A program made the translations under genes and the position numbers. DNA of 35,252 bases from Ferroacidibacillus organovorans (GTDB taxonomy: Bacteria; Bacillota; Bacilli; Alicyclobacillales; SLC66), in the NCBI RefSeq assembly GCF_001642725.1, contig NZ_LSUQ01000027.1, forward strand, positions 1 through 35,252, in the 5' to 3' direction. Position 1 is the first letter of the stretch, and the number at the start of each line of letters is the position of its first letter. Positions 1 through 35,252 of this stretch are shown here, one piece after another. The notes beneath the pieces were generated by a model that did not search any database, was not told the origin of the DNA, and saw only the letters and a program-made list of their open reading frames with translations.

Positions 1-1080
1 CCAAAGCTCTGCACGTCAGACTATTTTGGTATTCTCTGTTCGGGGTGTCTACTCTATTGACTTAATATCATATAAAAAATCTTCCGGGAAGAAAGACAGA
101 CATGAAAGATGCTGAATGGATTGCCAAGCTTCTGAGATCCGGATTAATCGAAGGAAGCTTTGTTCCTTCTGAAGAAGTTCGTGATCTTCGCGATCTTACG
201 AGATACAGAAAGAAGTTGGTTTATCAAGCGACCTCTGAGAAAAATCGAATTCACCGTATACTTCAAGATGCAAACATTAAGCTTACATCGTACATGTCAG
301 ATGTCTTTGGAAAATCTGGTCGTCTACTTCTACAAAGACTTGTCAATGGAGAAGTAATCACTTTGGAATTCTTAGAAGAGAATATGAAGGGTCCGTTGAA
401 GCAGAAATCTAATCAATTACTCCAGTCTCTTCAAGGTCGGTTGCGTTCGCATCATGTGGAGATGATTCGTTTCTCATGGGATCACCTTGTCTACATTGAA
501 CAAACCATCAAGCAAATCGATCTTCGAATTTACCTTAGGTTAGAAAGTCGAAGAGAGTCTGTTGAACTGCTCACGACAATTCCTGGAATAAATGAGCAAG
601 CCGCCTCAATCATTATTGCAGAAATCGGTACAGATATGAGCCAATTTAAGAGTGAACACCACTTGGCTGCATGGGCTGGCGTGTGTCCGGGAAATTACGA
701 AAGCGCTGGAAAAAAGAAACGCGCAAGAGTGAGATCCGGTAATAGCCTGTTAAAGGCAATACTTTGTGAATGCGCGTGGGCTGCATCACGAACTCGAAAT
801 ACACGATTATCTGCTCGATATTGGGCTCTGGTTAAGCGCATGGGTAAGAAAAAAGCATTAGTTGCTTTAGCTCATACGCTTCTTAAAATTAGCTACCATG
901 TTTTGCTAAAAAGGCAATCTTATATTGAACTCGGTGTGGAGTATCTCGAACAGTTTCAGATGCGAAGGGAAAAACAGACGGAGACCCATATGATCCAGTT
1001 GCTTGAGGCGAAGGGTTTTCTTGTTACGAAGGCTTGTTAAAGATTCCTGTTGATATCTATGTGCCTATTGCATTTTCGTA
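1..1080 (+). mobile_element. IS110-family insertion element, 3' part (left end outside window)
   Basis: The window opens inside this element. Its transposase reads rightward and ends at 1040. The element appears to stop near 1080, where the reverse strand switches into clear cytochrome oxidase subunit I codons. The DNA is visibly more AT-rich than the genes to its right. IS110 elements characteristically lack terminal inverted repeats, and none is seen at this edge, so the boundary is placed only by where subunit I homology ends (give or take a few bases). Only about 40 nt lie between the transposase stop and the junction, so a bridge-RNA-type non-coding end, if present, would be on the left, outside the window. 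Confidence 0.7.
66..1040 (+). pseudogene. IS110-family transposase, N-terminally truncated or frame-broken
   Basis: The C-terminal two thirds of an IS110 transposase. The first ATG is at 102, but homologous sequence continues in frame back to 66 (HIKN-PGRKTD-KDAEW), where a stop at 63-65 interrupts it. KTDMKD supplies the last two acidic residues of the RuvC-like DEDD site. The first two acidic residues would lie further upstream and are not readable in this frame. The C-terminal Tnp20-type domain is present: TTIPGINEQAASIIIAEIG, then AAWAGVCPGNYESAGKKK with the Ser expected to be catalytic, then SGNSLLKAILCECAW. The family is usually about 400 residues; this open part is about 324. The stop/frame problem at 63-65 suggests an inactive copy, unless the upstream part is joined by a frameshift. 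Family assignment is secure; activity is not. Confidence 0.75.
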
Positions 1081-1804
1081 AAAAAATCTGGCCTGAAGGA
1101 TCTTGGGCCGCCAGTGGTTCATATCCCCACAGTCCAGCGGTCGATCCGCCATACATAGGAATGAGAAGAATGGTGATCACCCCGGCCGGGTACATCCAGA
1201 ACGCAATTCCGCCAAGGCGCGGATACATGCGCTCTCGGGCGCCGATCATCAACGGCACTACGTAGTTTCCAAGTCCGCCGACAAATCCGACTACGGCCAC
1301 TCCGAGCAACATCAGCACACCGTGCATCGTGACGGCTGAGAGATACCAGACATCGCCGCCAAAGACGTTGTTGTTGCTCCCCATGAGCTGCGCGCGCATG
1401 CCCATGGCAATCAGACCTGCGATACCGAATGTGGCGACAGACCCAACCATATACTGGATCCCGACCACCTTGTTATCCAGGCTGAGTTCGAAATACCGCC
1501 GCCATCCACGGGACGCTACAAACGTATTTGGCAGTCCGAGCCACGGCCGGACGATCGACTCAAAACCGCCTACCCCGAGAAGCCACCCTACAAACCCTAG
1601 TAGCCAACCGACCGTCACGGCTGGTTCTGTGATGAATGGAGGATTGGCTCCAGGAAAGCGATCCACCAGAAACATGAAACACGTTCCAATAAGAAATCCT
1701 ATCCCCGCCCACAAAAATCCGCGCGCGACCGGCGGCATGGGAGCGCGCCTTCGCGTCGCCCGTGATCCGCCGGGCACAGCCAGTGTTGCACTGTTTTGCG
1801 CCAT
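1037..1804 (-). pseudogene. Heme-copper oxidase subunit I, truncated by the IS110 element
   Basis: The N-terminal part of cytochrome c/quinol oxidase subunit I, the membrane subunit carrying the hemes and CuB. Two extra N-terminal hydrophobic segments (about residues 29-48 and 63-80) precede the core. VTMHG near residue 161 gives one axial histidine of the low-spin heme, followed by GNYVVPLMIG and AFWMYPAG helices. Real homology stops after QDPSGQIF (near 1082). The last 14 residues and the stop at 1037 come from IS DNA. Subunit I is normally over 500 residues, so the CuB/high-spin heme ligands, proton channels and second low-spin heme ligand are missing and the product cannot be functional. 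It lies 56 nt after subunit II and would be cotranscribed. The remainder of the gene may lie to the left of the IS, outside the window. Confidence 0.85.
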
Positions 1805-1860
1805 TCTCCTTCGACCCCTCTCTATCCGCGACGTTGCGCGCGGTCACTGAATCTGGCTGA

Positions 1861-2667
1861 TTATGAGTTCTGGTTAGAAACTTGCGTCTTTTCCTGCGCC
1901 ACCCATATTGCAAACGCTTGCGGTGAAACGACTTCAACATCGGCTTCCATATAGGAGTGTCCCGCTCCGCAAAGTTGTGCGCACTGCAGGCGAACCATCG
2001 GATTGGCGGCCGTCGAAGTGATCTGCGTCGGGGTGATATAGAGATCGCGCGTGATACCAGGGATGATGTCTGCCTTAATACCCCACGCTGGAACGTAAAA
2101 TGAGTGCGTTACGTCGAGGCTGTTCATCACAAACTTGATCTCGCGTCCGGCAGGAACCACAAGCACGTCACGTCCATTCGTCTTGGTGTTCATCGGCAAG
2201 CCGTACTGAGGATACCCAAAGCGAAACTGACATTGCCGAGCCTGGACATTGACCACGAGTGCCCCGTGGTTCCAAGGTGGAAGGCCGTATGCCCAGAGTT
2301 GTTCCATACCCGAGAGATCAGGATGGAGAAAAAAAGTCATGACGATGGCGATGGTGAGCACCATCCAACTTCGCTGAAAGAGCAGATTGCTCTGGTTCTG
2401 CACCGGGCTGTCCCCTGTCTCTCCTGCGCGCTGTCTGAATCTCACCGCGGCAAAAGCCATAAACAAAATGATGAAAACGAACAGTATGACCGAAACGTAA
2501 ACCAGGGTGTCGAAAGCGTCGAGGGACACACCTCCCTGCAGGGAAGCCACATAATAGTACGGGGTGTGAATCACCCAGAGGTGGGCAAAGTATTCAAGTA
2601 TTGCAGAAAAAAAAAGCCACAGACCAACGAACATCGAAATATTTCTGCCGTTTTGGACGCGCTCCAT
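1861..2667 (-). CDS. Heme-copper oxidase subunit II with CuA centre
   Basis: The electron-entry subunit of a cytochrome oxidase. Three hydrophobic segments (about residues 11-33, 52-76 and 100-114 of the 268-residue form) are followed by an extracytoplasmic cupredoxin domain. The CuA ligands are all present: His in DVTHSF, then CAQLCGAGHSYM (two Cys, His, Met; the middle Glu of the usual CSEIC is Gln, which ligates through its backbone). In the aromatic patch normally reading QWxWxF, this protein has ARQCQFRFGYP, so both tryptophans used for docking and entry of electrons from cytochrome c are replaced. The ATG at 2667 is chosen because AGGAG lies 6 nt upstream; an earlier ATG at 2697 overlaps the upstream stop as ATGA. 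The partner subunit I gene is broken by an IS. Confidence 0.88.
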   Translation of the reverse strand: MERVQNGRNISMFVGLWLFFSAILEYFAHLWVIHTPYYYVASLQGGVSLDAFDTLVYVSVILFVFIILFMAFAAVRFRQRAGETGDSPVQNQSNLLFQRSWMVLTIAIVMTFFLHPDLSGMEQLWAYGLPPWNHGALVVNVQARQCQFRFGYPQYGLPMNTKTNGRDVLVVPAGREIKFVMNSLDVTHSFYVPAWGIKADIIPGITRDLYITPTQITSTAANPMVRLQCAQLCGAGHSYMEADVEVVSPQAFAIWVAQEKTQVSNQNS

Positions 2668-2693
2668 ACGCCGCTCCTCTCCTTCTTTCGCCG

Positions 2694-3359
2694 TCATGCT
2701 CGCACGATATTGATCGTGCCGCGCATTCCCATCCGATAGTGTTCATAGTGTTGTACAAAGCATCCATAATGCCAAAGTCCCGGCTTGTCCGGAACGGTGA
2801 AGGTGATGTCAACGGCGCCATCAGGATTCAACGTCGGGCTGAAATTCCCTCCGTCCGCGATGTTGTAGAGCGATTTTTGCCCCTCATATGTGACGATGGC
2901 TTTGTTTGGCACAAAGTTATTCACATTGCGCGGATTGCTGAGTGTGACGTAAACACCGTCGAAGAAATCCTCCGCGAACCCGTCCTGCGTCTCTACTCCG
3001 AACACCGTGTTCTCGGTGTTTACATGGCGTCCCACCACCCACTCGTGATACTTTCCTGGGTGGGACTGACTGCGGTTACGAAAGGCGATGGTGATGCGAT
3101 CGCCAACCCGCCATTTCATGTAATTCGGGATGTAGTAATAGTCGAGCGCGTACAGCGGGATGTTTCCAGTTTCTACCTGCGACCCGAATATTTCACGCAT
3201 CGCGCGGGCAATCGTGGATCCGCCAAAGGTACCGATGAGGCCGGCAACTGTCACTGCGCCGACACTAAAAAGAAATTGGCGTCGGCTCCAGTCGGGTAGA
3301 TCCTGTGACCCCTGCGCAATCTCTTCACCTAATGCGTTTTTATTAGGTGTTTCAGCCAT
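2694..3359 (-). CDS. Tat-type exported cupredoxin (sulfocyanin-like blue copper protein)
   Basis: A 221-residue blue copper protein, first gene of the oxidase cluster. Residues 24-30 (WSRRQFL) followed by a hydrophobic stretch to about 46 form a twin-arginine-type signal or anchor with no obvious signal peptidase site, so the mature protein may stay membrane-anchored. The C-terminal type 1 copper motif is clear: GLWHYGC200, H204 and M210 or M212 (spacing C-x3-H-x5/7-M). The N-terminal histidine ligand would be H100 or H105 in the SHPGKYHEW loop. The RBS AGGTGG lies 7 nt before the ATG. Such proteins carry electrons outside the membrane, and in acidophilic iron or sulfur oxidisers sulfocyanins sit beside oxidases. 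Gene order suggests it donates electrons to the adjacent CuA subunit; that role is inference. A nitrosocyanin-like or oxidase-associated subunit would be alternatives. Confidence 0.75.
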   Translation of the reverse strand: MAETPNKNALGEEIAQGSQDLPDWSRRQFLFSVGAVTVAGLIGTFGGSTIARAMREIFGSQVETGNIPLYALDYYYIPNYMKWRVGDRITIAFRNRSQSHPGKYHEWVVGRHVNTENTVFGVETQDGFAEDFFDGVYVTLSNPRNVNNFVPNKAIVTYEGQKSLYNIADGGNFSPTLNPDGAVDITFTVPDKPGLWHYGCFVQHYEHYRMGMRGTINIVRA

Positions 3360-3425
3360 GCCCTTGCCACCTTCTTTCCACTTGGTGATGATTTACTTCG
3401 ACATAAAATCTTCGAAAGCAGGGTA

Positions 3426-3468
3426 ATTTTAGCAACGATCTTCAAACAAGAGTGTGATATATGTCACA
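3426..3468 (-). promoter_or_regulatory. Predicted class II FNR/CRP-dependent promoter of the cupredoxin-oxidase cluster
   Basis: A perfect dyad TGTGATATATGTCACA occupies 3453-3468, matching the TGTGA-N6-TCACA consensus shared by Crp and Gram-positive Fnr. On the minus strand a TAAAAT -10 box lies at 3431-3426, with no recognisable -35 hexamer 17 nt upstream. Taking the start as about 3419, the dyad centre (3460.5) falls at -41.5, the classic class II activator position. The 5' leader would be about 60 nt. The site itself is read directly; the identity of the regulator is not visible. Confidence 0.65.
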
Positions 3469-3616
3469 AATATGGATAATAGGTGTCTAGTAAAACGATG
3501 AGAGGTGTTCAGGTGATTGCGATCAGTCACATTTCGTACAATCGTTCTCAGCATGCACATTCCACTGCGGGAGTTCTCTAGCATGTATGGGTCATGCGGT
3601 GCAATCACATTATTTT

Positions 3617-3643
3617 TTCATGTTAAATTACATTCAACATGAA
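3617..3643. repeat. Inverted repeat, 8-bp arms, in the oxidase upstream region
   Basis: TTCATGTT (3617-3624) and AACATGAA (3636-3643) are perfect complements with 11 nt between. A T run precedes the hairpin on the plus strand and nothing U-rich follows it on either strand, so it is not a normal terminator. It may be an operator. The rest of 3469-3657 holds no gene that could be recognised; it is AT-rich with scattered GCATG words. Confidence 0.4.
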
Positions 3644-3657
3644 CGTTGGCAATTAGC

Positions 3658-3689
3658 AAAAAAAAGGCACGACGCGAGCACGTCGTGCC
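3658..3689 (-). terminator. Rho-independent terminator after the YjcZ-like gene
   Basis: Arms GGCACGAC (minus-strand 3689-3682) and GTCGTGCC (3673-3666) pair over an 8-nt loop and are followed by an uninterrupted T run on the minus strand (3665-3658). It sits 16 nt after the stop of the 42-residue gene. Confidence 0.9.
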
Positions 3690-3705
3690 AGACATTTTCT
3701 GTAGA

Positions 3706-3834
3706 TTAGTATGCCCCAGCAGTTCCGCCTGCACCTGTTCCATAGCCATAGGTTGGTACAAACAGGAAGAACAGTACGAAGATGATGAGGAACACGACTG
3801 CCCAGCGAGTATAACCGCCAAAAACACCGTACAT
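3706..3834 (-). CDS. 42-residue hydrophobic Gly/Tyr-rich protein, YjcZ-like
   Basis: A small gene with a near-consensus ribosome site (AAAGGAGG, 7 nt before the ATG) and its own strong terminator. The product starts MYGVFGGYTRWAVV, has one membrane span (about residues 11-27, VVFLIIFVLFFLF) and a Gly/Tyr/Ala tail ending TAGAY. The layout of a short aromatic/glycine head and one very hydrophobic helix resembles the YjcZ/sporulation small membrane proteins of Bacilli. The Gly-rich tail lies after the helix rather than before it, so the family link is tentative. It stands alone between proA and the oxidase cluster. The function is unknown. Confidence 0.75.
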   Translation of the reverse strand: MYGVFGGYTRWAVVFLIIFVLFFLFVPTYGYGTGAGGTAGAY

Positions 3835-3952
3835 TTTTGATTTCCTCCTTTGCGCTTTGATAGTACAGCGTATGAGAGGAGTTCAACTTAGGTCGTAGGG
3901 CAAATAACCCGTATTCATGATAAATCTTGCAACCGCCTGTCACTGAGTTTCA

Positions 3953-5212
3953 TCATGTTCGCGTCTGACCTCGTCCGTGTATCAGATATTGATAACTCGT
4001 CAATTCGCGGAGACCCATGGGGCCTCGCGCGTGCATTTTTTGCGTCGAGATCCCGATTTCCGCACCAAATCCGAACTCGAAGCCGTCTGTAAAACGCGTG
4101 GACGCGTTGTGGTACACGGCCGCCGCATCTACGTTCGTCAAAAAATAGTCGGCCGCATCAGGGTCTTCCGTGACAATCGCTTCGGAGTGGTTTGTCCCGT
4201 AGGTCTCGATGTGCGCTACTGCTTCCTCTACCGAATCGACAACTCGCACGGCGAGGATGTCATTGAGAAACTCTTCTTGATAATCTGCCTCTGTTGCCCG
4301 TTTGATCTTTGAATAGGAATCGCTGAATTTACTGAAGGATGTTTCGCAAAGTCGCAGTTCAACGTTCGCTTGCGACAAGTCGCTCAGGATTCGCGGCAAA
4401 AGGGTGTCTACACACGCGCGGTGAATAAGCAGTGTTTCGGCAGCGTTACACACTGACGGTCGAGAACATTTTGCATTGTGAACGATTGAGATCGCCATTT
4501 CTTGATTGGCGAATTGATCGACGTAAATATGACAGTTACCGACACCCGTTTCAATCACCGGAACGCGAGCGGTCTCAACGACGCGTCTGATCAGTTCGGC
4601 GCCGCCTCGGGGAATGGCTAGATCAACCAAACCGCGAAGTTTTAGAAGTTCGTCAATGCTATTACGATCCGGATCATCGACAAATTGAATCGTTTCACTA
4701 GGAATGGATGTTCCTTCAAGTGCGCGTTTCATCGATTGAATAAGCGCTTTATTCGTTTGCATCGCGTCTGTTCCACCCCGCAACACGACAGCATTTCCTG
4801 ATTTGAGCGCGAGAACTGCCGCGTCTACGGTGACGTTTGGACGCGACTCATAAACAATGGCGAGAACTCCGAATGGAACGCGCACTTTTTTTATCTGCAT
4901 GCCGTTTGCGTGATCAATCTGTTCAATGCACTCACCCACAGGGTCATCAAGCGCTGCGACATGGTGCACGCCCTTGATGATCTCCTGTAAGCGCGCGTTA
5001 TGTAGGGTCAGTCGATCGACACGATGAGGAGGAACACCACGTTTTAGTGCCTGCTCCACGTCGCGCTGATTTGCCTCAAACAGTGCGTTGCGATCTTGAA
5101 ATAACGCGTTTGCGATTGTTTCAAGCGCCTCATTTTTTTGTTCAGATGTACAGCGTCGCAAAATCCGCGCCGACTGTTTGGCTGTGCGAGCCAGCGACTT
5201 GACGTCACACAC
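3953..5212 (-). CDS. proA: Glutamate-5-semialdehyde dehydrogenase (gamma-glutamyl phosphate reductase)
   Basis: The second enzyme of proline synthesis: NADPH-dependent reduction of gamma-glutamyl phosphate to glutamate semialdehyde in the cytoplasm. An aldehyde-dehydrogenase-fold protein of 419 residues, the family length. VRVPFGVLAIVYESRPNV and LALKSGNAVVLRGG form the cofactor-binding part. KCSRPSVCNAAETLLIHR carries the catalytic cysteine, and the C-terminal FGFGAEIGISTQKMHARGP is the usual signature. The start is a GTG at 5212 with GGAG 8 nt upstream, overlapping the proB stop by 8 nt; an ATG at 5230 has no ribosome site. Translational coupling to proB fits joint production of the two partners. 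Confidence 0.95.
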   Translation of the reverse strand: MCDVKSLARTAKQSARILRRCTSEQKNEALETIANALFQDRNALFEANQRDVEQALKRGVPPHRVDRLTLHNARLQEIIKGVHHVAALDDPVGECIEQIDHANGMQIKKVRVPFGVLAIVYESRPNVTVDAAVLALKSGNAVVLRGGTDAMQTNKALIQSMKRALEGTSIPSETIQFVDDPDRNSIDELLKLRGLVDLAIPRGGAELIRRVVETARVPVIETGVGNCHIYVDQFANQEMAISIVHNAKCSRPSVCNAAETLLIHRACVDTLLPRILSDLSQANVELRLCETSFSKFSDSYSKIKRATEADYQEEFLNDILAVRVVDSVEEAVAHIETYGTNHSEAIVTEDPDAADYFLTNVDAAAVYHNASTRFTDGFEFGFGAEIGISTQKMHARGPMGLRELTSYQYLIHGRGQTRT

Positions 5213-6308
5213 TGGAATCACTCCGTTCATCAGAAAACAACACGAGATGGTTGCGATGAATCACTTCAACCTGTGCCGCAGATTTTCGATCAAGAAGCAG
5301 TGTGATGTCACGCGAAGCATAGTTCGTTCTTCCCCGGCCAATGCGCTCCCCTTTAAAACTCACATCGATCACGGAGCCAGTTTCAAAATCCCCCTCTACG
5401 TGAAGGATGCCCGGCATGAGCAGGCTGGCCTTTTTATTGACGAGCGCATCGCGTGCGCCAGAGTCAACGTCTACGCGTCCCATCGAACGAGAAGAATGCC
5501 TTAACCATGCGCGTTTTGCGCCAAGTCCTGGCGAGTGCGATGAAAAGCGCGTGCCGAAGTGGTCGTTTGTCAAAAGTTCAAGCAAGTGATTTGCGTGTTG
5601 AATGCTGGCGATGACCGCCTCGATTCCAGCAGATGTGACGATTTGAGCGGCTGTCAGTTTTGTTTTCATACCGCCTGTGCCTGATACAGACCCGGCCTGT
5701 CCGGCGCGCATAAGGATGTCTTCATCAATTCGATGAACGAGCGGTATTCGCTTTGCGTGAGGATCTTTGCGCGGATCAGACGTGTACAACCCGTCGCGAT
5801 CCGTCAAAAGGATCATGGCGTCAGCTTCCGTTAAGAGACTGACATGTGCCGCGAGCGAATCGTTATCCCCGAGGCGTATTTCGTCAATTGATACAGAGTC
5901 ATTTTCGTTCACGATCGGAATGACGTGATGCGAGAGAAGCGTCTCAAACGTATTTCTTACATGGAGATAGCGACGACGGTCATCGAGATCGGATCGGGTG
6001 AGAAGAATCTGCGCGATGTTTTGGTCATAGCGATCAAACTCCGTCTGATAGAGGGAGAGCAGCTTCCCCTGCCCCACCGCCGCTGCCGCTTGTTTTTCTG
6101 GCATCGTCATCGTGGCGCGGGACCAGCCGAGAATTCCGAGTCCAGCGCCGACCGCGCCGGAGGATACGAGCACGATGCGCGCATTCGTTTCTCGCTTGAA
6201 TTTCATCAATGAATCGACCACATGTTGGAGTTTCTCGTGGCTTAAAATTCCTTGCTCGTCCGTAAGACTGCTCGTTCCCACCTTCACGACGATACGTTTC
6301 CATCTCAT
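5205..6308 (-). CDS. proB: Glutamate 5-kinase with C-terminal PUA domain
   Basis: Phosphorylates glutamate to gamma-glutamyl phosphate, the committed step of proline synthesis. The amino acid kinase domain starts with RIVVKVGTSSLTD, followed by VSSGAVGAGLGILG, NENDSVSIDEIRLGDND (substrate loop), LLTDRDGLYTSDPRKDP and SGTGGMKTKLTAAQI. The last 80 residues or so form a PUA domain (KASLLMPGILHVEGDF, SRDITLLL), as in the full-length enzyme. It is 367 residues long. The ATG at 6308 is preferred because AGGTAGGG lies about 11 nt upstream; an in-frame GTG at 6320 is too close to that site. The gene is 35 nt after dnaD and overlaps proA. Feedback inhibition by proline is typical of the family but cannot be read here. 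Confidence 0.95.
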   Translation of the reverse strand: MRWKRIVVKVGTSSLTDEQGILSHEKLQHVVDSLMKFKRETNARIVLVSSGAVGAGLGILGWSRATMTMPEKQAAAAVGQGKLLSLYQTEFDRYDQNIAQILLTRSDLDDRRRYLHVRNTFETLLSHHVIPIVNENDSVSIDEIRLGDNDSLAAHVSLLTEADAMILLTDRDGLYTSDPRKDPHAKRIPLVHRIDEDILMRAGQAGSVSGTGGMKTKLTAAQIVTSAGIEAVIASIQHANHLLELLTNDHFGTRFSSHSPGLGAKRAWLRHSSRSMGRVDVDSGARDALVNKKASLLMPGILHVEGDFETGSVIDVSFKGERIGRGRTNYASRDITLLLDRKSAAQVEVIHRNHLVLFSDERSDSSV

Positions 6309-6343
6309 AGCGATTGGCACCCTACCTTAACATACAATGTCTG

Positions 6344-7081
6344 CTACTTCGTTGTATCAGACCTTGCGGCAGACGTTTCTGCGCGATTCTGGTACAGTTC
6401 GTAGAATCGCTCGTATTTGCCAGGTTGAGCGGCCGGCACCACGCGAGGCGTTGATTTTGTCGCTTGCGTTGTCTTCTGCGCGGTTCGCTCTTTTTCTGGC
6501 TCCGTTCGTTTTCGATACGTTTTGCGATACTCGCTCAACTGCTTTTCGCTCTTGATATTCGCTCGGGCCCAGCCTCGTAAAATCGTGTCGACATAGCGGA
6601 AATTGAACACGCCAGAGAGGACAGATTCACGAAGCGCTTCAATAATCAACCACTCGGGGTGCTCATCTTCACTGAGCCAGCGCGTGATCTGTTCATATTC
6701 GAGCGGAGAAAGCAAACGTCCAAACTCTTCTTCAAATCGAGTAAACACCGCGAGAGACGCTTGCTCTTCGTTATGCATGCCAATCATTCGCTCAAGGAGT
6801 GGCCGCACGCTGATCATGCGATCAACGTATTGAATATGCCCTTCTACAATCAAGCGTTGAATCGTTACGGCGATTTCATCTGCGGTGAGGCTCATTCGTT
6901 CCGCGAGTCGATCAAGGTCAGGGAAAGTATGGTCTACTTGCTGATAAGAAAGGATATGGATAATCACCATCATATCGACATCAGATAAGCCCAAAGCATT
7001 GTAGGTTGTTAGCAATTCATAGGGAAAATTGACATGACGTTGCTCCAAGGCATTGAGCGCGTGATCCAGGTATTTTTTCAT
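6344..7081 (-). CDS. dnaD: DNA replication initiation protein DnaD
   Basis: A primosome protein of low-GC Gram-positives that works with DnaB and DnaI to load the replicative helicase at oriC and at restarting forks. The N-terminal winged-helix oligomerisation domain spans about residues 30-100 (LSDVDMMVIIHILSYQQVDH). The C-terminal DDBH2 domain (about 125-190) contains the conserved YVDTILRGW (YxxxIxxxW) motif. The basic tail rich in K, R, T and E is expected for DNA binding. It is 245 residues. The ATG at 7081 has GGAG 8 nt upstream; an upstream in-frame start (7114) lacks one. In Bacillus dnaD follows asnS and precedes nth. Here it keeps asnS but is followed by proB, and is separated from asnS by a repeat patch. 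Confidence 0.93.
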   Translation of the reverse strand: MKKYLDHALNALEQRHVNFPYELLTTYNALGLSDVDMMVIIHILSYQQVDHTFPDLDRLAERMSLTADEIAVTIQRLIVEGHIQYVDRMISVRPLLERMIGMHNEEQASLAVFTRFEEEFGRLLSPLEYEQITRWLSEDEHPEWLIIEALRESVLSGVFNFRYVDTILRGWARANIKSEKQLSEYRKTYRKRTEPEKERTAQKTTQATKSTPRVVPAAQPGKYERFYELYQNRAETSAARSDTTK

Positions 7082-7104
7082 CGCATGCGCTCCTTCCTTA
7101 AGCA

Positions 7105-7113
7105 AGTATACCA
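7105..7113 (-). promoter_or_regulatory. Possible extended -10 promoter for dnaD
   Basis: The minus strand reads TGGTATACT here (TGn plus TATACT), 24 nt before the dnaD start, with no good -35. It could let dnaD-proBA be transcribed separately from asnS. The match is short and could be chance. Confidence 0.3.
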
Positions 7114-7132
7114 TTCTCCCATCTGTTCTGGG

Positions 7133-7148
7133 ATTCCTCTTTTAGAGG
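7133..7148. repeat. Small perfect hairpin at the edge of the repeat patch
   Basis: TTCCTC, a TTTTA loop, then GAGGAA. It overlaps the first bases of the large repeat and partly repeats its AGAGGAA edge. It lies between asnS and dnaD and could mark a repeat boundary or RNA processing site. Confidence 0.4.
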
Positions 7149-7484
7149 AAGTTCAAAGAGAAGTCAGAACTCCTCTGCGCATTGGTGTGTCAGCGTCAAA
7201 AATACTCCCTCACGTACGTAAATGTACGCTGTGTACGCATTTTTCGACTCGCTTCCTGCCACTGCTTGATTCTTACCTGACTCCTCTTTGAACGCTCAAG
7301 ATGAGAGGAAGTTCAAAGAGAAGTCAGAACTCCTCTGCGCATTGGTGTGTCAGCGTCAAAAATGTTCCCTCACGTACGTAAATGTACGCTGCGTACACAT
7401 TTTTCGACTCGCTTCCTGCCACTGCTTGATTCTTACCTGACTCCTCTGCGCATTGGTGTGTCAGCGTCAAAAATGCTCCCTCAC
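7144..7484. repeat. Intergenic repeat cluster: 160-bp unit, second copy, third partial copy
   Basis: Copy 1 (7144-7303) and copy 2 (starting 7304) match almost base for base over about 144 nt, differing at only a few positions. At 7447 copy 2 runs, through a shared CTCCTCT, straight back into the unit's GCGCATTGG segment, giving a third copy of about 44 nt ending at 7484. Each full unit begins with an imperfect dyad, AGAGGAAGTTC to GAACTCCTCT, that can fold into a hairpin. It also contains CGTACGTAAATGTACG, a smaller dyad. No reading frame runs through the copies without stops. The patch fills the asnS-dnaD gap within an otherwise same-strand run. It looks like a dispersed non-coding repeat element that has duplicated by recombination at the CTCCTCT word. 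Confidence 0.85.
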
Positions 7485-7488
7485 CCAC

Positions 7489-8781
7489 TTAGGGGTAGAG
7501 GCGGTACAACAGACGCGGAAACGGGATGGTTTCTCGAACATGGTCAAGGCCACAGATCCACGCAACGGTCCGTTCGAGTCCGAGTCCGAACCCGGAGTGT
7601 GGCACGGTGCCGTACGTCCTTAAATCTAGGTACCAGGCATACGCTTCTTTGGAGAGATCGTGTTCTTCAAATCGTTTTATGAGCAGTTCAGGATCGTCAA
7701 TCCGTTGTGAACCACCAATGATTTCACCGTATCCCTCAGGCGCCAACAGGTCTGCGCAAAGTACAACTTCAGGACGAGCAGGATCTGGTTTCATATAAAA
7801 AGCTTTCAGCGATGTAGGATAGCGTTCGATAAAAACAGGTCGATCATAAGCCTCGGCGATTTTTGTCTCATCTGGCGCGCCAAAGTCGTCACCCCACGTA
7901 AAATCTTGACCAGTCGATTGCAAAAAAGCAACCGCCTCGTCGTAAGAGATGCGTGGAAAGGGCGCTTTGATTTGTTCCAGTTTTGACGTGTCTCGCCCGA
8001 TGGTGCGCAGTTCTTGCTCACAGTGGCTTAGGACGTGCTGCATAATCGCGCAAATCAATGCCTCTTGAATTGCGACACTCTCGTCGTGTTCTACATAAGC
8101 CATCTCTGGTTCAATCATCCAAAACTCGATAAGATGGCGGCGAGTTTTCGATTTTTCAGCACGGAATGTAGGGCCAAAGGAGTATACGCGCCCGAGCGCC
8201 ATCGCTGCTGCTTCCATGTAGAGTTGACCGCTCTGTGTTAAAAACGCATCCTCATCAAAATAGGAAGTGTGAAAAAGTGTGGTTGTTCCTTCACACGACG
8301 AAGGTGTGAGAATGGGTGGATCCACTTGGGTGAATTCATGACTGTCAAGAAACTGGCGAATCGCGCGAATGATCTCGGCGCGAATCTTTAAAATGGCTCG
8401 TTGTCTTGGGGCGCGCAGCCAGAGATGGCGCTGATCCATGAGGAAATCAACGCCGTGTTCTTTAGGCGTAATTGGGTAATCGTGTGTCAGCGAGACGAGT
8501 TCGATATCTCTGACTTGAAGCTCAACACCGTTTTTTGCACGCTGATCAGTCTGAACGACGCCGTGAACAATGATGGCGCTCTCTTGTGTCAAGGATTGCG
8601 CTAAAGCAAAGATATCCTCTGACTCGTCTTCTTTTGCAAGAACGCCTTGAACAAAACCGCTGCCGTCGCGAAGTTGGAGAAAAATGATCTTTCCAGAAGA
8701 TCGTTTTTGATGAAGCCACCCTTTGATCGTTACGGTTTCCCCTAAATGATCACTCAATGATGCAATGCGAACTACTGCCAA
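7489..8781 (-). CDS. asnS: Asparaginyl-tRNA synthetase
   Basis: Charges tRNA-Asn with asparagine. It has an N-terminal OB-fold anticodon-binding domain ([27 protein letters not shown]) and a class IIb catalytic core. Motif 2 region is [24 protein letters not shown], motif 3 is [15 protein letters not shown], and the glutamine/asparagine-type signature is favoured over aspartyl by overall sequence and by its place next to dnaD. With a TTG start at 8781 (GAGGAG 9 nt upstream) it is 430 residues, exactly the common Bacillus length; a GTG at 8811 has no ribosome site. A predicted promoter lies 42-70 nt upstream. In Bacillus ypmB-aspB-asnS-dnaD is the order; aspB is replaced here by the FtsH-like pair. 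Confidence 0.93.
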
Positions 8782-8822
8782 CGCAATCGTCTCCTCTATA
8801 CACTCACTCACATATCATTGCT

Positions 8823-8851
8823 ATTTTACAATGGACAATGTCAACCGTCTA
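8823..8851 (-). promoter_or_regulatory. Predicted SigA-type promoter of asnS
   Basis: On the minus strand TAGACG (8851-8846), a 17-nt spacer and TAAAAT (8828-8823). The -35 matches consensus at 4 of 6 positions. It lies between the FtsH-like terminator and the asnS start, the expected place. Confidence 0.5.
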
Positions 8852-8865
8852 GAAAAGAACGCCAC

Positions 8866-8901
8866 AAAAAAGAGCGCAGGTATATATGCTGCGCCCTTTT
8901 T
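8866..8901 (-). terminator. Rho-independent terminator after the FtsH-like gene
   Basis: On the minus strand GGGCGCAG (8896-8889) pairs with CTGCGCTC (8879-8872), one G-U pair, over a 9-nt loop, followed by a T run at 8871-8866. It lies 20-55 nt past the stop of the FtsH-like gene and upstream of the asnS promoter. Confidence 0.8.
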
Positions 8902-8920
8902 AGGGGTGTTTTACATCCCA

Positions 8921-10408
8921 TTACTGCCCAATCGCCGTTTCCAAATCGGTACGCTTCAGAAGCCAAGCGCGAAACTCACTGCCATCCATACTTTCGCACT
9001 CGACGACATGCCGCGCAAATGATTCAAGTTCGTTCGCATAGGAATCTAAGACGTCTTTTGTTCTTTTTTCAATTGAAGCCAAGATAAAGCGCACTTCTTC
9101 ATCGAGAATGTTTTCAGGCAAGTGTTCTTCGGCGACGATCCCAATTCGACTCAGCCCACACATCACTTCCGTTTTGGCAAGACGACTCGCTTGGACAAAA
9201 TCGTTTTGTGCGCCTGTCGAGCGATTGCTAAAGATCAGTTCTTCGGCGATTGCCCCGCCCAGCGCAACGACGATCTGCTGATCGAGCTGCTCTTTGGTGT
9301 AAAGATAAGAATCCGCCTCTGGAATCTGCCGCACAAAACCGAGCGCATTGCCGCGAGGCGCGATTGTGATGTGTGAAACGGAACCTTTGCGCATCGTTTC
9401 CGAGGCGATCGCGTGTCCTAATTCATGAACTGCTACGCGCAACAATTCGTCTTCGGTAGGAATGCGTCCCGTCTTTTCACCCATGAGCACCTTGTCAACC
9501 GCATCGCGAAAGTACGATTGGCGAATTGTCGGCGCGTTTTCACGTAACGCGATAATCGCCGCTTCATTGCAGAGACTCTCTAACTGTGCACCAGAGAAAC
9601 CGTAGGTCTCACGCGCAATGTGTTCGAGATCGACGTCTGTATCGAGAGGTTTGTCGCTCGCCTGAATTCGCAAGATATGAAGCCTTCCCTCGCGATCAGG
9701 AAGGTCAACGCGAATCTGACGATCAAATCGTCCTGGGCGTAAAAGTGCGCTATCAAGGATGTCAGAACGGTTGGTTGCGGCGATTACAAGTACCATTGGC
9801 GTTTGCGTCGTTTGCATGCCATCCATTTCAGTGAGCAACTGGTTGAGCGTCTGATCGTATTCCTGGTGGCTGTGCATCCCCCGCCGACCGCCGACGACGT
9901 CAATCTCATCGATGAAGACAATCGCGCTTTCTTTGCCTTCCTTTTTTGCGCTCGCACGCGCTTTGCGAAACAATTCACGTACGCGCTGCGCTCCAACGCC
10001 CACATACATCTCGACAAACTCACTCCCTGATGCTGAAACAAACGCAGAGTCTGTGTAGGAGGCAGCCGCTTTGGCCATCATCGTCTTTCCGGTTCCTGGC
10101 GGTCCTGTCAAAAGAATGCCTTTTAGCGGACGAATGCCGAGTTTGCGAATTTTATCGCGATAGCGAAGAAAATCAAGTGCCTCCATCAATTCGCGCTTTG
10201 CGTGCTCTTGCCCACCAATATGCTCAAAATTGACCTGATGGCGAACTGCCGTTTCTTTAGATCCAGTTGGAGCGACTTGACGTCGGCCCATAAGGGTATA
10301 AAATGCGAAACCCAGGCCGACGATAAACAGAAGTGGCAAGATTTGAATGCCGAGCAACTCCAGAAAAATAACGAGTGCAATTCCGGCGCCAATTAACCAT
10401 TCTTTCAT
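8921..10408 (-). CDS. Minimal FtsH-like AAA+ zinc metalloprotease lacking the extracytoplasmic domain
   Basis: A membrane-anchored ATP-dependent protease of the FtsH family, 495 residues against about 640 for housekeeping FtsH. Residues 4-41 form one or two closely spaced membrane segments with no extracytoplasmic loop between them. The AAA module is complete: Walker A GPPGTGKT (102-109), pore loop FVEMYVGVG, Walker B IVFIDEID (163-170), SRH with RPGRFDRQ. The M41 peptidase keeps HELGH (328-332, canonical HEAGH) and the third zinc ligand region EELIF-TGAQNDF (D403). It is probably an active paralogue rather than the essential FtsH. Its start overlaps the preceding gene by ATGA, so the two products are likely made together. 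Confidence 0.9.
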   Translation of the reverse strand: MKEWLIGAGIALVIFLELLGIQILPLLFIVGLGFAFYTLMGRRQVAPTGSKETAVRHQVNFEHIGGQEHAKRELMEALDFLRYRDKIRKLGIRPLKGILLTGPPGTGKTMMAKAAASYTDSAFVSASGSEFVEMYVGVGAQRVRELFRKARASAKKEGKESAIVFIDEIDVVGGRRGMHSHQEYDQTLNQLLTEMDGMQTTQTPMVLVIAATNRSDILDSALLRPGRFDRQIRVDLPDREGRLHILRIQASDKPLDTDVDLEHIARETYGFSGAQLESLCNEAAIIALRENAPTIRQSYFRDAVDKVLMGEKTGRIPTEDELLRVAVHELGHAIASETMRKGSVSHITIAPRGNALGFVRQIPEADSYLYTKEQLDQQIVVALGGAIAEELIFSNRSTGAQNDFVQASRLAKTEVMCGLSRIGIVAEEHLPENILDEEVRFILASIEKRTKDVLDSYANELESFARHVVECESMDGSEFRAWLLKRTDLETAIGQ

Positions 10409-10932
10409 AGACCGCTCGCCCCCGAAAGTTTAGTGGAGTACGGCACAATGGCATACAAGTACGACGACCCTTGCCGAAACTGAAGAAAGACATCGGATGC
10501 GTTCATCGTGATGCGCGCTTGTACGTGAAGTTTTGCAGCCGACGTTAACAAATTCGCAATCATGGTCGTGTACGTGCCGTGAGCAATGCCTTGATACAAG
10601 ATTGGTTGCAGTGCCTCATAATCGCGATAGAGCGCTGCATTGCGATGATCTTTTAGCACAATTTGATAAGGTGTACCGATTGAAGTTGAAACAATGGACT
10701 GCAACTGATCATACGTTGTTTGAAGGTCGCTCACAAGTCCTAGTTTGATGACGATCAAGGGTGCGCTCCCGGTCAAATCAATCGCAGCGGACTGTACAGA
10801 AGCGATATGTGTGAGTTGAGATTTCAGCGGTTGGACGAGATCGTACGTGCGATAAATTTGAAAACCGCCAAAAAGCAGCGCAAACGTCAAAATCAGCGCG
10901 GAGACGGTGGGCACGATCCGAATGCGAGACAT
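10405..10932 (-). CDS. Membrane-anchored extracytoplasmic protein coupled to the FtsH-like protease
   Basis: A 175-residue protein with no family I can name. Residues 7-28 are a signal-anchor helix (VPTVSALILTFALLFGGFQIY), leaving about 145 residues outside. The body has two halves resembling repeated alpha/beta layouts (QLTHIASVQSAAIDLTGSAPLIVIKL and TSAAKLHVQARITMNASDVFLQF). No cysteines or metal motifs are seen. GGGAGG lies 7 nt before the ATG. The stop overlaps the protease start by four bases, so translation is coupled. Because that protease lacks the periplasmic-type domain of FtsH, this protein could supply a substrate-sensing or regulatory domain in trans. That is inference from gene arrangement only. 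Confidence 0.75.
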   Translation of the reverse strand: MSRIRIVPTVSALILTFALLFGGFQIYRTYDLVQPLKSQLTHIASVQSAAIDLTGSAPLIVIKLGLVSDLQTTYDQLQSIVSTSIGTPYQIVLKDHRNAALYRDYEALQPILYQGIAHGTYTTMIANLLTSAAKLHVQARITMNASDVFLQFRQGSSYLYAIVPYSTKLSGASGL

Positions 10933-11045
10933 GCATACGCCTCCCTTTTTGAACGATTCCTAAGTAGCGACATCATACACGAAGCCACAGAAAGGATTTA
11001 TAACGTGTAAATAATCGTTACCCGTACAGCTACGAAACTAGTAGC

Positions 11046-11054
11046 AGTATAGCA
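11046..11054 (-). promoter_or_regulatory. Possible extended -10 promoter for the FtsH-like pair
   Basis: The minus strand reads TGC-TATACT, an extended -10, about 110 nt before the gene at 10932. No clear -35 is present. The 205-nt gap 10933-11137 holds nothing else recognisable. Confidence 0.35.
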
Positions 11055-11137
11055 TGAGACGATCTTTTGCACGATGCTCAATCTCGTCCAAACCCGCACA
11101 CTTCTTCCATTCTTCCATATGACAATAGCAGGCTCAA

Positions 11138-11662
11138 TCAGTCCAGATAGGGATGATCGACCGTTGCGGTCTCGTGCCATAAAAGAGAACCCGAATACGC
11201 GTTGACATACGCAAACACATAGCGACCGGCTGGCGTTTTTGCTGAAACAAAATAAATCGCATTCGTTTGCTGTTGATACGGGGAAACGCGACAGTAACCG
11301 AGCGCGTCCGTAAGCACCGTAAGCGGGTGTATGCCCAGTACGAAGAGTGCCTGGACCGCTCGTTTTGGCGTGATCAGCGAATGCGCATAAACGGGAATGG
11401 TGGCGTTGCCATAGACAAAGACGTCAAGGGGTCTCCCCTGCGCGTCAACGCCGTATACCGTTTGGGATAAGGCACCTCCGGTAAACCATTTGACGTCCGT
11501 AACACGCGAAAGTGCCGTATGATTCAGTGCCAATCGCGCCGCTCGAATGTTTGGGCTATCCACGGCGGACAGCCTGGGATAAATCCAGACGACTGCCGAG
11601 ACGACAAAGAGAATGACGAGAACAAAGAAACCGACGAATCCCCAAATGATCGATCGTTTCAT
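11138..11662 (-). CDS. ypmB: YpmB-like membrane-anchored PepSY-type protein
   Basis: A 174-residue protein with one N-terminal membrane helix (residues 5-28) and an exterior domain ending PAGRYVFAYVNAYSGSLLWHE, the typical PepSY-like ending of YpmB (DUF5590). In Bacillus ypmB sits directly after ypmA near dinG and asnS; the same pair and neighbourhood are kept here. Its ATG overlaps the ypmA stop as ATGA. The biochemical role is unknown; PepSY domains are often linked to protease inhibition or wall-associated functions. The neighbouring FtsH-like pair is suggestive, but no link can be shown. Confidence 0.85.
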   Translation of the reverse strand: MKRSIIWGFVGFFVLVILFVVSAVVWIYPRLSAVDSPNIRAARLALNHTALSRVTDVKWFTGGALSQTVYGVDAQGRPLDVFVYGNATIPVYAHSLITPKRAVQALFVLGIHPLTVLTDALGYCRVSPYQQQTNAIYFVSAKTPAGRYVFAYVNAYSGSLLWHETATVDHPYLD

Positions 11663-11835
11663 TCGTGTGCGCGGTAAATCGTGACGGTGTATTTTCCGTC
11701 GTCAGTTTTTGATTTTGAAAGTCCAAAAATGACATTCAAATCCTTCAATGTGCGATTAAGAAAATCAATCAATTGATACATGTCTTCTGACATTGCGACG
11801 TCTTTTGTCGCAAGGATCATATCAGCGCGTTCCAT
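11659..11835 (-). CDS. ypmA: YpmA-like small protein (DUF4264)
   Basis: A 58-residue gene read directly from the sequence: MERADMILATKDVAMSED followed by MYQLIDFLNRTLKDLNVIFG and a C-terminal YTVTIYRAHE. This matches Bacillus YpmA in length, in the central LNRTLK motif and in the closing (F/V)TIYR. GGGGCAG lies about 6 nt before the ATG. It starts 12 nt after surE and overlaps ypmB by four bases, so surE-ypmA-ypmB appears to be one transcript. The function is unknown. Confidence 0.85.
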   Translation of the reverse strand: MERADMILATKDVAMSEDMYQLIDFLNRTLKDLNVIFGLSKSKTDDGKYTVTIYRAHE

Positions 11836-11847
11836 CAAGCTGCCCCT

Positions 11848-12612
11848 TCAAAGTTGAAATGGCCACGATTTGAGTGTATCAACCATCTCTGAATTTGTAA
11901 AATGAAGATGAACGGGCGTCACACTCACATAGCCTCGCTCAACTTGATAGACGTCGGTGTCTGGTTCATTCTCTATTTGGACAACCTGACCCGCCTGCCA
12001 ATAATAGGTTCTCCCCAGGGGATCAACCCGTTTTTCATACGCATTTCTGTATTTGCGGATGCCCGTTTTAGTGACGCGTATTCCTTTTAGCGATTCGCGT
12101 GAACCGGGGGGAATATTCACATTGAGATAGACGTCGTGTGGCAATTTGTGGTAATTGAATAAGTCGATCAGACCTAAGCCGATGTGCACACTCGCGGTAA
12201 AGTCAAAAGGCTCGTCAATCAGGGACATTGCGATCGCAGGGATCCCGTGCATGACCGCTTCAGAAGCGGCTGATGCGGTACCTGAATAAACGATGTCCAT
12301 TCCAAGATTAGCACCGTGGTTAACGCCGCTCACAACCAAGTCAGGCGGGTGTTCGTCACACAGTGCGCCAAGCGCCAGTTTGACGCAATCGGCAGGCGTA
12401 CCGTTAACCGCGTAGCCTTCGATTCCATGCGGCAGCGCCACAGACTTTGCGTGTAGCGGTTTGTGCAGCGTAATGGAGTGGCTCGAAGCGCTCTGTTGGC
12501 GATCTGGCGCAACGACTGTCACGCGGTGACGCTGCGTTTGTGCGAGCGCAATTGCGAGTGCACGAATTCCTTTTGCATAGATGCCGTCATCGTTTGTAAT
12601 CAACAAATGCAT
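11848..12612 (-). CDS. surE: 5'/3'-nucleotidase SurE
   Basis: A cytoplasmic metal-dependent phosphatase that removes 5' or 3' phosphates from nucleoside monophosphates and can trim short polyphosphate. It has 254 residues, the usual length. The N-terminal TNDDGIYAKGIRAL holds the paired Asp metal ligands, followed by APDRQQSASSHSITLHKPL and VSGVNHGANLGMDIVYSGT, the Asn/Ser part of the active site. GAGGAA lies 7 nt before the ATG. It is upstream of ypmA and downstream of mtaD/mtnP. Nucleotide salvage could connect SurE and the methylthioadenosine enzymes, but they are separated by 232 nt that includes an opposite-strand ORF. Confidence 0.95.
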   Translation of the reverse strand: MHLLITNDDGIYAKGIRALAIALAQTQRHRVTVVAPDRQQSASSHSITLHKPLHAKSVALPHGIEGYAVNGTPADCVKLALGALCDEHPPDLVVSGVNHGANLGMDIVYSGTASAASEAVMHGIPAIAMSLIDEPFDFTASVHIGLGLIDLFNYHKLPHDVYLNVNIPPGSRESLKGIRVTKTGIRKYRNAYEKRVDPLGRTYYWQAGQVVQIENEPDTDVYQVERGYVSVTPVHLHFTNSEMVDTLKSWPFQL

Positions 12613-12715
12613 GTAGGCGTTCCTCTTTCAACGTGTTGTGGTAGATGATGCTCTCATGGCAATGCGTTTCGCGGTGATACTATCCTTATCAGCATACGTG
12701 AGAGGATGATCGCGC

Positions 12716-12850
12716 ATGAACGAACGCATCACATCGACAGACCCTGACGTTTCTGATGATCGCGTGCCCGATGCGCTGTTCGATGCGCACTATGAAGCGC
12801 GCGAGGACGTCATCACGCTCTACCGTACCGTTTGGAACTGGTTATCATGA
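12716..12850 (+). CDS. Possible 44-residue acidic protein on the opposite strand
   Basis: The ORF starts at ATG 12716 with AGAGGA about 10 nt upstream. It encodes MNERITSTDPDVSDDRVPDA followed by LFDAHYEARE and ends TVWNWLS; the stop overlaps the convergent mtaD stop region. It is strongly acidic at the N-terminus with an aromatic C-terminus. Its GC-rich third positions match neighbouring genes. No family is recognised. It lies alone in the 232-nt surE-mtaD gap, whose remaining part upstream of surE shows nothing convincing. It could be a real small protein or a chance ORF. Confidence 0.4.
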   Translation: MNERITSTDPDVSDDRVPDALFDAHYEAREDVITLYRTVWNWLS

Positions 12851-14173
12851 AGGTGTCGAAAATGATGCCTTCGTGTGAAATTTGGCGCCTACACGCTCTG
12901 CCTCATAACGCACCTTTTCTTGATCGATCGTCATAAATTCGCGATTGCGATAGAGCGCACGCCCGGCGACAAAGACATCTGTCACGTCACAGCCCGACGA
13001 GCTGTATACGGCGTGCGCGAGCAGGCGATGACGCGGAAAATAGCGTGGACTGGTGAGATCAATTAGAATCAAATCGGCTGGCGCGTCAACGCGCAATGTG
13101 CCGAGATCCGGATGGACTCGCTCATCCAAGAAGAGCGCTTTTGCGCCTTGCGACGTTGCCATGGACAGCGCGGCATTCGCGTCAATCGCAGTCGCATTTT
13201 CAAGAACGCCTTTGTGCAAAAGCGCTGCAAGTCGCATCTCTTCAAAAAGGTCAAGTTTATTATTACTCGCGGCGCCATCCGTGCCAAGACCGACGATGAT
13301 CCCTCGCTCTCGCATGGCGAGCAGCGGAGCAATGCCGCTCCCTAATTTTAAATTGCTGCCCGGGTTGTGAGAGACGCGCACGCCGCGCTCTGCGAGAATA
13401 TCCAAATCGTTATCATCAGCGTGCACAACATGCGCTGCGGTGACTGGATGCGAAAAGAGACCGATCTGATGCAAATAGACAATGGGTGAAACGCCGTGTT
13501 CGCTCAGGCTGTCTTGAACTTCTTTGCGCGTCTCTGACACGTGGATTTGCAGTGGCACATCGAGCTTTTCGGCGAGTGCCATCACTTCTTTGAGCGTTTC
13601 TGCAGAACACGTATAAGGAGCGTGTGGCGCGAGGTTGATCGAGATCCGCCCACCTCCTGCCCCATGATACGCTCGATAAAGCGCTTCTGCCTCTTTTAGC
13701 GCGAGCGTCGCTCCTTCGCCTGAAACGATCCCTCGCCCCAACGCAGCGCGCATCCCTGACGATAAGACCGCTTCTGCGACGGTGTCCATAGAAAAATACA
13801 TATCCGTAAAGGTCGTCGTCCCAGTCTCGATCATTTCAAGCATGGCGAGTTGTGTGCCGAGGTGAATGTCTTCCGGTGAAAGCTTTGCTTCGGCCGGCCA
13901 AATGCGATCGTTCAACCACGCGTGCAGCGGCATATCATCTGCGAATCCGCGCAAAAGAGACATCGCGGCGTGTCCGTGCGCGTTGATAAGGCCAGGCATG
14001 ACAAGGCGGTTCGCTCCATCGATCGTCTGATCAAAATCACTTCGCGAGTGCGGACAGTCGCCAGGCCCGATCTCGGCGATGCGATCCCCGTGAATGACGA
14101 TGTAGCCGGATTCTGCTTCACGACCTGTGCCATCAAGATAGTGGGTCGAGTGGATTAAAATTCTCAACGTCAT
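12845..14173 (-). CDS. mtaD: 5-methylthioadenosine/S-adenosylhomocysteine deaminase
   Basis: An amidohydrolase-superfamily enzyme (442 residues) that deaminates methylthioadenosine and S-adenosylhomocysteine to the inosine forms. Metal ligands are visible: NAHGHAAMSLLRG (HxH), HVSETRKEV, HVVHADDND and GTDGAASNNKLDLFEEM (Asp). The TRZ/ATZ-type deaminase signature DDMPLHAWLNDRIWPAEAKL is present. The ATG at 14173 is chosen because GGGAGG lies just upstream; an earlier ATG at 14227 would run 40 nt into mtnP. It lies 14 nt after mtnP, so both act on the same metabolite and are likely cotranscribed. Guanine or chlorohydrolase-type deaminases are less likely alternatives. Confidence 0.85.
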   Translation of the reverse strand: MTLRILIHSTHYLDGTGREAESGYIVIHGDRIAEIGPGDCPHSRSDFDQTIDGANRLVMPGLINAHGHAAMSLLRGFADDMPLHAWLNDRIWPAEAKLSPEDIHLGTQLAMLEMIETGTTTFTDMYFSMDTVAEAVLSSGMRAALGRGIVSGEGATLALKEAEALYRAYHGAGGGRISINLAPHAPYTCSAETLKEVMALAEKLDVPLQIHVSETRKEVQDSLSEHGVSPIVYLHQIGLFSHPVTAAHVVHADDNDLDILAERGVRVSHNPGSNLKLGSGIAPLLAMRERGIIVGLGTDGAASNNKLDLFEEMRLAALLHKGVLENATAIDANAALSMATSQGAKALFLDERVHPDLGTLRVDAPADLILIDLTSPRYFPRHRLLAHAVYSSSGCDVTDVFVAGRALYRNREFMTIDQEKVRYEAERVGAKFHTKASFSTPS

Positions 14174-14187
14174 TCGCCCTCCCTGCG

Positions 14188-14988
14188 CTATGCGTTCATT
14201 GCGTGTGCGGCTGTGCGACATGTACATGATTCATCGGGATCGGGCGCGAGCAGCGTATGAAAGAAGAGATCGCGAATGCGGTGGACATTTTCTGACATCA
14301 CGTCAAGCACCTCTTGATGGGTCAGGACATCTCCGGTGATTCCGCTACAGTAGTTCGTCACCATCGCGACTGACGCATAGCACATACCGAGTTCTTTGGC
14401 GAGCACCACTTCAGGCACTGCGGTCATACCGACTACATCTCCACCCATCCGATCAAACATGCGGATCTCAGCCGATGTCTCAAAACGTGGACCTTCCGTG
14501 CAGACGTACGTTCCCCCATAAACAATGGGAAGGGATTGTTCTGCCGCAGATTTCGCGAGCTTTTTGCGCAGTCTTCCGCAAAATGGATCGGTCATATCAA
14601 CGTGCGTCACAGGGTTCCCATCTTCAAAAAATGTGACTGGGCGCGATTTCGTAAAATCTAAAAATTGATCAACGACGACAAGCGAGCCAGGTGGGAGGTT
14701 TTTATGCACGCTACCGACTGCTGCCGTCGCATAAATTTCAGTGACGCCGAGTTCACGCAATGCGTAGAGATTCGCGCGATACGGAACTTGGTGAGGCGGG
14801 AGATGGTGACCTTCTCCGTGGCGCGGTAAAAAAACGACCGTGTCTCCGCCGTATTCTCCGAGTGTGTAAACCGTTTTTCCAAAAGGTGTCTCCATCGTCT
14901 GTTGTTCACTGTTTTTTAGGCGTTGTGCGTCATAGACGCCCGTTCCCCCAATGATTGCTTTTTTGGCGATAGCCTTCTTTGTGCTCAA
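14188..14988 (-). CDS. mtnP: S-methyl-5'-thioadenosine phosphorylase
   Basis: Phosphorolysis of methylthioadenosine to adenine and methylthioribose 1-phosphate, part of methionine salvage and polyamine by-product removal. It belongs to the purine nucleoside phosphorylase family: AIIGGTGVYD, FLPRHGEGHHLPPHQVPYRAN, ATAAVGSVHKNLPPGSLVVVDQFLD, GGTYVCTEGPRFETSAEIRM and VGMTAVPEVVLAKELGMCYA follow in order. The TTG at 14988 has GGAGG 8 nt upstream; a TTG at 15012 is possible with a poorer site. The C-terminus CTCR carries a cysteine pair, seen in thermophilic homologues where it can form a disulfide. Confidence 0.93.
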   Translation of the reverse strand: MSTKKAIAKKAIIGGTGVYDAQRLKNSEQQTMETPFGKTVYTLGEYGGDTVVFLPRHGEGHHLPPHQVPYRANLYALRELGVTEIYATAAVGSVHKNLPPGSLVVVDQFLDFTKSRPVTFFEDGNPVTHVDMTDPFCGRLRKKLAKSAAEQSLPIVYGGTYVCTEGPRFETSAEIRMFDRMGGDVVGMTAVPEVVLAKELGMCYASVAMVTNYCSGITGDVLTHQEVLDVMSENVHRIRDLFFHTLLAPDPDESCTCRTAAHAMNA

Positions 14989-15062
14989 ATGTTCATCCTC
15001 CTGCAAATCCAATCTTCTCTCCTAGTCTACCACAGGCTTGTATTTGCAAACACTGTAACCCA

Positions 15063-15887
15063 TCAAGAATGTACCATCTGAGAGCGACTCATCGGTAGAA
15101 TGAGGTGATGACGATCGATTGTAAGCACCAACGGATTTCGTTTGGTGACTCGATACACATCGCCCCAGTGCTCTCTAAGGCGTTCAATCAGCGCACCTGT
15201 CTCAGCGTCTTTTGGCGATCCTTCATCAAGAACAATGCGAGCGCTTGGATCGAGAACATCCAGCGGTTTTTGATCACGCGCTCGCGGAAAAAGGGACGGT
15301 TGCAGCAGTAGAATGTCAGGGTCATCTGGCCACGGATGCGGGTCCATTTGCGCCGGGAGCAAGATTCCGATCGCAAACGAGCGATAGGAGACGCGCAGGA
15401 GACTTGTGTGGACATGTAATCCGCCGTCTGCTGACGGCAGTGGATGAAGCGATAGCGTGAAGTCGCTTGCCAAGGCATACATCTTATGGGATGAGACGGC
15501 TGTGAGCTGCCGATCTTCAGGTTGACGCACAGGCGTTTGGTAAACGGTGAGGAGTCGATTGCATCTCATTTTTTGCCTGATGGAAAGAAGCGCATTCCGC
15601 CATTTCGCGGCGGTTTGCTGGTCAGGGATTGCATAGACGACCAGAATGCGCACTTCTTGCGTTGAATGGGGTGCTACCACTTGCGCGAGCGGACGTAAGT
15701 CCCGTGCACGCACACTTGAAAAAGGCAAAAAGAGGACGGTTCTGCCGCTCTCCGCCGTGAGGGATAGGAACGGATAAGGGGCGACTTGCACCGTGAGCGT
15801 CGCGATGACATTTCGTGCGTCTTCCTTTGCGAATGCAGGAACTGCGGACGCGAGCAGGAAACCTAACGTGATGAGCATTGCCGCCAC
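15063..15887 (-). CDS. Secreted protein of unknown function, possible degenerate metallo-beta-lactamase fold
   Basis: A 274-residue protein with a cleavable signal peptide (hydrophobic residues 2-16, then AVPAFA-KED). No family is firmly recognised. The second half reads like the end of a ComEC-type metallo-beta-lactamase domain (LLRVSYRSFAIGILLP, DPDILLLQPSLF, ARIVLDEGSPKD, LREHWGDVYRVTKRNPLVL), but the zinc-binding HxHxDH cluster is absent and TGD is replaced. If the fold is right, it is catalytically dead. The GTG start at 15887 lies 16 nt after dinG, and mtnP follows 74 nt later. The role is unknown. Confidence 0.7.
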   Translation of the reverse strand: MAAMLITLGFLLASAVPAFAKEDARNVIATLTVQVAPYPFLSLTAESGRTVLFLPFSSVRARDLRPLAQVVAPHSTQEVRILVVYAIPDQQTAAKWRNALLSIRQKMRCNRLLTVYQTPVRQPEDRQLTAVSSHKMYALASDFTLSLHPLPSADGGLHVHTSLLRVSYRSFAIGILLPAQMDPHPWPDDPDILLLQPSLFPRARDQKPLDVLDPSARIVLDEGSPKDAETGALIERLREHWGDVYRVTKRNPLVLTIDRHHLILPMSRSQMVHS

Positions 15888-15903
15888 TGTTTCGATTACC
15901 TGC

Positions 15904-18627
15904 TCACCTCACCATAAAATACTTGCGTGCCTGCCCAATCAGATCGATCAGCGTTCCGCGCGCGATGGTTGGACTTGGCAGCGCGTTTAAAAAAACAGCG
16001 CCATACGGTTTATCATCGAGCCGGCGATCCAGCACGAAGACTGCGCCTTGATCTTTTGTGGAACGAATCAAGCGGCCAAACCCTTGTGTGAAACGAATCA
16101 CAGCCTGCGGTGTCTGATAGACAACAAACGGGTTTAACCCCTGTTTTCTGAGATGCTCTGACCGCGCTTGAACCACTGGGTGCGAAGGAACGGCAAAAGG
16201 AAGTTTCACGATGATCATACAGATAAGCGCACTCCCGGGAATGTCGATGCCCTCCCAGAAGCTTTGGACGCCAAATAAAACGGCGCGTTCGGATGCGCGA
16301 AATTGTTCGATCAGTGCATGTCGAGTGATCCCGTCTCGACCTTGTGTTAAGAGTTCCAAACGCTTCTGTTCCAAGTTTGCCCGAACCAACCGATCGCATT
16401 CGATCATCATCTGATAAGAAGTGAATAAAACGAGGGTACGCCCATGTGCCGCGTCGACGATCGTTTCGATGGAGCGAGCCGTATACGCCAAATACGACGG
16501 ATCATCGACTGTGGGACCGTCTTTTGGCAGGCAAAGCAGCACGTTTTTCCGGTAATCAAAGGGGGAGGCCGCGACCAAGGTTGTAACCCGCGCTGGCGGT
16601 TCAACAAATTGTAGTCCCGTCTGATTGAGGAAGTATTGAAATGTCCCTCCGCTGCGCAGCGTAGCCGATGTCGCAATCACCGCGCGTTTGACTGCGAATA
16701 AATGATCGTATAACAGTCGGCGCACAGAGAGCGGCGCCAGCGAAAATGTCAAATCAAATCCGCTTGGGTGTCTTGTCGCAGTCACCCAAGAAACAAACGC
16801 ATCCTCCCCTTTTTGGAGCAACAACACATCGGAAATGATTTCCAGAGCGTTAAGCCACTCGGATGCGCGCCCAAAAACGTCTTGTACGCGCCCGTGGAGC
16901 GCCTCATCGAGATCCTCGCTTGGCGAGAGGTTTTCGTACTGGCAAAGGGACGCCTCAAGGCCACTGCGCGCGTCGCCAAGTGCTTGCACAGACAGGATCA
17001 GCGGTGCGTAAGATGGCATGGAGAGCCAGTCTTTTGTGATGCGCTGTTCAGAAGCATCGGGTTGAAATACGTTTTTTGCGTGTCCGACCACATCGCGAAA
17101 CGCTTCAAACGCGTGGCGAATTCCATCGTGTAAACGCGTCGTGACAGAGAGATAGGGTGAGCTTTCTGCGTGCCCGGATGACGCGCGAACGCGCAGGTTT
17201 TGAAGCAAATCAGGGATGCCGCCGCGGGATGCGTTTAAACGCTCGTACATACGTCTTATTTCTCGTTCGCTCACTTCAGCACCGAAATGTTGTGTCGCCA
17301 GTTCTTCGAGGTGATGAGCTTCATCGAGCACGAGGAAATCGTATCCAGGAAGAACGCGGTGATCCGTGCGGATGTCTGATAAGACGAGCGCGTGATTGGT
17401 GATCACAACGGCGGCAGATGCTGCCTTTTGGCGTGCGCGATAGTAATAACAGTGACGAAAAAATGGACAGGAGCGCGCGATGCAACTTTCGGTTTCACTC
17501 TGTACATCGCGCCACAAGTGGCTGTGCAAAGGAGTGAAAAACAGCTCTTCGCGATCGCCCGTCTCGGTGTGCGTTACCCACGTCGCGATCTGCATTGCAA
17601 ACGCGAGATCATCGTCGCGCTGTGAAGGCGTTTCACGGACGACGTGGGCTGCTTTACGCAGACAGAGGTACTGGTTGCGCCCCTTCATGACAGTGACGCT
17701 GATCTCCTGATCGACAGCCTGCAGTGCGTTTACGACATCCTTTTCGATCAACTGTTTCTGGAGGGCCAGTGTGTGCGTCGATATGACGATCCGCTGGCCC
17801 TCTTTTGCCGCAAAGAGAAGGCTTGGAATGAGGTATGCGAGCGATTTCCCGGTTCCCGTTCCTGCCTCGACGACCACATGTTCATCCTTTTCTAATCCCT
17901 GCGCAATAGCGCGTAGCATGGTTCTTTGCGAAGGGCGGGATTCATACGAAAACGCGTTTAGCGCGGCCAAGCGCTCCGTCAAAATCACATCCGACAGATC
18001 TGCCAAGGGTACTTCTGCGCGCGCGCGCGTATCGTCTTCTTCGCGATCAAACAGGCGCTCAATCGGTTCGAGATTGCGAAACGAGAGACCGTGAATCATT
18101 TTTTGTGCAAAGCGCGCCGTGCGCAAGATTCTTGAATCAGCGATGTGAGTAAACCATGCGCGCTCTGCGCTCGTTCGCGCGTTCGCAGTGTACAAGGCAA
18201 ACGTTGATTCGGGCAGCGCGGACAGCGCTTCTGCAAGTTCTATGTGTGCCAGGCCTTTTTGTGATTTGCGCGAAGGGGCTGTCGTGGCAGATAGAGCGTG
18301 TTTGATCCAGGATAGATCAATGATTTGATCGAAAGGCAAAAAAGCGAGTCCTGCCCCTTCTAAGATAGCGCCGAGTTGCGAATGCGCATTCTCGTACGAT
18401 GAAAGAAAGACAGGTTGCTCGCCAATCACTGAGGTCATTTTTTCCCACAGTGAAGAGAGATCGAGGGACTGCTCGAGCTGTTTCACGTGATATTGTTTGC
18501 TCGTATTGTCATACTTCGCGCCGATTGTAAGAATGCGTGACGCTTCATGTGGAACTTCGAACAACGCAAGGGTTTGCACAATGGAGCGTTTAGCATCCCA
18601 CGCGTACGCGACTTGATAATTGGACAA
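15904..18627 (-). CDS. dinG: DinG-family ATP-dependent helicase with degenerate N-terminal exonuclease domain
   Basis: A superfamily 2, XPD-like 5'-3' DNA helicase, 907 residues. Residues 1-150 correspond to the DnaQ-like domain of Gram-positive DinG, but the DxE motif is replaced (AWDAKRS) and later acidic positions are not seen, so it is probably not an exonuclease. The helicase part is intact: VEAGTGTGKSLAYL (Walker A, about 254-261), four cysteines C322, C382, C387 and C393 that could bind an Fe-S cluster, DEAH at 435-438, VQSFWEGIDIPG and QGFGRLIRS (motifs V and VI). The TTG start has GGAGG 6 nt upstream. A good promoter lies at 18677-18706. In Bacillus dinG also follows the pan genes. 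Confidence 0.93.
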   Translation of the reverse strand: MSNYQVAYAWDAKRSIVQTLALFEVPHEASRILTIGAKYDNTSKQYHVKQLEQSLDLSSLWEKMTSVIGEQPVFLSSYENAHSQLGAILEGAGLAFLPFDQIIDLSWIKHALSATTAPSRKSQKGLAHIELAEALSALPESTFALYTANARTSAERAWFTHIADSRILRTARFAQKMIHGLSFRNLEPIERLFDREEDDTRARAEVPLADLSDVILTERLAALNAFSYESRPSQRTMLRAIAQGLEKDEHVVVEAGTGTGKSLAYLIPSLLFAAKEGQRIVISTHTLALQKQLIEKDVVNALQAVDQEISVTVMKGRNQYLCLRKAAHVVRETPSQRDDDLAFAMQIATWVTHTETGDREELFFTPLHSHLWRDVQSETESCIARSCPFFRHCYYYRARQKAASAAVVITNHALVLSDIRTDHRVLPGYDFLVLDEAHHLEELATQHFGAEVSEREIRRMYERLNASRGGIPDLLQNLRVRASSGHAESSPYLSVTTRLHDGIRHAFEAFRDVVGHAKNVFQPDASEQRITKDWLSMPSYAPLILSVQALGDARSGLEASLCQYENLSPSEDLDEALHGRVQDVFGRASEWLNALEIISDVLLLQKGEDAFVSWVTATRHPSGFDLTFSLAPLSVRRLLYDHLFAVKRAVIATSATLRSGGTFQYFLNQTGLQFVEPPARVTTLVAASPFDYRKNVLLCLPKDGPTVDDPSYLAYTARSIETIVDAAHGRTLVLFTSYQMMIECDRLVRANLEQKRLELLTQGRDGITRHALIEQFRASERAVLFGVQSFWEGIDIPGSALICMIIVKLPFAVPSHPVVQARSEHLRKQGLNPFVVYQTPQAVIRFTQGFGRLIRSTKDQGAVFVLDRRLDDKPYGAVFLNALPSPTIARGTLIDLIGQARKYFMVR

Positions 18628-18676
18628 CGTGGCCCTCCTGCTCGCAACTTCTATCGTATTTGAAGATGGCTTATTC

Positions 18677-18706
18677 AGTATCTGAGAAAGTGCGGCCGCC
18701 TGTCAA
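18677..18706 (-). promoter_or_regulatory. Predicted SigA promoter of dinG
   Basis: On the minus strand a consensus TTGACA (18706-18701), an 18-nt spacer and GATACT (18682-18677, 4 of 6). The start would lie about 43 nt before dinG. No LexA/DinR-type box was noticed. Confidence 0.55.
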
Positions 18707-18747
18707 TGGCGAGCAACGCTTGAATCTCCTGAAGTTGTCAAAGCACC

Positions 18748-20148
18748 TTAAGGCGTGACGGTATGTTCTGTTGGCCGTGTGTGCGCCTTCAGGAGTGAGC
18801 GCGCAGCGCGCAGGGAGGGTCGCAAAGAGAGTGCGACCCGCAGATTGCGCAGACCGCGCTGTGTATCTCCGCGCCTAAGATGAATTCGCCCCAACTCGTA
18901 CATCAAATCAGCGCGATCATCCGCTGAGGCGTGCTGGAGCGCATGGCTGAGCTGTTTTAGAGCCGCGGCATAATCACCGCGCTCACATGCGGCGCGCGCC
19001 ATGCCCGTCGCGCATAAAACGGTGATTTCAGCGTTCTCTTGAACAGTTTGAAACACGCGCAAAGCCTGTTTCCAGTCTTTTTTCGCCAGGTGCGCGTAAC
19101 CGAGGTGGAGCGTCGCCTGCACATGATTTCTCTGCACAGTCAACAGTGCTTTGAGTCGCGCGCACGCCACGTCAGGTTGTTTGCGCAAGAGATCGAGTTT
19201 GGATAGCCCAATCATCGCGTCTGGCCAGGTATGCGTAAATTGACGCGCCTTTAAGAAATGCGCTTCCGCTTCTTGCGTGCGTCTGAGCCGAAGCGCAAGA
19301 AAGCCGATTTCCACGTCGAGTTGTGGATCCCTTTTACAGAGTGGTTGCGCGTGGATAAGCGCGTTTCTCGCATCGTTCAAGCGACCGAGCGCCGCATATG
19401 CATTGCCGATGATTCGCCAGGCTGGACCATCTGCCTCATCGATCGATACAGCGTGTTGCGCACAGCGCAGCGCCTCAACCCACTGCTTTTCATGGGCGTG
19501 ACAAACCGCTAAATTGACCCACGTATCGCTTGCCCGCGGGCGTGCCACAACCACGTCTGTCAACTCGCGGATGGCTTCGGGAATACGCTTTGCGCGTACG
19601 TAGAGTTCCGCCTGCGCATCTTTTGCGGCGGCAATCAAGAGTGGGTCTGTGACGGCGCTTCGCAGGTGTGCGAGATGAGCTTCGGCGCATTGTGCATCAT
19701 TTTGAGCGATGCAACTATAAATGAGAAAAAGTCGTGCGATGTTCATGACCGGATCGCTCTCAACCAAGCGTTCAAAGACGAGGCGAGAATCTTCAAACAT
19801 CAACAACTCAAAATATCCCATGCCCCGTCGAAACAGCGATAGCCCCTGCTCACTCGCAAGCGCGGTTCCCATGTCTTTGGCCAAATCGAACGCGTGCGCT
19901 TCTTCTGGTTCACTCGCACTCCATTCCGTGTCGGTTATAAGCGGCGCGTGACGGTCTGTATCGCCTAGTAACGCTTCGATTTCTTCATCGCGCGCAACCC
20001 ACCATGCGAGCATGTGTCGCTCAAACGTTTGATACGCGCGGAGTGTGCGACTTAGCGCTGCGCGTTGCGTTTCGTCTGCCCCTTTTAAGGCTTGTGAGAT
20101 GCGATGGAGTTCTTCTTTAAAGCGTCTGCAATCGTCTTCAAACATCAT
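18748..20148 (-). CDS. Tetratricopeptide repeat protein
   Basis: A 466-residue soluble protein with no signal peptide or membrane span. The N-terminal 60 residues are helical and charged. From about residue 100 to the end a run of TPR-like helix pairs can be read, for example DTWVNLAVCHAHEKQWVEAL, PAWRIIGNAYAALGRLNDA and DLMYELGRIHLRRGDTQRGL. TPR arrays bind other proteins; no catalytic domain is visible. It sits where Bacillus has panD, between panC and dinG. Upstream 20149-20260 holds no clear promoter. The partner is unknown. Confidence 0.85.
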   Translation of the reverse strand: MMFEDDCRRFKEELHRISQALKGADETQRAALSRTLRAYQTFERHMLAWWVARDEEIEALLGDTDRHAPLITDTEWSASEPEEAHAFDLAKDMGTALASEQGLSLFRRGMGYFELLMFEDSRLVFERLVESDPVMNIARLFLIYSCIAQNDAQCAEAHLAHLRSAVTDPLLIAAAKDAQAELYVRAKRIPEAIRELTDVVVARPRASDTWVNLAVCHAHEKQWVEALRCAQHAVSIDEADGPAWRIIGNAYAALGRLNDARNALIHAQPLCKRDPQLDVEIGFLALRLRRTQEAEAHFLKARQFTHTWPDAMIGLSKLDLLRKQPDVACARLKALLTVQRNHVQATLHLGYAHLAKKDWKQALRVFQTVQENAEITVLCATGMARAACERGDYAAALKQLSHALQHASADDRADLMYELGRIHLRRGDTQRGLRNLRVALSLRPSLRAARSLLKAHTRPTEHTVTP

Positions 20149-20260
20149 AGAGACACCGCCTCACGCGCAAGATCGTAATACGTAAAATGTGCGCGAGGTT
20201 GTGTCTCGTTATGCAAGGATGTTTCTTATTGCGAAATGAACAATCTTTTGCAAGCAAGTT

Positions 20261-21103
20261 TCAGAAAGACGCGCGCCACTCAAGATTGTCAATCAATCTT
20301 GTCTTTCCAAGGTAGATCGCGCCTGCAATCAGACAGGGTGTTTGCTCTGGCGCGTGAAGAAGCGGTGCCAGCGTCTCATCGTCGTACACATTTAGATAGT
20401 CGATGCGAAACCCGGATTCCTCCAGTTTTGCGCATCCTATTGCGAGCCGTTCTGCAACGGATTCACCGGGTCGAAGCGCGTCCCGCAGTTCGCGCAGCGT
20501 TTGATTGAACTGTGGCGCGCGCGCGCGCTCCTCTTCACTCAAATAGACATTGCGTGAGCTGAGTGCGAGTCCGTCCGATTCACGTACGATTTCACACGGC
20601 ACAATATCAACTGCCATGGAAAGGTCCGCGACCATTCGTTTTAAAATTCGCCACTGTTGTGCATCCTTTTTTCCAAAATAGGCGTGTGTCGGTTGTACTA
20701 AATGGAAGAGTTTAGAAACGACGGTACACACACCGTCAAAGTGCCCTTTGCGACTCGCGCCGCAGAGATGGTTACCAAGTTCGCGCACGTGGACGGATGT
20801 GAGCACCGGTTGCCGCCCGTACATCTCAGAGACACTCGGTGTGAATACCTGATCGACGCCCAGTGACTCGCAAAGCGCGAGGTCTCGCTCCATATCGCGC
20901 GGATAGCGCTCGAAATCTTCATTTGGCGCAAATTGAAGCGGATTGACAAAAATGGAGACGATGACCGTCTCATTTTCCGCGCGTGCGCGCTTGATCAGTG
21001 AGGCGTGCCCATCGTGCAGAAAACCCATGGTTGGAACAAAGCCTACAGTCGCCTGGTCGGGGTGCGCCTCACGCAATTCGTTTTGGGTTTCAATCCGCCT
21101 CAC
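20261..21103 (-). CDS. panC: Pantothenate synthetase
   Basis: Joins pantoate and beta-alanine using ATP, the last step of pantothenate synthesis. Visible motifs: VGFVPTMGFLHDGHASLI (the HIGH-like nucleotide site), VSIFVNPLQFAPNEDFERYPR, FDGVCTVVSKLFHLVQPTHAYFGKKDAQQW and DGLALSSRNVYLS. A GTG start at 21103 (AGGGG 8 nt upstream) gives 280 residues beginning VRRIETQ, like other PanC proteins, and overlaps the panB stop by 14 nt. An ATG at 21130 lacks a ribosome site. No panD follows, so beta-alanine must come from a gene elsewhere or another route. Confidence 0.94.
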   Translation of the reverse strand: MRRIETQNELREAHPDQATVGFVPTMGFLHDGHASLIKRARAENETVIVSIFVNPLQFAPNEDFERYPRDMERDLALCESLGVDQVFTPSVSEMYGRQPVLTSVHVRELGNHLCGASRKGHFDGVCTVVSKLFHLVQPTHAYFGKKDAQQWRILKRMVADLSMAVDIVPCEIVRESDGLALSSRNVYLSEEERARAPQFNQTLRELRDALRPGESVAERLAIGCAKLEESGFRIDYLNVYDDETLAPLLHAPEQTPCLIAGAIYLGKTRLIDNLEWRASF

Positions 21104-21965
21104 GCGGAGCGCCCCTTTCGCCTGTGCCATAAAGTTGATCGAGTTCATCGACGTGAATCTCATACGTATATTCGGCGGTCGGAAAGGAGCTTTGTTTGAC
21201 GTCATTTCGGTAGGCTAGAAGCGCGCTACGCGTCACTTCGTGGAGCGACGCGTAGGATTTGACGAATTTTGCAGTGTCCTGCCCGTGCATGCCCAATACG
21301 TCGTGATACACAAGCACCTGTCCAGAACACGCTGCGCCGGCCCCGATGCCGATGGTGGGGATGGCGAGTTGTTCTGTCACAAGCGCGCCGACATCGTTTG
21401 GGACGCATTCTAACACCAACAAAAAGGCGCCAGCCGCTTCAAGCGCGCGCGCATCTTCTAGCAGACGCTGTGCAGTCTCTTTGTCTCGCCCTTGAACGCG
21501 GTACCCACCAAGCTTTAGCACCGCCTGTGGCGTTAAACCAAGGTGTGCACAGACAGGGATTCCGGCGTTTATCAGGACCTCGACATGCGGCAAGATCTCG
21601 CGGCCACCTTCGAGTTTTAGTCCGTCGGCATGCGCTTCTTGCATGACGCGCATCGCGTTTTTTAGCGAGACTTGGGGATCGCCGTGATATGTGGCAAACG
21701 GAAGATCGACGAGCATCATCGTGTTTTGTGCGCCCCGGCGCACCGCCTTTGCGTGATGGATCATCTCATCGAGCGTCACCGGAATCGTCGTGTCATACCC
21801 AAGCATGACCATGCCGACCGAATCGCCAACCAAGATGATGTCCATCTCGGCTTCTTCAGCCAACCGGGCTTGATTCGCGTCATACGCGGTGACCATCGCA
21901 ATTTTCTCAGCTTTTTGCTTCATCGCGCGAAGTGTTCGCGTCGTGTGACGTCTGTTCAATGCCAT
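21090..21965 (-). CDS. panB: 3-methyl-2-oxobutanoate hydroxymethyltransferase
   Basis: Transfers a hydroxymethyl group from methylene-THF to alpha-ketoisovalerate to form ketopantoate. TIM-barrel family: MVTAYDANQARLAEEAEMDI, LVGDSVGMVMLGYDTT (metal-binding Asp), VDLPFATYH (second Asp), DGLKLEGG (Glu), CAHLGLTPQ and IGIGAGAACSGQVLVYHD are all present. It is 291 residues, slightly long through its charged C-terminus. GGAGG lies 9 nt before the ATG. It sits 24 nt after birA and overlaps panC. Confidence 0.95.
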   Translation of the reverse strand: MALNRRHTTRTLRAMKQKAEKIAMVTAYDANQARLAEEAEMDIILVGDSVGMVMLGYDTTIPVTLDEMIHHAKAVRRGAQNTMMLVDLPFATYHGDPQVSLKNAMRVMQEAHADGLKLEGGREILPHVEVLINAGIPVCAHLGLTPQAVLKLGGYRVQGRDKETAQRLLEDARALEAAGAFLLVLECVPNDVGALVTEQLAIPTIGIGAGAACSGQVLVYHDVLGMHGQDTAKFVKSYASLHEVTRSALLAYRNDVKQSSFPTAEYTYEIHVDELDQLYGTGERGAPREAD

Positions 21966-21989
21966 GCTTTGCGCCCTCCTCGCTTCTCA

Positions 21990-22820
21990 TTACAGTGAAA
22001 ATCTCATCCCTTCAAGTGGCGCGGTTTCAACGATCTCCCCGCTGAAAAGCGTGTGGCGATTCCCTGCGTGATCCCGCAAAAAGAGTGTTCCGTGCTCATC
22101 GATCGCTTCCGCGACACCTTCTAAAACCTCACTCCCGTGCACAGCGCGCACGTGTTTGCCAAGCGTCTCACACGAAGCGCGATACGCGTCAATCCGATCA
22201 CCAAAGCGCAGTCCTTCCGCCACATCCCGTTTTAACATTGCGAGCGCGTGAATCAGGGCGCTCGCCAAGTGATTTCTGTCCACGGTCACGCCGAGCGATT
22301 CAAAGGATGTCGCGCGGTTTTTGACATCATCCGGCGTGCTCAAAAGGTCGAGACGGACGTTGACGCCGATTCCCGTAATCATCACGGCGCGATCTTCAAG
22401 CTGGCGCGCCTCAGTGAGAATGCCGCACACCTTCTTTCCGCCTGCGAGAAGGTCGTTTGGCCACTTTACAGTGAGATCCATTGCAGTCTGTTCTGCAAGC
22501 GCGTCGCGCACGCACAGTGCGACCAAAAGTGGCCAGGCATCAGGGATCAGGGGGCCCTGAATCGCGTGTGCGTAGGTAAAGAAGAGTCCATTTCCCGGTT
22601 GGGAGACCCAACTCCTGCCGCGCCTTCCCCGACCTGCGGTCTGCTCTTCTGCGAGAACAGCAACCCACGTCAGATGGTCGTGCAACATCGTCTCGCGCGC
22701 AACGTCATTGGTCGATGTCACAGACGGAAAAACGAGTACAGCGCCTTCGCGCAATACGCGCGCACCCTCTCTCATCCGTTTGAGATCGCGTTCGATCACG
22801 TTTGCGTCAAGCATCTCCAT
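21990..22820 (-). CDS. birA: Biotin-[acetyl-CoA-carboxylase] ligase lacking the repressor domain
   Basis: Attaches biotin to the carrier protein of acetyl-CoA carboxylase through biotinyl-AMP. AGRGRRGRSWVSQPG (residues 62-76) is the adenylate-holding loop; KWPNDLLAGGKKVCGIL carries the catalytic Lys region, and ITGIGVNV follows. The C-terminal SH3-like domain ends the protein. At 276 residues it is about 50 shorter than Bacillus BirA, and only about 30 residues precede the catalytic core. The N-terminal winged-helix DNA-binding domain is therefore absent and the protein should not act as bio-operon repressor. The ribosome site is weak (GGGAG, 13 nt away), and it begins 6 nt after bshA, so it may be coupled. 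Confidence 0.9.
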   Translation of the reverse strand: MEMLDANVIERDLKRMREGARVLREGAVLVFPSVTSTNDVARETMLHDHLTWVAVLAEEQTAGRGRRGRSWVSQPGNGLFFTYAHAIQGPLIPDAWPLLVALCVRDALAEQTAMDLTVKWPNDLLAGGKKVCGILTEARQLEDRAVMITGIGVNVRLDLLSTPDDVKNRATSFESLGVTVDRNHLASALIHALAMLKRDVAEGLRFGDRIDAYRASCETLGKHVRAVHGSEVLEGVAEAIDEHGTLFLRDHAGNRHTLFSGEIVETAPLEGMRFSL

Positions 22821-22826
22821 GCTTTA

Positions 22827-23981
22827 TTATGCACTCCCTTTTTCTGCGCCTTCCGACTTTTGCGAGCTCTCAATCAGGCACTCGTAGAGGCGTTCGTAGC
22901 TCGAAACGATTTCACTTGCCGAGAATTGCGCCGCGCGTGCGCGCGCCGCGCGCGAATAGGCACTCCACAAGCGATCGTTCGAGAGGAGCGCTTGCGCATT
23001 TTTCGCCATGTCTTCCACATCGCCGATGGGAGAAAGCAGACCTGATTTTCCGTGTTCGACAACCTCTGGAATGCCACCTGCAAGAGACCCGATGACAGGG
23101 ACACCACACGCCATCGCCTCAAGGGCGACTAACCCGAAACTCTCTTTTTCTGAAGGCAGCAACAGCAAATCTGCCGCGGAGAGAAGCGCTGCGACTTCGT
23201 CTCGTTTGCCAAGAAAGTGAATATCACGCGCCATTCCCATTTCCTCACTCATGCGCCACGCCGCGTCAAGGTCTGGGCCTTCCCCAATAAGGATGAGTTT
23301 GGCGGGAAGCGATTCGCGCACCTTAAAAAACGTCGCGAGTACGTCGCTCACTCTTTTTACAGGGCGAAAATTGGAGACGTGCATCAGCACCTTTTCACCG
23401 TTTGGCGAAAAGCGTTTTCGCCACTCGTTCTTTGTCGTCCTTTTGTAGAGTTGAAGATCGACAAAATTGCTGATCTTGATCATCGACTGGCGCGGCCCGA
23501 ACAACTCAATGGTCTGATCGATCAAACTTTTTGACACGGCCGTGACGAGATCGCTTTTTTCGATTCCCAGGCGGATCAATCTGCGCAAAAGCGGATCTTC
23601 TGCAAGCACAGTGATGTCCGTTCCGTGCAAAGTCGTCACGATGCGCACAGGGTGATTGTAAAGCATTTCACGCGCGAGAAACGCGCAAACGGCATACGGC
23701 ATGGCATAGTGGACATGCAACACATGAAGATCATAATGCTTGATGACATCCGCCATTTTGGCGGCGAGCGCGAGATCGATTGGCGAAGAGTGAAGCACCG
23801 GGTAGCTTGCTGTCTCGACTTCGTGAATGAAGATGTTTTCTTGAAACAGTCCGAGCCGAAAAGGGATTCCCGACACGATAAAATGCACCTCGTGGCCGCG
23901 TGCCGCGAGCGCTTTTCCCAGTTCCGTTGCGACCGCACCCGAACCGCCGAGCGTCGCGTAACAACTGATGCCGATTCTCAA
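22827..23981 (-). CDS. bshA: N-acetyl-alpha-D-glucosaminyl L-malate synthase
   Basis: First step of bacillithiol synthesis: transfers GlcNAc from UDP-GlcNAc to L-malate. A GT4/GT-B glycosyltransferase, 384 residues. The N-terminal [19 protein letters not shown] loop binds the acceptor, and LHGTDITVL follows. The C-terminal [21 protein letters not shown] contains the EX7E motif, then [10 protein letters not shown]. The TTG start overlaps the mgsA stop (TTGA) and has GGGAG 7 nt upstream. Bacillus carries bshB1 next to bshA; it is absent here, so the deacetylase must be encoded elsewhere. Confidence 0.93.
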
Positions 23982-24406
23982 CGTGCGTCTCCCTCTGGAA
24001 GCTCCTGTTCCTCTTTAATCACGTCGCGCCACAGAAAATCTCCACGCCACAGCCCGCGCACAAGAATTTCTGCGGTCGCCACATTTGTGGCAACGGGAAT
24101 CGCATGCACGTCACATAGCCGCAAAAGCGCGATGATGTCAGGTTCGTGCGGTTGCGCGAGAAGTGGGTCGCGCAGAAAAATGAGCAAATCCAGCCGATTT
24201 TCGGCGATGAGCGCTCCAATCTGCTGATCGCCGCCAAGCGGTCCGCTTTGGAAACGCTGGATGTGTAGGTTCGTCGCCTCTAGAATGCGCTTGCCAGTCG
24301 TTCCTGTCGCGTACAATTCGTGACCTTCAAACAAACGTTCGTAGGCAATCGTAAAGTTGACGAGATCCTCTTTTTTTGAATCGTGTGCAACGAGTGCAAT
24401 GCGCAT
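23978..24406 (-). CDS. mgsA: Methylglyoxal synthase
   Basis: Converts dihydroxyacetone phosphate to methylglyoxal and phosphate, a glycolytic overflow bypass. 142 residues, a typical length. [13 protein letters not shown] opens the fold; TGTTGKRI is the phosphate-binding loop; [12 protein letters not shown] and [15 protein letters not shown] carry the catalytic Asp and His. The ATG at 24406 aligns with the family N-terminus. An ATG at 24442 overlapping the dapB stop would add 12 residues; neither has an ideal ribosome site. It lies between dapB and bshA exactly as in Bacillus. Confidence 0.94.
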
Positions 24407-24441
24407 CGCTTTATGCCATCTCCCCTGGTAACCAATCGTCA

Positions 24442-25182
24442 TTAACGGAGCAGGTGATCGAGTCCAACGGTGAGCCCTGTCAGCGCCTGTACATTCCTGA
24501 CTGAAAGCAGCACGCCCTGCATAAAACTTTCGCGCGACATCGAGTCATGCCGGAGCGTAAAGCGCTCGCCGTCACCGCCAAAAATGACTTCCTGATGAGC
24601 AATAAAACCGGGTAAGCGGACGCTGTGAATCGGGATTTTTCGCGGTGATTCACGCGTGGTGCGCGCGCGGTATCGCTGATCAAGCGCTTGCTCAATGCGC
24701 TCTGCCGTTCGCTTGGCCGTTCCTGACGGTGCGTCGCGTTTTTGTTCATGGTGGTATTCAATGATCTCGACGTGATCGAAAAAACGGGAGGCGATCTCTG
24801 CCATTTGCATCATGAGGATTGCCCCGATTGCAAAATTTGGGACATAGAGTCCGCCGATGCCTGCGTTTTTTAACGCACGGTCGTATGCTTCTAACTCGTC
24901 GTCGCGAAAACCAGTCGTTCCGATGACAGGCGATACCCCCGCTTCAATCGCACGCGGGATGATCGCGCGACTCGCGTCTGCGTGTGTAAAGTCGACCACG
25001 ACATCGACTCGCTCTGTTAAAAAGCATTGCAGCGGATCATCATAGACGGGAATCATTGCATCCTGCGGATCTGCCTTTCGGTCAAGGAGTGCGACGAGTT
25101 CGAGATCTTCCGCCTGCATGAGCGCACGCACCGTTTCGCGCCCCATCTTTCCCCGTGGTCCCGCTACAGCCGTGCGGATCAT
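24442..25182 (-). CDS. dapB: 4-hydroxy-tetrahydrodipicolinate reductase
   Basis: Reduces the DapA product in lysine and diaminopimelate synthesis. The nucleotide-binding N-terminus reads [15 protein letters not shown]; the central [11 protein letters not shown] and PVIGTTGF follow. The catalytic segment [20 protein letters not shown] has the His-His and Lys of the family. It is 246 residues, slightly short. The ATG overlaps the mazG stop as ATGA. Diaminopimelate also feeds the wall and spore dipicolinate. Confidence 0.95.
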
Positions 25183-25511
25183 CGCAAAACATCCTTTCTC
25201 GTAAAGCGATCCGCATCGCGCGTTCGAAACTTCTCCATGACGGCCGTATGCGCGTCATCGAGGGAAAGATGGAGCTGATTCGCAAGACACGCCATCACAA
25301 AGAGCATGTCACCCAGTTCCAACGCGATATTTCCTTCCGGTTCTGTTGCCTTTTTCTGCTTTTCTCCGTAGTGGTGGTTGACTTCCCGCGCCAATTCCCC
25401 CAACTCTTCGGTCAGTCGAACGACCAACGTCATGGGATGAAAATACCCTTCTTGAAACTGAGAGATAAACTCATCCACGTCACGTTGAACGTCGGAAAGC
25501 GTGCGCGCCAT
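25179..25511 (-). CDS. MazG-like nucleotide pyrophosphohydrolase (YpjD)
   Basis: A small all-helical NTP pyrophosphohydrolase, 110 residues with the ATG at 25511 (GGAG 9 nt upstream). RLTEELGELAREVNHHYGEK and ALELGDMLFVMACLANQL give the ExxE and ExxD metal-binding pattern. The ending FRTRDADRFTRKD matches Bacillus YpjD. An upstream ATG at 25568 would add 19 residues without a good ribosome site. It leads the dapB-mgsA-bshA-birA-panBC run. Likely substrate: non-canonical or excess (d)NTPs; not determined. Confidence 0.9.
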   Translation of the reverse strand: MARTLSDVQRDVDEFISQFQEGYFHPMTLVVRLTEELGELAREVNHHYGEKQKKATEPEGNIALELGDMLFVMACLANQLHLSLDDAHTAVMEKFRTRDADRFTRKDVLR

Positions 25512-25592
25512 TGCTCGGTTCTCCTCTTCTAAATGCGTCTTGTCCACTAGTATATCGGTCATTACCATTCTCGTCCAACTGCACAGCCTGTC

Positions 25593-25621
25593 TCATATGC
25601 GTTCAATGTCTTACATAGTAG
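25593..25621 (+). promoter_or_regulatory. Predicted SigE (mother-cell) promoter of ylbJ
   Basis: TCATATG (25593-25599) matches the SigE -35 consensus KMATATT at 6 of 7 positions. A spacer of exactly 14 nt is followed by CATAGTAG (25614-25621), which keeps the CATA core of CATACAMT. ylbJ of Bacillus is a SigE-regulon gene, which supports the reading. Confidence 0.5.
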
Positions 25622-25667
25622 TAGAGGGAGTCTGATGAACCATTCTAGCGAAAGGAGGTATCGCGCG

Positions 25668-26918
25668 TTGCCATCCCGCAGGAAACACGTGTCAGGGTTG
25701 CTGTTAGCGATCCTCGTCGTCCTTTTTACCCTTGCGCTCGTGGTCTATCCAGAGCAAGGTTTCACGGCAGGAATCGCCGGACTTAAAGTGTTCTGGGACG
25801 TGGTCTTTCCCTCCCTCCTCCCCTTTTTCATCCTTTCGGAGCTGTTGTTAGGCCTTGGCGTTGTAAACGCGCTTGGCGTGATGCTTGAGCCGTTGATGCG
25901 CCCACTTTTTAGCGTGCCAGGTGTTGGCGCGTTTGCATTGTCGATGGGCCTTGCGGCAGGTTATCCGATGGATGCGGTCATCACGGCGCGCTTTCGCAAA
26001 AATGGGCTGTGCAGCCGCATTGAGGGAGAGCGACTCCTTGCTTTTACAAACACAGCCGATCCTTTGTTCATGTTTGGCGCAGTCGCGGTCGGGATGTTTC
26101 AAAATAAGGCCCTCGGCATCCTGCTCGCACTGGCTCACTACGCTTCGTCCTTTCTGGTTGGACTTACCTTCAAACTCTATGGTCGGCGTGAAGAAAAGAG
26201 CGTGCGGCCCGTCGCGCGAACGGATCGACACCCCCAAATTTTGAAACGTGCGTATCAAGAAATGGTGCGGGCGCGCGAAGAGGACGATCGCCCTTTTGGA
26301 AAACTGCTCGGTGATTCGGTCAACGATTCGATTCGAACACTTCTCATGATTGGCGGATTTATCGTCTTTTTTGCTGTCTTTATCAAAGTCCTCACCATTG
26401 CCGGAATCGTCACGATCATCGGCGTGCCGTTTGTCCTTTTGTTCCACGCGCTCCACATGGACACAGCGCTTGTACAACCGCTGGTCAGCGGGATTTTTGA
26501 GATTGACATCGGTTCCGCTGCGACGGCGAGCACATCAGCCGCCTTGATCCAAAAGGTGAGCGTTGTCAGCGCAATCATCGCGTGGAGTGGTTTGAGCGTT
26601 CACGCGCAGGTGGCGAGCGTCCTCACCCAGACGGATATCCGCATGCGCCCCTACGTGATTGCGCGCGTTTACCACGCAGTCCTTGCAGCCGTTTTGACGT
26701 ATTTTTTCTACCAGGCAGGACTCGGTCGCTCACTCGCTTTCGTACCGCACGCCATCTCAGTGATGGCGCCGCTGTCGGCGGGACCTGTGGCACACTGGAC
26801 CATGACAGGAATCGCACTGGCAACCGCTGCCGCACTGCTTGCTCTGGCTCTTTTGTTGTCGCTTTTGATCCACCTCTTTCGTGACAGTCGCTTTGCCGCG
26901 TGGTATGCCAAATCGTGA
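25668..26918 (+). CDS. ylbJ: Sporulation integral membrane protein YlbJ
   Basis: A polytopic membrane protein (416 residues, about 8-10 spans) of the nucleoside-transporter-like gate family, required in Bacillus for spore cortex formation. FWDVVFPSLLPFFILSELLL is its signature opening, followed by MGLAAGYPMDAVITARFRKN, LAFTNTADPLFMFGAVAVGM and a second gate domain with FEIDIGSAA. The TTG at 25668 has a perfect AAAGGAGG 9 nt upstream; an ATG at 25635 has a poorer site. It is the first plus-strand gene of this part, divergent from mazG, with a SigE-like promoter. A strong terminator follows. Confidence 0.93.
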   Translation: MPSRRKHVSGLLLAILVVLFTLALVVYPEQGFTAGIAGLKVFWDVVFPSLLPFFILSELLLGLGVVNALGVMLEPLMRPLFSVPGVGAFALSMGLAAGYPMDAVITARFRKNGLCSRIEGERLLAFTNTADPLFMFGAVAVGMFQNKALGILLALAHYASSFLVGLTFKLYGRREEKSVRPVARTDRHPQILKRAYQEMVRAREEDDRPFGKLLGDSVNDSIRTLLMIGGFIVFFAVFIKVLTIAGIVTIIGVPFVLLFHALHMDTALVQPLVSGIFEIDIGSAATASTSAALIQKVSVVSAIIAWSGLSVHAQVASVLTQTDIRMRPYVIARVYHAVLAAVLTYFFYQAGLGRSLAFVPHAISVMAPLSAGPVAHWTMTGIALATAAALLALALLLSLLIHLFRDSRFAAWYAKS

Positions 26919-26926
26919 TGATGTTG

Positions 26927-26963
26927 AAAAAATGGCGGGAGCTGTGTGCTCCCGCCATTTTTT
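26927..26963. terminator. Bidirectional terminator between ylbJ and uppP
   Basis: AAAAAATGGCGGGAG, a 7-nt loop, then CTCCCGCCATTTTTT: a perfect 15-bp inverted repeat with T runs on both strands. It closes ylbJ from the left and uppP from the right. Confidence 0.93.
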
Positions 26964-26975
26964 CGTCGTATAGGT

Positions 26976-27011
26976 TGTACTGTCGCTTTAAAATGTACTG
27001 TCGCTTTAAAA
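26976..27011. repeat. 18-bp perfect tandem duplication across the uppP stop
   Basis: TGTACTGTCGCTTTAAAA occurs twice in direct succession (26976-26993 and 26994-27011). The second copy contains the uppP stop codon (27006-27008). It looks like a recent slippage event just past the gene end. Confidence 0.9.
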
Positions 27012-27842
27012 GAAGCGGTGAAAAAAGAGTTGATCCGTTATGATCAGTACGCCGAGCACCGCCGCATAGTAACCAAATCCGCGCAAATTCGCTCGCCTGA
27101 CGTAGTTCATCATAAAGCGGATGGCGAGATAGCCCACCACAGCGCTCGCCAGGAGCCCTGCGAACAAGGTTCCAGAAAGCTGAACGTGTAGTGGTGCTTT
27201 GACGAGTTCATACACGGTTGCGCCGGCAATTGCAGGAATGGAGAGAAGAAAGGAAAAGCGTACCGCCGCTTCGCGCGTGAGGCCGAGGCCAAGACCCGCG
27301 CTGATCGTGAGTCCAGAGCGCGATAGCGCAGGAAAAACGGCGGCGCCTTGGGCCACGCCCATCCACACAGCTTGGCGATACGATACAAGGGACTCGTGCA
27401 GCGTGGTTGCAGATGGAGAATTTGTTGCGCTACGGCGCAGGGATCGCGTGCGCGGCAGCACTTCTTTGCGCGCGGTCAGGCTCTCACTGAAAAGTAAAAG
27501 CACGCCTGTGATCACAAATTCAAGGCCTAGTGTGACGCCGTTTGAGAAGGCGGATGCAACAGCGTCTTCAAACACATAGCCGATGACAAACGTCGGTATG
27601 CTCCCCGCGATCAAACGTCTCATCAACGGTGACGTCGGGTGACGCAAGAGCTCGCTGACTGCCGCGCGAAAATAGAGAAGAAGCGCTAGCAGCGTCCCAA
27701 GGTGAAGCAATACATCAAACGAAAGGTTACTTTTGATGTGAAACAAACGCTCTAGCACGACGAGATGGCCTGAACTGCTGATGGGCAAGAACTCCGTGAG
27801 TCCCTGCGTGATGCCAAGGATAATCGCTTGGATGGAAGTCAC
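27006..27842 (-). CDS. uppP: Undecaprenyl-diphosphatase (BacA-type)
   Basis: An integral membrane phosphatase recycling undecaprenyl pyrophosphate for wall synthesis; high dosage gives bacitracin resistance. GITQGLTEFLPISSSGHL holds the E-x3-E region, and FPALSRSGLTISAGLGLG holds the SRS phosphate-binding motif, with Ala where most homologues have Gly (PGxSRSG). About eight hydrophobic segments, 278 residues. The GTG at 27842 has AAGG 6 nt upstream; GTG or TTG a few codons earlier are possible. Divergent from ykvI. Confidence 0.93.
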   Translation of the reverse strand: MTSIQAIILGITQGLTEFLPISSSGHLVVLERLFHIKSNLSFDVLLHLGTLLALLLYFRAAVSELLRHPTSPLMRRLIAGSIPTFVIGYVFEDAVASAFSNGVTLGLEFVITGVLLLFSESLTARKEVLPRTRSLRRSATNSPSATTLHESLVSYRQAVWMGVAQGAAVFPALSRSGLTISAGLGLGLTREAAVRFSFLLSIPAIAGATVYELVKAPLHVQLSGTLFAGLLASAVVGYLAIRFMMNYVRRANLRGFGYYAAVLGVLIITDQLFFHRFF

Positions 27843-27980
27843 ACGCAACACCTTCTCTCGCTTGATGGACCTGCACTACATGCGTATGGCGAGAGCGGTT
27901 TGGCCATGCCCTGCGTGTCTAAAAAATGGTCATTGAAGGAGACGACTCCGAATAGAGTGAGACAAGCGGGGTGAGGTTTT

Positions 27981-29042
27981 GTGTTTCGGTCAGGGTGGCG
28001 ACAAGCGTTACAAATTGCGGCAACCTATATTGGCACCGTTGTTGGGGCCGGATTTGCATCGGGTCAGGAAGTGTGGCAATTTTTCACGCGGTATCAAACA
28101 GGATCACTGATCGCCATCGGTTTTGCTGCCCTGCTATTTTTTGTGTTAGGCGCGTATGTCATGAATCTCGGGCAGCGACTTAATGCCTCATCTCTCGGTG
28201 CCCTACTTCTCAAATTGCTGCCGACCAGAGCCGCCGAAGGCTTGCAAGGCGCGATGCTTGCGCTGCTCTTTGCGCTTACCGTCGCGATGCTTGCAGGGGG
28301 TGGCGCGCTCTTGCATGAGCAGTTCGGTTTGAATCCTTGGATAGGCTCACTCGCGACGGCGGCACTTGCACTCATCACCCTCCTCTTTGGAATGAATGGC
28401 ATCCTGTCAGCCAATTCACTGATTGTGCCCGCTATGTTTCTGCTCGTCCTGATTGTTACGGGCCACAGCATGATGGATTCGCCGAGTGCCACAATGTCCT
28501 TTTCGCAACCGCCTGAAGAGCATTCAAGTGGGCTCTCTCTTTTTCTGTCCGCGCTTTCGTATGCGGGATTTAATCTCGGTCTCGCCATGCCTGTGCTGAT
28601 TCCTCTTGGATGCGTTACAAAGCAAAAAAACACGCTGCGCACAGGCGCGTTTTTGGGCGCCGTTGGCCTATTCGTGATGCTTGCGGTCATGAATGGCGCA
28701 CTCGCGCGAAACGCGGGTCTCATGACGCGTGAGATTCCACTTTTGGAATTGGCGCGCGGCCAGGGACGGTTTATCGTCATTCCATTCGCCATGGCCCTGT
28801 GGGCTGAGATCTACTCGACGCTCATCGCGAATCTCTTTGGATTGACACACGAAATCAGGCGCATCACGGGGATGCGTGAGCGAACGATTCTAGTCATCTT
28901 GCTGACGCTCGCGCTCGCCGGCGCGCAGATTGGGTTTGGCCAAATTGTGCGCATCGGCTATCCCCTGTTTGGCGTGATCAGTGGCTGCATTCTCACGCTG
29001 GTCATTTTCGCAGATGTGAAAATGCGATTACGCTCTTCCTGA
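27981..29042 (+). CDS. YkvI-family membrane protein, putative transporter
   Basis: A hydrophobic protein of 353 residues with about ten membrane spans, resembling Bacillus YkvI in the APC superfamily. The opening AATYIGTVVGAGFASGQEVW is the signature of the first, broken helix. MNGALARN and the central SYAGFNLGLAMPVLIPLG follow. The substrate is unknown. The GTG start follows a G-rich site (GGGGTGAGG). It lies divergent from uppP and 77 nt before yitT, both plus strand, but yitT has its own likely promoter. Confidence 0.85.
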   Translation: MFRSGWRQALQIAATYIGTVVGAGFASGQEVWQFFTRYQTGSLIAIGFAALLFFVLGAYVMNLGQRLNASSLGALLLKLLPTRAAEGLQGAMLALLFALTVAMLAGGGALLHEQFGLNPWIGSLATAALALITLLFGMNGILSANSLIVPAMFLLVLIVTGHSMMDSPSATMSFSQPPEEHSSGLSLFLSALSYAGFNLGLAMPVLIPLGCVTKQKNTLRTGAFLGAVGLFVMLAVMNGALARNAGLMTREIPLLELARGQGRFIVIPFAMALWAEIYSTLIANLFGLTHEIRRITGMRERTILVILLTLALAGAQIGFGQIVRIGYPLFGVISGCILTLVIFADVKMRLRSS

Positions 29043-29049
29043 TACACTC

Positions 29050-29080
29050 TTGCGTGCGCGCTGTCTGCTTCGGGTATAAT
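29050..29080 (+). promoter_or_regulatory. Predicted SigA promoter of the yitT-family gene
   Basis: A consensus TATAAT at 29075-29080 with TTGCGT at 29050-29055, 19 nt apart. It is 39 nt before the GTG start. Confidence 0.5.
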
Positions 29081-29119
29081 GAAGCGCGTACTAGCGCATG
29101 ACGTGACGGGGGTGATGCA

Positions 29120-29944
29120 GTGAAGAAGTTGATTCCGTATGGACTCATCGTTGTTGGAAGTTTTATTTACAGTGTGGGACTAAACGCCTTTATCTCCGCA
29201 AATCAGTTGGCAGAGGGCGGCTTTGTGGGAATCTCCCTGGTGCTCTACTATAAACTGCACATCTTAACAGGCCTATCCTATTTCGTGTTTAACATACCTG
29301 TCCTGTATCTTGGTTGGCGTTTTTTTGGCCGGGAGTTTATCGCAAAAACATTCGTTGGGGTCGTCGCCGTCTCGCTCTTCACCGTTTTGACTGTCGGATT
29401 CGCACAGCATGTAGGCGATCGCCTCCTCGCGGCGCTCTACGGCGGTGTCATCTGTGGCGCGGGGCTTGGTTTAATATTTCGCAGTGGTGGAACGACGGGC
29501 GGCGTTGATATTCTCGCGCGCATCGCGCGACATTACTTTGGTTACTCCATGGGCCGCCTCCTCTTTTCATCCGATGTCGTCGTGATCGCCATCGTTGCGC
29601 TCATTCTCGGCAAAGAGGTCGCCATGTATTCGCTCGTGGCGCTCTTCGTTTCGAGCCGTGTCATCGACTATGTGATCGAAGGCGTCTCTTCCTCTCACGC
29701 CGCGATGGTCATCAGTGAGAAAAACGCAGCGATTGCCGATCGCATTCACAATGACCTCGGGCGCGGAACCACCTTTTTGCGAGGACGTGGCGGATACACG
29801 GGGAGCGACAAAGATGTCTTATACTGCGTGGTGAGTCGAGATGAGATTGTCCGACTGCAAAAAGCGGTCGCGCTTGAGGATGAAGACGCATTCGTGGTCG
29901 TCCATGAGGTTCACGATGTACTCGGTGAAGGATTCTCACGCTGA
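29120..29944 (+). CDS. YitT/YpjC-family membrane protein (DUF161 + DUF2179)
   Basis: Five or six N-terminal membrane helices (LIPYGLIVVGSFIYSVGLNAF, FNIPVLYLGW and GGVICGAGLGLIFRSGGTTG, where the last is the conserved loop) followed by a cytoplasmic DUF2179 domain (HNDLGRGTTFLRGRGGYTG, VLYCVVSRDEI). It is 274 residues. It stands where Bacillus has ypjC, itself a member of this family, but inverted relative to its neighbours. Its last 34 nt overlap the end of the convergent ypjA. Function unknown. Confidence 0.9.
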   Translation: MKKLIPYGLIVVGSFIYSVGLNAFISANQLAEGGFVGISLVLYYKLHILTGLSYFVFNIPVLYLGWRFFGREFIAKTFVGVVAVSLFTVLTVGFAQHVGDRLLAALYGGVICGAGLGLIFRSGGTTGGVDILARIARHYFGYSMGRLLFSSDVVVIAIVALILGKEVAMYSLVALFVSSRVIDYVIEGVSSSHAAMVISEKNAAIADRIHNDLGRGTTFLRGRGGYTGSDKDVLYCVVSRDEIVRLQKAVALEDEDAFVVVHEVHDVLGEGFSR

Positions 29945-30543
29945 CGTATTCCGCTGGATAATCTGATCCGATAGAACAGGCTTACTGTGGCAAGCGTCAT
30001 GAGCGGCGTGGCAATCGTGACAAAAGGTAACATGGCGTGATTGGGCAAGTAAGGAAAAACGCCATACACATAATCAACATAGTCATTCAAAAAAAGCGCC
30101 GCTCCCGCAACAAAGAGCTCCCCCTTCTCAAACGTCAAGAGTGGTGAGACTAGTGTGTATAAAAAAGCTTCCACCATCATCCCTGTGTGACTGATGATAA
30201 GCAGCCAGGCCTCCAAAGGAAGCCAGTGGACGTTAGCAAACTGCGTCAACAAGACGGTGTCGCACCACAGGCCGTACTTGACAAGCCATGTTGCGCAAAG
30301 CGCGGAGAACAAGCGATAGACGGCTTGGCGAGAAGCGTTTTTCATGGTGAGGGCCAGTGTGAGTACAACCGTAAAAAAAAACGCGGAAACGGGGCTGTCT
30401 GGCACGAAAGGCCAAAAAAACGTTGAGGTTCTCGCGAGTTGTCCGCGATACCAAGCGAATCCAAAACAGACCCCGATGACGTTCATCACAAGGACAAAGA
30501 AAAGCACATCGCGCCGCAACAAAAGAGTCGCCAATCGGTTCAA
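29911..30543 (-). CDS. ypjA: YpjA-like membrane protein (DUF1405)
   Basis: A 210-residue integral membrane protein with about six spans; FFVLVMNVIGVCFGFAWYRG, VPDSPVSAFFFTVV and KYGLWC are recognisable YpjA/DUF1405 segments. TTG start with GGGGGTG about 6 nt upstream. In Bacillus it follows qcrABC; here it follows the ypiF-like gene directly. Function unknown. Confidence 0.88.
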   Translation of the reverse strand: MNRLATLLLRRDVLFFVLVMNVIGVCFGFAWYRGQLARTSTFFWPFVPDSPVSAFFFTVVLTLALTMKNASRQAVYRLFSALCATWLVKYGLWCDTVLLTQFANVHWLPLEAWLLIISHTGMMVEAFLYTLVSPLLTFEKGELFVAGAALFLNDYVDYVYGVFPYLPNHAMLPFVTIATPLMTLATVSLFYRIRLSSGIRQRENPSPSTS

Positions 30544-30578
30544 AGACTCACCCCCATGAACGAGTCTTTCCGAGGGAC

Positions 30579-31235
30579 TCAGCGATTATCCTTGTTTGTC
30601 CCCCAAAGTGTCAAAATGCGCTTTTGCAACACATTGTCAATCGCCAGAAAGGTTGCGAGACTCTCTTGTCGTTCTTGCCCACCCTGCGCTTTTTGTGCAA
30701 GGCGTGGCGCAATTTCAGTGAGCAATGAAAGCTCGTCACGGAAGTCTGGCGCCTCTTTTAAAAAAAGTTCAGGTGTAAATTCCTGATGATCTGCTGGATC
30801 GCTTGTGAGAAACGACGTGTCGCGCCACCAAACGAACGAAGTCGCTTGCAGCGATTTGCTTTGAAACGGTATCATGGCCTGCATCATCGCTTGCTCTGTC
30901 GCGATGTGGTCGGTGCACAGGATGAGATGGCGGAGTGCGACGTGCTCATTCACCGACCGGATCAAGGATGTGATGTACGCGCTCTGCTGGGCAGACTCAA
31001 GCGCGCCAAAGGTTGAATGTCCATGATCTACATAAAACGGTAAAAGTGGCATCGTCAGCGCGCGACCACCGAGTTTTTGCTCAATTCCATCGCGAATGCG
31101 CCGCAAAATCATCCACGATGTGCCAATAGGCAAATTGTCGTTGCGTTGCGCGAGTCCCCCTACACAAAGGACAAGCGTATCGCAGAGGGATGACACGCGT
31201 TTGATGTCGCTCATACTCAATTCTTCAAACCGCAC
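30579..31235 (-). CDS. YpiF-like protein (probable DUF2487)
   Basis: A soluble protein of 218 residues with no signal peptide. CDTLVLCVGGLAQRNDNLPI and HLILCTDHIATEQAM are the kind of strand-rich segments found in DUF2487. Family assignment rests partly on its place between ypiB and ypjA, the ypiF slot; it is longer than Bacillus YpiF (about 150). GTG start with GGAGG 8 nt upstream. Separated from ypiB by a terminator. Function unknown. Confidence 0.6.
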   Translation of the reverse strand: MRFEELSMSDIKRVSSLCDTLVLCVGGLAQRNDNLPIGTSWMILRRIRDGIEQKLGGRALTMPLLPFYVDHGHSTFGALESAQQSAYITSLIRSVNEHVALRHLILCTDHIATEQAMMQAMIPFQSKSLQATSFVWWRDTSFLTSDPADHQEFTPELFLKEAPDFRDELSLLTEIAPRLAQKAQGGQERQESLATFLAIDNVLQKRILTLWGTNKDNR

Positions 31236-31257
31236 AGACTCGTCCTCCTGAATAGAA

Positions 31258-31297
31258 CAAAAGCACGCGGTGAAGGGAGAATTGATTCACCGCGTGC
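31258..31297 (-). terminator. Rho-independent terminator after ypiB
   Basis: A perfect 12-bp inverted repeat (31263-31274 with 31286-31297, GCACGCGGTGAA) and an 11-nt loop, followed on the minus strand by TTTTGTT. It lies just past the ypiB stop and before the ypiF-like gene. Confidence 0.85.
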
Positions 31298-31305
31298 AAA
31301 ATCGT

Positions 31306-31863
31306 TCAAATTTCACGTTGTTGAAGTAGCGTGCACAGTTCAGACGCACTTTCATAGAATTCTTTTTCATTTTTTGCCAAGAGCGCGTCATCAATTCGCT
31401 TTCGCAAAACAGATTCGCGATATTCCTGCGCAATGCGATCAAGCCATAGTTCGGCGATCAGGCCATGGAGTACCTCAAGGGTTGAAGCTGTGTAACGCGT
31501 CTCAGATTGTGCCTCGACAACCGCTTTATAGCGAGCGCTGTTTGCGCGATCGCGGAAATAAAGCGTAACATAGACATCTTCCTCCGGGTGATTGTGCACA
31601 TCAAGAAATGCTTTCTCCACATCGGATGTTACGCGTTTATTTTTGTAGAATTTGAAAGCGGTCATTTGCACACATGTCGTCGACATGAGCAAAGCCTTTG
31701 GACTGTTACGAAATTGGTCAGTGAAGTGCACTCTTGCAAGCAGTTGTTCACTGGAGCAGAGGTACTGTAAGAGCCACTCAGACTCCGGGTTTTTGAGTTC
31801 ATAATGCTCCAAAAACCACTGAATGAACTGTTTTTTGTCTGCGGCAGTAATCATTTCTTTCAC
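31306..31863 (-). CDS. ypiB: YpiB-family protein (UPF0302 plus IDEAL domain)
   Basis: A soluble 185-residue protein. The N-terminal part (ITAADKKQFIQWFLEHYELK, WLLQYLCSSEQLLARVHF, LLMSTTCVQMTAFKFYKNKR) aligns with Bacillus YpiB (UPF0302); the C-terminal helix RIDDALLAKNEKEFYESASE is an IDEAL domain. GTG at 31863 is chosen: GGAGG lies 10 nt upstream and the length fits the family. The frame stays open upstream to a TTG inside the preceding terminator, which is not a credible start. Exact function is unknown; ypiB neighbours the qcr genes in Bacillus. Confidence 0.85.
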   Translation of the reverse strand: MKEMITAADKKQFIQWFLEHYELKNPESEWLLQYLCSSEQLLARVHFTDQFRNSPKALLMSTTCVQMTAFKFYKNKRVTSDVEKAFLDVHNHPEEDVYVTLYFRDRANSARYKAVVEAQSETRYTASTLEVLHGLIAELWLDRIAQEYRESVLRKRIDDALLAKNEKEFYESASELCTLLQQREI

Positions 31864-31993
31864 GATCCATTCGCCTCCAATGCTCAAAAGACTTGCGCCT
31901 TCCAATCTGAGAAACGTACGATTCCCATGTAATTCGCCAAGCTCTGCGTTCATTCCTGCTTCATATTCAACACCACGTATAGCCAATACATGC

Positions 31994-32032
31994 AAAAAAA
32001 GAGCCGCCCATGACTGCGGGCGGCAAAAAAAA
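31994..32032 (-). terminator. Rho-independent terminator after the helicase-associated gene
   Basis: GCCGCCC and GGGCGGC arms (32003-32009 and 32018-32024) with an 8-nt loop, A/T runs on both sides, so it could act in both directions. It lies 56-95 nt after the stop at 32088. Confidence 0.85.
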
Positions 32033-32087
32033 TGATGGAATCTAAAACTTGGAATTTTTGAACAATCATCTTATTTGAACTAGCACC

Positions 32088-33659
32088 TTAATGGTCTGTT
32101 TGAATGAGGTATCCGAGCCGACGCAATGTTTTTTCAAGCGGTGCTCGCCCTTCGTCTGCCATGGCGAGAATGAGCGGGCTGACCCAGGTTCCGTCTGCAA
32201 TCTCTTTCAATGGCAACTGCCTGACGACGTGCGCGCTCGCCTCATCCCGACACGTAATCAGCGTTGCGTGTGACACTTTGATTTTTCCATACGCTTGACT
32301 CCACTGTTCTATCATCGTGCACACATTGTCAGGCAGAGGGTGGGGACTGTGTTCGCAGAAAAAATGGAGTATCGATTCTGCTGTATATCCGCTTTGGCAT
32401 GCGCGGTAAATGCTCTCGCGAGAGATGCGGTAAACACTCATGCGATCTTGTGACACGGGATCTGCGAGTTGTAGCAGATCCCAGCCAAGTATCGCATCGC
32501 TTTCTTCAGAGACAATAACATCAAATGTCCCCTGTACAAACAGTGTTGGTTTTCTCGTCACATTCTCTGCTGATTCATCGATCGACTTCGCGTTCAGCCA
32601 TGAGCAGCCGCGTTCAGTTGCCTGGTAAAGTGGTTCGCCAGACGGTGCAACGGCCGCCCGCAACAGGCCAAGGTATTGAAACATCGCGAAGATGCGCTTT
32701 TCGAGTACGACTTCTGGCGTTTCGTAGTAATACGATGTGACATACGGAAGCAACGCCTCGCGCAGTGACGCTGCATATACCCAGTGTGCGTTCGTTAATT
32801 CGACAATGCGTTTTGCAATCATTCGGAGGTTGGGAATCGCTGCACAGTAAAGGTGGAGATAGTCGTGCAGAATTTTTTCGGCGCGTTCCTCTTCGCGGAG
32901 TGACGTATACGCGCGAGATGGCTCTTCATTCACAGCGAGTCGATCGTCTTCTTGCTCTACAAGACACCCCCGACTGTAGAGGTGATCATACAAAAGCGAA
33001 AACCGATCTGGATAGTCAGAAAACCGTCGACCATACCCAAAGCGCCAACCGACATTTGCTTCAAGCGGTTGTTCAGGAATCTGAAAGAGGCTGAAAACCT
33101 GTTGCTGGTGTCGCTTAAACATTGCGCCGTCGCGCGTGAGCCTGATTTCATGTGTGCGTACAAAACTAAGCAACGTATAGGCGTCTTTCGCCATACAAAG
33201 CCCATCATCTCGATATAAATCAGGCTCACGACTGTAGATTTGAATCGATCGCATCAACTGTTCTGATGTCAGTTTGTAGATGCGATCCCAGAGTTCTTTT
33301 GGACAGTGATAGCCATCATCTTTTTGATGACGGCGTCGAAATAATAAACCCTCGTCCTCCAATTGGGAGACGGTGCGCAGAGACGTTTCGCGATCGAGAC
33401 CCGCGCGTTTGATCACGGCCAATACCTCTTCTGGCGCCAGGGTTTCACGGCGATCAAGCGCGAGCGCCTGAATCGCGCGAATTTCTTCATCCGTAAGGTG
33501 TTCTTGTCTCTGTTGCCAATAGGACGGTTCAAAAAAACGTGCAACAATCTCTTGGAGGAGTGAATTTTTAGAATAAAGTGGACAATCCAGCGTGTGGCGT
33601 AATGCAATTTTACGCAAATGGCTGACATCGCTGTCATTCAGGTACTCAAGCAGACGCAT
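32088..33659 (-). CDS. Helicase-associated domain protein (XPB/Ssl2 N-terminal-like), no motor domain
   Basis: A 523-residue soluble protein. Residues 1-110 look like tandem winged helices (HLTDEEIRAIQALALDR, DRETSLRTVSQLEDEGLLFR). Residues 371-460 (PTLFVQGTFDVIVSEESDAI, VYRISRESIYRACQSGY, HPLPDNVCTMIEQW) match the Helicase_C_3 / XPB-Ssl2 N-terminal domain. No Walker A or DEAD/DEAH motif is present, so it is not itself a helicase. Likely DNA-associated; partner unknown. GGAGG lies 9 nt before the ATG. It occupies the place of ypiA between tyrA and ypiB. Confidence 0.75.
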   Translation of the reverse strand: MRLLEYLNDSDVSHLRKIALRHTLDCPLYSKNSLLQEIVARFFEPSYWQQRQEHLTDEEIRAIQALALDRRETLAPEEVLAVIKRAGLDRETSLRTVSQLEDEGLLFRRRHQKDDGYHCPKELWDRIYKLTSEQLMRSIQIYSREPDLYRDDGLCMAKDAYTLLSFVRTHEIRLTRDGAMFKRHQQQVFSLFQIPEQPLEANVGWRFGYGRRFSDYPDRFSLLYDHLYSRGCLVEQEDDRLAVNEEPSRAYTSLREEERAEKILHDYLHLYCAAIPNLRMIAKRIVELTNAHWVYAASLREALLPYVTSYYYETPEVVLEKRIFAMFQYLGLLRAAVAPSGEPLYQATERGCSWLNAKSIDESAENVTRKPTLFVQGTFDVIVSEESDAILGWDLLQLADPVSQDRMSVYRISRESIYRACQSGYTAESILHFFCEHSPHPLPDNVCTMIEQWSQAYGKIKVSHATLITCRDEASAHVVRQLPLKEIADGTWVSPLILAMADEGRAPLEKTLRRLGYLIQTDH

Positions 33660-33772
33660 ACTTCATAACCTCCAGAAACGCATGGCGTGGTGACGTGGGA
33701 CAAATGCTCCCTTTTTTTAGAAACCTTCCCACCTCACACGTTTCTTATGCGCGTCATGGATCAACTTTAAAG

Positions 33773-33799
33773 AAAAAAAGACTCGCGAGATCGCGAGCC
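33773..33799 (-). terminator. Rho-independent terminator downstream of tyrA
   Basis: On the minus strand GGCTCGCGA pairs with TCGCGAGTC (33799-33791 and 33788-33780; one G-U), with a 2-nt central gap, then seven T (33779-33773). The tight loop may open by one or two pairs. It lies about 135 nt after the tyrA stop. Confidence 0.8.
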
Positions 33800-33849
33800 A
33801 AGAGAGAGATTATAAGGAGTGGAGAGAAACCATAGCACATCCTGAACTG

Positions 33850-33878
33850 ATTCTACCGACCAATCGTTTGGAAGTCAA
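33850..33878 (-). promoter_or_regulatory. Strong SigA-like promoter between tyrA and its terminator
   Basis: Minus-strand TTGACT (33878-33873), 17-nt spacer, TAGAAT (33855-33850): 5/6 matches in each hexamer at the ideal spacing. A transcript starting near 33843 would meet the terminator after about 70 nt. Confidence 0.55.
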
Positions 33879-33933
33879 TGGGCAACACCTTAAATTACCG
33901 TTTTTTCACATTTTTGAACAGCAATAGACATGA

Positions 33934-35046
33934 TTATACACGATCAATGATTTGATATCCTTCACGCTGAAGCACAGAGAGTGCATCGTCGTGGAAATGG
34001 ATCTTATCAAATTGCAACAGCAGTTGACCGAGATCTTCTTCCCTGCTCTCTAGAATGCCGATGTTCCGAATGCTGATGTGATGATTCCCAAGGAGCATTG
34101 CAATGCGACCAATCATTCCCGGTTCGTCAGGTACGGAAACGGTCATGGCAAACACGGCGCGAATCGCGCCCGTAGAACGCGCAGGAAGCGCGTCGCGAAA
34201 CGTGCGCGCATCGTCAAAAAAATGATGGAGATGGGCCTTGTCGCTCGATGAAAGAAGTGCTTTAAGCGCGTTTACACGCGCAATAAAGTCGTCGAGCATC
34301 GGAAGAATCTCGGCTCTGTTCTCAAGGGTGATGTCACGCCACAGCGCTGGATCGGCCGAAGCAATGCGCGTAATGTCACGAAACCCGCCCGCTGCGAGCT
34401 CTGCGTAAGCAGCGTGTCGATCTGCCAAATCTTTGACCTGACTCACGAGTGTAGACGCGATCAGGTGAGGTACATGGCTAATCGCCGCGACAACACGATC
34501 GTGATCCACCGCATCCATAAAGCGCACGCGGCACCCCGCGCGTTTTAAAACGTCAGAAAATACACGCACTTGCACTTCCTGGGTGCTCTCTGGCGTGAGT
34601 ACATACACGGCGTTTTCAAGCAAGAGCGCATCTGCCGCATACACGCCGGATTTTTCCGACCCTGCCATCGGGTGACCGCCGAGAAACTGCGCATGGAGAC
34701 CGCACTGTTTGGCGCGATCAACGACACTGCTTTTTGTACTGCAGACATCGGTTATCAAAACATCGCGTGCGGCGAGATGAATGTTTTTTTGCACAAGTGG
34801 GAGCAGGTCGAGCACGACGGGAGACGGCGCCGCCAAAACGATGAGATCCGCGTGACGCAATGCGTCTTCTAACCGGTCAGCCGCCTCGTTTATGACACCG
34901 CGTTCACGCGCTGCGCGTAGCGCCTCGGGGTTTGCGTCATAGCCGATGACACGCGCTACGGCTCCTGTTTTTTGCAGAGCGAGACTCAGCGAACCACCAA
35001 TTAATCCACACCCGATCAGACACATGCGAGAAAACTGCGAATCCAA
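33934..35046 (-). CDS. tyrA: Prephenate dehydrogenase with ACT domain
   Basis: Oxidative decarboxylation of prephenate to 4-hydroxyphenylpyruvate for tyrosine synthesis. NAD-binding LIGCGLIGGSLSLALQ is at the N-terminus; TDVCSTKSSV and LGGHPMAGSEKSGVYAAD form the substrate site, with the catalytic His in SHVPHLIAS. Residues from about 295 form an ACT domain (FAMTVSVPDEPGMIGRIAML) expected to bind tyrosine for feedback control. It is 370 residues. The TTG start at 35046 has AAGGGG about 9 nt upstream. It directly follows trpA; hisC, which separates them in Bacillus, is missing. Confidence 0.95.
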   Translation of the reverse strand: MDSQFSRMCLIGCGLIGGSLSLALQKTGAVARVIGYDANPEALRAARERGVINEAADRLEDALRHADLIVLAAPSPVVLDLLPLVQKNIHLAARDVLITDVCSTKSSVVDRAKQCGLHAQFLGGHPMAGSEKSGVYAADALLLENAVYVLTPESTQEVQVRVFSDVLKRAGCRVRFMDAVDHDRVVAAISHVPHLIASTLVSQVKDLADRHAAYAELAAGGFRDITRIASADPALWRDITLENRAEILPMLDDFIARVNALKALLSSSDKAHLHHFFDDARTFRDALPARSTGAIRAVFAMTVSVPDEPGMIGRIAMLLGNHHISIRNIGILESREEDLGQLLLQFDKIHFHDDALSVLQREGYQIIDRV

Positions 35047-35110
35047 ACCGAACTTCCCCTTTATGCAACTGATTTGCCATATTCACATTTGTATCTGGTA
35101 TCGTGATCAT

Positions 35111-35252
35111 TCACAGGCGATTTTCGCGAGCGACTTTGCAAACGCGATAAGTTCATCTTGTTCGCGCTGCGCTCCGATTGAATCCCCATTCTGTATAGCT
35201 TCCGCAATCGCCGCACAGCGCCTGACCAGTGCGCTCCCGACGACGATGCCGT
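35111..35252 (-). CDS. trpA: Tryptophan synthase alpha chain, C-terminal end only
   Basis: Only the last 46 residues lie in the window. They begin GIVVGSALVRRC, the conserved phosphate-binding strand at the end of the TrpA barrel (VVVGSAxV), and finish with a helix ending AKIACE. The rest of the gene continues beyond 35252. The alpha subunit releases indole from indole-3-glycerol phosphate. The gap to tyrA (64 nt) shows no terminator, so tyrA may be part of the trp transcript. Confidence 0.88.

Follow-up and report, generated by a model that had tools for sequence, protein, structure and literature searches.

The acoP-coxB-coxA cluster and its interrupted coxA gene

The window considered here is the whole of a 35,252-nucleotide stretch of the Ferroacidibacillus organovorans genome, corresponding to contig NZ_LSUQ01000027.1 (positions 1 to 35,252, forward strand). 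The following features were assigned near its start:

1..101, no strand: start of the contig, where an IS3-type element probably has its right end (70-base identity with the end of contig C39)
102..1040, + strand: remnant of an IS110-family transposase, lying within coxA (NCBIfam NF033542 positions 96-342; Pfam PF02371/PF01548)
1078..1804, - strand: coxA, N-terminal part only (COX1 profile positions 2-119)
1861..2667, - strand: coxB, encoding the CuA subunit II, 268 aa (Pfam COX2, NCBIfam CoxB)
1948..1983, - strand: CuA binding motif CAQLCGAGHSYM, from the sequence
2224..2226, - strand: TTT codon (Phe) in place of the second Trp (the congener likewise has Phe; the remaining 103 CoxB proteins surveyed have Trp)
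2230..2232, - strand: TGT codon (Cys), corresponding to Trp121 of Paracoccus and bovine Trp104 (TGG in the congener)
2694..3359, - strand: acoP-like cupredoxin gene, 221 aa (phmmer and copper ligands)

The cupredoxin presents a twin-arginine-type N-terminus (SRRQFLFSVGAVTVAGL). In phmmer searches, it matched the AcoP structure 7z3b in two stretches that include both conserved regions (E=2.3e-20) and the AcoP structure 7z3f with a similar value (~2e-20), while a Pfam search with the product of 3359-2694 (-) matched no family. All four copper ligands, namely, H105, C200, H207 and M212, are present, and alignment revealed these ligands and their C-X6-H-X4-M spacing, which is that of the AcoP copper site (PMC4059628), to be invariant across 19 homologues. 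The gene is found directly upstream of coxB and coxA, with the order acoP-coxB-coxA being likewise seen in relatives. Given the ligands, the similarity to the characterised protein and the oxidase gene cluster, the predicted product is assigned as an AcoP homologue. The initial annotation was thus right in placing a cupredoxin gene immediately before that of the CuA subunit; of its term 'blue copper protein', the cupredoxin identity stands but the blue type may not, as characterised AcoP contains a green type-1.5 rather than a classic blue copper site (PMC4059628).

The longest open frame for coxB spans 2697-1861 (-). The true start is, however, probably found at 2667 (MERVQN), because the congener (locus L076) carries a stop in the preceding stretch. 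The product, which reads VNVQARQCQFRFGYPQYG, is recognised by the COX2 model of Pfam (E=5e-12) and the CoxB model of NCBIfam (E=2e-35), and its CuA ligands are intact, with the upstream His in DVTHSF being followed by CAQLCGAGHSYM (C-x3-C-x3-H-x2-M). The sequence ARQCQFRFGYP, described earlier as occupying the place where QWxWxF is usual, was read as such in frame 2697-1861 (-), with chance being no issue. In an alignment with solved structures, the Cys falls where QWxW has its first Trp (e.g., AFQWNWKFGYQ in 7rh6). The possibility that the FxFGYP stretch denotes a B-type (ba3) oxidase was rejected, given that subunit I best matches A-type models (CtaD_CoxA, E=1e-27) and that the window CoxB groups with AcoP-linked subunits in the tree.

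The intact subunit I gene expected of a CuA-type heme-copper oxidase is missing from the window cluster, where coxA is split, a feature that the initial annotation had overlooked. The N-terminal part comprises about 242 codons homologous to the 646-aa CoxA of the congener, whose gene is intact and uninterrupted (L076:7277-9217), whereas a genome search located the C-terminal part, corresponding to profile positions of about 120-433, on contig C39 (L008:5827-7023 (-)). The two halves, on contigs C27 and C39, are collinear with the congener except for the insert, and the region of the congener genome contains coxA (646 aa), coxB, acoP, proA and proB in the same order with no insert. That insert spans window positions 1-1077 and L008:7048-8646, with the assembly breaking between the two. 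It contains the IS110-family remnant, which is without about 95 N-terminal residues, and, next to the C-terminal part of coxA on C39, two transposase frames of an IS3-type element (L008:7394-8574). The first 70 bases of the window are the last 70 of C39 and have no other exact copy in the assembly. Judging by the truncated transposase, the IS110 copy within coxA was apparently itself damaged by insertion of the IS3-type element. Because both halves of the gene abut insertion sequence DNA while the congener region has no insert, coxA, the catalytic subunit gene, is disrupted by insertion sequences.

Elsewhere in the window, a 42-aa frame at 3834-3706 (-), MYGVFGGYTRWAVVFLIIFVLFFLFVPTYGYGTGAGGTAGAY, preceded by a Shine-Dalgarno-like AGGAGG and with no Pfam match, appears to encode a short membrane or sporulation peptide.

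Tryptophan positions in AcoP-linked CoxB proteins

The same genome contains two further acoP-coxB-coxA clusters, on contigs C62 (L012) and C23 (L013). Their CoxB proteins read ARQWQWYFSYP and ARQWEWIFSYP, respectively, such that both Trp are kept. In each, a gene encoding a sulfocyanin-type (PF06525) lipoprotein lies directly upstream; no sulfocyanin gene is found at the corresponding site of the window cluster or of its congener orthologue. The gene after coxC (L008:5094-3784 (-), L012:6470-7651 and L105:6071-7219) encodes a conserved multi-membrane protein, about 360-390 aa in length, with the two copies scanned matching no Pfam family.

AcoP neighbours were collected from 61 related genomes and from 74 named loci of Sulfobacillus, Alicyclobacillus, Sulfoacidibacillus, Acidithiobacillus, Acidihalobacter, a Rhodobacteraceae and a Deinococci bin, yielding 105 AcoP-adjacent CoxB proteins (79 at 97% identity), with possible double counting of some species between the collections. 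The first Trp is present in 104 of the 105, with Cys being found in the window alone, and the second in 103, with Phe being found only in the window and its congener. Acidithiobacillus CoxB, for example, retains Trp (VTAQQWKWTFSYP), as does L105, the closest relative outside the two species, at both positions (ARQWQWRFGYPQYG). The congener orthologue, 93% identical to the window CoxB and paired with the same AcoP, reads ARQWQFRFGYP, and presents the codon TGG where the window has TGT. Accordingly, the earlier proposal that loss of the docking Trp marks copper-to-copper delivery in place of cytochrome c did not survive the survey: the co-occurrence of Trp loss and the cupredoxin that was sought in relatives was not found, the window being the lone exception at the first Trp, and this loss is shared neither by the congener nor by the clusters on C62 and C23.

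In the tree, the window, the congener and L105 proteins form one clade (support 1.0). Because L105 keeps both Trp and belongs to this clade, both residues are taken to be ancestral and their losses derived. By this comparison, Phe arose before the two species diverged and Cys on the terminal branch leading to the window, where it reads as one recent single-base change (TGG to TGT) private to this genome. At several CoxB positions that are near-invariant elsewhere, the clade departs from the remaining proteins (e.g., W to F, W to Y and E to I).

Selection on the window copy was considered by comparison with the congener. The dN/dS values obtained (acoP, 0.060; coxB, 0.070; coxA N-terminal part, 0.058; coxA C-terminal part, 0.026) are low, although those of acoP and coxB are somewhat higher than in the intact sister clusters (acoP 0.014 and coxB 0.030 in C62; acoP 0.048 and coxB 0.025 in C23). 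Because these window-congener values are still low, any relaxation would be recent or weak. When amino acid changes were polarised with L105, the ratio of changes on the window branch to those on the congener branch was 6:0 for acoP and 5:3 for coxB, together 11:3 toward the window branch (p=0.057, not significant alone), and 21:13 for all five parts (p=0.23). Such asymmetry is compatible with, and no proof of, a recent loss of constraint. Separately, when window positions 1078-3359 and 3953-8811 were both compared with L076, dS was about 0.5 in acoP, coxB and the N-terminal part of coxA, as opposed to 0.82 in the C-terminal part and 0.77-1.67 in neighbouring genes; the lower values may reflect either codon bias or recombination in the past.

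Interpretation of the window cluster

In the intact copies, AcoP would be an exported, membrane-associated protein positioned beside the CuA domain of CoxB, where it would support the activity of the oxidase at low pH and, in all likelihood, serve as an electron source for CuA. In the window, with insertion sequences splitting coxA after about 242 codons, the cluster most likely makes no oxidase. There is good reason to believe that this is a redundant acoP-coxB-coxA-coxC cluster, the third in the genome of an acidophilic member of the Bacillota, homologous to the AcoP-aa3 oxidase module originally reported from Acidithiobacillus ferrooxidans and most likely dead as an oxidase, in which the private Cys does not reflect a redesigned docking site. 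The change of Trp to Cys, a private single-base substitution, would be most simply explained as tolerated or as the outcome of relaxed constraint, with the cluster most likely being a spare copy in the process of being lost.

An alternative is that the Cys is functional and recent, reflecting local retuning of CuA in one species, and that the insertion into coxA is limited to the sequenced strain. Although the acoP and coxB frames are uninterrupted, with dN/dS values of 0.06-0.07 denoting purifying selection, and the clade has changed at several near-invariant positions as described above, this is unlikely: most of these departures are found in the congener too, where the first Trp is intact, leaving Cys alone on a short branch, and two insertion sequences that appear to be nested argue against a very recent insertion. 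It is more improbable still, though conceivable for the Cys codon, that the Cys and/or the split in coxA are assembly or sequencing artefacts absent from the organism. The assembly is indeed a draft of 98 contigs, with a contig break exactly at the split and an N close to the junction on C39, yet each half of coxA runs directly into insertion sequence DNA on its own contig, and the assembly contains no further copy of the IS110 remnant through which contigs might have been wrongly joined. Finally, that the Trp of CoxB disappeared upon replacement of cytochrome c by the cupredoxin as donor to CuA can be largely dismissed as the least probable reading, despite acoP directly adjoining coxB and no PF00034/PF13442 cytochrome c being detected in this genome or that of the congener, seeing as coxA is broken and the first Trp is retained in all other sampled AcoP-linked CoxB proteins, including those of the congener, of the two other clusters of the same genome and of nine genomes with no detected cytochrome c.

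The premise that this Trp is the known point of electron entry has been challenged by the crystal structure of a cytochrome c-oxidase complex, where Trp104 is not in tight interaction with cytochrome c, and in the W121Q mutant, CuA was probably disturbed (PMC5286356). Other oxidases also show variation here. Thermus caa3 (2yev) reads YQFWWDFHYP, with Phe at the Trp position, and Thermus ba3 subunit II has no Trp in the corresponding stretch. Both the caa3 and the ba3 oxidases of Thermus receive electrons from cytochrome c. In one relative (L065), in which CuA and a CxxCH heme c site are found in one protein, the stretch reads HQYWWEF. Because cytochrome c-fed oxidases can lack the Trp in question, its loss does not imply independence from cytochrome c. 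Nor can a missing docking Trp be read as a change of donor, given that Trp is kept even where genomes show no cytochrome c.

AcoP in genomes with no detected cytochrome c and comparison with known systems

The distribution of cytochrome c was addressed in draft, not closed, genomes using PF00034 and PF13442 only. In F. organovorans (G000) and the congener (G001), neither profile found a match at E<=0.01, while controls and many relatives were positive. The same held true for 11 of the 19 AcoP-bearing genomes, nine of them at least 90% complete and all encoding CuA oxidases:

G000, G001, G004, G005, G009, G011, G015, G031, G052, G054, G055: AcoP and a CuA oxidase, no PF00034/PF13442 match

Trp is also kept in the AcoP-linked CoxB proteins of the nine other than F. 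organovorans and its congener. Simple replacement of cytochrome c by AcoP was rejected, as the remaining 8 of the 19 do have cytochrome c. When the best COX2 matches of relatives without AcoP were checked, the CuA motif was seen in 15 of 18 genomes with cytochrome c and in 0 of 18 without; the latter contain mostly a quinol-oxidase-type subunit, with five loci that were fetched showing neither motif. Such a distribution is consistent with AcoP taking the place of cytochrome c; kinship is a confounder, however, and AcoP is adjacent to a CuA gene by construction. Two other markers were discarded. A search for ResB, as a marker of cytochrome c maturation, carried no information, with negative results also being obtained for relatives that clearly have cytochrome c, and a Cytochrom_C_asm match on C19 was read as HemX, lying between hemA- and hemC-like frames, rather than as cytochrome c assembly.

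Thus, while the argument from Trp fails, a cupredoxin feeding CuA is plausible on other, indirect grounds, namely, the genomes with no detected cytochrome c and published AcoP data. AcoP copurifies with the oxidase and exchanges electrons with cytochrome c4, and a possible second electron entry has been proposed (PMC5982212). In a survey of Sulfobacillus, the AMDSBA1 genome was seen to encode cytochrome c oxidases and no annotated c-type cytochrome (PMC4378227); all three of its AcoP-linked CoxB proteins (L081, L084, L112) read ARQWEW. It is conceivable, if somewhat short of an even prospect, that in cytochrome c-free acidophilic Bacillota, AcoP, with sulfocyanin in many clusters, serves as sole donor to the 'cytochrome c oxidases', and that the Trp beside CuA is kept for copper-to-copper transfer and not for docking of cytochrome c. 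The 11 genomes listed above would allow the question of AcoP-to-CuA transfer (PMC5982212) to be tested with no competing donor, and this broader idea is better studied in intact clusters than in the window copy.

AcoP-oxidase gene pairs of this kind are already known. Acidithiobacillus ferrooxidans and its relatives present the same cupredoxin site (H, C-X6-H-X4-M) and the same order, on one strand, of acoP before coxB and coxA. There, however, cytochrome c genes precede acoP, with none being found in that place here, and CoxB keeps QWKW, unlike the window CoxB, while the window coxA is interrupted. In the family to which the window itself belongs, a sulfocyanin gene often lies just upstream of the cluster, unlike in the window copy. 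The CuA subunits of Thermus thermophilus caa3 and ba3, like the window CoxB, are without Trp at the Paracoccus 121 position; these subunits are cytochrome c-fed and are not close relatives of the window protein. AcoP of Sulfobacillus and Alicyclobacillus has been termed 'group II' (PMC4059628). Whereas both Trp are kept in all of the AcoP-linked clusters of these two genera and neither in the window, the gene order is the same, AcoP is about 42-59% identical, and CoxB is about 270 aa long.
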